Part shown: piece by piece, positions 1-64,000 of the stretch | Layout of the letters: the number at the start of each line of letters is the position of its first letter | Numbering within the stretch: the first letter of the stretch is position 1 | Source: Terriglobia bacterium | GTDB lineage: Bacteria; Acidobacteriota; Terriglobia; UBA7540 | DNA: 64,000 bases | Direction of reading: 5' to 3' | NCBI GenBank assembly: GCA_020072655.1 | Contig: JAIQGH010000018.1 | Coordinates: 1 to 64,000 of the forward strand | Position numbers and translations under genes: made by a program | Notes under the pieces: model-generated | Databases searched by the model: none | Told to the model about the DNA's origin: nothing | The model's input: only the letters and a program-made list of their open reading frames with translations

Positions 1-3
1 GTC

Positions 4-1941
4 ATGGCCGGGCCGGTCTTGATTGTGTGCGCGGGGGGCGTAATTGCCTATCTCCTGGCAAACATCAATCACTCGGCCCACGTAAAATCCGGCCCGGTCG
101 GATTGGCGGTGCTCCTTATCTTTTTGATTCCCTGGCTCGCCAACACGTTCAACGCGCCGGGCACATACCGGATTAAGGATGTGCTGCCTGCGGCAGATGC
201 GGCCTGTGTTCTTGTTGGCGAGGCCGCCGCGCAAGTTGTCGAAACGCAGCGATTTCTCGTGCGGCGCATCCGGCTTTCTCCGGTTGTGCTGACGACGGTG
301 CCCGTCCTGCTCATCGGACTCCCGCAAATCAGCGCCTCGGCGCGGCTCATCGCAGACCTGCGCCGTCCCGATTGGCGTGTTGATCTCCGCCAGTGGGCAG
401 ACGACAACCTTGATCCGGGCACGTTCATCGTGTACGCCGACAATCATAAGACCTTCAACCCCTATTACAGGCTCGACTGGTTTCAATTCTTTCCCAGTCG
501 CGATCCCTTCTCGGACACGCCCGCGACCGTCCGGCAGGGCCGCCGCCTGAATAATATCGGAGCGCGGGCCGACCTCTCCTATTCCCATGGCCGGCACGAA
601 ATTAAGGGTGGGCTGCAGTTTAATCACTGGCTTTTGACCGAAAACTTCTATCTCGGGCTTACCGACCCGACGTTTAACCCGGTCTGCCTGAATCCAGATG
701 GGAGTCCTGACAACAACCCCATTCCCACCGATCCGAACGCCTGCGTCGGGCTCGGTCTTCAAGCTAATCCCAGCTTGGCGCCCGGATTGATTCCTTACGA
801 CCTCACGCGGGGCGGGAGTCTGTTCACGTTCAGTGGCCATGCCGATATCAAAGAACTGTCAGCCTACGTCCAGGACTCGATCAAACTGGGCAACTGGTTG
901 GTGAAGGCTGGGGTTCGCGGCGACCATTACGACGGCCTCACTCGGGCCCGGCAGATTGAGCCGCGCCTTGCCGTGTCCTACCATTTCCCATCCACAAACA
1001 CGCTTCTGCGGGCATCCTATGCCCGCCTCTTACTCGCGCCCTTCAACGAAGGCTTGCTCCTCGGAAGTTCTACCGGGGCGGGAGGCTTGGGGAGCGCGGG
1101 CTTCGGAGGATTCGGAGCGAGTCCGATTGTGTCGCAGCGGCGCAATCAGTTTAACGCGGGATTCGCACAGACCATCGGTCGGTTTCTGGTGGTGGACGGG
1201 GAATACTTCTGGAAGTTCAGTAGTCGCGGCTCCGATTTCGGCACCCTCTTCAGCACACCCATTGTCTCTCCGACCTTGTGGCGAAAGAGCAAGATCGACG
1301 GCTTTGGAATCCGGGCGAGCTTGCCGACAATCAAGGGTTTTACGGCTTACTCGGTACTCGGCCACGCGCGCTCACGGTACTTCGGGCCCGAGGTAGGAGG
1401 ATTGATCTTCAACTCCCCCCTGGCCACAGGAGCCTTCCGGATTGACCATGACCAGGCCTTCCAGCAGACTGCCAACCTTCGTTATCAGTATAAGAAGGGT
1501 CCGTACACCATCCTCACTTGGCGGTACGACAGCGGGTTGGTGAACGGATCTGTGCCCGACTTGGAAAGCGCCCTCGCCTTGACTGCTGACGAACAGGCCG
1601 TGATTGGCTTGCATTGCGGGAGCACTTTTGCCACGCTTGCGAACCCCATCACGGCATGCAGCTTGCCTTACCCGCAGTTTTCTGCCACGCGAGTGCGCAT
1701 TCCGGCGCCGGGGACGGAAAACGACGACACGAATCCGCCCCGCATCACTCCACGCCATTTGTTCGATGTCAGCGTTGGGACGGATAACCTTTATCACACG
1801 GACCGCTATCATGTGACGCTGAGGTTGTCGGTCCTCAACCTAACGAACGAGGCAGCGCTCTATAACTTCCTCTCCACCTTTAGCGGCACGCATGTTGTCG
1901 CTCCACGGACCTGGCAGGCGGAACTGGGCCTTGCCTTCTGA
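4..1941 (+). CDS. Chimeric ORF: membrane glycosyltransferase-like segment joined to a TonB-dependent receptor beta-barrel (5' end open)
   Basis: The ORF is open at the left edge of the window, so the true start may lie upstream. Residues 1 to about 155 are hydrophobic, with several membrane spans, and end in a stretch (RRPDWR, then a VYAD segment, then YYRLDW) typical of the C-terminal part of GT39-type membrane glycosyltransferases. From about residue 158 (FFPSRDPFSDTPA) to the end the protein is an outer-membrane beta-barrel of the large TonB-dependent receptors common in Acidobacteriota, with alternating strands and a C-terminal Phe (ELGLAF). No plug domain or TonB box is present. A real protein with this order is hard to reconcile with outer-membrane insertion. 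I infer a deletion or misassembly that joined two genes in frame near positions 470-495. Confidence 0.6.
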   Translation: MAGPVLIVCAGGVIAYLLANINHSAHVKSGPVGLAVLLIFLIPWLANTFNAPGTYRIKDVLPAADAACVLVGEAAAQVVETQRFLVRRIRLSPVVLTTVPVLLIGLPQISASARLIADLRRPDWRVDLRQWADDNLDPGTFIVYADNHKTFNPYYRLDWFQFFPSRDPFSDTPATVRQGRRLNNIGARADLSYSHGRHEIKGGLQFNHWLLTENFYLGLTDPTFNPVCLNPDGSPDNNPIPTDPNACVGLGLQANPSLAPGLIPYDLTRGGSLFTFSGHADIKELSAYVQDSIKLGNWLVKAGVRGDHYDGLTRARQIEPRLAVSYHFPSTNTLLRASYARLLLAPFNEGLLLGSSTGAGGLGSAGFGGFGASPIVSQRRNQFNAGFAQTIGRFLVVDGEYFWKFSSRGSDFGTLFSTPIVSPTLWRKSKIDGFGIRASLPTIKGFTAYSVLGHARSRYFGPEVGGLIFNSPLATGAFRIDHDQAFQQTANLRYQYKKGPYTILTWRYDSGLVNGSVPDLESALALTADEQAVIGLHCGSTFATLANPITACSLPYPQFSATRVRIPAPGTENDDTNPPRITPRHLFDVSVGTDNLYHTDRYHVTLRLSVLNLTNEAALYNFLSTFSGTHVVAPRTWQAELGLAF

Positions 1942-2016
1942 ACCTCCAGGGGCGGAGGGTAGCGCATACTCGGGTCTTCCGCCCCCCGTCCTCGGGCTCA
2001 GCGGGCAGCTAAGAAA

Positions 2017-2030
2017 CCGCGGTTGAATCA
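2017..2030. repeat. 14-bp direct repeat, left copy
   Basis: CCGCGGTTGAATCA occurs here and again at 3094-3107. Both copies are preceded by a related GCAGCTA...AAGAAA context. The two copies flank the SDR gene at 2060-2953. Confidence 0.7.
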
Positions 2031-2059
2031 ACGGACAATTCAATCGGGGGTACCGCAAC

Positions 2060-2953
2060 TTATTGATGCATCCGGTTGCCGCCGCCGACGTAAAGCAACT
2101 GTCCGGTGATCCAGCGGGCCTGCTCGGATGCAAAGAACACGATGGCATCGGCGATGTCCTCCGGCTGCCCTATCCTGCGCAGTGGAATAGCCGGAACGCA
2201 CTTGGTTTCCAGTTCCGGCGAAATCCAGCCCGTCTGCACCGGCCCCGGCGACACGATATTGACGGTGACGCCGTATGGCCCAAGTTCCGCTGCTGCCGCG
2301 CGGCTGTAAGATTCCATGGCATGTTTGCTCGCCCAGTATGAGACCTCGCTCGGATAGCCCGAAGCCCCGTCCGTGCTCACATTGATGATTCGCCCCCAGC
2401 GCCGGCCGGCGGCGATGTGGCGGCGGGCGAATTCCGCCATGAGCAGTGCCACCGCGCGGCTATTTACGGCGAAGGACCGGTCGTGGCTCTCGGCGACTAT
2501 GGTGTTGACCGGCAGTCCGGTCACCGCACACTGATCTCCGTGCTTCCACGATTTCCCGGGCAGGAAAGTGTCAAACTCATCCGCGGCGGCATTGTTGACG
2601 AGCACCTCAACCGGTCCGAGAGCACTTTCGGCCCGCTCGAAGAGCTCCGGAATGACTGCCGGGTCGGACAGGTCAGCTTCCCAGGCTGCCGCTCGACCAC
2701 CAATAGCGTGAATGGCATCTGCGACCTCCTGTGCCGAGTGACCGCGCAGCGCATAGTACATACCCGGTGAGGGAACAGATGAAGGGTGGGCTGGCTCGGC
2801 GTTGATGAACTCCGGAACAGGCTGGCGGAAGAAGTGAATGAACACGGCGGCGCCTTGGCCAGCAAAGGCCTTGGCCGTCGCGGCTCCAATCCCCAACGGG
2901 TTGTTGCCGCCCGTAACCAATACGACGCGATCTTGCAGGCCTGGATTAACCAT
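2060..2953 (-). CDS. SDR family oxidoreductase
   Basis: Classical short-chain dehydrogenase/reductase of 297 residues, probably a cytosolic NAD(P)-dependent 3-oxoacyl reductase or alcohol dehydrogenase of unknown substrate. The dinucleotide-binding glycine motif is the extended form TGGNNPLGIG (residues 14-23). NNAA is near 120, the catalytic Ser is near 193 (NVSTDG), and YWASK at 206-210 holds the catalytic Tyr and Lys. An insertion of about 25 residues follows the first beta-alpha unit. I start it at the ATG at 2953, preceded by GGAAAGGGG, rather than at the upstream in-frame start at 2989. It stands alone between two intergenic stretches that share a 14-base repeat. The family is certain; the substrate cannot be told. 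Confidence 0.85.
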   Translation of the reverse strand: MVNPGLQDRVVLVTGGNNPLGIGAATAKAFAGQGAAVFIHFFRQPVPEFINAEPAHPSSVPSPGMYYALRGHSAQEVADAIHAIGGRAAAWEADLSDPAVIPELFERAESALGPVEVLVNNAAADEFDTFLPGKSWKHGDQCAVTGLPVNTIVAESHDRSFAVNSRAVALLMAEFARRHIAAGRRWGRIINVSTDGASGYPSEVSYWASKHAMESYSRAAAAELGPYGVTVNIVSPGPVQTGWISPELETKCVPAIPLRRIGQPEDIADAIVFFASEQARWITGQLLYVGGGNRMHQ

Positions 2954-3093
2954 GGCTTTTCCCCTTTCCAATGGGCTTAAAAGACACATCGTTCTGGGTC
3001 TGCGGAAAAAAGGGTAAGTGCAAACGGTAATGGCGGGTTACGAACGCATGGAGTGATTCTAGTGCAGGATTCCCGCAGCTACAAGGAAGAAAG

Positions 3094-3107
3094 CCGCGGT
3101 TGAATCA
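3094..3107. repeat. 14-bp direct repeat, right copy
   Basis: Exact second copy of the 14-base word at 2017-2030, lying about 140 bases upstream of the SDR start codon. The rest of the interval 2954-3237 shows no gene. Confidence 0.7.
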
Positions 3108-3237
3108 GCAAACGATGCGGCCGTGAATACCCCTCACGAGCTGCTGGTACACGAGGCAAGCGACAAGGACGACGGCGGGGCCAAACCCCATCTCTAGAAC
3201 CGAAGGCGGTCCTCATCAACACGGTCTGAGCGGCGCG

Positions 3238-4389
3238 TTACGGGTCGAGCGCGCCCGCCACCAGGTCAATATCATTGAGGTACTTGCCGGTCTTACGCAA
3301 GTACTCATGCGGGGACGGCGGGGCTGGCAGCTTGGTGTCCGCGAGGAGGCGGGAGTTGTCGAGGGTCTGGTTCAGTTCCATGAAACGGAAATAGGGTTCC
3401 AGTCCGGCCAAGACGATGCGCAGATTGCCGTTGAACGCCGAACTCCAGTAGGACACGTATTCCGGGAAGCCAAGGAGCTCGCTGGTCGGCTGATGTTTCT
3501 TTGACCACCTCTTCATGTGCGGCAAGAGTTGGCGACGAACGTATTTGAAAGGCGGCCGGTCGTTGAACAGGCCTTCGATAGCGCCTGAGACCTTGGCGAG
3601 ATTCGTTGCCGACTGCTTCCCGGCAGAAATGTGATAGGTCGTCCAACGCCGCTTAGAAAAGAGCAGTTCGGCGATCGCATTGGCCGCATAATCGACGGGG
3701 ATGATATCGAGGACGGACTCGGGGTTTACGGGGATGAGGCGAATCCCATTCACTGCTGCCAACGCCCAGAGGATGACGCAGGAGCGCGGCTTCACATCCC
3801 GGCTGTCTCCCATGATGATGGAGGGCCGGACAACCAGCAGCTTCTCTTTGGGGATCGCGCGCGTCACTTCGATTTCTCCCTGCATCTTGGTGTAGCAGTG
3901 CCGGACCAAGTGAAGCGCCGCGGTGTTCGGGGACTGGTCTTCGTGAATGTGGCAATTCGTCAACTGCGTTCCACAAATGCTGGCGGTGCCGATGTAGAGA
4001 AAAGTTGTCAGACTGGGGAGAGTCTGAACCCAGTTGAGAATTTGCAGCGTCCCCCCGATGTTCACTTTGTCGTTGCTTGCGGCTGAGGCCGGCGCAAAGG
4101 AAGTATCGGCGGCGGCATGGATGACCGTGTCGATCTCCCGAAATTCCTTCACGTGCATCAACTTTTCAGCCAGCTTGTCGTCTTGGAGCTCGCCTTCGAC
4201 CGGAATGATTCGGGTGTTGTCGAAAGCATCGCCGTGGAAATCGAACACCTGCCGCAACCGATGAGGGGGATCGCCCGTCTCATCGCCGCGAATTAGACAA
4301 TAAAGCCGCTTGATTTTCGTCAATTTGGAGAGAAGTGCAGCCAACTCTCCACCCAGAAACCCTGTCGCGCCCGTAAGAAATACGTTCAC
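3238..4389 (-). CDS. Extended SDR, fatty acyl-CoA/thioester reductase-like (NAD_binding_4 type)
   Basis: Protein of 383 residues with an N-terminal Rossmann motif TGATGFLG (6-13), an acidic second strand, VIHAAADTSF near 89-98 and SGI/TS-type strand GTASICG near 134-140. This arrangement matches the reductase domain family that includes fatty acyl-CoA reductases, carboxylic acid reductase R domains and male-sterility proteins. The expected YxxxK catalytic pair aligns with HCYTK (164-168): Lys168 is present, but the Tyr position four residues earlier is His164, with a Tyr at 166. The enzyme may be inactive or use a shifted Tyr. Its start lies 28 bases after the stop of the membrane protein gene at 4418-4930, so the two are probably co-transcribed. 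Confidence 0.75.
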   Translation of the reverse strand: MNVFLTGATGFLGGELAALLSKLTKIKRLYCLIRGDETGDPPHRLRQVFDFHGDAFDNTRIIPVEGELQDDKLAEKLMHVKEFREIDTVIHAAADTSFAPASAASNDKVNIGGTLQILNWVQTLPSLTTFLYIGTASICGTQLTNCHIHEDQSPNTAALHLVRHCYTKMQGEIEVTRAIPKEKLLVVRPSIIMGDSRDVKPRSCVILWALAAVNGIRLIPVNPESVLDIIPVDYAANAIAELLFSKRRWTTYHISAGKQSATNLAKVSGAIEGLFNDRPPFKYVRRQLLPHMKRWSKKHQPTSELLGFPEYVSYWSSAFNGNLRIVLAGLEPYFRFMELNQTLDNSRLLADTKLPAPPSPHEYLRKTGKYLNDIDLVAGALDP

Positions 4390-4417
4390 GCATATGCCTC
4401 ACCGAAGTGCGCAAATA

Positions 4418-4930
4418 TCAGCGTAGGAGATGTTTCGCCATTTGCCAGGAGAAGAGGATTGACTCCCCGACCACGCCCCAGAAAAGGGCGCAATAGAACG
4501 AACCTTTCGCAAGGGCTTTGATGAAAGAAGGCGCCCGAAAGGTCGGATCACGATTGAAAAAAAGATAGGCGTGCAGCGGGCTCCACCAGGTGGCAATGGC
4601 GGCGAAGGTGCATCTGGGATTGCCCACAATCAGCGTTTTGATTCTCGTCCCTATTCCACCCTTTCCGGGCCGATTCAGCCAGTCGCCGATTCGTCCTGTC
4701 AAGAGGACATCCTCCTGGAAATACTCGTGGAGGTAGTATCCGGCCCATGACACCAGGAAAATCGACAGGAACAAAGGCAAAAAGACCAAGGACCGGAACT
4801 TAAGCGTCAGCCAAGGAAAATAGATGTAGTCGAATGACCAGACAATGGCGAGGTAGAGCGTACAAACTGCGCCGAATCTGGAGATGCGCCTCAGTGGTGC
4901 CAGGGCTGTTCGCCACTTCGACCCTTGCAT
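4418..4930 (-). CDS. Membrane protein of unknown function
   Basis: I do not recognise this 170-residue protein. It has hydrophobic stretches at about residues 20-35, 45-65 and 135-155, with charged linkers (for example DWLNRPGKGG), which suggests two or three inner-membrane spans. It is rich in aromatic residues. It lies directly upstream of the acyl reductase-like gene on the same strand with a 28-base gap, so an envelope-lipid role is possible, but only from context. Confidence 0.55.
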   Translation of the reverse strand: MQGSKWRTALAPLRRISRFGAVCTLYLAIVWSFDYIYFPWLTLKFRSLVFLPLFLSIFLVSWAGYYLHEYFQEDVLLTGRIGDWLNRPGKGGIGTRIKTLIVGNPRCTFAAIATWWSPLHAYLFFNRDPTFRAPSFIKALAKGSFYCALFWGVVGESILFSWQMAKHLLR

Positions 4931-5153
4931 AGGTCCTTGTTAGTGCTGGTTAATGATGAGGCGTGCGCGAGGTTAGACTAAAATACTGGGAGGGCGAGGG
5001 GCGGCCCATGTAGGGGTCCAGAACCACCTTCCTCTATCACCCAAGGGCACCCTACCATCCTCTCGCCGGGGTTGGCATCCTTTCCTCGCGCCCCCTGCTT
5101 GGAGTCGATACCATGACCCTGCTGTTGCCTGGGCGCATCTAAATAAGTGCGGC

Positions 5154-5159
5154 TATAAT
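5154..5159 (+). promoter_or_regulatory. -10 box upstream of htpX
   Basis: Perfect TATAAT within GCGGCTATAATG. The same 12-base word occurs on the minus strand at 21342-21353 in front of the copper efflux operon. No good -35 hexamer is seen at 16-18 bases. The ATG at 5189 is 30 bases downstream, with a GGAAGGAGCAAGG ribosome-binding region. Confidence 0.55.
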
Positions 5160-5188
5160 GGGTTGGGGATCGGAAGGAGCAAGGTGGG

Positions 5189-6043
5189 ATGTGGAACAAT
5201 TTCAAGACGACGATTCTATTGGCGGGGCTGACGGGTCTGCTGCTGGCCTTCGGGCAGTACTGGGGAGGCCAGCAAGGACTGATGTTCGCCCTGATTCTGG
5301 CCGCGGTGATGAACCTGGGCAGCTATTTCTTTTCGGACAAACTTGCCATTGCGATGAGCGGCGCGCAGCCCATCTCGCGCGAGCAAAACCCGCGCATCTA
5401 CCAGATTGTCGAGCGCCTGGCGGCCAAGGCTAACGTACCAGTACCGAAGATCTACTTTATTCCAACGGACTCGCCCAACGCTTTCGCCACCGGCCGCAAC
5501 CCGAACCATGCCTCGGTGGCGGTGACGCGCGGCATTCTCGAAATCTGCGACGATGAGGAAATTGAGGGTGTGCTGGCCCATGAGCTCGGCCACGTCAGGA
5601 ACCGCGACATCCTTATCAGCGCCGTGGTGGCGACGATCGCCGGTGCCATCACCATGATTGCGCGCATGGTCTGGTGGGCGGAAATGTTCGGCTTCGGTGG
5701 CGGCCGCTCCGACAACCGCCGGGGCGGAGCGCTTTCGGCCCTCGCCATGATGATTGTCGCGCCCTTCGCCGCCATGTTGATTCAACTTGCCATCTCGCGG
5801 TCGCGCGAATACGAGGCCGATGCCACCGGCGCCAAGATCACCGGCAATCCGCAAGGGCTCGCTCGGGCCCTCGACAAGATCGATAAGTGGGCCAAGCGCA
5901 TCCCGATGCGGGCCTCGCCTTCCATGGCTCACATGTTCATCTACCAGCCACTCACGACGGGCGAGATCTTCTCCAGCCTCTTCTCTACCCACCCGCCCAT
6001 CCGCAAGCGCATCGAGCGCCTGATCGGCCGGGACTTCGTTTAG
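5189..6043 (+). CDS. htpX: Protease HtpX, membrane zinc metalloprotease (M48)
   Basis: HtpX of 284 residues. It degrades misfolded inner-membrane proteins alongside FtsH. Two N-terminal membrane segments (about 7-20 and 30-48) precede the catalytic domain. HELGH at 131-135 gives the two His zinc ligands and catalytic Glu, and SRSREYEAD near 203-211 gives the third ligand Glu207. Further hydrophobic segments lie at about 142-160 and 182-202. Length and order match the family. The start ATG follows a purine-rich GGAAGGAGCAAGGTGGG. It is transcribed alone from a TATAAT box 30 bases upstream. The assignment is firm. Confidence 0.95.
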   Translation: MWNNFKTTILLAGLTGLLLAFGQYWGGQQGLMFALILAAVMNLGSYFFSDKLAIAMSGAQPISREQNPRIYQIVERLAAKANVPVPKIYFIPTDSPNAFATGRNPNHASVAVTRGILEICDDEEIEGVLAHELGHVRNRDILISAVVATIAGAITMIARMVWWAEMFGFGGGRSDNRRGGALSALAMMIVAPFAAMLIQLAISRSREYEADATGAKITGNPQGLARALDKIDKWAKRIPMRASPSMAHMFIYQPLTTGEIFSSLFSTHPPIRKRIERLIGRDFV

Positions 6044-6143
6044 CTGTTGGTAGTTCGACGAAAAAACGGCATCCGCCGTCTCGTTGCAGACGACCTGTCC
6101 CGATCTTCTCCAACCTGTTGAGCCTCCCGCCCCAGAATCGCTC

Positions 6144-6149
6144 TATAAT
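6144..6149 (+). promoter_or_regulatory. -10 box immediately upstream of the PP2C-type phosphatase
   Basis: TATAAT ends only 8 bases before the ATG at 6158. If this box is used, transcription would begin at or next to the start codon, giving a leaderless or nearly leaderless mRNA. No Shine-Dalgarno sequence is visible there. Confidence 0.45.
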
Positions 6150-6157
6150 CCTGGCTT

Positions 6158-7363
6158 ATGCCTGACGCCTCAAGCCGCGATCCAACTGAACGAGCCCACC
6201 AGGCTGCCAACTTCTTCTCGCGCGTGGGCGCGACGCTCGACGCATTCTGGCAAAGGGTCACGGAAGGCATCGAAATCCAGGTCCTCTGGACGCAGTTCGT
6301 TGCCGAGGCGCGCGCGAGCTACAGCCTCTACGCCCGCGAAGTGGATTGGGACGCGCTGGCGCACGAATCGCGCGGGCGGCGCATTCTCAAAACCGCCAGC
6401 GCGCTCTTCTGGGCGATGCTCATGAAACTCTCGCCCGCGCGGCGCGTCTTTCTGTTGATCGCGCTGGTGCTGGGCCTGCTGGCCTTAGTGCAAGGAAATC
6501 AGGTTCGCACCGACCACCGGACGTTTACCCAGCCACCGCAAAACTTCACTTTCATCTTGTTGTCTCTCGCCGCTTTGATTTTCCTGCTGGCCCTGGAGCT
6601 GGCTGACCGCGTCACCATGAAGCGCGATCTCGAAATCGCACGCGAAATTCAGCGCTGGCTCGTTCCCGAATCCCCGCCGCAGGTGGCAGGCGCGGACATC
6701 GCTTTTGCCACGCGCCCCGCCAATACCGTGGGAGGGGATTACTACGACGCCTTCCTCCGTGAAGTGCAGGGAGGCGCGGCGACGGCCAACCGGCTGTTGC
6801 TCGTTGTCGCCGACGTGGCGGGGAAGAGCGTGCCGGCGGCCCTGCTCATGGCGACGTTCCAGGCCAGTCTGCGCGCTCTCTCCAACGCCCACCAACCGCT
6901 CGCCGAGCTGGTCACGGGAATGAACCGTTACGCCTGTGCGCATAGTCTGGGAGGGCGGCGCTTCACGACGGCCTTCTTCGCCGAACTCGACGCTGCGGCG
7001 CGCGTCCTGACGTATATTGGCGCGGGACACAACGCGCCCGTATTGCGCCGCGCCAGCGGCACGCTCGAGCGCTTGAACTCCCGAAGCCTGCCCCTGGGGA
7101 TCGATCCCCGAGCCCAGTTTACGACTGCCACGCTTACGCTTGCGGCCGGAGACTTGCTCGTTTGTTACACCGACGGTGTGATCGACGCGGTAAACGCTCA
7201 GGACGAAGATTACGGCGAGGCGCGTCTGCTCGAGCTGGTGAAAGCCGGCGGTGGCGAAAGCGCCGCATCCACGCTCAAACGGCTGATGGCCGACGTCGAG
7301 AAGTTTGTCGGCGCAACCCGCCAGCACGACGATATCACTGGCTTGGTCCTGCGAGCGGTCTAA
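6158..7363 (+). CDS. Membrane-anchored PP2C-type (SpoIIE/RsbU) serine phosphatase
   Basis: Protein of 401 residues with an N-terminal region of unknown fold (1-90), two membrane spans (about 97-112 and 130-147), a short helical linker resembling the RsbU dimer linker (MKRDLEIAREIQRWLVP, 154-170), and a SpoIIE-type PP2C domain. The metal-binding acidic residues are in ANTVGGDYYD (188-197), VVADVAGKS, CYTDGVIDA and QHDDITG. Such enzymes dephosphorylate STAS-domain anti-anti-sigma factors in partner-switching stress signalling. A STAS domain does occur in this window, fused to GlmU at 47 kb, but no link is shown. The alternative reading of a generic PPM phosphatase differs only in partner. Confidence 0.88.
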   Translation: MPDASSRDPTERAHQAANFFSRVGATLDAFWQRVTEGIEIQVLWTQFVAEARASYSLYAREVDWDALAHESRGRRILKTASALFWAMLMKLSPARRVFLLIALVLGLLALVQGNQVRTDHRTFTQPPQNFTFILLSLAALIFLLALELADRVTMKRDLEIAREIQRWLVPESPPQVAGADIAFATRPANTVGGDYYDAFLREVQGGAATANRLLLVVADVAGKSVPAALLMATFQASLRALSNAHQPLAELVTGMNRYACAHSLGGRRFTTAFFAELDAAARVLTYIGAGHNAPVLRRASGTLERLNSRSLPLGIDPRAQFTTATLTLAAGDLLVCYTDGVIDAVNAQDEDYGEARLLELVKAGGGESAASTLKRLMADVEKFVGATRQHDDITGLVLRAV

Positions 7364-7563
7364 GGGTCGGGGAGTCTCCGGGTCTCAGAGTCTCTGAGGC
7401 TTTGGGTCGATCGGTCCAAAAGTCAATCAGTCCAAGCAATCCTCGCCGGCCCGGACGCGCGTTGACGGGCTCGGCAGCGTCTGACCTTCCGCCTCACGGA
7501 TTTACAGACTGGAAGACTCGCCGACCCGAGGACGCATCGGCACAGAGGCTCCGCCGGGGTGGG

Positions 7564-7839
7564 CTAGGTGTAGCGGATTTCGGATTTGGAGCGAAGGGGA
7601 ATCAACGTGTAGTCGAACTCTTTTTCCTCCTCGTCGCGTTCCTGGATCACCAGCAAGTAGTGGCCGATGTGCGCCACCAGCCCGACGCTCGTCACCTTCT
7701 TACCGATGAATTGACCGCGCTGGCGCATGGCCGGAAAATCCGGCAGCTTTTCGCGCGAGGCGCTGTAGGCGTCTTCCCAATCTACTTCGGCATGCCGGAA
7801 TCGTATGCCATTGATAACGACGCCCTTGTGTTTGGCCAC
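7564..7839 (-). CDS. Conserved hypothetical small protein
   Basis: Ninety-one residues, cytosolic and highly charged, without signal or membrane segment. It starts at a GTG preceded by GGGAG at good spacing. The sequence alternates beta-like stretches (GQFIGKKVTSVGLVAHIGHYLLVIQ) with acidic segments. I do not recognise a family. It is convergent with the phosphatase gene. The 200 bases between them (7364-7563) contain a loose run of 8-9-base words ending in GTC (7364-7440) and no gene. Confidence 0.5.
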   Translation of the reverse strand: MAKHKGVVINGIRFRHAEVDWEDAYSASREKLPDFPAMRQRGQFIGKKVTSVGLVAHIGHYLLVIQERDEEEKEFDYTLIPLRSKSEIRYT

Positions 7840-8363
7840 TTTGGAATCTCCCTCGAAGTCGATGCTGATCGCCGCAGGCGAGGCGCGTTCGCCGTACCCT
7901 AAAGACTAGCTTAGCATTTCTTTTCCTTGCAAGTGAATTATCCCCTTCTACTGTAACGCCTTGATGCCAAGACGGTTAGCCGAATCTGACCCACATCAGA
8001 ATCCGAGTTGAGCGCTTCCAGCGCAGAATGGGTAGGTTAACTTCGTTCTTACCTCTCCTGGCGCATTTCACCTGCCTTCATTGACCTGTACCTGCGTCCT
8101 CTGGGTTGAAAGGGGAACCCTTCGCTCACCCGCTCGCGGCCGAACCCGTAGTGGGTTGCCGGGGCGAATCGGCGCTCGGATTCATCGTAGGTTCTTCGCA
8201 GGGCAGAGACTAGGGACTACGACCGCATACCTGCAAAAGGCCACGACGAGGAAGGGCGCTCGTCGCGGCTACCACAACTTCCGCAGCGCGGACTTCTTCT
8301 CAAATTCCGCGGCTTTTCGATTTGGGATGTGTAAAGACCCGGGACGCACGCAACAACTCTGGG
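7840..8363. other. Intergenic region without recognisable gene
   Basis: A 524-base interval upstream of the small hypothetical gene and downstream of the molybdate transporter remnant. A plus-strand ORF of 133 codons begins at 8081 but runs into the transporter on the other strand, has low-complexity Arg/Gly/Thr composition and no ribosome-binding site, so I treat it as non-coding. I see no clear terminator or RNA structure. Confidence 0.5.
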
Positions 8364-9538
8364 CTACAAACTTGGTCGGGGTGTGGCCTCACGGGCAAGA
8401 TGTCCGCGACACTTCACATAGGCAAGATGTGATCCCTGCAGGGCAAAACCAACCAGAAAACCCCAGGTCAGGTTGGTGGTGATCAGCGAGACGAGTCCGA
8501 CCACGACGGCGATGACGAGCCAGGCCCGCTTCCCTACGATATCGCGCACGAACGAGCCATGCTGGATGCCGACATAAATCAAGAACACGCCTAGCACGGT
8601 CATGGGGATGAGCCCGAGCAGCCCCAGCGCCGAGTGGCCGAACAGCGCCAGGACCAGGCAAACCCCGCCGATGACGTAGCTGGATTTTTCACTGCGCGCG
8701 CCGAACTTGTTGTGGGCGGTGATGCCGCCTGAGCCGTGGCACATCGGAGCGGCCTGAATCGCGCCGGCGAAGAGGTTCATGACGCCGATGCTCAAGCTCA
8801 GGGCGCGCGTCGTCACGCGCCGCGCTTGCGCTCCGTAGAGGATCTCCGCGGTGTTTTCGGTGGCGACGATGGAATTGCCGAACGTCAGCGCAAACTGGGG
8901 CAGCACCAAGGCGACCAGGGCAGCCTTCAGTTCGACGCTCCGCGGGTGGAGGAACTCCAAGGGCAGCGGCCCGAAGTCAAGCGGCGGGAGGACGCTCCAG
9001 TGACTCGCCATGCCGACGAGCAAACCGGTGCCGAGCAGAATCAGCGCGGCGGGGAAGCGCGCCGACTTGCGCAAGCTGAGCAAGATCGCGGTCGAGCCCA
9101 GGGCGATAAGAAGAGAGAACACGGGAATAGGGCTCGCCAGCGCGGGGCCGTCCTGATGATGCAAGATGAGGCGAATTCCCTCACGCGCCAGGAGCAAGCC
9201 GAGCCCCAGTTGTATCCCACGAATGATCGGCAAGGTGAAAAGCTTCGCGAGCAAGGGGGCCAGGTTGGTGATGCCAATCAGGCAGAGCAGGACCCCCATC
9301 AGCAAGCCCGCGCTGGCGATAGAAGACGGAGGAAGGTGCAGCGCCAGGGCGATGGCAGCGACGGCTTTCAGGGGTTGCACCGCAATGGGAATGCGGAAGT
9401 AAGCGCCGGCGAGAACGTGGGCAAGATCAAGACCAGCGTGAAGATCATCGCCGAAGGCGCGGACGGCGCGCCCGCCACGTCGAGGCGGGTGAGCGGCCAG
9501 CGGGAAGCCCGGGTTTCCACTGTCGTCGCGATTCCCAT
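8364..9538 (-). pseudogene. Sulfate/molybdate transporter (MOT1-like, SulP-related), frameshifted near its N-terminus
   Basis: The intact part (9380 to 8364, 338 residues) has about ten membrane spans and the MOT1-family signatures VQPLKAVAAIAL (first lines) and PMCHGSGGITAHNKFGAR, so molybdate or sulfate uptake at the inner membrane is likely. The N-terminal part is out of frame. An ATG at 9538 opens a frame reading TRLDVAGA, typical of the family start, but it meets a stop near 9365, while the transporter frame is open upstream and reads AYFRIPIAVQP across the same bases. The ATG sits two bases after the TGA of the upstream TOBE-like ORF (TGA-CG-ATG), supporting it as the original start. 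The region between also looks about 20 codons short. A single-base indel plus a short deletion explains this. Confidence 0.65.
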
Positions 9539-9540
9539 CG

Positions 9541-9855
9541 TCAAGGCCTCCGGAAGGGCCGGTGCGTGATCATCACTTCCATCGCCTTGATAAGACCCGC
9601 CGCCGTCGCGCCGACCCTTAACGGAAGGTCAAGCCAAGCATCGCGCACGATAATCAGGGTGGGAGATCCGTTTTGCACACTCAGAGAATTTGCCCTTTTC
9701 CAGAATACCAATCTATCTGGTTCATTACGAGCCGTCAATCGAGCGGCTGACACGGCGTCATGCGCCGGGCGGCGCAGTAGTAGATTTGCTGTGGGTGATT
9801 TGTCCCTTCGGGCACGACTTTGCGCCTTTTGACACCGCCTGAGGTGCGTGGTCAC
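9541..9855 (-). CDS. Possible TOBE/Mop-like molybdopterin- or molybdate-binding protein, degenerate
   Basis: A 104-residue ORF whose C-terminal half (about 44-100) resembles a Mop/TOBE domain: a TARN start, a TLIIVRDA strand, then LPLRVGATAAGLIKAMEVMI, matching the family pattern of a GL-x-VG turn followed by ALIKAxEVM. About ten residues seem missing in the middle of the domain, and residues 1-40 have no family resemblance. Its TGA is coupled to the ATG of the molybdate transporter remnant. The likely role is intracellular molybdate binding or sensing, but the match is by eye and the gene may be a decaying copy. Confidence 0.45.
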   Translation of the reverse strand: MTTHLRRCQKAQSRARRDKSPTANLLLRRPAHDAVSAARLTARNEPDRLVFWKRANSLSVQNGSPTLIIVRDAWLDLPLRVGATAAGLIKAMEVMITHRPFRRP

Positions 9856-10036
9856 TCAGAAACGTCCGCCCGATGGCGGTTCGGCTGACCGCGTCCGGTG
9901 CCGTCGGGATTTTCGGCCTGCGGATTAACCTCCTTCTTTGCAGGCAGTTGAAAGCCTGAGTGGCGGCCATGCGGGTTTGCCTGCCTTTGGCATAGAGGTT
10001 GCCCATTCCTAGGGTGCGAGGGACTTCGGGTCCTAG

Positions 10037-10058
10037 AAACCCGCCGAGAGGCGGGTTT
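10037..10058. repeat. Perfect 9-bp inverted repeat (stem-loop)
   Basis: AAACCCGCC and GGCGGGTTT separated by GAGA. No U-tract follows on either strand, so it is not a standard intrinsic terminator. Confidence 0.7.
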
Positions 10059-10062
10059 GGGC

Positions 10063-10100
10063 GTGGGGATAACGGAAATGGACGAAACCGTTATCCCCAC
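10063..10100. repeat. Perfect 13-bp inverted repeat (stem-loop or operator)
   Basis: Arms GTGGGGATAACGG (10063-10075) and CCGTTATCCCCAC (10088-10100) enclose a 12-base purine-rich loop. It lies about 210 bases before the AhbD-like gene. It could be an operator dyad or an RNA hairpin in the leader. Confidence 0.75.
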
Positions 10101-10313
10101 CCTTAATAAGCAGACGCAACGTCAGCTTGACGAGGCCTCCCTCCGCGACCAGGGCGAACCGAACCAGGGTGAAGTAGAAGAGCGGGACATGCGCAAAGAA
10201 CATTCGCAGCCATCTTTGGTTTTCGGATTCGACCTCCGTCGGACCGTCGGTCGAGAGCGACGGGCCGTGTGTGGATCGGCTGACGCATTGGAAGAAGGTT
10301 TGCCCGGTAATGA

Positions 10314-11600
10314 ATGGCCCGCGTTAAGAAGCGGGAAAAGGTTTTGAGTCTGAGCCTGCTGATGAAACCGCACGAGTACAAGCCGCGACTCATTTTTTGG
10401 GAGGTGACAAAGGGCTGCAACCTGCGTTGCATCCATTGTCGCGCCACCGCTACAGAACTCTCATCTAAACTTGACCTACCTAAGACCAAAGCCCTGAACT
10501 TAATAGAGCAAGTCTCTCAGTATGCCCCACCAATCCTAGTTCTGAGCGGTGGCGAACCTCTCTTTCGCACCGATATCTTTGATTTGGCCCGCTACGCGAC
10601 GGAGCGCGGCCTGAGGGTGGCTCTCGCCACCAACGGCACCTTGGTCACTAGGGAAATCGCCCGCCGGATCGTGGACTCGGGCGTGCGTCGCGTCTCGATC
10701 AGTCTGGACGGCGCCAACGCCGCCACGCACGACGCGTTTCGTGGCATTCCTGGGGCATTTGGCGCGGCCCTGCGGGGTTTCCGCAACTTAAAAGAGCTGG
10801 GCATGTCGCTGCAGATCAACACGACCGTCGCCCGCCACAACGCGCGCGAGCTTCCGGAAGTGCTGGCGCTGGCGCGCTCGATCGGTGCAGACGCCCTCCA
10901 TACGTTCTTACTTGTGCCTGTAGGCTGCGGAGTAGAGATCGCCGATGAGCAAATGGTGCCCCCGGCGGAATACGAGCAAATCTTGAACTGGTTCTACGAT
11001 CGGGCACAGGAGGGCGGAATCGAGATGAAAGCCACCTGTGCGCCGCACTATTTCCGCGTGGCGCGCCAGCGACGCGCCGCCGAGCGCCGGGCCGCAGCCC
11101 CGATGAGGGCCATCGAGGCAAGCACAACGCCTCCTACCGCGGCGGGAAACGGCACTTCCATTGGCCCCACCGAGATGACGATGCCCGGCTCGACCGGGAT
11201 CGCGCTTCACCCACTGGCCGGGGGTCCGGTGAAAGGGCATCCCGAAAGCATGAATGCCATGACCAAAGGATGCTTGGCGGGGACAGGCGTCTGCTTCATC
11301 TCCCATCAGGGCGAGGTTTTCCCGTGCGGGTATTTGCCAGTGCTTGCCGGCGACTTGCAACAACAGTCGTTCGCCGAAATCTGGGAGAACGCCGCCGTCT
11401 TTCAGGCGCTGCGGGACACGGAAAATCTGAAGGGTAAATGCGGGCGGTGTGAATTTCGGAACATCTGCATGGGCTGCCGGGCGCGCGCCTACGCCGCCAC
11501 CGGCGACTACCTCGATGAAGAACCCTTCTGCGTTTACGAGCCACGCATGGCTGACCCGAAACATCAGCACCCGGAGGCGGCCCATGTTCCGGTTCACTGA
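10314..11600 (+). CDS. ahbD: Radical SAM/SPASM protein, AhbD-type heme synthase
   Basis: Protein of 428 residues. The radical SAM cluster motif CNLRCIHC uses Cys35, Cys39 and Cys42, followed by a GGEPL motif (LSGGEPLF). A C-terminal SPASM-type region carries Cys in CFISHQGEVFPCGYL and in GKCGRCEFRNICMGC, then EEPFC. This pattern matches the AhbD/NirJ group. AhbD oxidatively decarboxylates Fe-coproporphyrin III to heme b. A Pro/Ala/Gly-rich insertion of roughly 45 residues sits between the barrel and SPASM part. The start could be the ATG at 10314 or the in-frame Met17 (MKPHEYKP), where family homology begins. Its last 17 bases overlap the DUF1858 gene. NirJ-like or peptide-modifying roles are less likely given the AhbD-like FWEVTKGCNLRC start. 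Confidence 0.78.
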   Translation: MARVKKREKVLSLSLLMKPHEYKPRLIFWEVTKGCNLRCIHCRATATELSSKLDLPKTKALNLIEQVSQYAPPILVLSGGEPLFRTDIFDLARYATERGLRVALATNGTLVTREIARRIVDSGVRRVSISLDGANAATHDAFRGIPGAFGAALRGFRNLKELGMSLQINTTVARHNARELPEVLALARSIGADALHTFLLVPVGCGVEIADEQMVPPAEYEQILNWFYDRAQEGGIEMKATCAPHYFRVARQRRAAERRAAAPMRAIEASTTPPTAAGNGTSIGPTEMTMPGSTGIALHPLAGGPVKGHPESMNAMTKGCLAGTGVCFISHQGEVFPCGYLPVLAGDLQQQSFAEIWENAAVFQALRDTENLKGKCGRCEFRNICMGCRARAYAATGDYLDEEPFCVYEPRMADPKHQHPEAAHVPVH

Positions 11601-11802
11601 CCAGGTGCGCGGCGGAGAGTTCGTCCGCGACATCAAGCAGAAGTATCCCGAAACGGAGCCCGTATTCGAGCGGTTCGGGCTGCGACCCGCCTGCTACGAC
11701 TGCTCGATTGACCAGGCGGCGCGCAAGGTGGGCGTGGCAGTCGGTAACCTTCTGCAGGAGGTCAACGAAGTTATTCATCGCCGTCGGTTTGAGAGCCAGT
11801 GA
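11584..11802 (+). CDS. DUF1858-domain protein
   Basis: A 72-residue cytosolic protein matching the DUF1858 pattern: a KYPETEPVFERFGL helix-turn, a CYDC pair, then QAARKVGVAVGNLLQEVNEVI. Members of this family often sit beside hybrid-cluster protein or redox enzymes and are thought to be redox-linked. The ATG at 11584 overlaps the 3' end of the AhbD-like gene by 17 bases, so translation is probably coupled and the two products may act together. The next gene starts 4 bases after its stop. Confidence 0.75.
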   Translation: MFRFTDQVRGGEFVRDIKQKYPETEPVFERFGLRPACYDCSIDQAARKVGVAVGNLLQEVNEVIHRRRFESQ

Positions 11803-11806
11803 GGTC

Positions 11807-12540
11807 ATGTCCAGCGTTGCGACAAGTCTCGACTCCCTACAGCTCAGACGGCTCCGATCGTTTGTCCTGCCCCGCGAGCACGGCGCATGGGGAATCCTGC
11901 TCATCCCTCTCGTGACCGGCGCTTGCATCGGCTTGGCGAGAGGACGCGAGATATATCCTCTCTTGCTTTTTCTTACCGCGTCCCTCGCGCTCTTCTGCTT
12001 GCGAACCCCGCTGGAAATCCGCCTCGGCATGTCGCCTCTCCGCGCGCAAACGCCCTCGGAGGGACTGGCCGTGCTGTATGCGAGCCTGACCTATGCCGCG
12101 CTGGCGGCCTTCGCCGCGGGATGGCTGCTGTGGCGGGAAGAGGCTTACGGGCTATTGGTTCTCGGCGGCGCGGCAGCGGCTCTTTTCGCCGCCCAGGCCG
12201 GACTCAAGAAGCTGGGCCGACGGGCACGCCTGGCCGCTCAGCTTGTTGGGGCTCTCGGACTCACTTCGACGGCTGCGGATCTGGCTACACAATTAAAGTA
12301 GCGTATCTTAATATTTAATACAGATATTCCTATTTCCGATATATATCGAAATGCGCAAATTCTAAAAGGAGTTAGCACTCTTTTATATTGGGGGCGCTGG
12401 CCTTCGTGCCGGTCTTGGCCCGCGGCCTTCGCTGGTTCTCGAGGGGAAAAGAGCCTCTGGCCATTCATCGACTGGGATTTACCGAGCTTGCTCACGCTCT
12501 GGCATTCGGAGTGCTGTTTATTATCGGGTTTGCGGTTTGA
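11807..12540 (+). pseudogene. YwiC-like membrane protein, interrupted
   Basis: The N-terminal fragment (11807-12301, 164 codons) has the family hallmark PREHGAWGILLIPLVTG followed by four or five membrane spans, and stops at TAG in an A+T-rich patch. The C-terminal fragment is found in a different frame from about 12384 to the TGA at 12538-12540 and reads LGALAFVPVLARGL ... HRLGFTELAHALAFGVL, which is the typical end of YwiC-like proteins. Between them the expected middle (about 50 residues) is missing and replaced by about 100 bases unlike the rest of the window. The TGA overlaps the ATG of the nitroreductase-like gene (TGATG), so the original operon was ahbD, DUF1858, ywiC-like, nitroreductase-like. 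YwiC-like function is unknown; in other genomes it often sits near respiratory genes. Confidence 0.75.
12288..12389. other. A+T-rich patch replacing the middle of the YwiC-like gene
   Basis: About 100 bases of strongly A+T-rich sequence in an otherwise GC-rich contig. It includes the perfect palindrome CGATATATATCG (12337-12348) and the 9-base word TTAGCACTC (12372-12380), which equals one arm of the CIRCE/HrcA operator. The matching arm GAGTGCTAA is absent at the expected 9-base spacing, where the GC-rich coding sequence resumes. Confidence 0.7.
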
Positions 12541-13229
12541 TGGGAGGTGCGAAGGCATTTTCCATGGTCAGCAAGGAAGCGGGGAATGGCACACGGCCGT
12601 TGATGGAATCACTAGGGGAAATGCAGCGGCGCCTTGCCCAAGTTGCGTCCGACACCCTTCCCGAGGACTTCCTGGCCTGTGCTCTCGAGTTGACCGGGGA
12701 GGCTCCGTCGGAGTCGTACTTTCGGCCCTGGCGTTGGATCATTGTCCGCAGCGAGCCTGGAAAGCAGCAGCTTGAGTCCGCCGCGTATTCGGAAGTTCCT
12801 CTTTCCCGCTCGCCCATTGTGCTGATCTGCCTGGCGGACACCGCGGCCTGGAAAACTACTCAGAAACAGCTTCAGGAGATGGTCGCTGCGAAAATCCTTT
12901 CCGCCGAGAGCGCCCGAAACGTCCTGAACCGCATTCATCGGCACTACTCGGCCTCGCCCCAGTCGGCCGAGCGCGCGGCGCTGGCCAACGCCTTCTTGGC
13001 CGTCCATCAGGTTCTCACCGCCGCCGCCTGCTGCCAGGTTCCCGCCCGCTGGGTCAGTGTCTTCGATGAGAAGAAGATCCAGACCTACTTCCACATTCCG
13101 GATCAATTCCTGGTTGCCGCCCTGGTGGCGATCGGCCACGAAGACAAAGACACTCCTGCCACTTTCAAATTGCCCGCACAATTGTTCGTCTATCACGAGA
13201 AATTCGGCGAAGTAACCCTGGCGCGATAG
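12540..13229 (+). CDS. Nitroreductase-family protein
   Basis: A 229-residue FMN-dependent nitroreductase-like protein: ALELTGEAPSESYFRPWRW is the substrate/FMN-proximal helix and loop, followed by IVRSEPGKQQL, the strand LSRSPIVLICLADTAAWK, helices with AERAALANAFLAVHQVLTAA, and the C-terminal FHIPDQFLVAALVAIGH. The usual RRSxRxF start motif is not clear, so the N-terminus is divergent. The ATG at 12540 overlaps the stop of the YwiC-like remnant. A later Met at 12564 is an alternative start. It forms the end of the ahbD operon. The substrate is unknown. Confidence 0.72.
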   Translation: MGGAKAFSMVSKEAGNGTRPLMESLGEMQRRLAQVASDTLPEDFLACALELTGEAPSESYFRPWRWIIVRSEPGKQQLESAAYSEVPLSRSPIVLICLADTAAWKTTQKQLQEMVAAKILSAESARNVLNRIHRHYSASPQSAERAALANAFLAVHQVLTAAACCQVPARWVSVFDEKKIQTYFHIPDQFLVAALVAIGHEDKDTPATFKLPAQLFVYHEKFGEVTLAR

Positions 13230-13239
13230 CCCTCTTCCA

Positions 13240-14091
13240 TCAATCTTTGAAATCCGCCGAAGGTTCTGAAAAAGGCGCAGTCGTCGCGTAGACCAGTCGC
13301 GCCGGGTTGGGAAGTGGGGTGCCAGGCAAAGGGGTGAGTCCTTGCGCAGCTTGAGACTCGTCTCCTGGATGGGGGAGTCCCGGTGAACTTGGGGCCGTAC
13401 CCAGCCTCGCGAGGACTTCTGGAACGTAGCGCAGAGTTTCTTCGGGGAGTGCGCCACGCCGGCCGAGCGTCCAGAAATCCCGGGCGCCGACGCGATTCAA
13501 AGCTCGGGCAACTCGGTCCTCGCCGGCGTTGTAGGCGGCGAACACGAGAGGCCAATCGCCAAACTGCGCATAGAGATCCGTGATGTACGCGGCGGCCGCC
13601 AAGGTTGATTTCACCGGATCAACCCGCTCGTCGTGATGCGGCTCGACGATCAACCCATAGCGCCGCGCGGTCGCCGGCATGAGCTGCCACAACCCGCGCG
13701 CGCCCTTCGGCGAGAGGGCCAGTGAGTTGAAGCCGCTCTCCACGCCAGCGACTCCCACGAGGCTCGACGGCAAGCCTTTCGCGCGGAGAATGCCCGCGAG
13801 CGTGGGAAAGGGATTCTGGTTGTCGCGGCGCGCGAGCGCAGACGGGAGCCGCAAAGGGTCGTGGTTCTCGATCTTGGAACCCCACGTCACCGTGAATGGC
13901 GGGGTCGCTTTCTGTTGAGTGTTTTCCCGAAGTTCTGCGATGGCCGCGTCGAGGCGTTGGTCGAAGGCCGCGCGCCACGCGTCGAAATCCTCGGCAGCCG
14001 GCGCCTTCGCTTGCCCCTGCAGTGACCCGGGGGCGAGCCCGCAGAGCAGTGCAAGAGCAGCCATCGCCAATCGCATCCAGCGGGTCGTCAT
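13240..14091 (-). CDS. Secreted lytic transglycosylase (SLT domain)
   Basis: A 283-residue periplasmic protein with a signal peptide (residues 1 to about 26, MALALLCGLAPGSLQG core). The SLT catalytic domain spans about 85-215. The catalytic Glu is in GVAGVESGFNSLALSPKGARGLWQLMPATA, the family signature, and the later AAYITDLYAQFGDWPLVFAAYNAGE matches the AYNxG motif. No LysM repeats follow; the C-terminus is Pro-rich. It cleaves peptidoglycan glycan strands. Its ATG overlaps the stop of the NosL-like gene by 4 bases, making it the last gene of the copper efflux operon, where local wall opening for the trans-envelope pump would make sense. Confidence 0.88.
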   Translation of the reverse strand: MTTRWMRLAMAALALLCGLAPGSLQGQAKAPAAEDFDAWRAAFDQRLDAAIAELRENTQQKATPPFTVTWGSKIENHDPLRLPSALARRDNQNPFPTLAGILRAKGLPSSLVGVAGVESGFNSLALSPKGARGLWQLMPATARRYGLIVEPHHDERVDPVKSTLAAAAYITDLYAQFGDWPLVFAAYNAGEDRVARALNRVGARDFWTLGRRGALPEETLRYVPEVLARLGTAPSSPGLPHPGDESQAAQGLTPLPGTPLPNPARLVYATTAPFSEPSADFKD

Positions 14092-14585
14092 AACGCCTTC
14101 ACCCGTTCCATCGCCTGCTGATAACTGAGCACGGTTCCCCCGTGCTGGCTCCGATAAGCTTCGGCTTCCTGCGCCGTGCGGAAAGCTACAAGGCTCGGCA
14201 GGCAGCGATCATACTCTCGCACTTTGGCGCCTTGCGGCTCGTGCTGCAGGAATGTTGCGTGTCGCGTACAGTACTCGATGTCGCCGCCTTCGACGTAGAA
14301 CGCCGATTCGGCCGGGATGAACTTGCCGGTGCTCAGGTCCGTGGCCCACGCCTTCTTCACGGCACCCGGGTGCTCAATCTGGTAATGCATGCCACAGCGC
14401 GGGCAGCAAGCGTCCTCCTTGCCCGCCCGCAACTCGAGCCGGTAGGTCACGCCCCCATGCAGAGGGCGGTCACATACCCGGCACAAATCCTGCGGGGGAC
14501 GTGTCACGTGGCGGTACGCCCATAGGCTGACGACCGCCATCGCGCCCAGCGCCGCCAGCGTAATGATTACGTCTTTCCATTTCAT
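14088..14585 (-). CDS. NosL-like metal-binding membrane-anchored protein
   Basis: A 165-residue protein with one N-terminal membrane anchor (about 5-22) and a Cys-rich body: a DLCRVCDRPLHGGVTY motif, a DACCPRCGMHYQ motif, a WATDLSTGKFI strand, and RCLPSLVAF near the end. The order resembles NosL-type copper-binding lipoproteins, although the lipobox Cys is replaced by a membrane anchor. I choose the ATG at 14585 (MKWKDV); an in-frame GTG lies at 14597. It follows cusA and is coupled to the transglycosylase gene, so periplasmic copper handling is the likely role. Confidence 0.7.
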   Translation of the reverse strand: MKWKDVIITLAALGAMAVVSLWAYRHVTRPPQDLCRVCDRPLHGGVTYRLELRAGKEDACCPRCGMHYQIEHPGAVKKAWATDLSTGKFIPAESAFYVEGGDIEYCTRHATFLQHEPQGAKVREYDRCLPSLVAFRTAQEAEAYRSQHGGTVLSYQQAMERVKAL

Positions 14586-14629
14586 GAGATCACCCACGCC
14601 AAGCTACCGGCCATCAGCCAGCAGTAAAT

Positions 14630-14760
14630 GGAAACTGGAAGATCGAAATTCGAAGCTGGAAACTGGGAACTCGAAATTCGAAACTCGAAGTTCGGTTTCG
14701 TGTCTCCATCGCAGTTTGCGGACCCCCGACTCGCTACTCGCTACTCCCTACTCCCGCTCT
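14630..14760. repeat. A+T-rich word array between cusA and the NosL-like gene
   Basis: Degenerate 8-10-base words of the type GAAATTCGAA / GGAAACTGG run from 14630 to about 14700, followed by words of the type TACTCGCTACTCC at 14724-14758. The last five codons of cusA lie within the second set. Confidence 0.75.
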
Positions 14761-17700
14761 TAATTGCGGCTTGAGATGAAAATTCCATTTCCAAATCGCG
14801 TAGATCGCCGGATAGACGATCAACTCCATGATGAACGACGTAAAAATCCCCCCGATCATCGGCGCGGCAATGCGCTTCATCACATCGGCGCCGGTCCCCG
14901 TGGACCACATGATGGGCAGCAGTCCCATGAACATGCACGCTACGGTCATTACCTTGGGCCGGACGCGGTTCACGGCGCCGTGCAGGATAGCCTCCTTCAG
15001 CCCCTCCCAGCTTGTCAGGAGCCCTTTCGTTTTCCACTCGTCGTACGCAAGGTCGAGGTAAAGGAGCATGAAGACCCCCGTCTCCGCATCGACGCCCATC
15101 AAAGCGATCAAGCCCACCCACACCGCGATACTCATATTGTAGCCCAGCCCGTGGAGCAGCCAAACCGCGCCGACCGCCGAGAACGGAACGGCCAGGAAGA
15201 CGATGATCGTTTTCACCGCCGACCGGGTATTCAGATAGAGCAGCGTAAAGATGATGAAGATGGTGAGCGGGAGGACGTAAGTCAGCCGCTCGCGCACGCG
15301 CTGGAGGTACTCGTATTGCCCGCTCCAGGCAAGGCTGTAGCCGGTCGGCAGATGCGGTTCCACCTTTTCCCGCACCAATCGCCGGGCCTCTTCGACATAG
15401 CTCCCCAGGTCGCGCCCCGCCACGTCGATGTAAACGTAGCCGGAGAGCAGCCCGTTTTCGTCACGGATCATTCCGGGGCCCTCGACCAGGCGCAGATCGG
15501 CGAGTTCGGAGATGGGAATCTGCGCGCCGGAGGAAGTCGCGACCAGCACCCGATTGAGCCGGTCGAGATCGGTGCGATAGTCGCGCAGGTAGCGAACGTT
15601 CACCGCGTAGCGTTCTCGCCCCTCGATGGTCCTCGTGATGTTCTCGCCGCCCACCGCGGACATGATGTAATCGTTGACCTCGTCCACGGACAGCCCGTAA
15701 CGTGCCAGCGCGTCGCGCTTGAGGTCGAAGTCGAGAAAGTAACCGCCCGTCGTGCGCTCGGCATAAACACTGCGTGTGCCGGGCACGTGCGCCAGCGTCT
15801 GCTCGATCTCCCGGCCGATCTGCGCGATCTCTCCCAGGTCGGAACCAAAGATCTTGACGCCGACCGGAGTCCGGACTCCGGTCGTGAGCATGTCGATGCG
15901 GTTGCGGATGGGCATGGTCCAGGCGTTGGTCGCCCCCGGGATCTGGAGCGCGGCATCCATCTCGTTGATCAGTTCTTCCTGGCTGATGCGGTCGGGCCAG
16001 AAGCGGCGCAGGATTTTCTGCGCCCATTCTGGCGCGCGGTTGGAATACCACTGCGGCTTCCTGCGCCACTGGTCGCGCGGCTTGAGCACGACCGTGGTTT
16101 CCGTCATCGAGAAGGGTGCGGGATCCGTGGAGGTCTCGGCCCGGCCTGCTTTGCCGAAGACCCGCTCAACTTCCGGGAAGGTTCTCAATACCCGATCCTG
16201 GATCTGCAACAACCGCTCCGCCTCCGTAACAGAGATCCCAGGCAGGGTCGTGGGCATGTAGAGAATGACGCCTTCATCGAGAGGCGGCATGAATTCGGAG
16301 CCCAGGCGTTCGAAGACGGGCACCGTAATGGCGACGGTCGCCACCGCGGCCAGGACCACGACCCACTTAAAGCGCAAGGCCAGTTCCGCCACCGGACGGT
16401 AAAGCCGCATCAGAATTCGGCTGAGGGGATGCTTTTCCTCGCTGTGAATCTTGCCCACCAGCAGGGCGTTCGCAATCCAGCTCAGGAAGCGGGGCCGGAA
16501 CTTGTACGGCTTCATGTGCGTGAAGAGCAAGCGCATGGCGGGGTCGAGCGTGATGGCGAGCAAGGCCGCGATGGCCATCGAGAAATTCTTGGTGAACGCC
16601 AGCGGTTTGAAGAGCCGGCCTTCCTGCGCCTCCAGCGTGAAAATCGGCATGAAGGAGACGGCAATGACCAGCAGCGAAAAGAAACTGGCCGGGCCGACTT
16701 CCTTGACGGCCTCGACGACCACCTCGTGATAGTCGCGCTGGCGGCCTTCGGCTTCCCAGTGCTCCAATTTCTTATGCGTTTGCTCCACCACGACGACGGC
16801 CGCGTCCACCATCGCGCCAATGGCGATAGCGATGCCACCCAGCGACATGATGTTGGAAGTCACCCCGGTCGCTTTCATCGGCATGAAGGAAATCAGGACC
16901 GTGATCGGAATCGTCAGAATCGGAATCAGGGCGCTCGGAATGTGCCAGAGGAAGAGCAGGATCACCAGGCTCACGATGCTGATTTCTTCTATGAGCGTGT
17001 GCTTGAGCGTGTCGATAGAACGGAGGATCAACTCCGAGCGGTCATAGGTGGTAACGATCCTCACGCCCGGCGGCAACGAGGGCTTGATCTCGTCGAGCTT
17101 GGCCTTGACGCGATCAATCACCTTGAGGGCATTTTCGCCGTAGCGCATGATGACGATCCCCCCCACCACGTCTCCGTGGCCGTCGAGATCGGCAACGCCG
17201 CGACGGATGTCCGGACCGAGCGTCACCTGGCCGATGTCATGGACGCGAATCGGCGTTCCGGTTGCGGCATTCACGCCCACAACGATCTTCTCGAGATCTC
17301 CTTCGGTCTTGGCGTAGCCGCGGCCGCGTACCATGTATTCGCGACTGCTGTACTCCACCAAGCGTCCACCGACATCGTTGTTGCCGTGGCGGACGGCTTC
17401 CACGACTTTCTCGAGAGGAACGTTGTAAGCAGAGAGCGCGTTGGGGTCGACGTTGACCTGGTACTGCCGCACCAGCCCGCCGATGGGCGCGACTTCTGCC
17501 ACGCCCGCCACGCTCTGTAGGTAATACCGCAAATACCAGTCTTGATAGGAGCGTAATTCGTCGAGGCTGTGGCGGCCCGATGTGTCCACCAGCGCGTACT
17601 GAAAAACCCAGCCGATGGAGGTGGCATCGGGCCCCAGCTCGGTTTGCACGCCCTCGGGCAGGCGGGCAGTGATCTTAGCGAGGTATTCCAGCGTGCGCGA

Positions 17701-18018
17701 GCGCGCCCAGTAGATGTCCGTGCCCTCGTCGAAGATGACGTAAACGTACGAGTAGCCGAAGTCGGAGAAGCCGCGGATGTCCTTAACGTGCGGAGCGCCC
17801 AGCATCGCCGTGATGATCGGATACGTCACCTGGTCTTCGACGATGTCCGGGCTGCGGTCCCAGCGCGAGTAGATGATGACCTGCGTGTCCGAGAGGTCGG
17901 GAATGGCGTCGAGCGGCACATTCTTGAGCGACCACCAGCCTCCCACGCAAGCCGCCGCCACAAACAGGAAGACGACGAATTTGTTCTTGGCGCTGAATTC
18001 GATGATGCGATGAATCAT
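14734..18018 (-). CDS. cusA: CusA-type heavy-metal efflux RND transporter
   Basis: Inner-membrane RND pump of 1094 residues, exporting monovalent copper/silver across the envelope by proton exchange. Twelve membrane spans are expected: one N-terminal (FVVFLFVAAACVGG), then clusters around 340-540 and 860-1060. TM4 reads AIAIGAMVDAAVVVVEQTHKKLE, which is CusA-like (monovalent metal) rather than the CzcA-type DFGIIVDGAVVMVEN. I start it at MIHRIIEF (18018), preceded by GAGGAAA; the ORF extends 71 codons further upstream without homology. The C-terminal residues GVGSSE derive from an AGTAG-type repeat array, so the end may have been remodelled. It follows cusB with a 64-base gap. Confidence 0.92.
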   Translation of the reverse strand: MIHRIIEFSAKNKFVVFLFVAAACVGGWWSLKNVPLDAIPDLSDTQVIIYSRWDRSPDIVEDQVTYPIITAMLGAPHVKDIRGFSDFGYSYVYVIFDEGTDIYWARSRTLEYLAKITARLPEGVQTELGPDATSIGWVFQYALVDTSGRHSLDELRSYQDWYLRYYLQSVAGVAEVAPIGGLVRQYQVNVDPNALSAYNVPLEKVVEAVRHGNNDVGGRLVEYSSREYMVRGRGYAKTEGDLEKIVVGVNAATGTPIRVHDIGQVTLGPDIRRGVADLDGHGDVVGGIVIMRYGENALKVIDRVKAKLDEIKPSLPPGVRIVTTYDRSELILRSIDTLKHTLIEEISIVSLVILLFLWHIPSALIPILTIPITVLISFMPMKATGVTSNIMSLGGIAIAIGAMVDAAVVVVEQTHKKLEHWEAEGRQRDYHEVVVEAVKEVGPASFFSLLVIAVSFMPIFTLEAQEGRLFKPLAFTKNFSMAIAALLAITLDPAMRLLFTHMKPYKFRPRFLSWIANALLVGKIHSEEKHPLSRILMRLYRPVAELALRFKWVVVLAAVATVAITVPVFERLGSEFMPPLDEGVILYMPTTLPGISVTEAERLLQIQDRVLRTFPEVERVFGKAGRAETSTDPAPFSMTETTVVLKPRDQWRRKPQWYSNRAPEWAQKILRRFWPDRISQEELINEMDAALQIPGATNAWTMPIRNRIDMLTTGVRTPVGVKIFGSDLGEIAQIGREIEQTLAHVPGTRSVYAERTTGGYFLDFDLKRDALARYGLSVDEVNDYIMSAVGGENITRTIEGRERYAVNVRYLRDYRTDLDRLNRVLVATSSGAQIPISELADLRLVEGPGMIRDENGLLSGYVYIDVAGRDLGSYVEEARRLVREKVEPHLPTGYSLAWSGQYEYLQRVRERLTYVLPLTIFIIFTLLYLNTRSAVKTIIVFLAVPFSAVGAVWLLHGLGYNMSIAVWVGLIALMGVDAETGVFMLLYLDLAYDEWKTKGLLTSWEGLKEAILHGAVNRVRPKVMTVACMFMGLLPIMWSTGTGADVMKRIAAPMIGGIFTSFIMELIVYPAIYAIWKWNFHLKPQLRAGVGSSE

Positions 18019-18082
18019 GATTTCATTTCCTCGTAGCGCTTTAGGGTGCCACCGTGCCTGGCTGAAGCCCAGCGCTACTCCC

Positions 18083-19447
18083 TCAGTGCTGATGCCCTGC
18101 AGGATTTGCCGGGTCAGGCTGTGATGGCGCGGTCTGCCCCTCGCGCCCCATTCCCGCCATGCCGGCCATCGCCTCGCGGAGATTGCTCTCTGAATCGATG
18201 AGGAAATTGGCGCGCGTGACGACCTTTTCACCCGCGCGCAATCCGCTGGCGATGGTCGCGTAGTTTTCCGTGCGCTCCCCGACCTTCACCTCGCGCGGTA
18301 GGAAATAGCCATCGCCTCGATCTATGAAGACGCGCTGACGGTCACCGGAATCGAGCACCGCATCGATGGGCACGGTGAGTTGGCGGCCGAGCGAACGGCG
18401 CAGTTCGACGTTCACAAACATGTCCGGCTTGAGCTCCAAGCTCGGATTGGGGAACTCCATCCGGACCGGCAGCGTGCGGGTCTCACCCATCAGGTGCGGC
18501 TGAATGAAGGTGATGTGGCCAATAAGCTTCCGGCCGGGGAGTGATTCCGCGGTGAGGATCGCCTCCTGCCCGAGTTCCACGAGCGGCAGCTCGGGCTCGT
18601 AAACGTCGGCATATACCCAGACGACACTGTGATCGGCGAGCTTGTAGAGTTCGGTGTCGGGCGTCACATACTGGTTGGGAAACGCCTTGCGCTCCAACAC
18701 ATGTCCGGTGGCGGGCGAGTAGAAGGTGATTTCGCGTTGCGGCTTGCCCGTCTTTTCGAGTTCGTTAACCTGCTCGTCGGTCAGATCCCAGAGTTCGAGG
18801 CGCCTTCGCGCCGCTTCCAGCAAATTCCTTCCCCCGACGGCGACCTCGGCGAAAGAGCTCGACCCGAATTCGCGCTCCGCTTTCAATGCCAGCAGGTACT
18901 CCTGCTCGGTCGCCAGGAGTTCCGGGCTGTAGAGCGTAAAGAGCGGGTCACCCTTCATTACGTGCTGGAAGGTGTAATCGACGAAGACCTTCTGGATCCA
19001 GCCGCTGACTTTGACGTGCACGTTGGCAATGCGCTCTTCGTCCAGTGCCACGCGGCCCACGGTGCGAATGGTTTTGTCTATCGTGCGGTAGCGCGCGGGC
19101 ACCGAAACCACGCCAATAAGCTGTTGCCGGGCGGCGCTGATCCTGACTGCGCCGGGCGTGGTGGGCGCGGCGGCGCCAGTCTCATCGGCGTAAATGGGCA
19201 CGAGCTTCATGCCGCAGTCCGGAGCAATACCCGGCTTGTCCGAGCGATACCAGGGATGCATGGGGTCCTGGTAATAGAGGATTTTGCGTTTCCCTTCGGT
19301 CGCCGCGGGCGTCGGAGCCGCAGCCGCCGCAGGCTTCGTCCAGGCGAGTAATTTCTCCCGCGCTTTCGCCGAAAATCCGGCGAGCGCGAGCAATGTCGCG
19401 GCGATGGCGGCCAGAGCGATCAGGATCTTGTTTGGCGTGGTCTTCAT
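18083..19447 (-). CDS. cusB: CusB-type periplasmic adaptor with heavy-metal-binding domain
   Basis: Membrane fusion protein of 454 residues joining the RND pump to the outer-membrane channel. An N-terminal membrane anchor (about 8-25) is followed by an Ala/Pro linker and a heavy-metal-binding YHS-like motif, ILYYQDPMHPWY to PDCGMKLVPIY (about 55-85), which in CusB homologues delivers Cu(I)/Ag(I). Barrel, lipoyl and hairpin regions follow (WIQKVFVDYTFQHVMKGDPLFTLYSPEL; GHVLERKAFPNQYVTPDTELYKLAD). The C-terminus is Met/His-rich, with MAGMAGMG and a final GHQH, also suited to copper. It lies between cusC and cusA in the same operon. Confidence 0.92.
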   Translation of the reverse strand: MKTTPNKILIALAAIAATLLALAGFSAKAREKLLAWTKPAAAAAPTPAATEGKRKILYYQDPMHPWYRSDKPGIAPDCGMKLVPIYADETGAAAPTTPGAVRISAARQQLIGVVSVPARYRTIDKTIRTVGRVALDEERIANVHVKVSGWIQKVFVDYTFQHVMKGDPLFTLYSPELLATEQEYLLALKAEREFGSSSFAEVAVGGRNLLEAARRRLELWDLTDEQVNELEKTGKPQREITFYSPATGHVLERKAFPNQYVTPDTELYKLADHSVVWVYADVYEPELPLVELGQEAILTAESLPGRKLIGHITFIQPHLMGETRTLPVRMEFPNPSLELKPDMFVNVELRRSLGRQLTVPIDAVLDSGDRQRVFIDRGDGYFLPREVKVGERTENYATIASGLRAGEKVVTRANFLIDSESNLREAMAGMAGMGREGQTAPSQPDPANPAGHQH

Positions 19448-19497
19448 GGAGCACCTCTTTCCTGCTGTAGCGGCGGTCTATTTCCGCCGGCTGTAGC

Positions 19498-19515
19498 GCC
19501 GGGCTTCAGCCCGGC
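19498..19515. repeat. Intergenic palindrome GCCGGGC-TTCA-GCCCGGC
   Basis: Perfect 7-bp stem with a TTCA loop in the 100-base gap between cusC and cusB. It may act as a processing or attenuation hairpin within the operon. Confidence 0.65.
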
Positions 19516-19528
19516 AGGTAGTAGCAGA

Positions 19529-19546
19529 GGCGGTTCGCGAACCGCC
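19529..19546. repeat. GC-rich palindrome GGCGGTTCGCGAACCGCC
   Basis: Perfect 18-base palindrome. On the minus strand the adjoining TAGGGG supplies the stop codon of cusC. Near-identical copies lie at 57494-57515 and 58196-58217. Confidence 0.8.
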
Positions 19547-19547
19547 C

Positions 19548-20831
19548 CTACCGAATCAATTCCAGCCCGGTCAGTTCCTCGAGTCGCGCCAGCGCTCTTT
19601 CGTGCTCGGCGAGTTGCTGGTGATAGCCGAGCTCATAGTCGAGAATGGTCGAGAAGTTGCCGAGCACCGTTTGAAAGTCGGTGGCGCCGGTCTCGTAACT
19701 CGCCAGCGACGATTCCAGAGTCAGCCGGGATTGTGGCACGATGGCCTGCGAATAGAGCTCGAGGAGCCGACTAGCCGCTTGGGCCGCGAGATACTCTTGC
19801 TCGACGCGGTAACGCAGCACGGTGAGCTCGTTCTCCTCCGTGCGGCGCGCGGAGGAGAGATTCTCCGCCGCCTCGCGGATGGCTTGGTCCTGCTTGCTAC
19901 GTCGGAAAATCGGCAGGCTGGTCGAGAACGTAAGGCCGTACATGTCCGGCAGCCCAGCGCGCTGCATGTACGTGTAGCCGATGCTGAAGTCCGGCTTGAC
20001 ATCCTTGCGCGCTAGGTCCACAGCCAGGCGGTTGCTCTCGATCACCGCCTGCTGGCGTTGGAGGGCGGGGAAGCCCGATTCCGCCGCGACCTGCAATTGG
20101 TCGAGCGTCTCGGCGAGCGGGCTTTCCTGGATCTCGCCGGTCGAGCCAAGCGGCGTATCGACTGGCAGATATCGCAGGCTGTTGAGCTGCGCTTCGAACG
20201 TGCGGCGCGTCTGCTCGAGAAGGGTCTCACGCTCCGTGAGCCGTGAGAGTTCCACCTGGGCCCGCAGAATGTCCTGCTGCGCGGCCTTGCCGACTGAGTA
20301 GCGGATCTCCGCCACCTTGGCGAGCTTTTCGAGAACCTCGCGATCTTTCTTGACTGTGGCGAGCGCATGGTCGGTGTAATAAAGCTGGAAGTAGGCTTCC
20401 TTCACCTCTGCGGCGACGCGTCGCTCGGCCTCCGCCACCGTGGTGGCCTCGGCCTCGGCCTCACGCGTCGCGATCTGACCGCGCAGGCGTGTCTTTCCAG
20501 GAAAGGGAATCTCCTGCTCCGCCATGATCTGGCGCGTGCTTGATGGATCTCCCCGCATCACCGTGAAGGGGGGCACGACGTTGCCGCCGTAGCCCACTGA
20601 AATCGTTGGGTCGGACCAGGCCTTCGCTTGCGGAATGCGGGCGCGCTTTGAGTCCACGCTGCGTCGCGCCGCCTGGATCTCCGGATTCCGTTCCAGGGCT
20701 TCGCGGACAAGCTCGCTAAGTCGGGGAGCCGCAGGCGCCGGGGTCGCGGGGGTCTGGGCGCGCAGAGGGTGAATCTCGAGCGGCAGGCAAACGGCGAGTA
20801 TCATTAGCCACAAGGTTTCCGTACGAAACAT
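19548..20831 (-). CDS. cusC: TolC/CusC-type outer-membrane efflux protein
   Basis: Outer-membrane factor of 427 residues with a signal peptide (LMILAVCLPLEIHPLRA region, first 28 residues). Two OEP repeats carry the long helices of the periplasmic tunnel (LSELVREALERNPEIQAARR, and later RQQAVIESNRLAVDLARKD), typical of TolC-family channels. I use the ATG at 20831, preceded by GGAGGAACCG, and reject a 35-codon upstream extension. It precedes cusB by 100 bases. Its TAG stop is the edge of a palindromic repeat. Confidence 0.92.
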   Translation of the reverse strand: MFRTETLWLMILAVCLPLEIHPLRAQTPATPAPAAPRLSELVREALERNPEIQAARRSVDSKRARIPQAKAWSDPTISVGYGGNVVPPFTVMRGDPSSTRQIMAEQEIPFPGKTRLRGQIATREAEAEATTVAEAERRVAAEVKEAYFQLYYTDHALATVKKDREVLEKLAKVAEIRYSVGKAAQQDILRAQVELSRLTERETLLEQTRRTFEAQLNSLRYLPVDTPLGSTGEIQESPLAETLDQLQVAAESGFPALQRQQAVIESNRLAVDLARKDVKPDFSIGYTYMQRAGLPDMYGLTFSTSLPIFRRSKQDQAIREAAENLSSARRTEENELTVLRYRVEQEYLAAQAASRLLELYSQAIVPQSRLTLESSLASYETGATDFQTVLGNFSTILDYELGYHQQLAEHERALARLEELTGLELIR

Positions 20832-20958
20832 TCGGTTCCTCCATCCTCCGCCGGGAAGGCCGCGTCGCAGCCAGTAAATCGTGCGGCGGGAGTCTCGCCG
20901 GTAAGCTTTCCCGTAAGGAAGAAAGCCGGCAGACACCTAAAGATTTAAGGATAGGGAA

Positions 20959-21321
20959 CTATATCAGCAACAGGCAGGTCTGACGCAATGGACTCAATGG
21001 AGGAGAGTTTCCCCCCGAGAGGGCTGCCGGGCTAACCGCAGCCATAACAAGTAAGTCTACGGGGTGCAGCGGCACTCCGTTCACACTTGTAACCGGGAGG
21101 GTTTCGACTTGTTGGACCGTGGTAGATTCGGCCGATGTGCCTTGATATGGTAGGGTCGAAATCTGACAGCACCAGGGGAGCGCTTGAGACTTCTTGGCAG
21201 GAGCCTCGCAGGGGCGGGGGCAGCAATCATGTGTCGTCGGTGCAAGGGGGGAGCACAGGAGCTTCAGACCCATTGCCTGTAGAACCACCGCTGCGAGGAG
21301 GATGTACGTCAGTTTCCGCAT
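20959..21321 (-). CDS. Small secreted Cys-rich protein, first gene of the copper efflux operon
   Basis: A 120-residue protein with an N-terminal hydrophobic segment (LTYILLAAVVLQAMGLKLLC) ending in a Cys. A short Cys cluster follows (HDCCPRPCEAP, then PWCCQ) and the tail ends with PLRQTCLLLI. I know no family name. The Cys spacing and position immediately before cusC suggest periplasmic copper/silver binding or sensing. The promoter at 21343-21348 lies 22 bases upstream of its start, so it heads the operon. Confidence 0.6.
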   Translation of the reverse strand: MRKLTYILLAAVVLQAMGLKLLCSPLAPTTHDCCPRPCEAPAKKSQALPWCCQISTLPYQGTSAESTTVQQVETLPVTSVNGVPLHPVDLLVMAAVSPAALSGGNSPPLSPLRQTCLLLI

Positions 21322-21342
21322 TGCTCTCTTCGATACACCGAC

Positions 21343-21348
21343 ATTATA
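21343..21348 (-). promoter_or_regulatory. -10 box of the copper efflux operon
   Basis: TATAAT on the minus strand within GCGGCTATAATG, 22 bases before the start codon at 21321. The same 12-base word precedes htpX. A weak TTATCG lies 17 bases upstream. Confidence 0.55.
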
Positions 21349-21499
21349 GCCGCTTTAGTCTATCACGATAAACGCTCAGTCAGGCTATCATGTTCGGATG
21401 CGCACGGGCCTCGGCGGGTTTGCCCTCGAACTCAAGAATTCTCCCGCCACCTCTAGCCCGCTGGCGTCAATCCGGTTCTAGATCGCCATTGATCCAAGC

Positions 21500-21521
21500 A
21501 CACTTGACAGATGTCAAGTGT
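21500..21521. promoter_or_regulatory. Perfect dyad between the copper efflux operon and the cytochrome gene
   Basis: Arms ACACTTGACA (21500-21509) and TGTCAAGTGT (21512-21521) are separated by GA. The core ACA-NN-TGT fits operators of the CopY/BlaI/MecI repressor family. It lies 179 bases from the efflux operon start and 173 bases from the cytochrome start, so it could serve either or both divergent units. No regulator gene is next to it. Confidence 0.6.
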
Positions 21522-21693
21522 TGCGGAAATTGGCGCAGGGTGTTGGAAATAACTGCGCAAGCCTACTGAGTCGGACAAATTATCCACACGGTCCGCAGCA
21601 CGCTACGTGGAAGGTGTTAACTATCTAAACGTACCGCGTGGACAATGGAGACATTATTGCTGAGTTGGCTGCAAGTGGGAGGTGTCCAGGTAT

Positions 21694-22443
21694 ATGCTCA
21701 CGTGTGACGACATCCAGTCGCCTCGATCTCCCGCCGAAACAGTTCTAACCGCACTTCTTTTGTTTGCCATCGTCCTTTTGGGCCCAGCACCATTTGGGAT
21801 GGCAGAGGAGACAACCGAGCATCCTTCTGTCGCACCCAGGGATATTAAGTCTGAGACCTGCCTAACCTGCCACCCCGACAAGGAGGAGGGTAAGTTTGTT
21901 CACTCTGCGGTCACCTCAGGGTGTGACAGTTGTCATCGAGCGACTTCGGAAAACGGCAGAACTACGGTCACGCTCATTGCCGCCCCCAGCGAACTCTGTG
22001 CCGTGTGCCACAAGATTAAGCCAGCGCCCACCATGCATGGCCCTTACAGGGCGGGACGATGCATGATCTGTCACGACCCTCACACCAGTAACTTTCCACG
22101 TCAGGTCCGTGCCGAGACCAACATGCTTTGTCTGAGCTGCCACGGCGTCAACCAGCCCGACGTGAAGATCGACACGGAAGTTCAGCAGGTTTCGTTGCCA
22201 GGCGGTCAGACGGTGAGTCTTGCGGACTACCGCCAAGCCGCGAAGATTGGCCTCGACCGTAGCGGGACTCGTGGTCACCCCATCATGGGCCATCCGGTAA
22301 GCGGTCCCGACCCGCGTCACAGGAATGCGCCGCTCAGTTGCCTGAGCTGCCACACGCCGCACAGTTCATCGGTTGCGAAGTTATTGCTGGCAGATGCCAA
22401 AAGTAACGCCGGATTCTGCGGAAAATGCCATCCTGGAAGTTGA
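21694..22443 (+). CDS. Heptaheme c-type cytochrome
   Basis: A 249-residue exported protein with a signal peptide (TVLTALLLFAIVLLGPAPFGMA). It has seven CXXCH heme c sites: CLTCH, CDSCH, CAVCH, CMICH, CLSCH, CLSCH and CGKCH, each usually within the doubled-CXXCH pattern (cytochrome_C554/doubled motif type). Extra His residues such as MHGPY, HDPH and HTPH can serve as second axial ligands. It should sit in the periplasm and carry electrons. I choose the ATG at 21694 with GGGAGG 11 bases upstream; a GTG at 21682 is in frame. It is transcribed away from the copper operon. There is no obvious catalytic partner nearby. Confidence 0.88.
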   Translation: MLTCDDIQSPRSPAETVLTALLLFAIVLLGPAPFGMAEETTEHPSVAPRDIKSETCLTCHPDKEEGKFVHSAVTSGCDSCHRATSENGRTTVTLIAAPSELCAVCHKIKPAPTMHGPYRAGRCMICHDPHTSNFPRQVRAETNMLCLSCHGVNQPDVKIDTEVQQVSLPGGQTVSLADYRQAAKIGLDRSGTRGHPIMGHPVSGPDPRHRNAPLSCLSCHTPHSSSVAKLLLADAKSNAGFCGKCHPGS

Positions 22444-22575
22444 CGCTGAAAATGGACTCGACTATCATCACGAGCTCTCTCTAGTCTCCCGAGGAAGAGC
22501 GAGGTCGGGCCTCAAGATCGTGCTCAGGATCCAGCGGCTTAGGCGCGCGGAACCTGATTCAGGAAGAGTTTCTCC

Positions 22576-22920
22576 ATGCCCCGACAGCCCAACGAGCGAA
22601 GGCGCTTCGGCCGGCTCCCCGTGCGGATGCCGGTGGTTCTGCGCGGCTGCGACGCCGCGGGACGCGAATTCTTTGACCGTGCGGAGATCGTCTCCATCGA
22701 CGAGCGCGGGGCGCGAGCGCAGACGCGCTTCCAGTTGCAGACGGGAGCGGAGGTCACTGTGGAACTGCCCGCGAAGGACCGTCCGCGCCGTATGCGGGTG
22801 GTTTGGAGCGCGGAAGCGGCGAGCTTCTATGAAGGGATGGTCGGCTTGGAGTTTGTCGACGCGGACGATTCCTGGGATCTGGAGAGCCTGCGCCTCCGCT
22901 GGGGAATACGAAACTATTAG
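22576..22920 (+). CDS. PilZ-domain protein
   Basis: A 114-residue single PilZ domain. The N-terminal RRRFGRLP supplies the RxxxR c-di-GMP contact and DRAEIVSIDERGARAQT matches the (D/N)xSxxG strand, although the Gly is preceded by ER. A hydrophobic GMVGLEFVD strand follows. It probably binds c-di-GMP and regulates motility or polysaccharide export. The start ATG has no strong Shine-Dalgarno sequence. Its stop overlaps by 4 bases the stop of the convergent heme gene. Confidence 0.85.
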   Translation: MPRQPNERRRFGRLPVRMPVVLRGCDAAGREFFDRAEIVSIDERGARAQTRFQLQTGAEVTVELPAKDRPRRMRVVWSAEAASFYEGMVGLEFVDADDSWDLESLRLRWGIRNY

Positions 22921-24440
22921 AGAAGCCCGGTATGCGCCGATGAATCGGGGCGTTGCTTCCGCACAGCTTCAAGCGCGCGTTCCGCGGCGGCGCGGCCCGT
23001 CCGTACGCAATCCGAAATTCCGATCCCCGAATAGGCGTTCCCCGCCAAGCACAGCCCTGGGAGTTCCTGTAACTCCGTCTCAATCGCTTGCAGCCGTTCG
23101 GCATGGCCGACCGTATACTGCGCCATCGAAGAAGGCCAACGATGGATGCGATGGAAGAGCGGCTCCAGCTCAAAGCTGAGGATCGCTTGGAGTTCCTCGC
23201 GCACCAGGGTGGTGGCTTCCTGATCGCTCAACTTCAAGACTTCGGGGTCCGCCGCGCCCCCCAGGAAACAGCGCAGGAGCGCTTTCCCCTCCGGGACGCG
23301 GTGGTCGAATTTCCCATGCACAAATGTGCAGGCCAACAGCCGACGTTTTTCCTTGCGCGGGACCAGGAAGCCGAAACCCCGAGGGAGCATCTCGCGCGCG
23401 CCTTCGCCGTACGCCAGCGCAACCGTCATCGCGGAGCTGTAAGGAATCTCCCCCAGCCTCTTCGCCAGCCGAGGATGGACAGGCAAGAGAAGCCTCGCGC
23501 ACTCGTGGGCCGGCATCGCGAGCACGACGGCTTCGGCCTGCTGAGTCGATCCATCTTCCCAGTGAATCTGGTAAGCGCCGCCGGCGGTCGCGGGGAAGTC
23601 GAGTGACGAGACCCGCACCCCCAGGCGGACCGCTGCGCCATCAAGTCTCTCCGCGAGCATCAACACGATTTGATCGAGGCCGTTCTTGAGGGTCATAAAG
23701 AGGGGCAGGCGTTGATGTCGTGTGGCCTCGCCGAACTGGCGAGCTTCTTCCGCCGCTTTCATTCGCTCCCGCTGGGCCCGGAGTGTGGCGCGGGTCAGGC
23801 TGCCGTAGCGCCGTTCCATTTCCCAGAAACGCGGCAGCACCGACCGGATGCTCAGTTGGCGACAGTCGCCGCCATAGACTCCCGCCAGAAGCGGCTCGAC
23901 GATATTCTCGACCATCGCCTCTCCAAAATGTCGCTGGACGAAGGAAGCGACGGACTCATCCTCGGGTGTCGCGGCCTCCGCCCGAGGTGGAGAAGCGAAG
24001 CATTCAGCAGCCGCGGCAAGCTTGCTTCGGAAGGGCAGAAGCGGCGTCGAGACCATCGGCCAAAGCCGCGTGGGAACGAGCAACAGCAAGCCGTCTGGCA
24101 AACGAGCCAGGCGCCCATGGTGAAGAATGTAGGTCCGCCGCCCGCGGTCGTTTGAACCGAGGAGTTGGTCACCCAAGCCCAGCTCGCGGCACAGGGCGGC
24201 GGCCTCCGGCTTTTCCGCCAGGAAGCTATCCGGGCCGCCCTCAATCACAAACCCTTCCACTCGCTCGGTAGTGATCACGCCCCCTAGACGGTCGCGGCCT
24301 TCGAGCAACGTGACTTCAATGGGCGCGCCCTGGCGCCGGGCACGCGCCAGCGTGTACCCGGCGGAAAGGCCCGCAATGCCGCCCCCCACGACGGCGATCC
24401 GAGGCCTGCCTGGTTGCACATCACTCAAGGTGGCACCCAA
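22917..24440 (-). CDS. hemG: Protoporphyrinogen/coproporphyrinogen oxidase (HemG/HemY, CgoX)
   Basis: An FAD-dependent oxidase of 507 residues. The dinucleotide motif is VVGGGIAGLSAGYTLARA (about 18-35), followed by an acidic strand end TLLEGRDRLGGVITTE. The region IEGGPDSFLAEKPEA and the C-terminal NAYSGIGISDCVRTGRAAAE are family signatures. It oxidises protoporphyrinogen IX, or coproporphyrinogen III in the coproporphyrin-dependent pathway; the sequence read by eye does not settle which. It is the third gene of hemE-hemH-hemG, 270 bases after hemH. Confidence 0.88.
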   Translation of the reverse strand: MGATLSDVQPGRPRIAVVGGGIAGLSAGYTLARARRQGAPIEVTLLEGRDRLGGVITTERVEGFVIEGGPDSFLAEKPEAAALCRELGLGDQLLGSNDRGRRTYILHHGRLARLPDGLLLLVPTRLWPMVSTPLLPFRSKLAAAAECFASPPRAEAATPEDESVASFVQRHFGEAMVENIVEPLLAGVYGGDCRQLSIRSVLPRFWEMERRYGSLTRATLRAQRERMKAAEEARQFGEATRHQRLPLFMTLKNGLDQIVLMLAERLDGAAVRLGVRVSSLDFPATAGGAYQIHWEDGSTQQAEAVVLAMPAHECARLLLPVHPRLAKRLGEIPYSSAMTVALAYGEGAREMLPRGFGFLVPRKEKRRLLACTFVHGKFDHRVPEGKALLRCFLGGAADPEVLKLSDQEATTLVREELQAILSFELEPLFHRIHRWPSSMAQYTVGHAERLQAIETELQELPGLCLAGNAYSGIGISDCVRTGRAAAERALEAVRKQRPDSSAHTGLL

Positions 24441-24710
24441 ATGTTCAACTGTAGGCAGTCGGTTGAAGGCAGAAAGCAGAAAGCAGTGGGCAGCAAACAG
24501 TAACCAGAAAGCAACGTGTAACGACGTTCCACCTCAGACCCATGAGCTGTGGTCCCCTTCGCCCCTCCCCACCTGAGGCGGCTCCACCCTGTCCCCGCGG
24601 GGCAAACGGCCGTCGGAGAGGCTTTCTACTGCGCGAAGACAGTGCAGCCTCTCCTCTAAGAGGGCGAGGGCATCACCCAAGCCTGACTCAAACGCCACGG
24701 GTTCACCCGT
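24441..24710. other. Gap between hemH and hemG with CAGAAAG-type words
   Basis: Contains a run of degenerate words of the type CAGAAAGCAG at about 24467-24520 and a GC-rich stretch with no ORF. The last residues of HemH also fall in related words (CAGAAGGCAGAAGG type). Confidence 0.5.
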
Positions 24711-25727
24711 TCAAGGAGTCCGGTGATTGCCTTCTAGCCGGCTGTCTTGTGCGTTCCTGCGACTCGCTTCCGCCTTCTGCCTTCGAGGTTCTGCCCGCTG
24801 TCCCAGGCGTTCCGAGACGATGGCGGCGAGCGCCCGGATGAATGCCGGACTGTCGTTCAGCGATTCCGAGCGATGCACGATCACGCCCTTCGATCGTCCG
24901 TAATCGCGGAACAGCACGTCGATATCGTACAAAATCTCCACGTGGTCGCAGACAAAGCCTACGGGGGCGAGCAGCACGTGACGTTGGCCGGCGCGCGCCA
25001 ACTCGTCGATTTGTGATTCCACCGTCGGCCCGATCCACGGCTCCGCGGTCATGCCCTGGCTCTGAAAGGCCAAGCGATACTGGGCAAGGCCCAGGGCTGC
25101 GGCAACCAGCCGCGCGGTCTCGCGCACCTGCTGCTCGTAAGGGTCGCCCGCGGCAATGGTTTCCTCCGGGACGCTGTGCGCCGTAAAGATCATGGGGGCA
25201 GGTCTGCCTGCCTCCGCCTCAACCCGCGCTATCGCTGCAGCAACGTTCTCGCGAAACGCCTCGATGAGCAACGGGTGGTCGTGCCAGCTATCAATGAAAT
25301 CCACTTCGAGCCCCGGTGCGTGCAGCTTCACGGCGTCGAAGAGCGATCGCCCATAGAGACCGATGCTCGTGCGCGAGTTGTGCGGAGCGAGGCACAATGC
25401 GACAACGCGTTGGACTCCATCCTCGCGCAGTTGGCGGATCGAGTCCGCGATGAACGGCTGCCAATTCCTCATGCCGACATAGACCGGACGCTCGAGCAGC
25501 CGCGCGAGCGCCGCGGCCTGGAGGCGCGTCAGGCGCAGAAGCGGAGAGCCGCCGATCAAGCAGTACCGCCGGGTAATTTCTTGGACGGCCGCCTCGGGCA
25601 GCTTTCGCCCGCCGCGCACCTTGAGGAGAAATTCCGGGATGTCCTCCGGGCGGTCCGGGGCGCCGTGCGCGAGGAGCAAAACAGCCCAGCAAAGGCTTTC
25701 CGATTGGTTGTGCGTATCTAGGGTCAT
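24711..25727 (-). CDS. hemH: Ferrochelatase (HemH/CpfC)
   Basis: Cytosolic chelatase of 338 residues inserting Fe(II) into a porphyrin. LLLAHGAPDRPEDIPEFL starts the fold, GGSPLL lies near 58, TAHSVPEE holds the catalytic His, and GFVCDHVEILYDID holds the conserved Glu. The final 25 residues (RRQKAEASRR and beyond) are low in family resemblance and lie in intergenic repeat words. The start ATG at 25727 is 9 bases after the hemE stop. Whether it acts on protoporphyrin IX or coproporphyrin III is open. Confidence 0.92.
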   Translation of the reverse strand: MTLDTHNQSESLCWAVLLLAHGAPDRPEDIPEFLLKVRGGRKLPEAAVQEITRRYCLIGGSPLLRLTRLQAAALARLLERPVYVGMRNWQPFIADSIRQLREDGVQRVVALCLAPHNSRTSIGLYGRSLFDAVKLHAPGLEVDFIDSWHDHPLLIEAFRENVAAAIARVEAEAGRPAPMIFTAHSVPEETIAAGDPYEQQVRETARLVAAALGLAQYRLAFQSQGMTAEPWIGPTVESQIDELARAGQRHVLLAPVGFVCDHVEILYDIDVLFRDYGRSKGVIVHRSESLNDSPAFIRALAAIVSERLGQRAEPRRQKAEASRRNAQDSRLEGNHRTP

Positions 25728-25736
25728 GTTGTTGGG

Positions 25737-26666
25737 CTACCGCCGACTGCTCATCTCGTGCACCATCTCGACCAGGGCCGTTACGTTCTCGCTGGGCGTT
25801 TCGGGCAGAATCCCATGGCCCAGGTTGAAAATATGGCCGGGCCGGCCGTCTGCCTGGCGCAGAATCCGCTCGGTGCGCTCGCGGATATAGGGAAGGTCAG
25901 CGCAAAGGACGACAGGGTCGAGATTCCCCTGGATGCCCACCTTCGGGCCCAGCCGCGACCACGCTTCGTCCAATTCGCGCCGCCAATCCACCCCGATGAT
26001 GTCTCCTCCCGCGTCGCGCATCAACTCGACCCAAGAATCGAAAACCTGCAGGGCCTGCGCGCCCGCGGCGATCTGCCCATTGATGTATTTCGCGAGGTTT
26101 CGCGCCAGGTGCTCCATTAGAGCGCGCCATGCGCCGGGATCGCGATACATCAGCGACTTGGTGCGCCGGTAGTTCTTGGAGCCGCCGCCTTCGATGAGGT
26201 AGGAAGCCAGCGTGAAAGGCGCTCCCGCGAAGCCGATGAGCGGCGTCGAAGGATTCAGGGCGGCGCGCGTCCGGCGAATGGCTTCATATACGTAGCAGAG
26301 TGAACCCTCGGGCTCGACTTCCCGCAGGCGGCCGACACCCGCCGGACCTTCGAGGCGCGGCGTGATCACTGGGCCTTCGCCCTGGTCGTACTCGAGCTGA
26401 AAACCGAGCGGCTCAACGATCAGCAGCAGGTCCGCGAAGAGGATGGCGGCGTCCACGCCCAGGCGTTCGGCGGCGGTCACCGTCACTTCCGAGACGAGCT
26501 GTGGATTCTTGCATAGCTCGAGGAACGGCACGCGCGCGCGCAGCTCCGCGTATTCGCGCATGTACCGGCCCGCCTGGCGCATCAGCCAGATAGGTGTGGC
26601 GTCAACCGGCTCGAGTCGGCAGGCCTTCATGAAACGCGACTCGTTCCAGCGTGCGGACAATGTCAT
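25737..26666 (-). CDS. hemE: Uroporphyrinogen decarboxylase (HemE) with an internal in-frame deletion
   Basis: HemE converts uroporphyrinogen III to coproporphyrinogen III. N- and C-terminal parts are canonical: [16 protein letters not shown] (24-39), [11 protein letters not shown] (71-81), [17 protein letters not shown], and the end [14 protein letters not shown]. The product is only 309 residues against about 340-355 for the family. At residue 212-214 the sequence passes directly from [10 protein letters not shown] to [15 protein letters not shown], skipping the expected segment that begins GxLSPxDYxxF and includes the pocket strand with VPVIHF. About 40 residues are gone. I start it at the ATG at 26666; a 188-codon upstream extension is not family sequence. 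Confidence 0.88.
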
Positions 26667-26794
26667 ATCAAGGTCACTTCTTAACCAGTATAACCTACAA
26701 ACCCTCGTCCCTAGTTCCAGGGCCACCCGGAACCCGTCCCAGCCTCGCCGGCAGGGCGCGAAGCAGACGCTGTGCCTTGCGCCTTCAAACGAGA

Positions 26795-26822
26795 TTGTAA
26801 ATTGCCGCGCGATGTGTATAGT
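26795..26822 (+). promoter_or_regulatory. Promoter of the RhaT-like transporter gene
   Basis: TTGTAA (26795-26800), a 16-base spacer and TATAGT (26817-26822), 40 bases before the ATG at 26862. Confidence 0.5.
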
Positions 26823-26861
26823 AGCGCCTTCCGAAGCGACGCCCGGCAAGAGGCAGAGTTC

Positions 26862-27884
26862 ATGCATGCCAATATGGCGTGGGGAATCGTCGGAGTGCTG
26901 CTCGGCGGCCTGTTGAACGGCAGCTTTATCCTGCCCATGAAACGTCTGCGCGGATGGCGTTGGGAGAACTCTTGGCTGGTATATTCCATCGTGGCCTTGC
27001 TGATCGCTCCCTGGACCATTGCCTTCGCGACCGTGCCGCACCTCGTGACGATCTACCAGTCTACTTCCTGGGGGACGATCGCTGAAGTCCTGGTCTTTGG
27101 ATTCGGCTGGGGGATCGGAGGGGTGCTCTTCGGGCTGGGAGTGACGCGGTTGGGCTTGGCGGTGGGCTATGGGGTGATCCTCGGACTGATCGCGCCGATC
27201 GGCACGTTTCTGCCGTTGGTCGTCCTGCACCCGGAACGGTTATGGACCCGTCAGGGCTTGGCGCTGATGATCGGGACGCTCCTGGTCCTCGTGGGGATAT
27301 TCTCCTGCGCCGTTGCGGGGGGCCGCCGGGAGCGGGAGTTACGGGCGCAGAGGGCGGCACCTTCGGGGTTCGTCGGGGGCTTGGTGATCTGCATCCTCTC
27401 GGGAATCCTTTCGCCCATGCTGAACTTTGCGTTCGTGTTCGGTGAGGAGCTGCAGAGGCATGCCGTCTCGGGCGGTGCGTCGTCCAGCATGGCGGCTAAT
27501 GCGATTTGGGCGCTGGCGCTGGGGGCCGGATTCGCAGTCAACGCCGGCTACTGCCTTTTCCGGCTTGAGAAGAACCGCACCTGGAATCTGTTCGCCATGT
27601 CCAATGCTCCCACCGGCTACTGGCTCGGTGGAAGTCTCATGGGAATATGCTGGTACGGAGGCGTTATGGCCTACGGCATGGGCGCGACGGCGCTCGGGCC
27701 GCTCGGCGGAATCGTTGGCTGGCCGCTCTTCATGGCGATGGGCCTCATTGTTTCCAATGCCCTCGGCGCCCTCTCAGGCGAATGGAAGGGTGTGAGCCGG
27801 CGCGCCTACGGCTATTCGCTGGTCGGCATCGCTTTCCTGATCGTGGCGATTACGGTGATATCCAGCGGCGGCGGGTCGCAGTAG
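26862..27884 (+). CDS. L-rhamnose-proton symporter family (RhaT-like) transporter
   Basis: A 340-residue inner-membrane protein with ten hydrophobic spans in the RhaT arrangement: GIVGVLLGGLLNGSFILPMKR at the start, WENSWLVYSIVALLIAPW, a GWGIGGVLFGLGV repeat, then NAPTGYWLGGSLMGICWYGG. The family imports deoxysugars, but acidobacterial members may carry other substrates. I use the ATG at 26862 (AGAGG upstream) rather than the ORF's first codon at 26772, which overlaps the promoter. No rhamnose catabolic gene is nearby. Confidence 0.85.
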   Translation: MHANMAWGIVGVLLGGLLNGSFILPMKRLRGWRWENSWLVYSIVALLIAPWTIAFATVPHLVTIYQSTSWGTIAEVLVFGFGWGIGGVLFGLGVTRLGLAVGYGVILGLIAPIGTFLPLVVLHPERLWTRQGLALMIGTLLVLVGIFSCAVAGGRRERELRAQRAAPSGFVGGLVICILSGILSPMLNFAFVFGEELQRHAVSGGASSSMAANAIWALALGAGFAVNAGYCLFRLEKNRTWNLFAMSNAPTGYWLGGSLMGICWYGGVMAYGMGATALGPLGGIVGWPLFMAMGLIVSNALGALSGEWKGVSRRAYGYSLVGIAFLIVAITVISSGGGSQ

Positions 27885-27995
27885 GACCGCCCCGTTTCAT
27901 CGGGGCACGGCGGGCTCCCGATCCCACCGGGTTGTGCTCGACGGAGCGAAAATTCCGGGGCCGCCGATTTGGCGTGTCCCCGATCCAAGAATGCC

Positions 27996-28025
27996 TTGAC
28001 TTCTAGTTACTCAGCGTTGTATACA
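27996..28025 (+). promoter_or_regulatory. Promoter upstream of the J-domain gene
   Basis: TTGACT (27996-28001), an 18-base spacer and TATACA (28020-28025). The start codon at 28148 would leave a leader of about 115 bases in which I see no clear structure. Confidence 0.5.
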
Positions 28026-28147
28026 TGGCTTAATGCTGACGTCGTTCAGCGGACGACGTGTGCAGCAGTGCCGCCCGATCCCAGGTAGTTTTTTCCCCCG
28101 TCGTGCGTTTCCTGATTCATCAACCCTCGAGGAGGTGGGGCAAGGAG

Positions 28148-28384
28148 ATGTCGGCGTATACCCATTATGAGGTTCTGGGCATCCCGCGTGGATCGTCTGA
28201 CATCGAGATCAAGCAAGCGTTTCGTGAGCTGGCTAGGAAGTACCATCCCGACATGATGCCGGGGATGGAAGGTACCAGGTTTCGAGCCATTGTCCAGGCT
28301 TATCGAATCTTGTCGAACCACCGCAAACGCCGCGAGTACGACCGCGAGATTTCGAACACGGCTACGCAGTTCATCATGCAGTAA
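28148..28384 (+). CDS. J-domain protein (DnaJ-like), domain only
   Basis: A 78-residue protein made almost entirely of a J domain: THYEVLGIPRGSSDIEIKQAFRELARKYHPD, with the HPD tripeptide required to stimulate DnaK ATPase, then FRAIVQAYRILSNHRKRREYD. There is no G/F, zinc-finger or client-binding domain. It starts at an ATG with AAGGAG just upstream. It may be a co-chaperone for a specific client. The next gene is 264 bases downstream. Confidence 0.85.
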   Translation: MSAYTHYEVLGIPRGSSDIEIKQAFRELARKYHPDMMPGMEGTRFRAIVQAYRILSNHRKRREYDREISNTATQFIMQ

Positions 28385-28648
28385 TGGGGCGCGGACCGGT
28401 CCCCTCCCGCCTCGTCCGTTGATCTGTCCCTTTCCACTCGACAACCCTTCGTCCCTAGGTGGTTCCGCTCAACGCGATGTTGGGTCGCCTCGCATCTCGT
28501 TGCCCCGGCCATTTCCTCCCAGGGTCTCGATCCTGTCGGGCATCGGAGCGTTGACGGTCTCCGGCATCTATGTTGAAATGACCGGTTGACGGCCCGCCGC
28601 AACTGGCCCTGCGTCGGCGCGCCGGCGGAGGGCCGCGAAAGGCTCGAC

Positions 28649-30067
28649 ATGGCGTCACCCGAACGTCGCTCCGGATCGGCAGACGTGTCACTTCTTAGGC
28701 AGATTCCTGCTGTGGACGACCTGCTCGCCCGCGAAGGCCTGCGCGCCCTCGAGGAACGCGTCGGCCGCCGACTGGTGGTGGAGGCGACGCGCAAGGTCCT
28801 GCAGGGCCTGCGCGGGCGAATTTCGAGCGGCGAGATCTCCAGCGTCTCCGTCGAGATGCTGGAAAAAGAGATTGTGGCGGCGACGGAAAGCGCAGCGCAG
28901 CCTTCCCTTCAACCGCTCATCAACGCTTCCGGCGTCATCCTGCACACCAACCTCGGTCGCGCTCCGCTCGCCCGCGCGGCGATCGAACACCTCGGCGAGA
29001 CCGCGACGGGTTATTCGAACCTGGAATACGACCTGGAGCGCGGCGAACGCGGCCAGCGCGACCAGCACACCGACTGCCTTTTCGCGCAACTCCTGGGCGC
29101 GGAGCGGACGCTGGTGGTGAATAACAACGCCGCCGCCGTTCTCCTGGCGCTCAACACCCTGGCCGAGGGAGGCGAGGTCATCGTCTCGCGCGGGGAGCTC
29201 ATCGAAATCGGCGGCTCGTTCCGCATTCCCGAGATCTGTGCGAAGAGCGGAGCGCTCCTGCGCGAGGTCGGCACCACGAACCGCACGCGTCTCGGCGACT
29301 ATGCGGCCGCCATCAGCGACCGGACGCGCCTGCTCATGCGCGTCCATGCCAGCAACTTCCGCATGGTGGGATTCACAGAGCGGCCGGACCTGAAAGAGCT
29401 CGTTAGCCTGGCGAGCGAGAGAAACGTGCTGCTGCTCGAAGACCTGGGCAGCGGCTGTCTGGTGGATCTCTCTTCGCTCGGCATCCGCGATGAACCAGTG
29501 GCGGGCGCGAGTTTGCGGGCGGGTGTGGACATCGTCACCTTCAGCGGCGACAAGATGCTGGGCGGGCCGCAGGCCGGCATCCTCACCGGGCGGCGCGAGC
29601 CACTGGAGAAGATTCGTCGGAATCCCCTGTTCCGCGCCTTGCGCGTGGATAAACTGACCGTCGCCGCACTCGAGACGACGGTTGCGCTCTACCTGCGAAA
29701 CGATTGGAACGCAATTCCCGCGCTGCGCATGATGTACCTGACACGCGAGCAAATCGCCGCGCGCGCTGAGCGTTTGGCCGAGAGGATTGCTGCTCTTCCC
29801 GGATTCACCGCGGCCCTCGAAGACGGAGAGTCGGTCATCGGTGGTGGCTCAACGCCCGGACAATCTCTTCCCACGCGACTGGTGGTGGTCACTCATGCGG
29901 CCGAAAGCGCCCCGGCGATGGAGGCGGCACTGAGGCGCAGCACCCCACCCGTAATCGCCCGCATCGAGCGCGACCGGCTGCTGCTCGACCTGCGGACCGT
30001 TTTTCCCGAGCAGGAGGAAGATATTGTTCGGGCATGCGCACAGTTAGCCAACAATCCGGAAGTGTGA
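28649..30067 (+). CDS. selA: L-seryl-tRNA(Sec) selenium transferase
   Basis: SelA of 472 residues, a PLP-dependent enzyme that converts seryl-tRNA(Sec) to selenocysteyl-tRNA(Sec). Features include LINASGVILHTNLGRAPL, VNNNAAAVLLAL, and SGDKMLGGPQAG with the PLP-binding Lys. The N-terminal helical region for tRNA binding is present (LLRQIPAVDDLL to LQGLRGRIS). The ATG at 28649 is chosen because homology begins soon after; the ORF extends 21 codons upstream. No selB, selD or tRNA(Sec) is in the window, and I saw no clear SECIS-coupled internal UGA. Confidence 0.92.
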   Translation: MASPERRSGSADVSLLRQIPAVDDLLAREGLRALEERVGRRLVVEATRKVLQGLRGRISSGEISSVSVEMLEKEIVAATESAAQPSLQPLINASGVILHTNLGRAPLARAAIEHLGETATGYSNLEYDLERGERGQRDQHTDCLFAQLLGAERTLVVNNNAAAVLLALNTLAEGGEVIVSRGELIEIGGSFRIPEICAKSGALLREVGTTNRTRLGDYAAAISDRTRLLMRVHASNFRMVGFTERPDLKELVSLASERNVLLLEDLGSGCLVDLSSLGIRDEPVAGASLRAGVDIVTFSGDKMLGGPQAGILTGRREPLEKIRRNPLFRALRVDKLTVAALETTVALYLRNDWNAIPALRMMYLTREQIAARAERLAERIAALPGFTAALEDGESVIGGGSTPGQSLPTRLVVVTHAAESAPAMEAALRRSTPPVIARIERDRLLLDLRTVFPEQEEDIVRACAQLANNPEV

Positions 30068-30192
30068 ACAGTGAATTCTGAATCATGAAGGGAGAACGAC
30101 CCACCCGAGCTGTCCTTTTCGCGGCGAGGAGGCACGTTGCAAAGGCGTTTTCATTCATAATTCACCGTTCACCATTCATCATTCGACATTCC
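30064..30192. repeat. Inverted A+T-rich word array after selA
   Basis: Left arm GTGAACAGTGAATTCTGAAT (30064-30083) and a right arm at 30150-30192 that is its near reverse complement, flanking a core of about 60 bases. The right arm ends just before the start codon of the next gene. A related array lies after sucD at 55053-55147. Confidence 0.75.
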
Positions 30193-30193
30193 A

Positions 30194-31156
30194 ATGAAGG
30201 CTCTCTTTTTCGACGGACACCTCGCGTTGCGAGAAGTGGAGCGGCCCCATCCCGGGCCCGGTGAGGCTCTGATCCAGGTTCTCCTGGCGGGCATCTGCGG
30301 CACGGATCTCGAGATTCTCAAGGGCTACTCCAAGTTCCGGGGCATTCTCGGCCACGAGTTCGTCGGCCGCGTCGTGGAGTGCGAGGACGCGCGATTGCTG
30401 GGCAAGCGGGTTGTGGGCGAGATCAACATTTCCTGCGGGGAGTGCGACTTCTGCCTGTGGGGCTTGGGCCGCCACTGTCCGACGCGCACGGTGATGGGGA
30501 TTGTGAACCGCGACGGCGCTTTCGCCGAGTTCGTTACTCTCCCGGTTGTGAATCTGCACGAAGTGCCAAGGGAAATTCCCGACGAAGCGGCCGTCTTCGT
30601 CGAGCCGCTGGCGGCCGCGGGAGAGATCCTGGAGCAGGTGCGCATCCCTCCCTCGGTGCACGTCGCCGTGATTGGCGACGGTCGACTGGGACTGCTGGTG
30701 GCTCAAGTGCTGCACAACAACTTGGCCCAGGTGACGGTTGTCTGCAAGTATGGGTGGAAGCTCGATCTGGCCCGGCGGTGGGGCCTGAAGGTCGCCAGCA
30801 TCGACGGCGGCGAAATGCTGGCGCGCCGCTTCAGCATCGTGGTTGAAGCCACGGGGTCGCCGGCGGGCCTCGACCAAGCCCTTCACCTGGTTGCTCCTCG
30901 CGGGACAGTCGTGATGAAATCTACGTTTCACAACCCCGCGCAATTCGACACCGGCAAGCTGGTTGTGGACGAGATAACCTTGCTCGGCTCGCGTTGCGGA
31001 GACTTCCGGCGCGCGCTGGGGCTGCTGGCGCGCGGGCTGGTCAATGTCGAACATCTTGTCTCGAAGACCTTCCCTCTCGAATCCGGCCTCGAAGCCTTCG
31101 AGTTCCTCAACACGACTTCCTGCCTCAAGGTTCTGCTCGTCCCTTCACGACCGTAG
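30194..31156 (+). CDS. Zinc-type medium-chain alcohol dehydrogenase
   Basis: A 320-residue MDR-family enzyme. GICGTDLEILKGY gives the first zinc Cys; GHEFVGRVVE follows. CGECDFCLWGLGRHC carries the four structural zinc Cys. FVEPLAAAGEIL supplies the catalytic-zinc Glu region and VAVIGDGRLGLLVAQ the nucleotide motif. It should oxidise an alcohol or polyol with NAD(P); the substrate is unknown. The protein is somewhat shorter than the usual 340-350 residues. The start codon lies against a repeat array and lacks a Shine-Dalgarno sequence. Confidence 0.88.
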   Translation: MKALFFDGHLALREVERPHPGPGEALIQVLLAGICGTDLEILKGYSKFRGILGHEFVGRVVECEDARLLGKRVVGEINISCGECDFCLWGLGRHCPTRTVMGIVNRDGAFAEFVTLPVVNLHEVPREIPDEAAVFVEPLAAAGEILEQVRIPPSVHVAVIGDGRLGLLVAQVLHNNLAQVTVVCKYGWKLDLARRWGLKVASIDGGEMLARRFSIVVEATGSPAGLDQALHLVAPRGTVVMKSTFHNPAQFDTGKLVVDEITLLGSRCGDFRRALGLLARGLVNVEHLVSKTFPLESGLEAFEFLNTTSCLKVLLVPSRP

Positions 31157-31350
31157 GAACACCCTGCCGAGGCGTCTTCACACTCGTTGGCGCAGGTAAA
31201 GACCACATGCGGCAACCTTCTTGCTGACAAACAGTCCACAAACGATTGAAGATCGGGAATTCTCCGGCCCGCCAATTGCTGACCTGACCTCCATCGGAAG
31301 CTAGGAGTCCCCAATCTGAGGGAATTGGCTAAGTCGAAGGGAGCTACGGG

Positions 31351-31917
31351 ATGACCAGAGATGAGTTTCTCAGGACCCTATGTACTTTCGGTGCCTGCTC
31401 GTGTGCGGGCTTGATGTTCGGGGCGGAAGCTCCCCCGGGCGCGGAGGAGAAACCCAACGAGGAGATTGAGGCGCTGAAGTGGAAGGTGAACTTCATGAGG
31501 GTACGATTCGCCAAGCTGGTGGGCATCCTCAGCGACACCCTGGATGAGGCCACGCGGAGAAAAGTCTTCGAGAGCATGGGCCGGGAATGCGCCCGGCAGT
31601 TCATGGACCTGACCGGAAAGTTCGCCGGCCATCCCGAGGCGTTCCTGGAAGAGATCAAGAAGCGGTGGGCCAAGGAAACCGAATATGACCAAGCCGCGGG
31701 CCGAATCCGGGTCGTCGACAGGTCGAATCACTGCACTTGCGCCTTCGTTGACGAGCAGCTCACGCCGCCGGCATTTTGTGATTGCACACTGGGCTGGCAG
31801 AAGGAGACTTACGCCATGATCCTGGGCCAGCCTGTGGACGCGGAGTTGGAAGAGTCCATTCTGCGCGGCGGCAAGCAATGCTCGTACCGGATTCAGGCTG
31901 TGAAGAGAACCACTTAG
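31351..31917 (+). CDS. Cys-rich protein with V4R-like C-terminal pattern, probably exported
   Basis: Protein of 188 residues. The N-terminus (FLRTLCTFGACSCAGLMFG) looks like a signal or lipoprotein-type leader. The body is helical (EEIEALKWKVNFMRVRFAKLVGIL). The C-terminal third has paired Cys, NHCTCAFVDEQ and PAFCDCTLGW, followed by LGQPVDAELEESILRGGKQCSYRI. That last pattern resembles the end of V4R-type small-molecule-binding domains (acidic strand, G-x-x-x-C-x-F-x-I). Metal or ligand binding is plausible. I cannot name a family. It stands alone, with 194 empty bases upstream. Confidence 0.5.
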   Translation: MTRDEFLRTLCTFGACSCAGLMFGAEAPPGAEEKPNEEIEALKWKVNFMRVRFAKLVGILSDTLDEATRRKVFESMGRECARQFMDLTGKFAGHPEAFLEEIKKRWAKETEYDQAAGRIRVVDRSNHCTCAFVDEQLTPPAFCDCTLGWQKETYAMILGQPVDAELEESILRGGKQCSYRIQAVKRTT

Positions 31918-32035
31918 AGCAATCGCTCTGCATACGGCGAGCCCTCGGGTCGCGCGCCCCCGAACGTAGAGACGCCCCGCCGGGCCTTGGAGTGGATCTT
32001 CCTCATCCTGCGCTTCTCGGGTATGCTAGGGTGCC

Positions 32036-32869
32036 ATGGACACGCGTGCCCTGTGGAGGGCTCAGGCTCTTCGTCGCTCAGTTCGGGTCGTACTCGCGGT
32101 GATGCTGCTGGGGGCTGTCGTCGTCCCAGCAGCAGCGCTGGCGAAGCAGAAGGCGCCGCCCCCGCCGCCGGTCTCGGATCTGCCCAACTATCTGAGTTAC
32201 CTGGCGTGGAAACTGCGCGGCGTGCACATCGACGATTCTGGTCCCATTACCGGAGAATTCCAGAAGCTGGTGCTTGACGATCTCGAGCAGTGGTTCGCGA
32301 AGTCTTCCGCGACCCGCTCGGACGTGGAGGTCCGCCGCGAACTCGAGCGCCTCTTCTACAACCTGCGCTATCCCACTTCCGCCATTCCCGCCTGCTTCGA
32401 CAGGCCCTGGAAGGGTGGCGTGCTGGTGGGCGCGGGCTACACGCTCGGCTGGACGAATTACAACCGCGTGAACGTCTTCGCCCTATTCGAGCAGCGCGGC
32501 GGCAAGACGCGCCTGGCAGGGGTGACCAACTTCATCCCCTTCGTTGACCTGCACTATGAGTTCCTGCCTCCCCAGGGCGACGACTTCCGCTTCATCATTT
32601 ACGGCGCGCGACCCGGCAAGAGCCAGCCACGCCTCTCGGCAGCGCTCTATGCCTTCGATGGCCAAGCGCTCAAATCGCTATGGGAGGTCCACGACCGCCT
32701 CGACGGCAAAATCGGTGTGGGCGAAGACAAGGTAACGATCCGTTACCTGAAGGAAGAGGAGTACGTGCGCGAGCAGGCCCACGGGCGCAAACCCCCGCGT
32801 CACGAGGCGATCTACCGAATCACCCCGCAGGGACTCGAACTGGAGAGCGAGCGGGAGATGCCATTCTGA
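32036..32869 (+). CDS. Secreted protein of unknown function
   Basis: A 277-residue protein with a signal peptide (RVVLAVMLLGAVVVPAAALA) followed by a Pro-rich stretch. The body is mixed alpha/beta, with many aromatic strands (GGVLVGAGYTLGWTNYNRVNVFALFEQ, FVDLHYEFLPPQGDDFRFIIYGA). No catalytic motif is evident. It is probably periplasmic and conserved in relatives, but I do not recognise it. Its stop codon is followed at once by an inverted word array that it shares with convergent efp. Confidence 0.5.
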   Translation: MDTRALWRAQALRRSVRVVLAVMLLGAVVVPAAALAKQKAPPPPPVSDLPNYLSYLAWKLRGVHIDDSGPITGEFQKLVLDDLEQWFAKSSATRSDVEVRRELERLFYNLRYPTSAIPACFDRPWKGGVLVGAGYTLGWTNYNRVNVFALFEQRGGKTRLAGVTNFIPFVDLHYEFLPPQGDDFRFIIYGARPGKSQPRLSAALYAFDGQALKSLWEVHDRLDGKIGVGEDKVTIRYLKEEEYVREQAHGRKPPRHEAIYRITPQGLELESEREMPF

Positions 32870-33020
32870 AATTGGAAACTAGAAAATCGAAACTCGAAAT
32901 TCGCGGCCGACGTTTCCAGGAATAGCTTCCCGCTTTCATGCCAGAGCATGCGGAGCACCCCGCGACGCCGGTCTTCCAGGTCCGCTTATCGAGTTTCCAA
33001 TTTCGATTTTCCAGTTTCCC
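32866..33020. repeat. Inverted A+T-rich word array between convergent genes
   Basis: Left arm words GGAAACTAGAAAATCGAAAC (32874-32893) and, near their reverse complement, right arm words at 32989-33020 (TTTCGATTTTCCAGTTTCCC). The core is about 85 bases. Transcripts from either side could form a long hairpin, so it may end transcription for both the secreted-protein gene and efp. Confidence 0.75.
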
Positions 33021-33024
33021 AGCA

Positions 33025-33582
33025 CTACTTCGCCCGTTCCAGGTAGGTTCCCTCGGTTGTATCGACGCGGATGGTTTCGCCTTCGTTGATGAAGGGTGGG
33101 ACCTGGATGATGAGCCCCGTTTCCATCTTGGCGGGTTTCATAACGTTAGTGGCGGATGCGCCCTTGATCCCTGGCTCGGTTTCGACCACTTTCAAGTCCA
33201 CGGTCGGCGGCAGTTGGATGTCCACCGGATTGCCCTCGAAAAAGACCACCTTGATCATCACGTCGGGCACCAGATAGAGCGCGCGGTCGAGGATGACGCT
33301 CTTGTGCAGGTGCACCTGCTCGTAGGTTGACGTGTTCATGAAGAAATATGAGTCGCCATCCGAATAGAGATACTGCATTTCGGTTTCGTCGAGGATGGCG
33401 CGCTCGACAGCGTCGGTCGAGCGGAAGCGAAAGTCAATCAGCGCGCCGGTGCGCAGGTTGCGCATGCGCGCCTGGACGAAAGCGCGCAAGTTGCCCGGTG
33501 TGCGGTGCTCGGCCTTGTGAATCGAAAACAGCTCGTTGTTGTGACGGATCACCATGCCGGGTCGAAGGTCGTTAGCAAGCAT
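33025..33582 (-). CDS. efp: Elongation factor P
   Basis: EF-P of 185 residues with three beta-barrel domains; it relieves ribosome stalling at polyproline. The start MLANDLRPGMVI follows AAGGGA at good spacing; the ORF's 24-codon upstream extension is rejected. The tip of domain I, where a modified residue sits, reads HRTPGNLRAF, so the modifiable Lys/Arg position appears to be Asn or Arg rather than the usual Lys. The end ETIRVDTTEGTYLERAK is canonical. Confidence 0.93.
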   Translation of the reverse strand: MLANDLRPGMVIRHNNELFSIHKAEHRTPGNLRAFVQARMRNLRTGALIDFRFRSTDAVERAILDETEMQYLYSDGDSYFFMNTSTYEQVHLHKSVILDRALYLVPDVMIKVVFFEGNPVDIQLPPTVDLKVVETEPGIKGASATNVMKPAKMETGLIIQVPPFINEGETIRVDTTEGTYLERAK

Positions 33583-33726
33583 TGCGATTCCCTTTGGTCG
33601 GTTTGATGTAGGGCTACGAACCAGGTGGGAAAACTGCGGAATCCAGTCCAGCACGAGCCCGAATTGAAATTCTAGCCCCCCACCGCACGCTCGTCAACGC
33701 CGCCGCAGGACCGCCAAGCGCTCCCC

Positions 33727-35026
33727 TTACAGTCCTTGTTCGGCGAGGGCGAAAGCTCTCAGGATGGCCTGGGCTTTATTCAGGCACTCCTGGTGCTCGC
33801 GTGAGGGGACGGAAGCCGGGACGATGCCCGCGCCGGGGTGCAGGTAGGCTCGCCGGCCTTTGACCAAGACGGTGCGGATAACGATGCAGATGCATCACGT
33901 GCGAGTAGCGCTCGACGAACATCAGTTCTTTTGGTTTGACCGTTGAGAACTCGCACACGCGCCCGATATCGTTCCGTCCGAGATCGACCAGCATGATGTG
34001 CTCGGCGCGCTCTTTGGCGTCCGAGCGCAATTCTTCTTCCAGCCGGCGGTCTTCCTCATCCGTCTTCCCGCGGGGACGTGTGCCGGCGATCGGGCGATAT
34101 TCGACCTCGCGCCCGATGACTTTGACCAGCATCTCGGGCGAAGAGCCCAGAATGGTCGCCTCGCCCAGGCGCAGGAAGTACATGTACGGCGATGGGTTGA
34201 CGGCCCGCAAGGCGCGATAGACCTCAAAGGGCGGCACGCGCACGGGCACTTCCAGCCGCTGGGAGAGCACGCCCTGAAAAATGTCACCGGCGCGAATGTA
34301 TTCCTTGGTGCGCTCGACAATGGCCTCGTACTGGCGGCGCGTCATGTTGTGGCGGACGCGCAGCGGGCCAGGCGGTGGGCGTCGGTGCGCGAGGCGGAGC
34401 GGCCGCTCGAGCTGACGCTGCATCCGGTCTAGTTCGCGAACCGCTGCGTCATATTTGGCGCGCAGGTTCTCCGGACCGTCCTCGGTGAGGACATTGGCGA
34501 TGAGATAGAGCCGATGCTGGACGTGGTCAAAGGCAGCGAGGTTCGAATAATACATGAACGCCGCGTCGTCGAGTTCCACGTCGGGTTCGACGCGCGGCGG
34601 CAGACGCTCGAGCATCCGCACGGCTTCATAAGAAAGGTAACCCACCGCACCTGCCGAAAACGGCGGCAGCCCGGGAACGCCAACCGGGTCGTAACGGGCC
34701 GCCGTTTGGCGCAGGAATTCAAAAATGTTCCCGGTCTCTTCCTGATGCACCTTGTCGCGCGTCAACCGGATTCGGTCGCCACGGCAGGTGATAACCTGGA
34801 AGGGATCGACGCCGAAAAAAGTGTAGCGACCGACGTGCTCACCGCCTTCCACGCTCTCCAGGAGAAAGCAGTAAGGGTGAGCGGCGGATGCCGCTGGCGG
34901 GGCGACCTTCAGGAAGGCGGCGACCGGGCTGAGCAGGTCGGCCACCACGGCGCGGTGGACGGGGACGACATTCCCGCGGCGCGCCAGGCGCCGGAACTCA
35001 GTGAAACTTGGGAAGACAAGAGACAT
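33727..35026 (-). pseudogene. trpE: Anthranilate synthase component I (TrpE), internally deleted and frameshifted
   Basis: The first 380 or so codons are canonical TrpE: LESVEGGEHVGRYTFFG near the N-terminus, PSPYMYFLRLG, SSPEMLVKV, the IAGTRPRG motif and LRSDAKERAEHIMLVDLGRNDIG. After ERYSHVMHL the reading jumps into a region that, in another frame, reads CIVIRTVLVKGRRAYL and runs to ECLNKAQAIL and a TAA at 33727. The expected intervening 60 or so residues, including the catalytic TVTGAPKxRAMEII segment, are absent. The scar lies near 33886-33896, within a TGCATCTGCATC direct repeat. The ORF as it stands ends out of frame at 33776. It is inactive unless this is an assembly error. The start is the ATG at 35026. 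Confidence 0.88.
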
Positions 35027-35145
35027 GACGGAGCGTCGAAGGGTTCGAGGTCGAAGGTTCAAAGTAAGGAGCCGGAAGGTGCCTGGGATCGGCCTCTTCT
35101 CCTTGGCCTTTGACCATCTTTCTTCGGCTTTCGACTCGATTCGCC

Positions 35146-36699
35146 CTACCCGCCCGACGAATGGTCCAGGGTCTGCCGGATGGCCTGTTCCATCAGAGCG
35201 CGGGGTGCTGCCAGACCCGTCCAGATCTCGAATTGTCGCGCCCCCTGAGCGACCAGCATCTCCAGGCCTGAAATCGTGGTCAGCCCCCGACCGCGCGCTT
35301 CTGCCAGGAAGCGCGTCTCCAGCGGGTAGTAGACCATGTCAAAGACGACGCGAGCCCGCAAGCGCGCCAAATCAATCGGTACCGCTTCCGTGTGCGGCGG
35401 CATGCCGACCGGTGTCGAGTTGATGACCGCATCAACATCCAGCCCCTCGGCGCTGTCCCAGGGAATAACCTGCGCGGAGACGCTGCGTGCCAGGCGGTCA
35501 GCCGAGGCCTCGCGGCGCGCGGCAATAAAGAGTTCCGCGTCTTCGGCCCGCAGGGCATAGGCGGCGGCACGCGCGGCGCCTCCGGCCCCCAGGATCAAGA
35601 TCCGGCTGCCGGCGAGGCGCAGTCGCTTGGTGAGCACTTCGACCACGGCGGCGGCGTCGGTATTCCAGCCCACCCACTTGCCATTCTGGAGCGCGACCGT
35701 GTTGCAGGCGCCAAGGCGCTTGGCCAGAGGGTCCAGCCAGGCCAGCGCCTCAATGATGGCGCGTTTGTACGGCATCGTAACGCTGAAGCCCCGGAACCCC
35801 ATTTGGCGGGCGAAGGTGAGGAAGTCTTTCAGACGAGAGGTCTGGCATGGGAGATAGATCGCGTTGACATGCTTCGCCTGGAAGGCCGCATTCTGCATCG
35901 CCGGGGACAGAGAGATGGCGGCGTGAGTTCCCACCACGCCGAAGAGCTGCGTTCGTCGGTCAAGGCGGTCCACGCGATAGACGGTGCGCATAATTTCCGC
36001 CGGGAGTTGGCCCGGCGCCACGGCCAGGTGGTTTCCCACCGAGGCGTAAGTGAAGGGGCAACCCCACTGCAAGGCGAGTAGCCGCGAGGGCAAGCCCGCC
36101 GGCCCCATGGCAAAGCAGAGGAGCTTGGGCCTTCGCCGGGCATGCGCCTTCAGCAGGCGGTGGAACGTCAGGTTGTCCGCGAGGTTGCGGGCGTAGCTGG
36201 CAATCTTGACGATCTGGACCGGCATGCGGCTGAGGCGGCGATAAATGGCGCCCAGCGGCGATGTCTTGCGATTATCGTGATACGAGACGATCACCTTGGC
36301 CGGGGCAAACTGCTGCAGGAAGTTGACGCCCCTGCGGTTCACGGACTCCACTTCCACGTCAACCCATTGGCAGCCGGCTCGCGCTGCCGCCTGCAGGAGT
36401 GCCGCCTGCCGATCAAGCCCTCCCGCGAATCTTCCCCCTGCTTCTACTCTCCGGCAGGTGGCAATGGTCGGGGGAGAGTGCAAGCGCAGAAGCATTTGGT
36501 GAAGCGGGCTTTCCAGGTCTTCCAATCCCTGGAGGTAGTCCAGGCGGAGTTCGTATCCGATCTGAGGGCTGCTGAGGCGCATGGCCTGAGCCTCCAGAGC
36601 GTCCAGCGATGGCGCCGCAAGACTGACAAATATGCTTGGAAGAACCGGTTTAGCCAAAGTTGGTTTCTCAGCCGAGGTCTGAGGTCTTCGCCTAACCAC
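35146..36699 (-). CDS. aroDE: Bifunctional 3-dehydroquinate dehydratase/shikimate dehydrogenase
   Basis: A fusion of 517 residues catalysing steps three and four of the shikimate pathway. Residues about 20-240 form a type I dehydroquinase: ELRLDYLQ, ATCRRVEAGGRF, VDVEVES, KVIVSYHD, and QIVKIASYARN with the Schiff-base Lys. Residues about 250-510 form shikimate dehydrogenase: GTHAAISLSPAMQNAAF binds shikimate, VTMPYKRAI holds the catalytic Lys, NTDAAAV and the nucleotide motif GAGGAARAAAYAL follow. The chosen start is the GTG at 36699; a downstream start near residue 14 cannot be excluded. It is 119 bases upstream of trpE on the same strand, fitting an aromatic amino acid cluster. Confidence 0.92.
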   Translation of the reverse strand: MVRRRPQTSAEKPTLAKPVLPSIFVSLAAPSLDALEAQAMRLSSPQIGYELRLDYLQGLEDLESPLHQMLLRLHSPPTIATCRRVEAGGRFAGGLDRQAALLQAAARAGCQWVDVEVESVNRRGVNFLQQFAPAKVIVSYHDNRKTSPLGAIYRRLSRMPVQIVKIASYARNLADNLTFHRLLKAHARRRPKLLCFAMGPAGLPSRLLALQWGCPFTYASVGNHLAVAPGQLPAEIMRTVYRVDRLDRRTQLFGVVGTHAAISLSPAMQNAAFQAKHVNAIYLPCQTSRLKDFLTFARQMGFRGFSVTMPYKRAIIEALAWLDPLAKRLGACNTVALQNGKWVGWNTDAAAVVEVLTKRLRLAGSRILILGAGGAARAAAYALRAEDAELFIAARREASADRLARSVSAQVIPWDSAEGLDVDAVINSTPVGMPPHTEAVPIDLARLRARVVFDMVYYPLETRFLAEARGRGLTTISGLEMLVAQGARQFEIWTGLAAPRALMEQAIRQTLDHSSGG

Positions 36700-36938
36700 C
36701 TCAAATATAAGGTTTTTGGCACGAAGTTGGCAAGAAATTTGCCTAGAGCCAGGCAGGAAGTTGCCCTTATTGTTTCGCTGGGCTCAGATATAACTTATTG
36801 AAAAATAATCAAATATAGGCCTGCCCGATCCCGTAGGAAGTCGGCTTTCCTCCTTTTCTTCCGCGCAGCCAGTACACATCTCCGCGGCGGGTTTTGGTAT
36901 AGTAGCTCGGCCTTCAACCCGCCTGTTATCGACGGGTT

Positions 36939-36944
36939 ATAATC
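36939..36944 (+). promoter_or_regulatory. -10 box before the M20 peptidase gene
   Basis: TATAAT 18 bases before the ATG at 36963, overlapped by a 6-bp inverted repeat AACCCG...CGGGTT that could be an operator. Confidence 0.45.
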
Positions 36945-36962
36945 CGGGCTCATGGGGCAATC

Positions 36963-38375
36963 ATGAAGAAGGCGCTTCTCGGTACGTTTTCTCTGCTGAT
37001 CTCCTGCGCGGTCGCTACGCGCGGCCAAACCTCTGCCGACGAGCATACTCAGAGAATTGCCTGGGAGCCTTATCAGGACAGGGCCGTCCGTCTTCTCCAG
37101 GAATACCTGCGCATCGACACCTCGAACCCCCCGGGAAACGAGCTGAAAGCGGCGGAGTTCTTTCTGCGCCTCTTTGATGAAGCGGGGGTTCCCAATACCG
37201 TCTACCCTTACGCGCCGGGCCGAGCCGATATTTACGCCGTCCTGAAAGGGGATGGCAGCCAGCGTCCGCTGGTGTTGCTCAATCATATGGATGTCGTTCA
37301 GGCGACACCGTCGAGTTGGCGCGTGCCTCCTTTTTCGGGCGAGATCCTGGATGGCGAGATCTATGGCCGCGGCTCCCTGGACATGAAGGATGAAGGCTTG
37401 ATGCAGGCTATGGTCATGATGATTGCGGCGCAGCAACATCTGTCGCTCAACCGGGACCTGATTTTCCTGGCGACATCGGACGAAGAAGTTGGCGACACCG
37501 GAAGCGCATGGATCCTCGAGCACCATCCGGAGCTCGTGCGCGACGCCGAGTATCTCATCACCGAGGGAGGATCGAACCTCATTCTCCCCGGGCAAGGAAC
37601 GGTTTACGGCATCGGCGTGGCGGAGAAGGTGCCGTTCTGGATTCGGCTGACGGCCCACGGACGGGGTGGCCACGGCTCCATTCCCATCGCCGACTCGGCG
37701 ACCGTTCGCCTCGTGCGCGCCCTAGGACGCGTGGTGGACTGGAACCAGCCGGTCCGTTTGCTGCCCACGGTCGAGGAGTATTTCCACGCGGTTGCGCGCC
37801 TGCAGCCCGAGCCCCGGGCTTCCCAATACCGCACCATTCGCAGCGCGCTCGACAATCCGGATTTCGTGAAAAGCCTGATGGACGACGAGAACTTCGCTTA
37901 TCTGCTTCACGATACAGTTTCGTTGACGGTCCTCCAAGGCGGCCCTCAGACCAATGTGATTCCCGACGCCGCTTCCGCCGAGCTGGATGTGCGGCTGCTT
38001 CCGGGTAGCGACCCGGAGGAGTTTCTGCGCGCCCTGCGCAAGGTCGTCGCTGACGATCAGATCGCGGTCGAGCCGCTCGGCCGCTACCGCAGGCCTAACG
38101 CGTCTTCAACCGATACGGCTCTCTACCGCGCCATCGAACAGGTGGTTCACCGGTACAATGCCCTGGCTCTAGTCACGCCGACGCTCAACAGTGGCTACAC
38201 CGAGTGCCAGATGTACCGCACTTTGGGATTGACGTGTTACGGTTTTGCGCCGATTGAGCTCACGCCCCAGCTCGAGGCGACCGAGCACGCCCCGAATGAG
38301 CGCGTGCCGGTCGAGCAGGTCCGGCGCGGCGTCAGGGTTCTCTACGAAGTCGTGGCGGAGCTGACAAGCCGGTAG
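36963..38375 (+). CDS. Secreted M20-family metallopeptidase
   Basis: An exported dizinc peptidase of 470 residues with a signal peptide (LLGTFSLLISCAVATRG). Metal ligands are visible: LLNHMDVVQA (His and Asp), GRGSLDMKDE (bridging Asp), TSDEEVGDTGSAW (catalytic Glu pair) and the C-terminal ATEHAPNERV (His). A dimerisation domain occupies about 215-340. It probably cleaves peptides or acylated amino acids in the periplasm. GGGGCAATC precedes the ATG. The Nudix gene starts 10 bases after its stop, so the two form an operon. Confidence 0.9.
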   Translation: MKKALLGTFSLLISCAVATRGQTSADEHTQRIAWEPYQDRAVRLLQEYLRIDTSNPPGNELKAAEFFLRLFDEAGVPNTVYPYAPGRADIYAVLKGDGSQRPLVLLNHMDVVQATPSSWRVPPFSGEILDGEIYGRGSLDMKDEGLMQAMVMMIAAQQHLSLNRDLIFLATSDEEVGDTGSAWILEHHPELVRDAEYLITEGGSNLILPGQGTVYGIGVAEKVPFWIRLTAHGRGGHGSIPIADSATVRLVRALGRVVDWNQPVRLLPTVEEYFHAVARLQPEPRASQYRTIRSALDNPDFVKSLMDDENFAYLLHDTVSLTVLQGGPQTNVIPDAASAELDVRLLPGSDPEEFLRALRKVVADDQIAVEPLGRYRRPNASSTDTALYRAIEQVVHRYNALALVTPTLNSGYTECQMYRTLGLTCYGFAPIELTPQLEATEHAPNERVPVEQVRRGVRVLYEVVAELTSR

Positions 38376-38385
38376 GGCAAGGACA

Positions 38386-38835
38386 GTGAAGCGCGAATTT
38401 CCAGACCATCCCCTCGTCGGCGTCGGCGGCGTCGTGATCCACCGCGGGCGCGCCCTGCTGGTCCGGCGGGGCGGCGAGCCACTCAAGGGTGAATGGTCAA
38501 TTCCGGGAGGCTTGGTGGAACTCGGAGAAGAACTCGAGCAGGCGACACGGCGTGAGCTGAAAGAAGAGACCGGCCTCGATATTGAACCCCTCGAGGTCCT
38601 CGAAGTCTTCGACCGTATTTTCCGCGACGGCGACCGCGTGCGCTACCACTTTGTGATCGTGGACTACGTCTGCCGGTACAAACGCGGCCGCCTCCGCCCC
38701 GCCTCCGATGTGCTCGAAGCACGCTGGGTCCGCCGGGAAGACTTGCCCAAGTATCACCTAACCGATAAGGCCAATTCCGTCATCCGGCGAGCCTTCGAGG
38801 TGTCTGGAACATCTAAGCGGCTGGCCCGTATGTAA
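38386..38835 (+). CDS. Nudix hydrolase
   Basis: A 149-residue cytosolic Nudix protein. The Nudix box GGLVELGEELEQATRRELKEETGL carries the REx2EE core. HPLVGVGGVVIHRGRALLVRRG is the typical start. It probably hydrolyses a nucleotide diphosphate derivative such as ADP-ribose or an oxidised dNTP. The start is GTG at 38386, with AAGGACA upstream. It is co-transcribed with the M20 peptidase. Confidence 0.9.
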   Translation: MKREFPDHPLVGVGGVVIHRGRALLVRRGGEPLKGEWSIPGGLVELGEELEQATRRELKEETGLDIEPLEVLEVFDRIFRDGDRVRYHFVIVDYVCRYKRGRLRPASDVLEARWVRREDLPKYHLTDKANSVIRRAFEVSGTSKRLARM

Positions 38836-38923
38836 GACCGGAAGCGCAATGGTGGTTCGTCGGCAGCGCGATGCCCCGCCTGTGGTCCCGTTCACGATAG
38901 GGTGCGTTGCAGATCTTGGCCTC

Positions 38924-40444
38924 TCAAGGTGCGCAGTGCACCACTGCCGCAACAAAGTCTCCTTTGTCAATTGACTGGATTTGGATTTTGAGGCCTGCAA
39001 GGTCGGCAAAAACTAACGGAGCGTTGTATAAGGGTACGACCACGCTGTCGCACGGGAAGTTCGTCGCCTTGACTTGCTCCGCGGCAAGAAACCTCACCGA
39101 GCGCGTTTCTTGGGTGAGGAACCTGACGGTCTCCCGCCCCCAGTCACCCGCGATCACATAACACGCTGTCCCGTTCGGAAGGGTGTTCAGGAATTCCCCG
39201 GTCGCTACATAGCGGTGTGCAAAGGCCCGGGCGACTTCAGGGTCGCGCCCCCACACGATGAAATACCTGTAGATTTCAACTGCGCCGGCCAGGATGAAAC
39301 ATAGGAAGACCGCGTAGGCGTATGCCTTCCTGTGCCTCAGTCTTTCGTACACGGCGTCGGCCCCCATGCCGGCGAACATGAACACTGGCGGGATGACCCC
39401 GACGGCGCGGACCGCATTGGGAACATCCACAGTGAGGAGTTGCGGAACAAGCAGGATTCCAAACCAGGCGCAAAGCCAGCGGTAATTGAGGGCGTGAGGA
39501 TCCTTCTGAAAGGCCCTCTGGCCCGCCAGGACAAGCCCGAGCAGAAACACTATTCCCACGGGAAGCAGGAGATGGGGAGATTCAGGAATGTTATACAGTG
39601 CTCCTGGGTCGCCGCGGACGTTAAACATCCCTGCCGTTGCGAGCATCGCGATGCCGAGCGCTTTTGCGGGATTAGGAGCAGTGAATACGGAGACCTGCCT
39701 TGCCCGGAGCCAGAAGTCTTGCGGATGGTGGAGAAAGTAGAGCCCCAAAGGGAGGGCGACGAGTAGAGCGGCGCCGAGCCAAACAGCTCCCGTCGCCAGC
39801 CACCCGGTTGTCATCTGTCCCGAGGTTTTCCGACGCCGGTACTCGCTCAAAAAGAGCACAGCGATCAGGAAGGGCGTAAATCGGAAGGCAATGTAAGTAT
39901 GAAATCCCAGCCCGTAGAGTACCCCGCTAATCACCGCCAGGAGCCATCGTGAGGCCGGGCTCAGTTTGGGGTCTTCCTCTCGCCAAGCGCGAAGGAGGAA
40001 ATACAAGGACGCAGTCAGGAAAAGTGGCATCAGGACCGCGCGAAAAGCCATCCGGGAAAGCCAGAGATGCCAAAAGCTCAGGGCCAGGAACCAGGCCGAG
40101 AAGACCGCAACTCGGCTGGAGAAAAGCTCCCGAGCGAGAAGATAGACGAACACCACCGTCAGCGTTCCAGCTAGCGCCGCGCAAACGCGAAGCCCGAATT
40201 GGTTGGCCCCGAACACTGCCTCGGCAAGACCCACCATGTTGATCCAGAGTCCTTCGCGGCCTGAACCCACGTGATAAAAGACCTCGAGGCTACCGGTCCG
40301 GACAGCTTCGAGCCCTTTTTGACCGTCGATAACTTCGTCCCAATAAATGCCTGGAGGGATACGATCGAGGGCGTAGAACCGGCAGAATACTGCCAGGACC
40401 ATGGTGGCGAGGAAGAGAGAACCGGCTTGCAGTTTAGCCCGCAT
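38924..40444 (-). CDS. GT39/ArnT-type membrane glycosyltransferase
   Basis: A 506-residue polytopic membrane protein with about ten to twelve spans. YWDEVIDGQKGLEAV near residue 34 holds the acidic pair of GT-C enzymes (here DE after W), and VGSGREGLWINM forms the first luminal loop. Such enzymes move a sugar from a polyprenyl phosphate carrier to lipid A, glycan or protein at the periplasmic face. A GT2 polyprenyl-phosphate glycosyltransferase gene, which can make the donor, lies 630 bases upstream on the same strand, with the structured RNA unit between them. Confidence 0.78.
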   Translation of the reverse strand: MRAKLQAGSLFLATMVLAVFCRFYALDRIPPGIYWDEVIDGQKGLEAVRTGSLEVFYHVGSGREGLWINMVGLAEAVFGANQFGLRVCAALAGTLTVVFVYLLARELFSSRVAVFSAWFLALSFWHLWLSRMAFRAVLMPLFLTASLYFLLRAWREEDPKLSPASRWLLAVISGVLYGLGFHTYIAFRFTPFLIAVLFLSEYRRRKTSGQMTTGWLATGAVWLGAALLVALPLGLYFLHHPQDFWLRARQVSVFTAPNPAKALGIAMLATAGMFNVRGDPGALYNIPESPHLLLPVGIVFLLGLVLAGQRAFQKDPHALNYRWLCAWFGILLVPQLLTVDVPNAVRAVGVIPPVFMFAGMGADAVYERLRHRKAYAYAVFLCFILAGAVEIYRYFIVWGRDPEVARAFAHRYVATGEFLNTLPNGTACYVIAGDWGRETVRFLTQETRSVRFLAAEQVKATNFPCDSVVVPLYNAPLVFADLAGLKIQIQSIDKGDFVAAVVHCAP

Positions 40445-40644
40445 GGGATTCCGACGGCGCGGGGATGCGTAATCCGGGGTTTCCGATTTCGCTGCTCCTC
40501 GGAGGCGAGTGTACGTCCTAGCTGGTCGAACGCAAGGCCTTTTCGTGCGTGCGGCATGATGTCAACGATGGCACCGCGCCGGGTTCGCAGCCACAAACCC
40601 CTCAGGTGGTTCGCAGTTCTTCTCCCCGGGCGTTAGATGCCGCC

Positions 40645-40690
40645 AAAAACATAAAGCCCCTGGCCTAGCGCGGACCGCAAGACCAGGGGC
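40645..40690 (-). terminator. Intrinsic terminator of the structured RNA unit
   Basis: Minus-strand stem GCCCCTGG (40690-40683) with CCAGGGGC (40663-40656), followed by TTTATGTTTTT (40655-40645). Confidence 0.75.
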
Positions 40691-40809
40691 CGGGATACTG
40701 ATGGGATTGGCAACCCCGCTTGGTAACGGGTACGGCGCTGACCAGCGCCTTTGCCATTCGGCCTCTCTTCGCTAGAGAGAGGTCATCACAAACCAGCGCT
40801 AGCGAGCGC

Positions 40810-40851
40810 CTACGCCTCAGCACCCTCGCTAAGGTTACTTTCTATTGGCAT
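40810..40851 (-). CDS. 13-residue leader peptide ORF
   Basis: ATG at 40851 and TAG ending at 40810; the product would be MPIESNLSEGAEA. The ribosome-binding site at 40867-40852 matches the 16S rRNA 3' tail over 16 bases (AGAAAGGAGGTGATCC) with ideal spacing of 6 bases between AGGAGG and ATG. The stop codon lies inside the first stem-loop, as in translation-coupled attenuators. The peptide has no repeated regulatory codon and is uncharged to acidic. Function unknown. Confidence 0.5.
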   Translation of the reverse strand: MPIESNLSEGAEA

Positions 40852-40879
40852 GGATCACCTCCTTTCTAGCGATAGCGCG

Positions 40880-40909
40880 ATATTACGTAGAGTGCCGGGG
40901 ACGAGTCAA
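40880..40909 (-). promoter_or_regulatory. Strong promoter of the structured RNA unit
   Basis: Minus-strand TTGACT (40909-40904), an 18-base spacer and TAATAT (40885-40880). This is one of the best -35/-10 pairs in the window. Confidence 0.6.
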
Positions 40910-40976
40910 GGAAAAATGCCCATTCCGGACGAAAAACCAGCCAAACGCCCTAGAAATTGGGGGGACCGCTGCATAT

Positions 40977-41102
40977 ACCACAAAGACACCAAGACACAAG
41001 GAAACGCAGAGATTAAGAACCAGAAGGCAGAAAGCTGGCGATTCCTGGTTCCTGCCAACTGCTATCCGGCCTTTCTTAGTGTCTCTGTGTCTTCGTGATG
41101 GT
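40977..41102. repeat. Inverted word array CACAAAGACACCAAGACAC type
   Basis: Left arm ACCACAAAGACACCAAGACA (40977-40996) and a right arm at 41075-41102 (GTGTCTCTGTGTCTTCGTGA core) in inverted orientation, flanking about 60 bases. The right arm overlaps the last codons of the GT2 gene. Confidence 0.75.
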
Positions 41103-41774
41103 CTTTTTTTTCCGCAGGAAATGGACCTTGGTCGCGGGGTTGTCGTTCCACCGCACCGGCACCTCGACGACCCGGCCGCCCAGGCGCTCGATGAGGAAGA
41201 GCACTTCCGGGTCGAATCCGAAGCCGCACACGCGCTGCAATTCGAAGGCCCGCCGCGTCGTGGACCGGCGGAAGAGTTTGAGGCCGCACTGCGTGTCGCG
41301 GATTTTCAAACCCGTGAACAGCCGCACCAGGGAATTGAACACGCGTCCTGCCAGTTCGCGTCGCCAGGGTTGATGGACACCGATCAGCCGCCGGTCGAGG
41401 GCGCGCGACCCCACCGCTGCGTCCGCCCCGGACGTCTCCAGGGCTGCCAGCAACTTGTTGGTTTCCTCGATGGGCGCGGAGAGGTCGGCGTCGGTGACGA
41501 GCACGAGCTCGCCGCGCGCTTCGAGCGCGCCTCGCCGCACGGTAAAACCTTTGCCACGATTTGGCTCGTGGCGCAGGATACGCGCTTTGGGGTAGCGCTC
41601 ACGAAAACTGGCCAGAATCTCTGGCGTCTCGTCGCGCGAGCCATCGTCGACCAGGATCAGCTCGCAGGGATAGCTGCGCGTCTCCGCATATTGGCGGACC
41701 TTCTCGAGCGTCGCGCCGATGCGCAAGGCTTCATTGTAAGCGGGGATGACAATGCTCAAGTACGGCGCAGGCAT
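41076..41774 (-). CDS. GT2 polyprenyl-phosphate glycosyltransferase (DPM1/DPG synthase-like)
   Basis: A 232-residue GT-A glycosyltransferase: LSIVIPAYNEALRIGATL, LILVDDGSRDET, NRGKGFTVRRGAL, VLVTDADLSAPIEE with the metal-binding DAD, and DTQCGLKLFRR. It probably transfers glucose or mannose to polyprenyl phosphate, giving donors for GT39 enzymes such as the one downstream. The last dozen residues (KKKTITKTQRH) are encoded by the inverted word array, so the usual C-terminal helix of about 20-25 residues seems replaced. Confidence 0.87.
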   Translation of the reverse strand: MPAPYLSIVIPAYNEALRIGATLEKVRQYAETRSYPCELILVDDGSRDETPEILASFRERYPKARILRHEPNRGKGFTVRRGALEARGELVLVTDADLSAPIEETNKLLAALETSGADAAVGSRALDRRLIGVHQPWRRELAGRVFNSLVRLFTGLKIRDTQCGLKLFRRSTTRRAFELQRVCGFGFDPEVLFLIERLGGRVVEVPVRWNDNPATKVHFLRKKKTITKTQRH

Positions 41775-41830
41775 CTGGCGAGACTATAAGGGATTCGACG
41801 CCGGGGAGTCAAAAGGGAGATGGGGAGAAC

Positions 41831-42529
41831 CTATTCGAATTGTCCCTTTCCTTCCGGCCAGGCGTGCCGACCGATCAAAGGGACAAACTGGCACGGGTCG
41901 AGAACCCGTGTGGCGAGCTGGTTTCCGTGCTTGAAAATGACCTCGAGTTCCTGGTGCCAGAGGTTGCCGACCGGGATCACCAGGCGTCCGCCGTCGGCGA
42001 GTTGGTCGAGGAGGGGCTGCGGCACTTTCGGCGCGGCGGCCGTCACCAGGATGGCCGCATAGGGCGCGGCGGCCGCGTGGCCCTCGGTCCCGTCGCCCCA
42101 GATCACTTCGATGCCGTGATAACCCAGGCGAGCCAGCCGCGTGCGCGCCGCCTCTGCCAACAGGAAATTGCGCTCGATGGAGTAGACCCGGGCGCCCAGG
42201 CAAGCCAGCACGGCGGCCTGATACCCGCTCCCCGTCCCGATCTCGAGAACCTGGTCGCCGGGGTGGACTTGCGCGGCGGCGGTCATGGCGGCGACGATGT
42301 AGGGCTGTGAAATCGTCTCCGTCTCGCCGATGGGCAGCGGCCGGTCGTCGTACGCGGAGCCAAGATAGGGCGCCGGAACGAACTCGTGGCGCGGCACGCT
42401 CAGCATCGCTTCCAACACTTTTTCATCGCGGATGCCGCGTCGGTGGATTTGATACTCCACCATTGCGCGGCGCTCGGCCTCGTAGGGTATCGGCTGATCG
42501 CTTGCCTCGACAGGCGTCTTCTTGAACAT
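41831..42529 (-). CDS. pcm: Protein-L-isoaspartate O-methyltransferase
   Basis: A 232-residue SAM-dependent enzyme repairing isoaspartyl residues. PRHEFVP, PIGETETISQPYIVAAM (the PIG...ISxP signature), VLEIGTGSGYQAAVLA (SAM motif I), YSIERN and LVIPVG are canonical. It starts at the ATG at 42529 and is divergent from the E1-like gene. Its 3' end is 56 bases before the GT2 gene on the same strand, so the pair may be co-transcribed. Confidence 0.95.
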   Translation of the reverse strand: MFKKTPVEASDQPIPYEAERRAMVEYQIHRRGIRDEKVLEAMLSVPRHEFVPAPYLGSAYDDRPLPIGETETISQPYIVAAMTAAAQVHPGDQVLEIGTGSGYQAAVLACLGARVYSIERNFLLAEAARTRLARLGYHGIEVIWGDGTEGHAAAAPYAAILVTAAAPKVPQPLLDQLADGGRLVIPVGNLWHQELEVIFKHGNQLATRVLDPCQFVPLIGRHAWPEGKGQFE

Positions 42530-42655
42530 AAGGGCCTCTTCAAGATTGGACGGCGAGTGGCGAGGGCTTCTCTTATTATCGCGCTAATTGGCTGATTGGG
42601 GCAGTGATTTTTCGTCGCCCATCCGGCCGGCTGGGTGGGCGGTCGCGTGGAAGGT

Positions 42656-42661
42656 TATAAT
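42656..42661 (+). promoter_or_regulatory. -10 box before the E1-like gene
   Basis: TATAAT 61 bases before the ATG at 42723. Confidence 0.4.
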
Positions 42662-42722
42662 GGGGAGGCCAGCCCGCGCGGCGATCGGCGCGGATGCTCC
42701 TCGCGCCTGCAGGTGCCGAACC

Positions 42723-43736
42723 ATGAACCCGGAGAAATATTCCCGCCAAATGCTCTTTACGCCCATTGGGGCCGAAGGGCAGCGCCAACTGCTGCGATCG
42801 AGTGTGGTGATTATCGGCTGCGGCGCGCTAGGCACGGCGCAGGCCAACGCGTTGGTTCGGGCGGGTGTGGGCCGCGTGCGCATTGTGGACCGCGACTTTG
42901 TTGAAGAAAGCAACCTGCAGCGCCAGACGCTCTTTGACGAGGCCGACGCGGCGGAGAACCTCCCCAAGGCAGTGGCTGCGGAGCGCAAGCTTCGACGCAT
43001 CAACTCCGATGTCCGCGTGGAGGGCGTGGTCGCGGATGCCGAAAGCGGCAACGTCGAAAGCCTCGTCGAGGGTTTCGATCTGCTTCTCGACGGGACAGAC
43101 AATTTTGAGAGCCGCTACCTGCTCAATGACGTCTCATTGAAGCTGGGCCTGCCGTGGGTGTACGGCGCTGTCGTGGCCAGTTATGCTGCCACGCTCACGG
43201 TAGTGCCGGGCCGCAGTCCTTGCCTGGCGTGCGTTTTTCCCCAGCCGCCGCAAGGTCTGCACGACACCTGCGACACCGTGGGGGTAATCGCCTCGGCGGT
43301 CGCCTGGGCGGCGGCCGTGCAGGTGACCGAGGCGCTGAAGATCCTCCTCGGCCGCTGGGAGGAGTTGCACGGTTTCTTGCTCGCTTACGACATCTGGAAG
43401 AACCAGTTCCAGCAGATCCGGCCGACCGTCGATCCCCAGTGTCGCGCCTGCAGCAAACGGGACTTCGTGCATTTGCGCGAGAGTGGACAAACCCATACCA
43501 CCTTGTGCGGCCGGGACGCGGTGCAAATCAGCCAGCGCAAACCGCGAGGGCTCGACCTCGCAGCTTTGAAATTGCGCCTGGAGAAGCTGGGAACGGTCCG
43601 CGCCAATGAATTCCTGCTGCGCTGCCGCCTCGACCCCTATGAGCTCACTATCTTTCCCGATGGCCGAGCGATTATCAAGGGCACCGGCGATCCCGTCGTG
43701 GCGCGCGCCGTCTATGCCAAATACATCGGGTCCTGA
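42723..43736 (+). CDS. ThiF/MoeB/HesA-family E1-like adenylyltransferase
   Basis: A 337-residue enzyme that adenylates the C-terminal Gly of a sulfur-carrier protein (ThiS, MoaD or similar). RQMLFTPIGAEGQRQL is the family start, VVIIGCGALGTAQANAL the nucleotide motif, DRDFVEESNLQRQTLF the catalytic loop, and HDTCDTVGVIA carries a conserved Cys. The zinc site is two pairs, CLACVF and CRACSK. After the E1 fold comes a C-terminal extension of about 80 residues (LRLEKLGTVRANEFLLRC to YELTIFPDGRA) that may bind the carrier protein. Partner genes are not nearby, so thiamine, molybdopterin or other use is open. Confidence 0.87.
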   Translation: MNPEKYSRQMLFTPIGAEGQRQLLRSSVVIIGCGALGTAQANALVRAGVGRVRIVDRDFVEESNLQRQTLFDEADAAENLPKAVAAERKLRRINSDVRVEGVVADAESGNVESLVEGFDLLLDGTDNFESRYLLNDVSLKLGLPWVYGAVVASYAATLTVVPGRSPCLACVFPQPPQGLHDTCDTVGVIASAVAWAAAVQVTEALKILLGRWEELHGFLLAYDIWKNQFQQIRPTVDPQCRACSKRDFVHLRESGQTHTTLCGRDAVQISQRKPRGLDLAALKLRLEKLGTVRANEFLLRCRLDPYELTIFPDGRAIIKGTGDPVVARAVYAKYIGS

Positions 43737-43791
43737 TCCCTCGCCCTGAGCGCTCCCGCCTGACCGAGGCCCTGCGCACGCAAATTAAGAC

Positions 43792-43829
43792 TTGACAATG
43801 CTGCCGGATACATGCACAATAGCGCATGT
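43792..43829 (+). promoter_or_regulatory. arsR promoter with overlapping operator dyad
   Basis: TTGACA (43792-43797), a 17-base spacer and CACAAT (43815-43820). The inverted repeat ACATGC (43810-43815) and GCATGT (43824-43829) overlaps the -10, the expected place for an ArsR operator. Confidence 0.6.
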
Positions 43830-43837
43830 GAGAGAAT

Positions 43838-44257
43838 ATGGACCGCGACGTTGAAACCTTCCAGACCCTCGGCGATCCCACGCGCCTTCGCCTGCTCAAC
43901 CTCCTCGCCCAGGTGGACGAGATCTGCGTGTGTGAGCTGGTGGATGCTCTTCAGATCCCCCAGTACAGCATCTCGCGCCACCTGCACATTCTAACCAGCT
44001 CCGGCTGGCTGGACGACCGTCGTCTGGGGAAGTGGGTCTATTACCGGATCGCGAAGGAGCTCAAGCCGTACCAGCGCGGCCTGCTGCGGGCCATCGAGCA
44101 GCTCGGGGAAGGGCGCGACGATTTCCGTCAGGACGAGGCCCGCGCCAGCCGGCGTTTCAAGCTGCGCCGCAAAGGGCTCTGCTGCGTGGGGCTGGTCTCG
44201 AAGATCGGCGCAGCACTCGCTCACCCCGCGCGTCTCCCCCGAGAGCGCCATGCCTAA
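43838..44257 (+). CDS. arsR: ArsR-family arsenic-responsive repressor
   Basis: A 139-residue winged-helix repressor. LGDPTRLRLLNLLAQVDEICVCELVDAL contains the CVC arsenite-sensing pair at the start of the recognition region, and QYSISRHLHILTSSGWLDDRRLGKWVYY is the DNA-binding helix and wing. Two further Cys (GLCCVG) lie in a C-terminal tail. As(III) binding should release it from the dyad that overlaps its own promoter. The downstream arsM starts 53 bases after its stop. Confidence 0.9.
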   Translation: MDRDVETFQTLGDPTRLRLLNLLAQVDEICVCELVDALQIPQYSISRHLHILTSSGWLDDRRLGKWVYYRIAKELKPYQRGLLRAIEQLGEGRDDFRQDEARASRRFKLRRKGLCCVGLVSKIGAALAHPARLPRERHA

Positions 44258-44309
44258 AGCGTCCAGGCTGGCGAGGGAAGAGTCGGGTCAAAAACTCAAA
44301 GGAGAGAAC

Positions 44310-45086
44310 ATGCAGGAAGAATCCAAACAAACTGACGAAAGCAAGATCAAGAAGGCCGTCGAGGAGCGCTATGCGGCCATCGCGCGCGGGGAAATCAAGA
44401 GCTGTTGCACAACGTCGAAACCCGCCTCGAACAAGGTTTATAACATTGCCACCGAGGGCCAAGGGTACAACCAGAACCAGCTCGCCGAGATTCCGGAGGG
44501 CGCCAACCTCGGCCTGGGGTGCGGCGATCCAACCGCCGAGGCGGACCTCCAGCCGGGCCAGACGGTACTCGACTTGGGCAGCGGGGCGGGCGTGGACTGC
44601 TTCCTGGCCGCGCGCCACGTGGGCCAAGCGGGCCGCGTCATCGGCGTGGACATGACCGACGCCATGCTGGAGAAGGCTCGCGAGAACGCGCGCCGCGGCG
44701 GCTTCACGAACGTCGAGTTCCGCAAGGCCGAGATTGAAAAGCTCCCCGTAGAGTCAGGGACGGTGGACCGGATCATCTCCAACTGCGTGATCAATCTTGC
44801 TCCCGACAAGCGCCCGGTATTCGCAGAGGCTTATCGCGTCCTGAAGGCCGGAGGCGCCATCACCGTTTCCGACATCGTTTCTTTCGGGCCTGTGCCGGAA
44901 TCCATCCGTGCCGACCTCAACCTCTGGGCCGGGTGCGCGGCGGGGGCGATGGACAAGGAAGATTACCTGGGGGTGATAAGGCAGGCGGGTTTCAGCCGGA
45001 TCTCGGTTATCAAGGAAATGGCTTACGACTACCAGCGCGGCCCCGACTATGGCTTCTCCAGCGTGACGGTCCGCGCGGTGAAGTAG
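44310..45086 (+). CDS. arsM: Arsenite S-adenosylmethionine methyltransferase
   Basis: A 258-residue ArsM that methylates As(III). SAM motif I reads VLDLGSGAGVDCFLAA, followed by VIGVDMTDAMLEKA. Three conserved arsenic-binding Cys are visible: in IKSCCTTSKP near the N-terminus, in SNCVINL, and in WAGCAAGAM. I choose the ATG at 44310 with AAAGGAGAGAAC upstream; the ORF starts at 44250, overlapping arsR. The TAG stop is the second to fourth base of a perfect 13-bp hairpin that can terminate transcription. Confidence 0.95.
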   Translation: MQEESKQTDESKIKKAVEERYAAIARGEIKSCCTTSKPASNKVYNIATEGQGYNQNQLAEIPEGANLGLGCGDPTAEADLQPGQTVLDLGSGAGVDCFLAARHVGQAGRVIGVDMTDAMLEKARENARRGGFTNVEFRKAEIEKLPVESGTVDRIISNCVINLAPDKRPVFAEAYRVLKAGGAITVSDIVSFGPVPESIRADLNLWAGCAAGAMDKEDYLGVIRQAGFSRISVIKEMAYDYQRGPDYGFSSVTVRAVK

Positions 45087-45111
45087 AGACGCCCCGGCGG
45101 GGCGTCTCTAC
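45083..45111. terminator. Perfect 13-bp GC-rich hairpin at the arsM stop codon
   Basis: Arms GTAGAGACGCCCC (45083-45095) and GGGGCGTCTCTAC (45099-45111) with a 3-base loop; no U-tract. The left arm includes the arsM TAG. A half copy of the same sequence lies at 31967-31980. Confidence 0.75.
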
Positions 45112-45171
45112 CTCGCTTGCGGCAGACAAACCCCTCTTGCTTCCGCCGCAGACCTCAGGCGGCCGAGAACC

Positions 45172-45840
45172 TCAGCGGATGTTCTCCGATCTGACCGATG
45201 CCGTCTGGCGCGGAGCGTCGCCGGTAATGACCAGTTCCCGTGTCAACTGATACTCGAGCTGGGTGCCGGTGGGCAGCGTGAGGTCCTTTCCGCGCCGGCG
45301 CAGCGTATCCGCCAGACCCGCGGCGCCACCGATCGCGCCGCCCACGACCGCGCCGTGGAACCCGCCGATGATGGTTCCGAGGAAACCACCACCTGCCATG
45401 GCGAGGCCGACTTCCTGGATATCCTTCATCCGCGAGGAAGGTCCCCGCACGTTGCCTTCCTCGTCTTGAACCTTGGCACCTTCCGCACCGTAGGCATTAA
45501 CCAGAGTGGCATTCAGAGAGTAGGTGCGGCCGTCGGGGAAGGTGACTTTCTCCGCCGTCAATCTTATCTCCCCCGCGCCGCGGATGCGGCCGGGCCGGAC
45601 GAGCCAGGAGATATGCCCATCCACCGTCGAACCCACGGGGATGATCTGTCGCCCCCCGATCAAAAGCGGTTCGGTGACGGTGGCCATGAAGGGATCGTTC
45701 TGGAAATTCAGCTTCGTGCTGACGGTTTGCGTGAGGCGGCAACGGAGGGTGGTGCCCGCGGAGACGGAGTAGGTCTCCGCCAGCGCTACCGCCGATAACG
45801 TGATTGCCAACAGAGTGGACAGCAAAGCGCGTTTGACCAT
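45172..45840 (-). CDS. Secreted protein with glycine-zipper segment, TrbI/VirB10-like barrel pattern
   Basis: A 222-residue exported protein with a signal peptide (ALLSTLLAITLSAVALAE). The first half has beta strands reminiscent of the TrbI/VirB10 barrel or a related outer-membrane scaffold (AGTTLRCRLTQTVSTKLN, GGRQIIPVGSTVDGHI). A glycine-zipper helix (GFLGTIIGGFHGAVVGGAIGGAAG, about 148-172) suggests membrane association. The last third returns to strands (LPTGTQLEYQLTRELVI). The role is unknown, probably in the envelope. Confidence 0.55.
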   Translation of the reverse strand: MVKRALLSTLLAITLSAVALAETYSVSAGTTLRCRLTQTVSTKLNFQNDPFMATVTEPLLIGGRQIIPVGSTVDGHISWLVRPGRIRGAGEIRLTAEKVTFPDGRTYSLNATLVNAYGAEGAKVQDEEGNVRGPSSRMKDIQEVGLAMAGGGFLGTIIGGFHGAVVGGAIGGAAGLADTLRRRGKDLTLPTGTQLEYQLTRELVITGDAPRQTASVRSENIR

Positions 45841-45985
45841 GTTGCGGATACCTCCTTGCGGTTTCCTGCATGGCCGGACCCTGGCGCTTTGTCCAGCGGG
45901 TTAAGCGTGATCGGGAGTCGGCATGTCAATTGCCGACTCCCTGGCCCTGGCGGGCCGCATCGAGATCCCGATGACGCGCTCCCTC

Positions 45986-46849
45986 CTAGCGCGAGGCCAC
46001 CTGCACGGCACCCTTCGGGACACTCACGTATCCCGTCACCTGGTTCGATTGTACCTTATTTACCACCAATTCAAACGGTCTTTTTGAGCCGCCCACGTAG
46101 AAAAAGATCGGCTCATTCACGGTCCGGTCTTTCTTTTCGATCTGCATGTCGTCGGCTTGCAGGATCATATTGAAGCGATGCCGCTTGAGGTTGGTCTTCT
46201 TCAGCTCGAGCCCGATGTTGGCAATGTGCTGGGGCATATTGCGGCTGAGGGTGAATTCGAAGTAGTCGCGCTCGCCCAGCTTGCGCAGGGTCTCGATTTC
46301 GTCGTGGTTGCGGGCGATCAGCGTTCCGAACTCACTCCGGGCCATACCGAGGTCGGCGCGCGTCGATTCGAGGGTCTTCTTGGTGCTGTCGAGGTCGGTG
46401 CGCGTGGCCGAGACGTCCTGGCTCAACGCGCCCACTTGCTGCTGGTCAGCCTTCAGAGCCAGCTCCTTCTGCATCTGCTCGGCCTGCTCGCGCTGCGCAG
46501 CTTGCAGTTTTTCCACGGTGGCCTTGGCGCGCCGCAGCTCGGCGCTAGCTGAGCCCGAGCGTTTCGAGGCGGCCTCGATCTCTTTCTGCAAGGCTTCGAG
46601 TTGCTGGGCATTGGAAGTCTCCAGCGTTGCCATCCGCGTGGAGAACTGCTGGTCAATCTGGGCCGTCAGGTTCCTTTGCATGGTGTTTTGCGAATCCAGG
46701 AGCGACTGACGCACTGAACTGACGTGCGAGAGCGTGTAGATCTGACCAATCACCAGGAGGGCCAGCACTACGCCCATCGCAATGAACTTACCGCTTTGAC
46801 CGGAACCCGAGGGGGCGGGTTCCTGACGGGGGATTTCGTCGATTGCCAT
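45986..46849 (-). CDS. Membrane-anchored coiled-coil protein of unknown function
   Basis: A 287-residue protein with a cytoplasmic Pro-rich tail, one membrane span (FIAMGVVLALLVIGQIYTL, about 22-40), then a long coiled coil (about 50-175, EALQKEIEAASKRSGSASAELRRAK and on) and a C-terminal beta domain (about 195-287, RDYFEFTLSRNMPQHIANIGLELKKT). I start it at the ATG at 46849, preceded by AGGAGATTAAAG. The topology suggests a periplasmic spacer or scaffold. I do not recognise a named family. Confidence 0.6.
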   Translation of the reverse strand: MAIDEIPRQEPAPSGSGQSGKFIAMGVVLALLVIGQIYTLSHVSSVRQSLLDSQNTMQRNLTAQIDQQFSTRMATLETSNAQQLEALQKEIEAASKRSGSASAELRRAKATVEKLQAAQREQAEQMQKELALKADQQQVGALSQDVSATRTDLDSTKKTLESTRADLGMARSEFGTLIARNHDEIETLRKLGERDYFEFTLSRNMPQHIANIGLELKKTNLKRHRFNMILQADDMQIEKKDRTVNEPIFFYVGGSKRPFELVVNKVQSNQVTGYVSVPKGAVQVASR

Positions 46850-47114
46850 TGCTTTAATCTCCTTCTTGGACCATCCGCCGGCCATTCAATTCGAGCTTGT
46901 CCGGCGTGTCCTGCATTCGGGGCAAGGCACGTCTAGGGCCAAGCCCTCTTCTTCAATACATTGATAATAAATCACTTGTCGAACTGACGAGCGTCAATCT
47001 ACCCTCACCGTAAAGGAAAACTTACTACCGCAATGTAAAAAGAGGGTTCCGCCGCCCCTGGCGGGGCGAGAGCCGGCCCGAGCATGGAAAGCGTTAGGTT
47101 GTGGCCTCGGCTTC

Positions 47115-48857
47115 TCACGCTCTCCCTTGCTTGCTGAGGCTGGCGACAGCCTCCGCCTCGTCCGGCGATATCTCAAAGATTTGGGCCAGATTCGCGGTTT
47201 TGAGAAGCGCTTCCACCCTAGGCTGCACGCCGCAAAGCCGGAGCTCGCCGTTGGCCTCACGGACGGCCTTCAGGATGGCCACCAAGGCCCCCATGCCGGC
47301 ACTGTCCACGTAGGAGACCTTGGCGAAATTCAGCACCACGTTCCGGCGGCCCGCGTCGATCATGGGGCGGATTTCCGCCCGCAGACGGTCAGTCGGGTCA
47401 CCCAGCGTCAGGCTGCCGCTGAGATCGAAGATGGTCGCCGACCCCGCCCCCCGCACACCGATTTTGATCGTGCCCTTGAGCGACTCGCGCTGGCGCGCCC
47501 AGCCTTCCTTATTCACCTGCCGCGCGCGACCGACGGCGAGGGATTCGGGCGGCACGTCTTCGGTGATCGTCGAGCCCGCGGCGACGTAAGAATTCCGGCC
47601 CACGCGCACCGGCGCGACCAGCATACTCCCGCTGCCCACGAAAACTCCCTCTTCGACGGTGGTGGGGTGTTTCTTCTCGCCGTCGTAGTTGCAGGTCACC
47701 GTTCCCGCCCCAATGTTTACCCGGTCGCCCAGGGTGGCATCACCGAGGTAGGTCAGGTGCAAGGCCTTTGACCCTCGGCCCACGCGCGATTTCTTCACTT
47801 CCACGAAGTTGCCGATGCGCGCCGTGGCGTCAATGAGCGCGCCGTCGCGCAGATGAGCAAACGGCCCGATAACGACATCGGAGGCGATCTGGCTCGAACT
47901 GATGACGCAGCAGGGGCGGACCGTCACCCGATCGCCCAGGACGGAGTCGCTGAGGGTGGAATACGGCCGCAGCAGGCAGCCCTCACCGACGCGCGTCGCG
48001 CCGAGCAGGCTAACGCCCGGCTCGATGACCGTGTCTCGGCCGACCTCGACCTCCGCATCAATGTACGTGCATTCCGGGTCAACGATGGTCACGCCCTCAC
48101 GCATCAACGTGTCCGCTTTGCGCCGGCGCAGCGTTCTTTCCGTCTGCGCGAGCTCCACACGATCGTTTACGCCCAGAACTTCGCGCGCGTCCGCGACCAG
48201 GTAGGCTGTCACTTTCAGGCGGTGACGGTTGAAGATCTCAATCAGATCGGTCAGGAGGTATTCCTTCTGCGCGTTCTCGGCCGTGAGGGTGCCGAGGTGC
48301 TCGAGGAGCTCGCGGCGGGAAAAGCACATGATGCCGGAGTTGACTTCGCGGATTCTTCGCTGCGCGGGCGACGCGACCTTCTCCTCCACGATCGCGCGTA
48401 CACGGCCATCGGCGCGCACGATGCGTCCGTAGCCGTGGGGGTTCTCGAGCCGCGTCGTGAGGACGGTCGCGGCGGCGCGGGCCTTGTGGTGAGCCTCGAC
48501 CAGCGCCAGAAGGGTTTGAGGATGGAGCAGGGGGGCATCGCCTACCAACACCACTACGGCGTCGCTCGACATGCGCTCGAGTTCCGGCCGCGCCACCAGC
48601 AGCGCGTGGCCTGTGCCCAGTTGCTCCTTCTGTTCGATGAATTCAAGCCCGGGGCGCCCGAACGTCTTCTTCACCTCTTCTGCTTCATGGCCGACGATCA
48701 TCAAGATCCGTTCCGGCACGGCTGCCAGCGCCGTCTCGAGCACATAGGCGCCGAGGGGCCGGCCCGCTAGCCGGTGCAGCATTTTGGAATGCTCGGACTT
48801 GAAACGCGTCGCTTTGCCCGCCGCCAGGATCAGTACCGCGAACCCTTGCTCCGCCAT
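47115..48857 (-). CDS. glmU: GlmU N-acetylglucosamine-1-phosphate uridyltransferase fused to a STAS domain
   Basis: A 580-residue ORF. Residues 1-230 are the uridyltransferase (VLILAAGKATRFKSEHSKMLH, GTGHALLVA, VVLVGDAPLL). Residues about 250-455 are the left-handed beta-helix acetyltransferase (GNFVEVKKSRVG, GAGTVTCNYDG). Together they make UDP-GlcNAc. After VNKEGWARQRESLKG, where GlmU normally ends, the frame continues without a stop into a STAS domain (about 465-580): ATIFDLSGSLTL, then VLNFAKVSYVDSAGMGALVAIL, where the Ser in DSAG is the phosphorylation site of anti-anti-sigma factors. Either a true fusion or the loss of a short intergenic region explains this. The STAS part has no start codon of its own near the joint. 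Confidence 0.9.
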   Translation of the reverse strand: MAEQGFAVLILAAGKATRFKSEHSKMLHRLAGRPLGAYVLETALAAVPERILMIVGHEAEEVKKTFGRPGLEFIEQKEQLGTGHALLVARPELERMSSDAVVVLVGDAPLLHPQTLLALVEAHHKARAAATVLTTRLENPHGYGRIVRADGRVRAIVEEKVASPAQRRIREVNSGIMCFSRRELLEHLGTLTAENAQKEYLLTDLIEIFNRHRLKVTAYLVADAREVLGVNDRVELAQTERTLRRRKADTLMREGVTIVDPECTYIDAEVEVGRDTVIEPGVSLLGATRVGEGCLLRPYSTLSDSVLGDRVTVRPCCVISSSQIASDVVIGPFAHLRDGALIDATARIGNFVEVKKSRVGRGSKALHLTYLGDATLGDRVNIGAGTVTCNYDGEKKHPTTVEEGVFVGSGSMLVAPVRVGRNSYVAAGSTITEDVPPESLAVGRARQVNKEGWARQRESLKGTIKIGVRGAGSATIFDLSGSLTLGDPTDRLRAEIRPMIDAGRRNVVLNFAKVSYVDSAGMGALVAILKAVREANGELRLCGVQPRVEALLKTANLAQIFEISPDEAEAVASLSKQGRA

Positions 48858-49055
48858 CCGCTCTCCGTGGTCTTGGATTTTCTTCCCTCACGACCGCTCA
48901 AGCCTTGGGTTCAAAGACTCGTCCCGTCCAATTTATGCCGACTGCCTTTTCTTGGCAAGAGCCTATCGGGGCATCCGGTGGTTCGCGGTTTCTCAGCCCG
49001 CTCTCGGCTGGCCGCTCCGGGTCCCGAGCGAAGTCGAAGGGCTGCCCTCCGCCGC
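48858..49055. other. Gap between glmU and the isomerase gene
   Basis: Non-coding; contains a GC-rich stretch with the word CCGAGCGAAGTCGAAGG at about 49023-49039. No promoter pair or terminator stands out. Confidence 0.4.
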
Positions 49056-50015
49056 TCAGGCGGCGAGTTGTTCCCAGAGCGACCGGTAGTAACGCATAAA
49101 TCGTATCGGCTCGCAACTCTCCGGCACTTCGGCGAGCGTATAGCGGTCGTAGCCGGTCTCGTGCAGGAGGCGGAAGAGTTCGCGGTAGGGATAAGGCCGG
49201 GAATAGGCTGGAAAGCCCGCCTGCGGTTCTTCCGATGGGCGTCCCGTCGCGACGCCCCGCGGCGATGGATTTCGCCATAGCTCGTTCACGTGACAATTGC
49301 GCAGCCAGGGGCGCAGAAGCTCAAAAGACTGGCGCACGGAACCGTTGACGACATCCGTATCATTCGAGTTCCAGCAGATGCCCACCGAAGGGTGGTTCGC
49401 CGCTTCCATGATGCGCTGGATGCAGGGGGGATTCTGAGTCTCGGTGCCGTGGACTTCCAGCCAGATTTCCACCCCCTGCCCGCGCGCCGCCTCGCCGCAC
49501 TCTCGGAGCGCGTGGCCGATTTGCACGAGCGTCTTCTGCTTGGGCACATCCTTCACGAGGCCGTTGGGCCGTACTTTCACGCCCAGGCAGCCGAGGTTGT
49601 GCGCCAGCTCGCACCAGCGGCGTGTTTCCTCGATGTTCTGCGCGACGAGCGCGGCATCAGCAGAGTGAAACTCGCACGTTGTACCCAGGCTGAGCAGGCG
49701 CACGCGCGAGTCTTCGAAGCGCTTGCGGACTTGTGCACGCTGCTCCTGGCCGAGCGATAGTTCGACGCCGTGCCGGTGCGTTGTGCGCAGTTCCACGGCT
49801 TCAAAGCCGGCGGCTTCGCAGTTTTTGATGATTGTCTCGACGTCCCAATCTTTGCCCAATTCGTATGTCACCATACCCAGCTTGAAGCCGGGCGGCGCGC
49901 TACCCTGCGGGCTGGCCTGCGAGACGCCCACCGCTTCTGCCGCCCGCAGGCCGCCCAGACCTGCCAGCGCCGCGCCACTCGCTCTGAGAAATGCTCGTCG
50001 TCCTGGCTTCTTCAT
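49056..50015 (-). CDS. Exported sugar phosphate isomerase/epimerase-like TIM-barrel protein (Tat)
   Basis: A 319-residue protein with a twin-arginine signal (KKPGRRAFLRASGAALAG). The body is a xylose isomerase-like TIM barrel: GLGMVTYELGKDW type start, AVELRTTHRHGVEL, VEIWLEVHGTET (Glu and His metal ligands), SVGICWNSNDTD, NCHVNELWR and YTLAEVPES. It is probably periplasmic and acts on a sugar or inositol derivative. I start it at the ATG at 50015, with GAGGAGTACC upstream; the ORF's 33-codon upstream extension is rejected. Confidence 0.82.
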   Translation of the reverse strand: MKKPGRRAFLRASGAALAGLGGLRAAEAVGVSQASPQGSAPPGFKLGMVTYELGKDWDVETIIKNCEAAGFEAVELRTTHRHGVELSLGQEQRAQVRKRFEDSRVRLLSLGTTCEFHSADAALVAQNIEETRRWCELAHNLGCLGVKVRPNGLVKDVPKQKTLVQIGHALRECGEAARGQGVEIWLEVHGTETQNPPCIQRIMEAANHPSVGICWNSNDTDVVNGSVRQSFELLRPWLRNCHVNELWRNPSPRGVATGRPSEEPQAGFPAYSRPYPYRELFRLLHETGYDRYTLAEVPESCEPIRFMRYYRSLWEQLAA

Positions 50016-50171
50016 GGTACTCCTCGGACAAGTGTTGGGCTGAACCCTCCCCGCGCACTTGCCTGGTCGCGGCGTGGGCGCGAATATCTTCCCGCCTGTG
50101 GCGAAGCGAATCAAGCGACTTGGTTTTGGAAAATGCCCGGAGGGCCGTCCGGCGCGAGCCTGGGGGGAAGG

Positions 50172-50333
50172 TCAACGCGCCGGACGGACGGTGGTAGTCG
50201 TCGGTGAAGAGGAGGCTTTGGCGCCGCCGCTGGTGCGTGCCAACCTCGGGCCAATCATTCCAACCATGATCAGCACGATGGCGACGATGATCAGAAAGTC
50301 GACGATTGAGAATCCCTTGTCCTGGTGCTTCAT
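50172..50333 (-). CDS. Very small type IV pilin-like protein
   Basis: A 53-residue protein. The N-terminus MKHQDKGFSIVDFLIIVAIVLIMVG is a class III/type IV prepilin leader with cleavage expected after Gly7; position 5 of the mature protein is Asp instead of the usual Glu. Only the hydrophobic helix and a short Thr/Ala/Arg-rich tail (SGGAKASSSPTTTTV) follow, with no globular domain. GGAGGAACC precedes the ATG at 50333. It could be a minor pilin, a pseudopilin helix donor or a truncated gene. No other pilus gene is near. Confidence 0.6.
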   Translation of the reverse strand: MKHQDKGFSIVDFLIIVAIVLIMVGMIGPRLARTSGGAKASSSPTTTTVRPAR

Positions 50334-50575
50334 GGTTCCTCCTTTTGCGGAACCGGGATGTAGTAGAGCACGGAGAATGCCAAAGCCGTCGCCCGAGGTC
50401 GTGGCGAGCCACCCCGTAACAGTCTGATACATAAGGGGTTACAAGAGGAGTTGGTCGGGCAGCAAAACGCGTCAGCCTCGAACGCGGGTGAATGACAAAG
50501 TCTGTCAGTCGCCGATGGACGCGCTGCTGCTAGCTCGAAGGTACTAAGGTGCCGGCGCAAAGCTGGCTTCCGGCT

Positions 50576-50581
50576 TATAAT
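50576..50581 (+). promoter_or_regulatory. -10 box before trpG
   Basis: TATAAT 27 bases before the ATG at 50609; no trp leader peptide or attenuator is visible in between. Confidence 0.45.
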
Positions 50582-50608
50582 GTCCACGAGGTTGAGACTG
50601 ACCGTGCC

Positions 50609-51172
<564 letters not shown>

Positions 51173-51241
51173 GGGAGGGCTCTGCCCTCCCGCCTGGCCT
51201 ACCGAAGCACTCGGGCCTCCGCGGGCGGCCAGAGGCCGCCC
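51173..51241. terminator. Two GC-rich palindromes between convergent trpG and trpD
   Basis: GGGAGGGC-TCT-GCCCTCCC (51173-51191) begins right at the trpG TAG stop, and GGGCGGCC-AGA-GGCCGCCC (51223-51241) lies next to the trpD end. Both are perfect 8-bp stems with 3-base loops and no U-tract. Confidence 0.7.
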
Positions 51242-51246
51242 CTACT

Positions 51247-52299
51247 TCAGGGAGCGTATTGGCGAGTGAAGTTGACGAGCGCCTGGAGCTTCGCGCGTGC
51301 CACGCCGGATTCGAGCGCCTGGCGCGCCAGCTCCACGCCGCCGCGAAAGTCCGCGGCCTTGCCCGCCGCCACGAGCGCCGCCGAAGCGTTGGCCAGCACG
51401 AGGTCCTGCAAGGGGCCTCTTTCCGCCGCCAACACCCGGCCGAGCAATCCCGCGTTGGTTTCCGGGTCGCCGCCGCGCAACGCTTCGACCGGCGCGCGCG
51501 CGAGGCCGAAATCCTCCGGAGTGATATCACGCGTTCGCACGCTCGAACCGTCCGACTCCGAGACCTGCGTAGGACCGGTGGTGGTGATCTCATCGATGCC
51601 ATCGTGCGATGCCACCACCAGCGCCCGCTTGGTGCCCACGGCGGCGAGCGCCTGCGCCATCATCTCCGTGCGCGCCCGGTCGTATACGCCCACAAGCTGC
51701 ACCGACGCACCCAGCGGGTTCGTGAGCGGCCCGAGCAGGTTGAAAACCGTCTTCGTTTTGAGCGCACGCCGGGCGTTCATCACGTGCTTCATCGCCAAGT
51801 GCAGGCGCGGAGCAAAGAGAAAGACCATGCCGACTTTCTCCAGACATTCGGGGATGCGCTCGAACGGAAGATCAATCTTCACTGCCAGCGCTTCGAGCAC
51901 GTCGGCGCTGCCGCAGCGGCTGGAAATCGAGCGGTTGCCGTGCTTCGCCACGCGCACGCCCGCCGCGGCCGCGACCAGGGCGGTCGCAGTTGAGACATTG
52001 AACGTGCACTGCCCGTCGCCGCCCGTGCCGCAAGTGTCGAGCAGGGGCTCGCTCCCCGCGAGCGCGTTGACGTTCACGCCCGCTTGGCACAGCCCCGCGC
52101 TCGCCCGCGCACGCATCACTTCGGCAAAGCCTACCAACTCCTCAACGCGTTCGCCCTTATCCCGCAGCGCGATGAGCAAGGCCATGATTTCCGCGTCGGG
52201 AACGGATCCAGAGAGCAACGCCTCCATCACCGCGCGGGCCTCGGCGCGGGTCAGGTCTTGATGCTGTTCGAGCTTGTGAGTCGCTTCCCGAATCTGCAT
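51247..52299 (-). CDS. trpD: Anthranilate phosphoribosyltransferase
   Basis: A 350-residue enzyme moving the phosphoribosyl group to anthranilate. [24 protein letters not shown] is the PRPP-binding motif, [23 protein letters not shown]-type strand binds anthranilate, and [13 protein letters not shown] is canonical. I choose the ATG at 52299 ([10 protein letters not shown]); an in-frame GTG lies at 52326. It is convergent with trpG. Confidence 0.94.
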   Translation of the reverse strand: [350 protein letters not shown]

Positions 52300-52461
52300 G
52301 GTCAGGTTTTCTCGCGACGCGGTCACCGCGCCGATTGCTTTTTAAGCGCGGATTCCCTATACTGCGCAATTTCGCACACGGTAATTCTGCATTCTAGCGC
52401 AAAGCGTCGGTCCGTTCTATTTGGTTGAGAGCTGACTGCAGGTAGCTGACGGCTTCCTTCA

Positions 52462-53625
52462 ATGAAAATCCACGAATATCAGGCCAAACAGATCCTCACC
52501 AAGTTCGGGGTTACGACTCCGCAGGGCGACGTGGCCTACACGCCGGAAGAGGCGCGGGGCGTGGCGGAAAAGCTCGGTGGCACGGTCGTCGTCAAAGCGC
52601 AGATTCACGCCGGCGGGCGCGGCAAGGCGGGCGGGGTCAAGATCGCGCGCAATCCCAAGGAGGCGGAAGGCCTCGCGCATGAGATGCTGGGGAAGCGGCT
52701 GGTGACGCCGCAGACCGGCCCGGAAGGGCGCGTCGTGCGGCGCGTCCTCGTCGAAGAAGGCCTCGACATCGCGCGCGAGCTCTATCTGGGTTTGGTCATC
52801 GACCGCGCGGTGGCGCGGCCGGTGATGATGGCCTCGACGGAAGGCGGCGTGGAAATTGAGATTGTCGCGGCCGAGCATCCCGAGAGGATTCTGAAGGAAT
52901 ATATCGACCCGGCTATCGGCTTTCAGGCATTCCAGGCGCGCAAATTGGCTTTCGGCCTGGGACTTGAGGGCGCCCTGGTCAACGAGGCGGCGCGCTTCCT
53001 GGCGGCGCTTTACCGCGCCTTCGAGGCCACGGACGCGTCACTGGCGGAGATCAATCCGCTGGTGGTCACGCGCGACGGACGAATCCTGGCGCTCGACGCC
53101 AAGATGAATTTTGACGATAACGCGCTCTATCGCCACAAGGACATCCGCGAGCTGCGCGACCTGGATGAGGAAGACCCGCTCGAGGTGAAGGCGTCCAATT
53201 ACAACCTGAGCTACATTCGCCTGGACGGCACCGTGGGCTGCATGGTGAATGGCGCCGGGTTGGCGATGGCGACAATGGACCTGATTCAGTACGCGGGCGG
53301 CAGCCCGGCCAATTTCCTGGACGTGGGCGGCGGCGCGAATGAAGAACAGGTGCGGCGCGGCTTCGAGATCATTCTGAGCGATCCGCACGTGCGCGCCGTC
53401 CTGGTGAACATCTTCGGCGGGATCATGCGTTGCGATATCGTCGCCCACGGCGTGGTGGCCGCGGCGCGCAGCCTGGGCGTCAAGGTTCCGGTGGTCGTGC
53501 GCCTGGAAGGGACCAACGTCGATCTTGGCCAGCAGATTCTGCGCGAGTCGGGCCTCAACTTCACCGTCGCCAGCGGCATGAAAGACGCTGCCGAGAAGGT
53601 CGTGGCGCTTACGCACCAGAATTGA
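52462..53625 (+). CDS. sucC: Succinate-CoA ligase, beta subunit
   Basis: A 387-residue beta subunit of the TCA-cycle enzyme coupling succinyl-CoA cleavage to ATP or GTP formation. [17 protein letters not shown] starts the ATP-grasp domain, [16 protein letters not shown] binds nucleotide, [10 protein letters not shown] lies near 195, and [14 protein letters not shown] and [13 protein letters not shown] form the C-terminal domain. Full length. It is separated from sucD by 571 bases holding a four-helix-bundle gene. Confidence 0.96.
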
Positions 53626-53626
53626 T

Positions 53627-53680
53627 CCATTGACTCATTGATCCATTGAGTCATTGGTTCATTGACCCATTGAATGATTT
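53627..53680. repeat. Left word array flanking the four-helix-bundle gene
   Basis: Tandem degenerate 8-9-base words of the type CATTGATCC / CATTGAGTC / CATTGACCC. The same words occur in inverted orientation at 54156-54194, downstream of the gene. Confidence 0.8.
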
Positions 53681-54066
53681 CAGTGACGAACGCAAAGTAC
53701 CCGGCGGAGGAACTCAAGGCACGGTCGAAGCAATTCGCGATCCGAATTGTGCGTCTCTCTCAGGCCCTCCCCAATGCCCGGGAAGCTTGGGTTATCGGGA
53801 AACAAGTGCTTCGATCAGGGACGTCTGTGGCAGCGAATTATCGCGCAGCATGCCGAGCACGTTCTAAATCGGAGTTCATTGCCAAGATTGGAGTCGTGGT
53901 TGAGGAAATTGACGAGGCAATCTTCTGGCTGGAACTCCTGGTTGAAACGGGGATCGTATCCAAGAGGCGCATGAGCAAACTATTAGCTGAGGCAAACGAG
54001 CTGATGGCCATCTTCGCGGCTTCCCAGCACACGGCCAGGACACGCTCCTTTTCAATGGATCAATGA
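53674..54066 (+). CDS. Four-helix-bundle protein (S23/Avd-like)
   Basis: A 130-residue all-helical protein of the family found as 23S rRNA intervening-sequence ORFs and related to Avd of diversity-generating retroelements. The motif LRSGTSVAANYRAACRARSKSEFIAKIGVVVEEIDEAIFWLELLVE is diagnostic. It may bind nucleic acid. It sits between sucC and sucD on the same strand, bracketed by inverted arrays of CATTGA-type words, and its 3' end is duplicated just downstream. Its upstream array runs into the start codon region, so the exact start is uncertain; the ATG at 53674 and a later start are both possible. Confidence 0.85.
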   Translation: MISVTNAKYPAEELKARSKQFAIRIVRLSQALPNAREAWVIGKQVLRSGTSVAANYRAACRARSKSEFIAKIGVVVEEIDEAIFWLELLVETGIVSKRRMSKLLAEANELMAIFAASQHTARTRSFSMDQ

Positions 54067-54087
54067 ACCGATGGATCGATGAAGCGA

Positions 54088-54194
54088 TTCCATGAGGCAA
54101 ATGAACTGATGGCCATCTTCGCTGCCTCCCAGCACACAGCCAGGAAGCGCGCCTTTTCAATGGATCAATGAACCAATGAGTCAATGAGTCAATT
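54088..54194 (+). repeat. Partial duplication of the four-helix-bundle gene end plus right word array
   Basis: Positions 54088-54171 repeat 53990-54066 and following bases with roughly nine in ten bases identical, and would read EANELMAIFAASQHTARKRA. The last 39 bases (54156-54194) are ATGGATCAATGAACCAATGA-type words, the inverted form of the left array. Confidence 0.8.
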
Positions 54195-54196
54195 CT

Positions 54197-55052
<856 letters not shown>

Positions 55053-55072
<20 letters not shown>

Positions 55073-55147
55073 TGAATTGTGAATTATACCAAGGATGTGC
55101 CTAACTGACGCGACCGGGCACCGTTCATCATTCATGATTCAGAATTT
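55053..55147. repeat. Inverted A+T-rich word array after sucD
   Basis: Left arm at 55053-55087 (GAATTATGAATTCTGAATGA start) and right arm at 55121-55147 in inverted orientation, flanking about 33 bases. Same word family as 30064-30192. Confidence 0.75.
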
Positions 55148-55182
55148 GCCTCTCGATGGTCAGACGCCTGGCCTGGAGAAAC

Positions 55183-55602
55183 ATGGGAATCGAACGTACG
55201 CTCACGATCATCAAGCCCGACGCGGTCGAGGCTGGCCACGTCGGCGACATCATCAAGATCTTCGAGGCGAACCAATTCAAGATCGTCGCCGCGCGTCTCG
55301 TCAGCCTGACCAAGAAGGAAGCCGAAGGGTTTTACGCCGTCCACCGCGGCAAGGGCTTCTTTGAGAGCCTGACCCATTTCATGAGCTCCGGCCGCGCGCT
55401 GGTGATGGTCCTGGAAGGCGAGAGCGCGGTCGCCCGCCTCCGCGAGGTGATGGGAGCAACGAACCCCGCCGATGCCGCCCCAGGGACCCTTCGCAAGCTC
55501 TACGCGGCCAACATCGAGCGTAACGCCGTCCACGGTTCCGACGCGCCCGAGACCGCCGCCTTCGAAATCGCCTACTTCTTCCCCGGCATCGAACTGGTGT
55601 AG
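55183..55602 (+). CDS. ndk: Nucleoside diphosphate kinase
   Basis: A 139-residue enzyme balancing NTP pools. [15 protein letters not shown] is the family start, [21 protein letters not shown] lies mid-protein, and [14 protein letters not shown] contains the phosphorylated active-site His. I start it at the ATG at 55183, with GGAGAAAC upstream. Confidence 0.96.
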
Positions 55603-55789
55603 CGCCGAACTTCCCCGGCCCGTTCCCGGACCGAAGGGCCGGGGCGGGCAGGTCGGCACCCCGTTGTCGTGCTGTTTATACGTCGAATTTCCTTCCTGCA
55701 AGACCAATCATAGACCATCGCTTCGGCACTATTTCCAGGCGCGCCAACCCACGCCACCGTTGTATCATTATGGCAAGCGAGGTGTGATC

Positions 55790-56032
55790 GTGGAGCCGAG
55801 CGTGCCCATTCACGTGGGAAAATTCCTGGTCATTGTGGGGGTGGTGCTGGTCGGTGCGGGGCTCCTGCTGATGGCGGGAGCGAAGTTCAACTTTTGGGGG
55901 CTTGGCCGCCTGCCCGGCGACGTCGCCTACAAGGGCAAGAATGTTACGTTCTACTTTCCGATTGTCACCTGCTTGGTGGTGAGCGTCGGGCTGACCCTAT
56001 TGTTTTGGCTGATTTCGTTCTTGAGAAGGTAA
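55790..56032 (+). CDS. DUF2905-family small membrane protein
   Basis: An 80-residue protein with two membrane spans (FLVIVGVVLVGAGLLLMAG and YFPIVTCLVVSVGLTLLFWLI) separated by the diagnostic loop FNFWGLGRLPGDVAYKGKN. The start is probably GTG at 55790 after AGCGAGG; GTG at 55784 or 55802 are alternatives. Function unknown, found widely in bacteria. Confidence 0.75.
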   Translation: MEPSVPIHVGKFLVIVGVVLVGAGLLLMAGAKFNFWGLGRLPGDVAYKGKNVTFYFPIVTCLVVSVGLTLLFWLISFLRR

Positions 56033-56134
56033 TCTGTCCGTTGTTCGCCGCTTGTTCGCGGCTGCCGCTTGGGGGAAGCGAATCGTGGACCGACGATTCC
56101 TTATTCTGACTTCTGACTTCTGAATTCCAAATTC

Positions 56135-57493
56135 ATGTCTCAGGGCTTGCTCAATTTCGCTGCCGAACGCAAGATCTTCACCGTCTCGGAACTGAGCCTG
56201 GAGATCAAGAACCTCCTGGAGAAGAAGTTTCCGGACATCTGGGTTTCCGGTGAAGTCTCAAACTTCCGCGGCGCCACGTCCGGACATTTGTATTTCACCC
56301 TCAAAGACGCGAACGCGCAGATTCGCGCCGTGTGCTTCCGCAATCAGGCGCGGTATCTCAAGTTCAAGCCGCAGGACGGAATCTCGGTCATCGCGCGCGG
56401 GCACCTGAGCATCTACGAAGCGCGTGGAGAGTACCAGCTCTACGTCGATTATCTCGAGCCGGCGGGCGTGGGCGCGCTCCAGCTAGCCTTCGAGCAGCTC
56501 AAGGCCAAGCTCGCCGCCGAGGGCCTGTTTGACCCGGCGCGCAAGAAGCCGCTGCCTGTGCTGCCGCGGACGGTTGGTGTCGTGACCTCACCGACCGGCG
56601 CAGTGATTCGCGACATCCTGCGCGTCCTCAAGCGGCGTTTCCGCAACATGAACGTCACGCTCTATCCTGTCAAAGTGCAGGGCGAGGGCGCGGCGGAGGA
56701 AATCGCCGCCGGCATCGAATACTTCAACAAACACCGCGCGGCGGACGTGCTGATCGTCGCGCGCGGCGGCGGCTCGCTTGAAGACCTCTGGGCGTTCAAT
56801 GAGGAGGCGGTCGCGCGGGCGATTGCTGCGTCGAGGATTCCGGTGATCTCCGCCGTCGGACACGAGACCGATTTCACCATCGCCGATTTCGTCGCCGACC
56901 TGCGCGCTCCTACGCCGTCGGTCGCTGCGGAGCTGGTGGTCCACCGCAAGCAGGATTTTGTGGACGAACTCGCCGAGCGCGTGCGGCGAATGGGTCAATC
57001 CTTAAGACTAATGCTCTCCGAAGCTCGCGAGGAGTTCACCGCACTGCGCATGCACCACGTCTTCCAAACGATTCGAACCCGGATCGGTGAACGCGCCCAG
57101 CGCGTGGATGATGCGATTGTCGAGCTGGCGCGCCTAATGCGCCAGAAGCTGCATGAGGGGCGTCATGCTTGGCTGGAGGCTTCGGCGGGGATCGTCCGCT
57201 ACGACTTTCGGCGGCTGCTCAGTCTCAAGCGCTCGGCGCTCGCCGAACGCGATACAGCGTTGCGATCAGGCTTCGAGCGGTGCGTTATCGGCCGCCGCAA
57301 CCGTCTGGCACAAGTTCAGGCTATCCTGCAGGAACGCAGCCCGCTCACCATCCTCAACCGCGGCTACTCGATCACTCGCGATGCCCAGGGCCACATCGTC
57401 CGCGACGCCGCGCAGGTCGCGATTGGCGACGATCTCGCCATCCGCCTAGCCCGCGGGGAACTCGGCGCCACCGTACGCGATAAGAAGGTGTAG
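56135..57493 (+). CDS. xseA: Exodeoxyribonuclease VII, large subunit
   Basis: A 452-residue nuclease subunit. An N-terminal OB fold (FPDIWVSGEVSNFRGATSGHLYFTLKD) precedes the catalytic domain with RTVGVVTSPTGAVIRDIL, DVLIVARGGGSLEDLWAFNEE and SAVGHETDFTIADFVADLRAPTPS, then a long coiled coil. The small subunit gene xseB is not adjacent. Its last 23 codons and the TAG stop lie in a 96-base segment that is duplicated after the hicBA pair. Confidence 0.94.
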   Translation: MSQGLLNFAAERKIFTVSELSLEIKNLLEKKFPDIWVSGEVSNFRGATSGHLYFTLKDANAQIRAVCFRNQARYLKFKPQDGISVIARGHLSIYEARGEYQLYVDYLEPAGVGALQLAFEQLKAKLAAEGLFDPARKKPLPVLPRTVGVVTSPTGAVIRDILRVLKRRFRNMNVTLYPVKVQGEGAAEEIAAGIEYFNKHRAADVLIVARGGGSLEDLWAFNEEAVARAIAASRIPVISAVGHETDFTIADFVADLRAPTPSVAAELVVHRKQDFVDELAERVRRMGQSLRLMLSEAREEFTALRMHHVFQTIRTRIGERAQRVDDAIVELARLMRQKLHEGRHAWLEASAGIVRYDFRRLLSLKRSALAERDTALRSGFERCVIGRRNRLAQVQAILQERSPLTILNRGYSITRDAQGHIVRDAAQVAIGDDLAIRLARGELGATVRDKKV

Positions 57494-57517
57494 GGGCGAT
57501 TCGCGAACCGCCCCGAC
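57422..57517. repeat. 96-bp direct repeat, copy 1 (end of xseA)
   Basis: Matches 58124-58219 at 95 of 96 bases (one G/C difference). It covers the last codons of xseA, the TAG stop and the palindrome GGGGCGATTCGCGAACCGCC. Confidence 0.9.
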
Positions 57518-57613
57518 GGTCAACCGCGCGGGCACGGAAAGAGTGTTCCGCCAAGGCAGCGAGCGTTTGGGAGGTCGTGCGTTTTTCTGACGCCGGCTCT
57601 CTGTCGGCGAAGG

Positions 57614-57619
57614 TATAAT
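57614..57619 (+). promoter_or_regulatory. -10 box before hicB
   Basis: TATAAT 24 bases before the ATG at 57643. Confidence 0.45.
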
Positions 57620-57642
57620 GTCACGGGGGAAAAAGATCTTCC

Positions 57643-57855
57643 ATGGCCGAGAAGGAGATAGTTTTTAGCGTTCAGGAGTCACCCGAGGGTGGCTATGAGG
57701 CTCGGGCCCTCGGCCACTCGATCTACACCGAAGCCGACACGCTCGACGAGCTCAAGACCATGCTCCAGGATGCCGTCCGCTGCCACTTTGACGAAGCTTC
57801 TCGCCCGCCCGTCATCCGCCTCCACATTCTCAAGGACGAGGTCATTCCGGCTTGA
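57643..57855 (+). CDS. hicB: HicB-like antitoxin (short form, no DNA-binding domain)
   Basis: A 70-residue protein with the HicB ferredoxin-like fold: EIVFSVQESPEGGYEARALGHSIYTEADTLDELKTMLQDAVRCHF. There is no C-terminal ribbon-helix-helix or HTH, so autoregulation would need another factor. It should neutralise the adjacent HicA. Its stop overlaps the TTG start of hicA by 4 bases. Confidence 0.8.
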   Translation: MAEKEIVFSVQESPEGGYEARALGHSIYTEADTLDELKTMLQDAVRCHFDEASRPPVIRLHILKDEVIPA

Positions 57856-58100
57856 AGCTGCCGCGAGACCTCACCGGCCTGGAACTCGCGTCGCTCCTTC
57901 GCCAGTTCGGATACGAAACCACGCGGCAGACGGGCAGTCATCTTCGGCTCACTTCGAGTCAGAAGGGGCGCGAGCACCACGTCACCGTTCCCGCCCACCG
58001 AAGCCTTAAGGTGGGCACGCTTGCCACAATCCTGACAGACGTAGCTCGCTACGTTGAAATAGATAGGAACAAGCTGGCGGAGGAGCTGTTCAATCGCTAG
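57852..58100 (+). CDS. hicA: HicA-like mRNA interferase toxin
   Basis: An 82-residue protein with the HicA double-stranded RNA-binding-like fold: LTGLELASLLRQFGYETTRQTGSHLRLTSS, with the catalytic His in GSH, then HVTVPAHRSLKVGTLATILTDVARYV. The start is TTG at 57852, overlapping the hicB stop. Gene order (antitoxin first) is the reverse of classical hicAB but is common in short systems. The pair is flanked by 96-bp direct repeats. Confidence 0.82.
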   Translation: MKLPRDLTGLELASLLRQFGYETTRQTGSHLRLTSSQKGREHHVTVPAHRSLKVGTLATILTDVARYVEIDRNKLAEELFNR

Positions 58101-58123
58101 GGTATGGCGCCGCCCCGTTAGCC

Positions 58124-58219
58124 ATTGGCGACGATCTCGCCATCCGCCTAGCCCGCGGCGAACTCGGCGCCACCGTACGCGATAAGAAGGTGTAGGGGCG
58201 ATTCGCGAACCGCCCCGAC
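58124..58219. repeat. 96-bp direct repeat, copy 2 (after hicA)
   Basis: Second copy of the xseA 3' end, 702 bases from the first. It is not part of an intact gene here. Confidence 0.9.
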
Positions 58220-58327
58220 CGCCCGTAGGCTACGGCTTGTCGGCATAGCCCCGCAGGGGTCAAAACATACACCCTCGGGCGGGAGCCCTGGGAACAATGG
58301 CTACCTGCCGCCGGTCGCGGCATGCCG

Positions 58328-58810
58328 CTACAATTTATACCCAATCTTCCGCAGGAAATCTTTCCGCCACTTGATATCGGCCTCGGTTTCGAGGCCCTTG
58401 GTCTTGACGCCGTCGATGACGCCGAGGATGCCGCGGCCCTGATCACTTTCAGCGATGATGACCTCGACGGGATTGGCGGTGGCGCAAAAGATCTGGCAGA
58501 CCTCGGGGACGTTCTTGATGGTGTTGAGGACGTTCACCGGGAATCCGCCTTCCATGAAGATGATGAACGCGTGGCCGCAGGCGATGGCCAGCGCGTTTTT
58601 CTGAGCGATCTCGATCAATTCTTGATCGTTCCCCGCATAGCGCACCAGCGCCGGCCCGGACGATTCGCAGAAAGCAATTCCAAACTTCATGCTCGGCACG
58701 GTTTGAACGATGGCCTCGTAGAGGTCCTCGACGGTCTTGATGAAATGCGAGTGACCGAGGATGAAGTTCATGTCGGCGGGCTTTTCGATGGTAACGGTTT
58801 TGAGTTCCAT
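58328..58810 (-). CDS. Adenosine-specific kinase (DUF355 family)
   Basis: A 160-residue cytosolic protein of the family first described from archaeal adenosine-specific kinase: LGHSHFIKTVEDLYEAIVQTVPSMKFGIAFCESSGPALVRYAGND, then ACGHAFIIFMEGGFPVNVLNTIK and the C-terminal GVKTKGLE. Length and pattern match across the whole protein. Biochemical function in bacteria is little known. Confidence 0.85.
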   Translation of the reverse strand: MELKTVTIEKPADMNFILGHSHFIKTVEDLYEAIVQTVPSMKFGIAFCESSGPALVRYAGNDQELIEIAQKNALAIACGHAFIIFMEGGFPVNVLNTIKNVPEVCQIFCATANPVEVIIAESDQGRGILGVIDGVKTKGLETEADIKWRKDFLRKIGYKL

Positions 58811-58867
58811 GCAAATCTCCGTTGCGTGACATCAGGGGAATTCTAGCGCGGACTCAAGCGTGCTGGT

Positions 58868-58911
58868 AGGGGAGCGCTTCGCACTCCCGCGGGAGGGCGA
58901 AGCCCCCCCTA
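58868..58911. repeat. GC-rich palindromes at the lepA stop codon
   Basis: Two adjacent imperfect stems, around GGGAGCGC-TTC-GCACTCCC and GGAGGGCGAAGCCCCCC. On the minus strand the TAGGGG edge supplies the lepA TAG stop. Confidence 0.7.
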
Positions 58912-60711
58912 CTCGCTGACTTTCAGGACCGCCAGAAAGGCTTCCTGGGGGATATCGACGCGGCCGACGCGTTTCATGCGCCGCTTGCCTTCTTTCTGTT
59001 TCTCGAGGAGCTTGCGCTTGCGGGTGATGTCGCCGCCGTAACATTTGGCCAGCACGTTCTTGCGCATGGGGGGAACATTTTCGCGAGCGATAATTTTGGA
59101 GCCGATCGAGGCCTGAATCGCCACTTCGAAGAGCTGGCGCGGGATGAGCTTGCGCATCCTCTCGCAAAGCGAGCGGCCGCGAGGAAAGGCATTTTCCCGA
59201 TGGCAGATGAAGGAGAGCGCGTCCACCGGCTCGCCGGCGACGAGCAAGTCCACTTTCACCAAGTCCGATTCCCGGTAGCCCGAGAAGTGATAGTCGAGCG
59301 AGGCGTAGCCGCGCGAGGCGGACTTCAGCCGGTCGTAGAAGTCGAGCACAATCTCGTTGAGGGGCAGTTCGTAGGTCAACAGGACGCGCTTCATCGAAAC
59401 GTATTCGAATCCCTTCTGCGCGCCGCGCTTCTCCTCGAGGAGCGCCAGGATTCCTCCCAGATACTCGTCCTGAGTGAAGATCAGCGCCGTGATGATGGGT
59501 TCCTCGACCTTGGCGATGTCGCCCTCCTGCGGGAATTTCGTGGGGCTTTCGACGGCGAGGACTTCGCCGGTCTTGGTGGTGACGCGGAAGCGGACGCCCG
59601 GCGCGGTGGTAATGAGGTTCAGGTTGAACTCGCGCTCCAGGCGCTCCTGGACAATCTCCATGTGCAGCAAGCCGAGAAATCCGCAGCGGAATCCGAAGCC
59701 CAGCGCCAGCGAGTTCTCGGGTTCGTAGAAGAACGACGAGTCATTGAGGCGCAACTTGTCGAGCGCATCGCGCAGCGGCTCGTATGCGCTGGCGTCGACC
59801 GGATAGAGCCCGGCGAAGACCATGGGTTTGATTTCTTCAAACCCGGGTAGCGGCTCCGCGGCGGGCCGGTCGTCGTCGGTGATGGTGTCGCCGATGCGCG
59901 TATCGGTGACGCGCTTGATGTTGGCGATCATGAATCCGACTTCCCCGGCGCGCAAAGCCTCGACGCGCACGGGTTTGGGGGTGAGCACGCCGAGCTCTTC
60001 CACGTTGTAGACCTGATTGTTCCACCAGAGCCGAATGCGCCCGCCTACCGCGAGCGTGCCCTCGACGACGCGCGTCAGCACCACCACGCCGCGGTAGCTG
60101 TCGAACCAGGAGTCAAAAACTAGCGCTTGAAGAGGCGCCTCGGGCGACCCCCGGGGCGGAGGAATCCGCGCCACGACGGCTTCCAGCACGTCTTCGATCC
60201 CTACCCCCGATTTGGCGCTGATCAGCAGCGCTTCGCGCGGGTCGAGCGCCAGAGCGTGTTCGATTTGCTGTTTCGTCGCTTCAATCTCCGCGCCGGGCAG
60301 ATCAATCTTGTTGATGACCGGAATGATCGCGAGCTTGTTATTCATCGCCAGTTGCGCGTTGGCGAGGGTTTGCGCTTCGACTCCCTGCGATGCGTCGATG
60401 ACCAACAACGCGCCCTCGCAGGCTGAGAGGCTGCGCGAAACTTCATAGGAGAAGTCCACGTGGCCGGGGGTATCGATGAGGTTCAGTTGATACTCATGGC
60501 CGCCGCGCGCGCGGTAGTGCAGCCGGACGGCGTGGGCTTTGATGGTGATGCCCCGCTCGCGCTCCAGGTCCATCGAGTCGAGAACCTGATCGGCCATCTC
60601 GCGCTTGGAAAGCGCCCCGGTCAATTCCAACAGTCGGTCGGCAAGGGTTGATTTGCCATGGTCGATGTGCGCGACGATAGAGAAGTTGCGAATGTGGCGA
60701 GCGTCGGTCAT
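58909..60711 (-). CDS. lepA: Translation factor LepA (EF4)
   Basis: A 600-residue ribosome-associated GTPase. G1 is [15 protein letters not shown]2 lies in [11 protein letters not shown]3 is [12 protein letters not shown]4 is NKIDLPGA and G5 is ISAKSGVG. The LepA-specific C-terminal domain is present ([31 protein letters not shown] and [26 protein letters not shown]). The TAG stop lies in a palindromic repeat. It is divergent from the TPR-GAF gene. Confidence 0.97.
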
Positions 60712-60911
60712 GGAAATTCCCGATCAGCTCTTCCAAGGGGGAAGCCGGCCGGAGGAAGCGAGGCGCTGCCGCCGCTCCGGCGCGGGAGGAGTCTTGCGGA
60801 TGACGAGGCTTTTTCCAAACCCTTTGAAAATCTAGCAAAATAGAGCTATTCTGTCAAATTTGGCAGGGAGCCGCGTCCGCGCGAGACCACCCGCGACCCC
60901 GCATTACTACC

Positions 60912-63470
60912 ATGCCCGACCTCGACAAACTCTTTGAGAAAGCCGAGAAATATCTGCAGAAGCAGAAGTTCGAGTCGGCGCTCGAGACCTACCAGGAAAT
61001 CAACCGTTACCGCCCGAACGACGAAGAAGTTCTCCTCAACCTCGCCGATCTTTACCAGCGCTTCAATCGCACCTCCGAGAGCCTGAAGCACCAGGTTCAG
61101 CTCGTCGACCTCTACATCAAGCGCAATGACGTCGTGAAGGCGGTCGGCGGCTGCCGGAAAATTCTGAAGCTCTCGCCGCAGGACGTCAACACGCTGATGA
61201 AACTGGGCGGGCTGCTGGAGAAGACGCAAAAGGGGAGTGAAGCGCTGGAAGCCTACCGCGAGGCCGTCACCCAGTACCGCGCGGCAGGGGCCGGTGGCCA
61301 AGTGCTGGACTGTCTGCAGCGCATCGTGAAGCTCGATCCCGGCAACCTCACCGCCCAGGTGGAGCTGGCTGAGCAGGCGGTGACAATGCGCCAGCCGAAA
61401 TTGGCGGTCGGAGCGTTTCTGCAGGCGGCAGAGCTCGCGCGCAAGGCGGGAGCCGACGACCGGTGGGCAGAGTTGGTCGAGCGCGCTCACATGGTTGACC
61501 CGGCCGACGAGGCCGCATGCACGGCTGCCGCGGAACTTTTCCTGAAGCGTGAGCACGGCGCTGAGGCGGCGGCGCTACTCGAACCCATCATCCAGAACAC
61601 ACCGGATGAGCTGCCGGTCCTTGATCTCCTGGCGCGGTCGTATCTTCAGGTCAAGGATTACGGCAAGGCCCAGACGTGCTGCCTGAAACTCTACCAGGCG
61701 CGGCCGGAGTCATTGGACCTCCTCGTCACTCTCGCGGAAGGCTGGGTTCAGGTTGGAGAGACCGCGAAGGCTTTGGACCTGCTGAAACAGATCAAGCCGC
61801 GGTTGTTCCAGCAAGGCAAGCGCGCCGAGTACTTGCGAATCGTGGAAGGCATGTATGAGACCGATGAGACCAACCTCTCCGTCCTCGAGACCCTAACCGG
61901 ACTTTACAACGATCTCAACATGGAGGATGGGCTGCGGCGATCGTTGGCCCGACTTTTCGGCCTCTACCTGGCGGGCGAACAATACAATCAGGGCGCGGAC
62001 ATCCTGGAACGAATCATCGACGTCGACCCTTACGGGGCTGGTCACTACGACCGCCTGCTGACGCTGGAAGGCAACATCGACAAGATCTGGTACGAAAACA
62101 TCAGCGCGCGCGTGCAACCGCCCTCGACTTCACGAGCCGCCAGCGCCGCGGCGGGTGGCGGGGCGGCCGCCGCGGCCGCCAAGGCGGAGGGCCTCGACGA
62201 TTTGATCATCGAAGGCGAGATGTACCTCCAGTACCAGCTCGAAGCGAAGCTGAAGGCCACGCTGACAAAAATCAATGAGCTCTATCCGGGCGCGGAGGCG
62301 AAGAACTCCCGGTTGAATGAGCTCTATGACGCGGCGGGATTCCACCCTACGGGAGCGCCGGCCGGCGTCCCGGCTGTGGGCGCGGAGGCCGAACCCGGGA
62401 TGCCGGCTGGGGACCGGGCGCGCGGGGCGGCGGCTGCATCGCAGCAGTCGATTGAAGAGCTGCGCAAGATTTCCGAGATTACCTCGCGCATCTACCGGGA
62501 AGGAACAATGCAAGGGGTGATGCAGGCGGCCGTCAACGAGATTGGGCGAGCCCTCAACGCCAGCCGCTGCTGGGGGGCCCTCGGTGCGGCCGACCGGCCT
62601 CCCGCGCTCATCGTCGAGTACTGCTCGCCGGCGGCAACGGGCTCGGACATCAGCGCCGCCATCAGCCTCTACACCGCGCTCATGCGGCAGGCCGCCGCCA
62701 AGCCCGACGGCTGGCTGATGGACGACGTGACGCGCTTTCCGGCCATCGCTTCGGCGCTGGCGGATGTGCAGAAGCTGCGCATCCAGTCGCTGCTTGCCCT
62801 CCCCTTGATGGAGAAGGAGCAGCCGGTCGGGCTGATCCTGGTCGAGCAGTGCGAGAGCCGGCGCGCCTGGACGCCCGGCGACATGATCCTCCTGCAGGCG
62901 ACAGCGACACAGGTCGTGGTGGCCGTCAACAACACCAAGCTGCGCCAGCTCGTGCGCACGATCGCCGGGACAGACCAGACGACCGGATTGCTGCCGCGCA
63001 GTGCCTATCTGGATTGTCTGCTTTCCGAGGCCTCGCGCGCCAAGGAGCAAACGAAGCCGCTCTGCCTTTGCCTGCTAGAGCCGGAAAACGTCGCGGGGCT
63101 GGTTAAAACCCTCGGTGATGCGGGCGTGCAGAAATACCTTCAGCAGGTCGCCAAGATCCTGCAGGCGAACCTGCGGCAGAACGATATTTCCTTCCGTTAC
63201 AGTCCTTGCGCGATTGCCGTGATCTTTCCGGACACGGCGCTGCCCCAGGGCGGCCTGGCCGTTGAGAAATTGCGGCGGCTGATCACCCAAGTAAAAACGG
63301 ACGGGACTTCCGGCCCGAACCTCTGTTGCGCAGTGTGCGATGTTCCGCTTGGCTTGCGCTTCGACGCCGTAGATGGCGTGACGGAAGTCATCAACCGAAT
63401 CGAGGCGGTGATGCAGCAGGCGCGGCAAGAGGGCGCGAAGCGCGTTCTGCTTTCGAGCTTTGAAGGCTGA
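60912..63470 (+). CDS. TPR-GAF protein with degenerate GGDEF-like domain
   Basis: An 852-residue cytosolic protein. About ten TPR helices span residues 1-400 (YLQKQKFESALETYQEINRYRPNDEEVLLNLADLY and on), an Ala/Gly linker follows near 410-425, another helical stretch, then a GAF domain (about 520-690: ITSRIYREGTMQGVMQAAVNEIGRALNASRCWGALG). The C-terminal 150 residues align with GGDEF domains (RTIAGTDQTTGLLPRSAYLDCLL, then ILQANLRQNDISFRYSPCAIAVIFPDT), but the GGDEF motif is replaced by SPCAI, so no cyclase activity is expected. It is probably a signalling scaffold, perhaps one that binds a ligand through the GAF domain. Confidence 0.75.
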   Translation: MPDLDKLFEKAEKYLQKQKFESALETYQEINRYRPNDEEVLLNLADLYQRFNRTSESLKHQVQLVDLYIKRNDVVKAVGGCRKILKLSPQDVNTLMKLGGLLEKTQKGSEALEAYREAVTQYRAAGAGGQVLDCLQRIVKLDPGNLTAQVELAEQAVTMRQPKLAVGAFLQAAELARKAGADDRWAELVERAHMVDPADEAACTAAAELFLKREHGAEAAALLEPIIQNTPDELPVLDLLARSYLQVKDYGKAQTCCLKLYQARPESLDLLVTLAEGWVQVGETAKALDLLKQIKPRLFQQGKRAEYLRIVEGMYETDETNLSVLETLTGLYNDLNMEDGLRRSLARLFGLYLAGEQYNQGADILERIIDVDPYGAGHYDRLLTLEGNIDKIWYENISARVQPPSTSRAASAAAGGGAAAAAAKAEGLDDLIIEGEMYLQYQLEAKLKATLTKINELYPGAEAKNSRLNELYDAAGFHPTGAPAGVPAVGAEAEPGMPAGDRARGAAAASQQSIEELRKISEITSRIYREGTMQGVMQAAVNEIGRALNASRCWGALGAADRPPALIVEYCSPAATGSDISAAISLYTALMRQAAAKPDGWLMDDVTRFPAIASALADVQKLRIQSLLALPLMEKEQPVGLILVEQCESRRAWTPGDMILLQATATQVVVAVNNTKLRQLVRTIAGTDQTTGLLPRSAYLDCLLSEASRAKEQTKPLCLCLLEPENVAGLVKTLGDAGVQKYLQQVAKILQANLRQNDISFRYSPCAIAVIFPDTALPQGGLAVEKLRRLITQVKTDGTSGPNLCCAVCDVPLGLRFDAVDGVTEVINRIEAVMQQARQEGAKRVLLSSFEG

Positions 63471-63570
63471 CCCCGATGCAGGTCATCGGGGCATGCGCCC
63501 AACTTCCTCAGCGCTCAGGATTAGCCTTCCATCCAATCCCATCTTCCTTCACAATATCTGGGGGCAACGG

Positions 63571-64000
63571 ATGACAGAGATCCGCAAAGTTGGCGTGGTG
63601 GGCTGCGGTCTGATGGGTTCCGGGATCGCGCAAGTCGCGGGGATGGCGGGTTACGAAACGGTGGTTCGAGAGGTGTCGCGGGAATTGCTCGATCGTGGCT
63701 GGGCGGCGATCGAACGCTCGCTCGGGAAATTTCTGGAGAAAGGTGAAATCACTTCGGCCCAGAGGACGGAGACGCTTGCCCGCCTCAAACCGACGCTGGC
63801 ACCGGCGGACCTGGCCGATTGCGATCTGGTGATCGAGGCCATCGTCGAAAACCTTGAGCAGAAGAAGGAACTGTTCGCGGAACTCGACAAGATTGTGAAG
63901 TCCGGGGCCATCCTCGCCAGCAACACCTCTTCGCTCTCCATTGCCGAACTCGCCGCCGCGACCCGGCGCGCCCCGAGATTCTTGGGCCTCCACTTCTTTA
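63571..64000 (+). CDS. 3-hydroxyacyl-CoA dehydrogenase, N-terminal part (runs off the window)
   Basis: The first 143 codons of an NAD-dependent dehydrogenase of beta-oxidation or butanoyl-CoA metabolism. VGVVGCGLMGSGIAQVAGMAGYETVVREVSRE is the dinucleotide-binding unit, DLVIEAIVENLEQKKELFAELD the next strand-helix, and ILASNTSSLSIAELAAAT carries the conserved NTSS motif and GLHFF end strand with the catalytic His of GLHFFNP. It starts at the ATG at 63571. No stop is reached before 64000. Confidence 0.9.
   Translation, partial: MTEIRKVGVVGCGLMGSGIAQVAGMAGYETVVREVSRELLDRGWAAIERSLGKFLEKGEITSAQRTETLARLKPTLAPADLADCDLVIEAIVENLEQKKELFAELDKIVKSGAILASNTSSLSIAELAAATRRAPRFLGLHFF

Follow-up and report, generated by a model that had tools for sequence, protein, structure and literature searches.

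A putatively translated small RNA of Acidobacteriota, divergently related to actinobacterial Ms_IGR-5, whose codons take part in two long-range helices

Introduction

Ms_IGR-5 is a small RNA that Rfam (RF02471) describes as an "Actinobacteria sRNA" and that is traced to Li et al., RNA 2013, as cited in PMC4109619. Published small-RNA expression of Ms_IGR-5 concerns actinobacteria only, its transcription having been reported in Streptomyces lividans (PMC8079986), S. avermitilis (PMC8780764), and Mycobacterium smegmatis (PMC10454040); in addition, ribosome-protected fragments are known from M. abscessus and M. smegmatis (PMC4974804). So far, Ms_IGR-5 has been an Rfam name without a function. In the papers retrieved by our literature search, the founding one aside, no ORF, no complementarity to 16S rRNA, and no structure with the helices P0 and P1 set out below is described for it.

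Dual-function, or translated, small RNAs include rnTrpL of Sinorhizobium and SgrS/SgrT. These resemble the RNA described here in being terminated transcripts with a short ORF and a possible function in trans; it differs from them in that no sequence relation is known, its own codons form two long-range helices, and no biosynthetic operon lies downstream. Rfam also holds the acidobacterial structured RNAs Acido-1 and Acido-Lenti-1, whose covariance models gave no match to our element.

The RNA lies in a window of 64 kb (the whole stretch of DNA that was analysed), where an earlier note had pointed to an undescribed element, either a free RNA or a leader regulating a downstream GT39 gene.

Results and Discussion

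Organization of the Locus

The small RNA locus corresponds to the minus strand from 40909 to 40645 (Table 1). The promoter, the ribosome-binding site, the 13-codon ORF, the stems, and the terminator that the earlier note had read there are all present and are conserved in relatives; indeed, the relatives inspected in full have in common the promoter layout, the 5' start, the ribosome-binding site, the ORF, and the terminator. Five or six of the six letters of the -35 box are matched in 105 of the 146 upstream regions of relatives, compared with 1/146 after shuffling, and a terminator-like hairpin is present in 120 of 127 unique relatives. The 265 nt fold with -115 kcal/mol (z = -4.3), a value that none of 200 dinucleotide shuffles equalled. 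No tRNA or tmRNA was found. The first stem, into which the earlier note had put the stop codon of the ORF, does not, as drawn by minimum free energy, correspond to the conserved structure, the covarying helices being P0 and P1.

Table 1. Features of the small RNA locus, in the order in which they are met along the minus strand.
Feature	Sequence	Position	Strand	Basis or remark
-35 box	TTGACT	40904-40909	-	relatives also carry TTGAC upstream of the RNA
-10 box	TAATAT	40880-40885	-	same register in relatives
Predicted transcription start		about 40871-40872	-	
P0, 5' strand (predicted RNA 5' end)	CGCU	40868-40871	-	pairs with 40830-40827; covariation CRCN:NGYG
Ribosome-binding site	AGAAAGGAGGTGATCC	upstream of ORF	-	sequence
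Shine-Dalgarno region, 18 nt complementary to the genome's own 16S rRNA 3' end	TAGAAAGGAGGTGATCCA	40851-40868	-	
Mini-ORF, 13 codons plus UAG	ATG...TAG; peptide MPIESNLSEGAEA, then stop	40810-40851	-	frame conservation in relatives
P0, 3' strand (codon 8, Ser, plus first base of codon 9)	AGCG	40827-40830	-	P0 covariation
P1, 5' strand (within codons 9-12)	GGGUGCUG	40818-40825	-	P1 swap and slide tests
P1b, 5' strand	GGC	40814-40816	-	slide test alignment
Hairpin P2	GGCGCUCGCUAGCGC	40796-40810	-	complete compensatory change in L026 (UCCCGAC...GUCGGGA)
Hairpin P3	ACCUCUCUCUAGCGAAGAGAGG	40762-40783	-	folding
Hairpin P4	GGCGCUGGUCAGCGCC	40734-40749	-	compensatory CCCCGAC...GUCGGGG in L026
Hairpin P5	ACCCGUUACCAAGCGGGGU	40713-40731	-	stem letters co-vary in relatives
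P1b, 3' strand	GCC	40709-40711	-	slide test alignment
Conserved 3' module, including P1 3' strand	GCCAAUCCCAUCAGUAUCC	from 40711 on	-	
P1, 3' strand, immediately 5' of the terminator	CAGUAUCC	40693-40700	-	P1 swap and slide tests
Intrinsic terminator hairpin	GCCCCUGG...CCAGGGGC, then TTTATGTTTTT	40656-40690	-	folding; kept in relatives
U-rich tract past the terminator (predicted RNA 3' end)		40645-40655	-	

The internal-loop letters AAUCCCAU (40708-40701, between P1b and P1; AAUCYCAA elsewhere) are highly conserved though unpaired, and might represent a protein-binding or a tertiary motif.

Occurrence in Acidobacteriota

The conservation of the RNA was assessed at increasing phylogenetic distance. 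A DNA search revealed it in 27 of the 40 genomes of the window's own order, with 73-89% identity. A model built on the sequences of the window's own family (R1) reached other families of the class, and a second one, embedding 44 class-wide sequences (R2), retrieved the RNA from 159 of the 299 genomes of the class (73 of 106 genera) and from 63 of the 396 genomes of a sample of the phylum Acidobacteriota, with clear copies in other classes. Part of the R2 matches are weak (25-46 bits); the weak ones that were examined individually (L260-L272) look genuine. Three class-wide matches (L106, L107, and L109) were discarded on inspection as ordinary ribosome-binding sites or the antisense of 16S.

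Each genome apparently harbors one copy; second matches occur at contig ends in two genomes (G018 and G027), and in G018 the two correspond to different parts of the element. No plasmid copy of the element emerged from the plasmid search, and the idea of a phage-borne element was rejected, the viral contigs being without a match. Three members of the window's own family (G011, G012, and G034; 94-98% complete) gave a match with neither the DNA search nor R2, which implies either loss or strong divergence of the RNA; since these genomes are fairly complete, the RNA does not seem to be indispensable.

When 84,980 species genomes were scanned for the pattern, at least 119 stretches matched and, among the matches listed, nearly all are named Acidobacteria, Acidobacteriaceae, Granulicella, Edaphobacter, Terriglobus, Bryocella, Terracidiphilus, or similar. 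A few of those listed are named Verrucomicrobia, Rhodanobacteraceae, or Chloroflexaceae; one of them (L158) is a chance match and was discarded, and the rest appear to be acidobacterial contigs placed in the wrong bin. Three (L148, L174, and L178), filed as Verrucomicrobia or Rhodanobacteraceae, carry a Granulicella-type element and are probably of this kind.

Relationship with Ms_IGR-5

When the whole window was compared with Rfam, no family reached its gathering score. The window copy obtains 19.0 bits with RF02471 (E about 0.8-1; cut-off 45) in an alignment that is in register over the full length of the model (1-184), and it was not recovered by a whole-genome search with RF02471. Thus, a clear hit to a known Rfam family, which the earlier note had named as an argument against its proposal, does not exist for the window copy and appears only via its relatives, to a family that is itself uncharacterised.

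Two such relatives, both found via acidobacterial models, exceed the RF02471 cut-off (L080 with 49.3 bits and L260 with 47.3 bits), and four others align with it over the full length at lower scores (L079, 26.6; L071, 26.4; L066, 24.8; and L076, 21.3 bits). A search of a plasmid collection with the Rfam consensus led to a copy in Nocardia farcinica (L275), whose RF02471 score is 142.7 bits and which the acidobacterial model R2 matches in the same register (E 4.8e-7); a further copy, L276, scores 76.9 bits with RF02471 and is matched by R2 with E 2.3e-5. These comparisons, running through intermediates and in both search directions, support the idea that the window RNA is homologous to Ms_IGR-5. 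Since its own score misses the RF02471 cut-off, we refer to it as a divergent relative rather than a member of the family.

The two RNAs share the order of their parts, in register over the whole model, the 5' end (ACAC/GG(A)AAGGAGGUGGUCC, then GUGAGGUGGCUG), and the 3' part (GC(C/G)AAU.CC..CAG.CACC, then a GC-rich terminator); moreover, the Ms_IGR-5 of N. farcinica also has an in-frame mini-ORF and the P0/P1 pairing. The window RNA differs from Ms_IGR-5 in its host, a member of Acidobacteriota, in the extra hairpins P2-P5, and in the end of the peptide (SEGAEA, as against REVAVR/CEVARR). In the structure that Rfam gives for Ms_IGR-5, the Shine-Dalgarno strand is paired with gCugCc and the P1 3' strand is unpaired, neither of which is backed by the covariation described below.

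With respect to Rfam and the papers found, four things are new: the branch in Acidobacteriota, the ORF, its complementarity to 16S upstream, and the revision of the structure. The suggestion of an undescribed element is right only in part, the RNA being a diverged relative of a family recorded by name and expression. The comparison makes Ms_IGR-5 older and wider than recorded, embracing both Acidobacteriota and Actinomycetota, and gives it a corrected structure.

The stretch carrying L276 (MT835602.1, 15373-15435) comes from faeces and is labelled "Bacteriophage sp."; its Ms_IGR-5 copy has as neighbours genes for an alpha/beta hydrolase and for a CNNM/CorC transporter, and the stretch looks like a fragment of an actinobacterial chromosome rather than a phage. 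Matches to CC2171, His_leader, Acido-Lenti-1, and mir in permissive scans were rejected as weak and due to chance.

Helices Built on the Codons

Compensatory base changes were sought in related genomes and were found in P0 and P1, as well as in P2 and P4 of one relative (Table 1). In P1, the letters GGnnnCUG of codons 9-12 pair with CAGnnn(n)CC, which immediately precedes the terminator. Strands of one and the same sequence give -8.75 kcal/mol and strands swapped between sequences -7.00 kcal/mol (sd 0.14), and none of 2000 swaps equalled the former, a figure which, like the others of the P0 and P1 tests, is not a probability because the sequences are related. In the alignment, 97.4% of the P1 cells are paired, compared with at most 42% when the strands are slid by 1-3 columns. 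Double changes include GGGAACUGA/UCAGUUCCC, GGGCCCUG/CAGUGGCCC, GGUGGCCGA/UUGGCUACC, GGUGUCUG/CAGAcUACC and, in L276, GGUGGCUCG/CGAGCUGCC.

In P0, the RNA 5' end (CRCN) pairs with NGYG just before GAGG, and the pair types observed are CGCU:AGCG, CACU:AGUG, CACG:CGUG, CACA:UGUG, CACC:GGUG, CGCG:CGCG, and CGCA:UGCG. The helix is fully paired in 23 of 30 sequence types, as against 9.3 +/- 2.1 after shuffling (maximum 16 in 2000). This pairing accounts for the alternation of Ser, Arg, Cys, and Gly just ahead of Glu-Val. Sequence types were collapsed for both statistics, and the search patterns contained neither the P0 5' strand nor the P1 3' strand. Relative to unconstrained folding, P0 and P1 together cost a median of 2.6 kcal/mol in the window's family and of 5.7 kcal/mol elsewhere, other pairings being often preferred. 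An alternative pairing, UGRCU:GGYCA, seemingly covaries in Acidobacteriaceae; as it does not hold in the window's family, it is not claimed; the RNAalifold consensus was set aside in favor of the hand-tested P0 and P1.

Conservation of the Reading Frame

In all of the 138 unique copies, the first start codon past the ribosome-binding site shares its frame with the terminal Glu-Val codons, which are conserved. This applies both to the first ATG (126/126) and to the first GTG/TTG (12/12), even though the distance takes twenty values, from 38 to 66. The other two frames are interrupted by stops in 110 and in 138 of 139 copies. What the search patterns prescribed was the terminal motif with an in-frame stop; they left the position and the frame of the start codon free, so that the conservation of the start frame was not built in. 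In the other classes the stop is UAG, UGA, or UAA. This pattern supports an ORF under selection for translation, one of the two traits of a dual-function (translated and regulatory) small RNA. Ms_IGR-5 is very probably translated rather than non-coding. The ORF and the structure are made of the same nucleotides, which calls for some caution, in that small RNAs annotated as non-coding can hide ORFs inside conserved helices.

A Possible Translation-Gated Small RNA

The reading that we tentatively favor, and that we regard as quite possible, is that of a translation-gated, free-standing small RNA acting in trans, i.e., a divergent acidobacterial relative of Ms_IGR-5. According to this reading, a sigma70-type promoter would give rise to a free-standing transcript of about 228 nt, in which P0, a helix supported by covariation, would close a loop presenting a Shine-Dalgarno region whose sequence is complementary to the whole 16S tail. 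A 30S subunit might bind in the P0 loop and translate the 13-codon ORF, a step that the frame conservation and the ribosome footprints on the mycobacterial relatives (PMC4974804) both support. Since the last codons are strands of P0 and of P1, a ribosome finishing the ORF would have to open both; judging from the geometry, a ribosome near the stop would free the RNA 5' end and the conserved 3' module, and without translation the RNA would close again. In its ribosome-gated form, the RNA might contact other RNAs, proteins, or the ribosome. The output would have to be exerted in trans, because transcription ends at the terminator and no downstream gene is conserved. Moreover, what matters is probably that the ORF is translated and not which peptide results, since the N-terminal part varies and those C-terminal residues that are conserved are dictated by the P0/P1 pairing. 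The free RNA that the earlier note had considered is supported by the presence of its own promoter and of a strong terminator, by the apparently single copy, and by neighbours that depend on the lineage. A role of Ms_IGR-5 in translation becomes directly testable.

The 16S rRNA of the same genome ends with ...TGGATCACCTCCTTTCTA (L032), complementary to 18 consecutive nt of the RNA, the mature 16S 3' end being possibly different. The complementarity of its start region to the very end of 16S makes it probable that the RNA engages the translation machinery or reads it out. Extended Shine-Dalgarno sites, in which a long SD-anti-SD helix stretches in the direction of the start codon, have been described for many mRNAs of Staphylococcus aureus (PMC13009471); the window RNA resembles them in its extended helix and differs in being unique, structured, and stand-alone.

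One might ask whether this complementarity is itself the function, the RNA holding or counting free 30S subunits (as a decoy, in hibernation, or as a check that the 16S 3' end is intact) and the short ORF serving to release the subunit. The duplex with the 16S tail far exceeds a normal Shine-Dalgarno interaction, with -39.3 kcal/mol in the window copy and a median of -35.8 kcal/mol in 88 unique leaders; the 14-mer AAAGGAGGTGATCC is met nowhere else in the whole genome than at the RNA and opposite the 16S end; in many Acidobacteriaceae the sequence GAAAGGAGG-N-TGATCCAGCC, with one bulged base, is complementary to 19 nt of 16S and extends nearly to the AUG; and GAGGUG within the ORF is a second Shine-Dalgarno-like word. 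However, the match is weaker in some lineages (the range in the 88 leaders being from -25.3 to -39.3 kcal/mol), and a decoy would need neither the elaborate P0 and P1 nor the conservation of the frame. On these sequence data, such a ribosome-directed role appears unlikely.

The 5' strand and the loop of P3 resemble the 16S tail, and in folding models P3 could alternatively pair with the Shine-Dalgarno region. An internal anti-SD sequestration as a conserved switch is not claimed, this pairing being possible in about half of the sequences and showing no clear covariation.

According to a different hypothesis, the locus would be a micropeptide gene, i.e., a small mRNA whose product is the peptide of 11-20 residues, the 3' structure only protecting or regulating it. 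The conservation of the frame and of the stop, the mycobacterial ribosome footprints cited above, and a C-terminus, [SCR]-E-V-[ATP]-x-x, that recurs in both phyla (the actinobacterial ORFs encode MDSSRTREVAVR in Nocardia and VISDRTCEVARR in a second actinobacterial contig, each followed by a stop) would fit this idea. Nevertheless, the length and the N-terminus of the peptide vary, the residue before Glu-Val swaps among Ser, Arg, Cys, and Gly as P0 pairing demands, and in the window's family Val is changed to Gly with the P1 RNA pairing kept. We consider a micropeptide gene rather unlikely.

Beyond these readings, we can speculate about a cross-phylum ribosome monitor: the 5' loop would recognise the complete 16S 3' tail, so that only ribosomes with an intact tail would translate the ORF and open P0 and P1; the shape of the RNA would then reflect the supply of initiating ribosomes, or their integrity, and act on these ribosomes or on other RNAs in trans. 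We hold such a monitor to be distinctly improbable. To our knowledge, no RNA family has been described as a ribosome monitor of this kind.

Genes Surrounding the RNA

In the window's family the usual gene order is PCMT - GT2 - [RNA] - NUDIX, with the NUDIX gene convergent. Among the genomes sampled, only the one harboring the window has a PMT_2/PMT (GT39-like) gene (38924-40444, minus strand) between the RNA and the NUDIX gene, which looks like a lineage-specific insertion. Outside the family, thiG is present in 43 of the 119 matches listed, followed in those lineages by ruvC (both names being assigned by eye from the translations); other lineages harbor nearby ruvC alone, a Uma2-like gene (as does Nocardia), an OPT transporter, or an aminotransferase. 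No conserved downstream gene in the same direction was found across the lineages compared, which makes a general role in cis unlikely.

The proposal that the RNA is a cis-acting leader, coupling translation to attenuation of the GT39 gene that lies 200 bases downstream, draws on the order ORF, stems, terminator, gene, on the Ser/Cys-rich leader peptides, and on the position of thiG directly downstream in some Acidobacteriaceae, but it is very improbable given that no GT39 gene adjoins the RNA in the other sampled genomes, where in the family the next gene is usually the convergent NUDIX one, that the neighbours differ in the other lineages, and that no antiterminator is visible, the terminator stem lying outside P1. 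The attenuation of thiG or ruvC was likewise rejected as a general role, such neighbours being present in some lineages only.

In relatives belonging to Granulicella, Edaphobacter, and Terriglobus, thiG is often located directly downstream of the RNA, and Ser and Cys codons abound in the mini-ORF; in these organisms, thiG may be subject to a local cis effect.

Lastly, a copy of the dispersed repeat ACAAAGACACCAAGACACAAGGAAA lies at 40980-41004 (plus strand), between the GT2 gene and the promoter of the RNA; eight copies with at most three mismatches are present in this genome, and the reversed control gave none.
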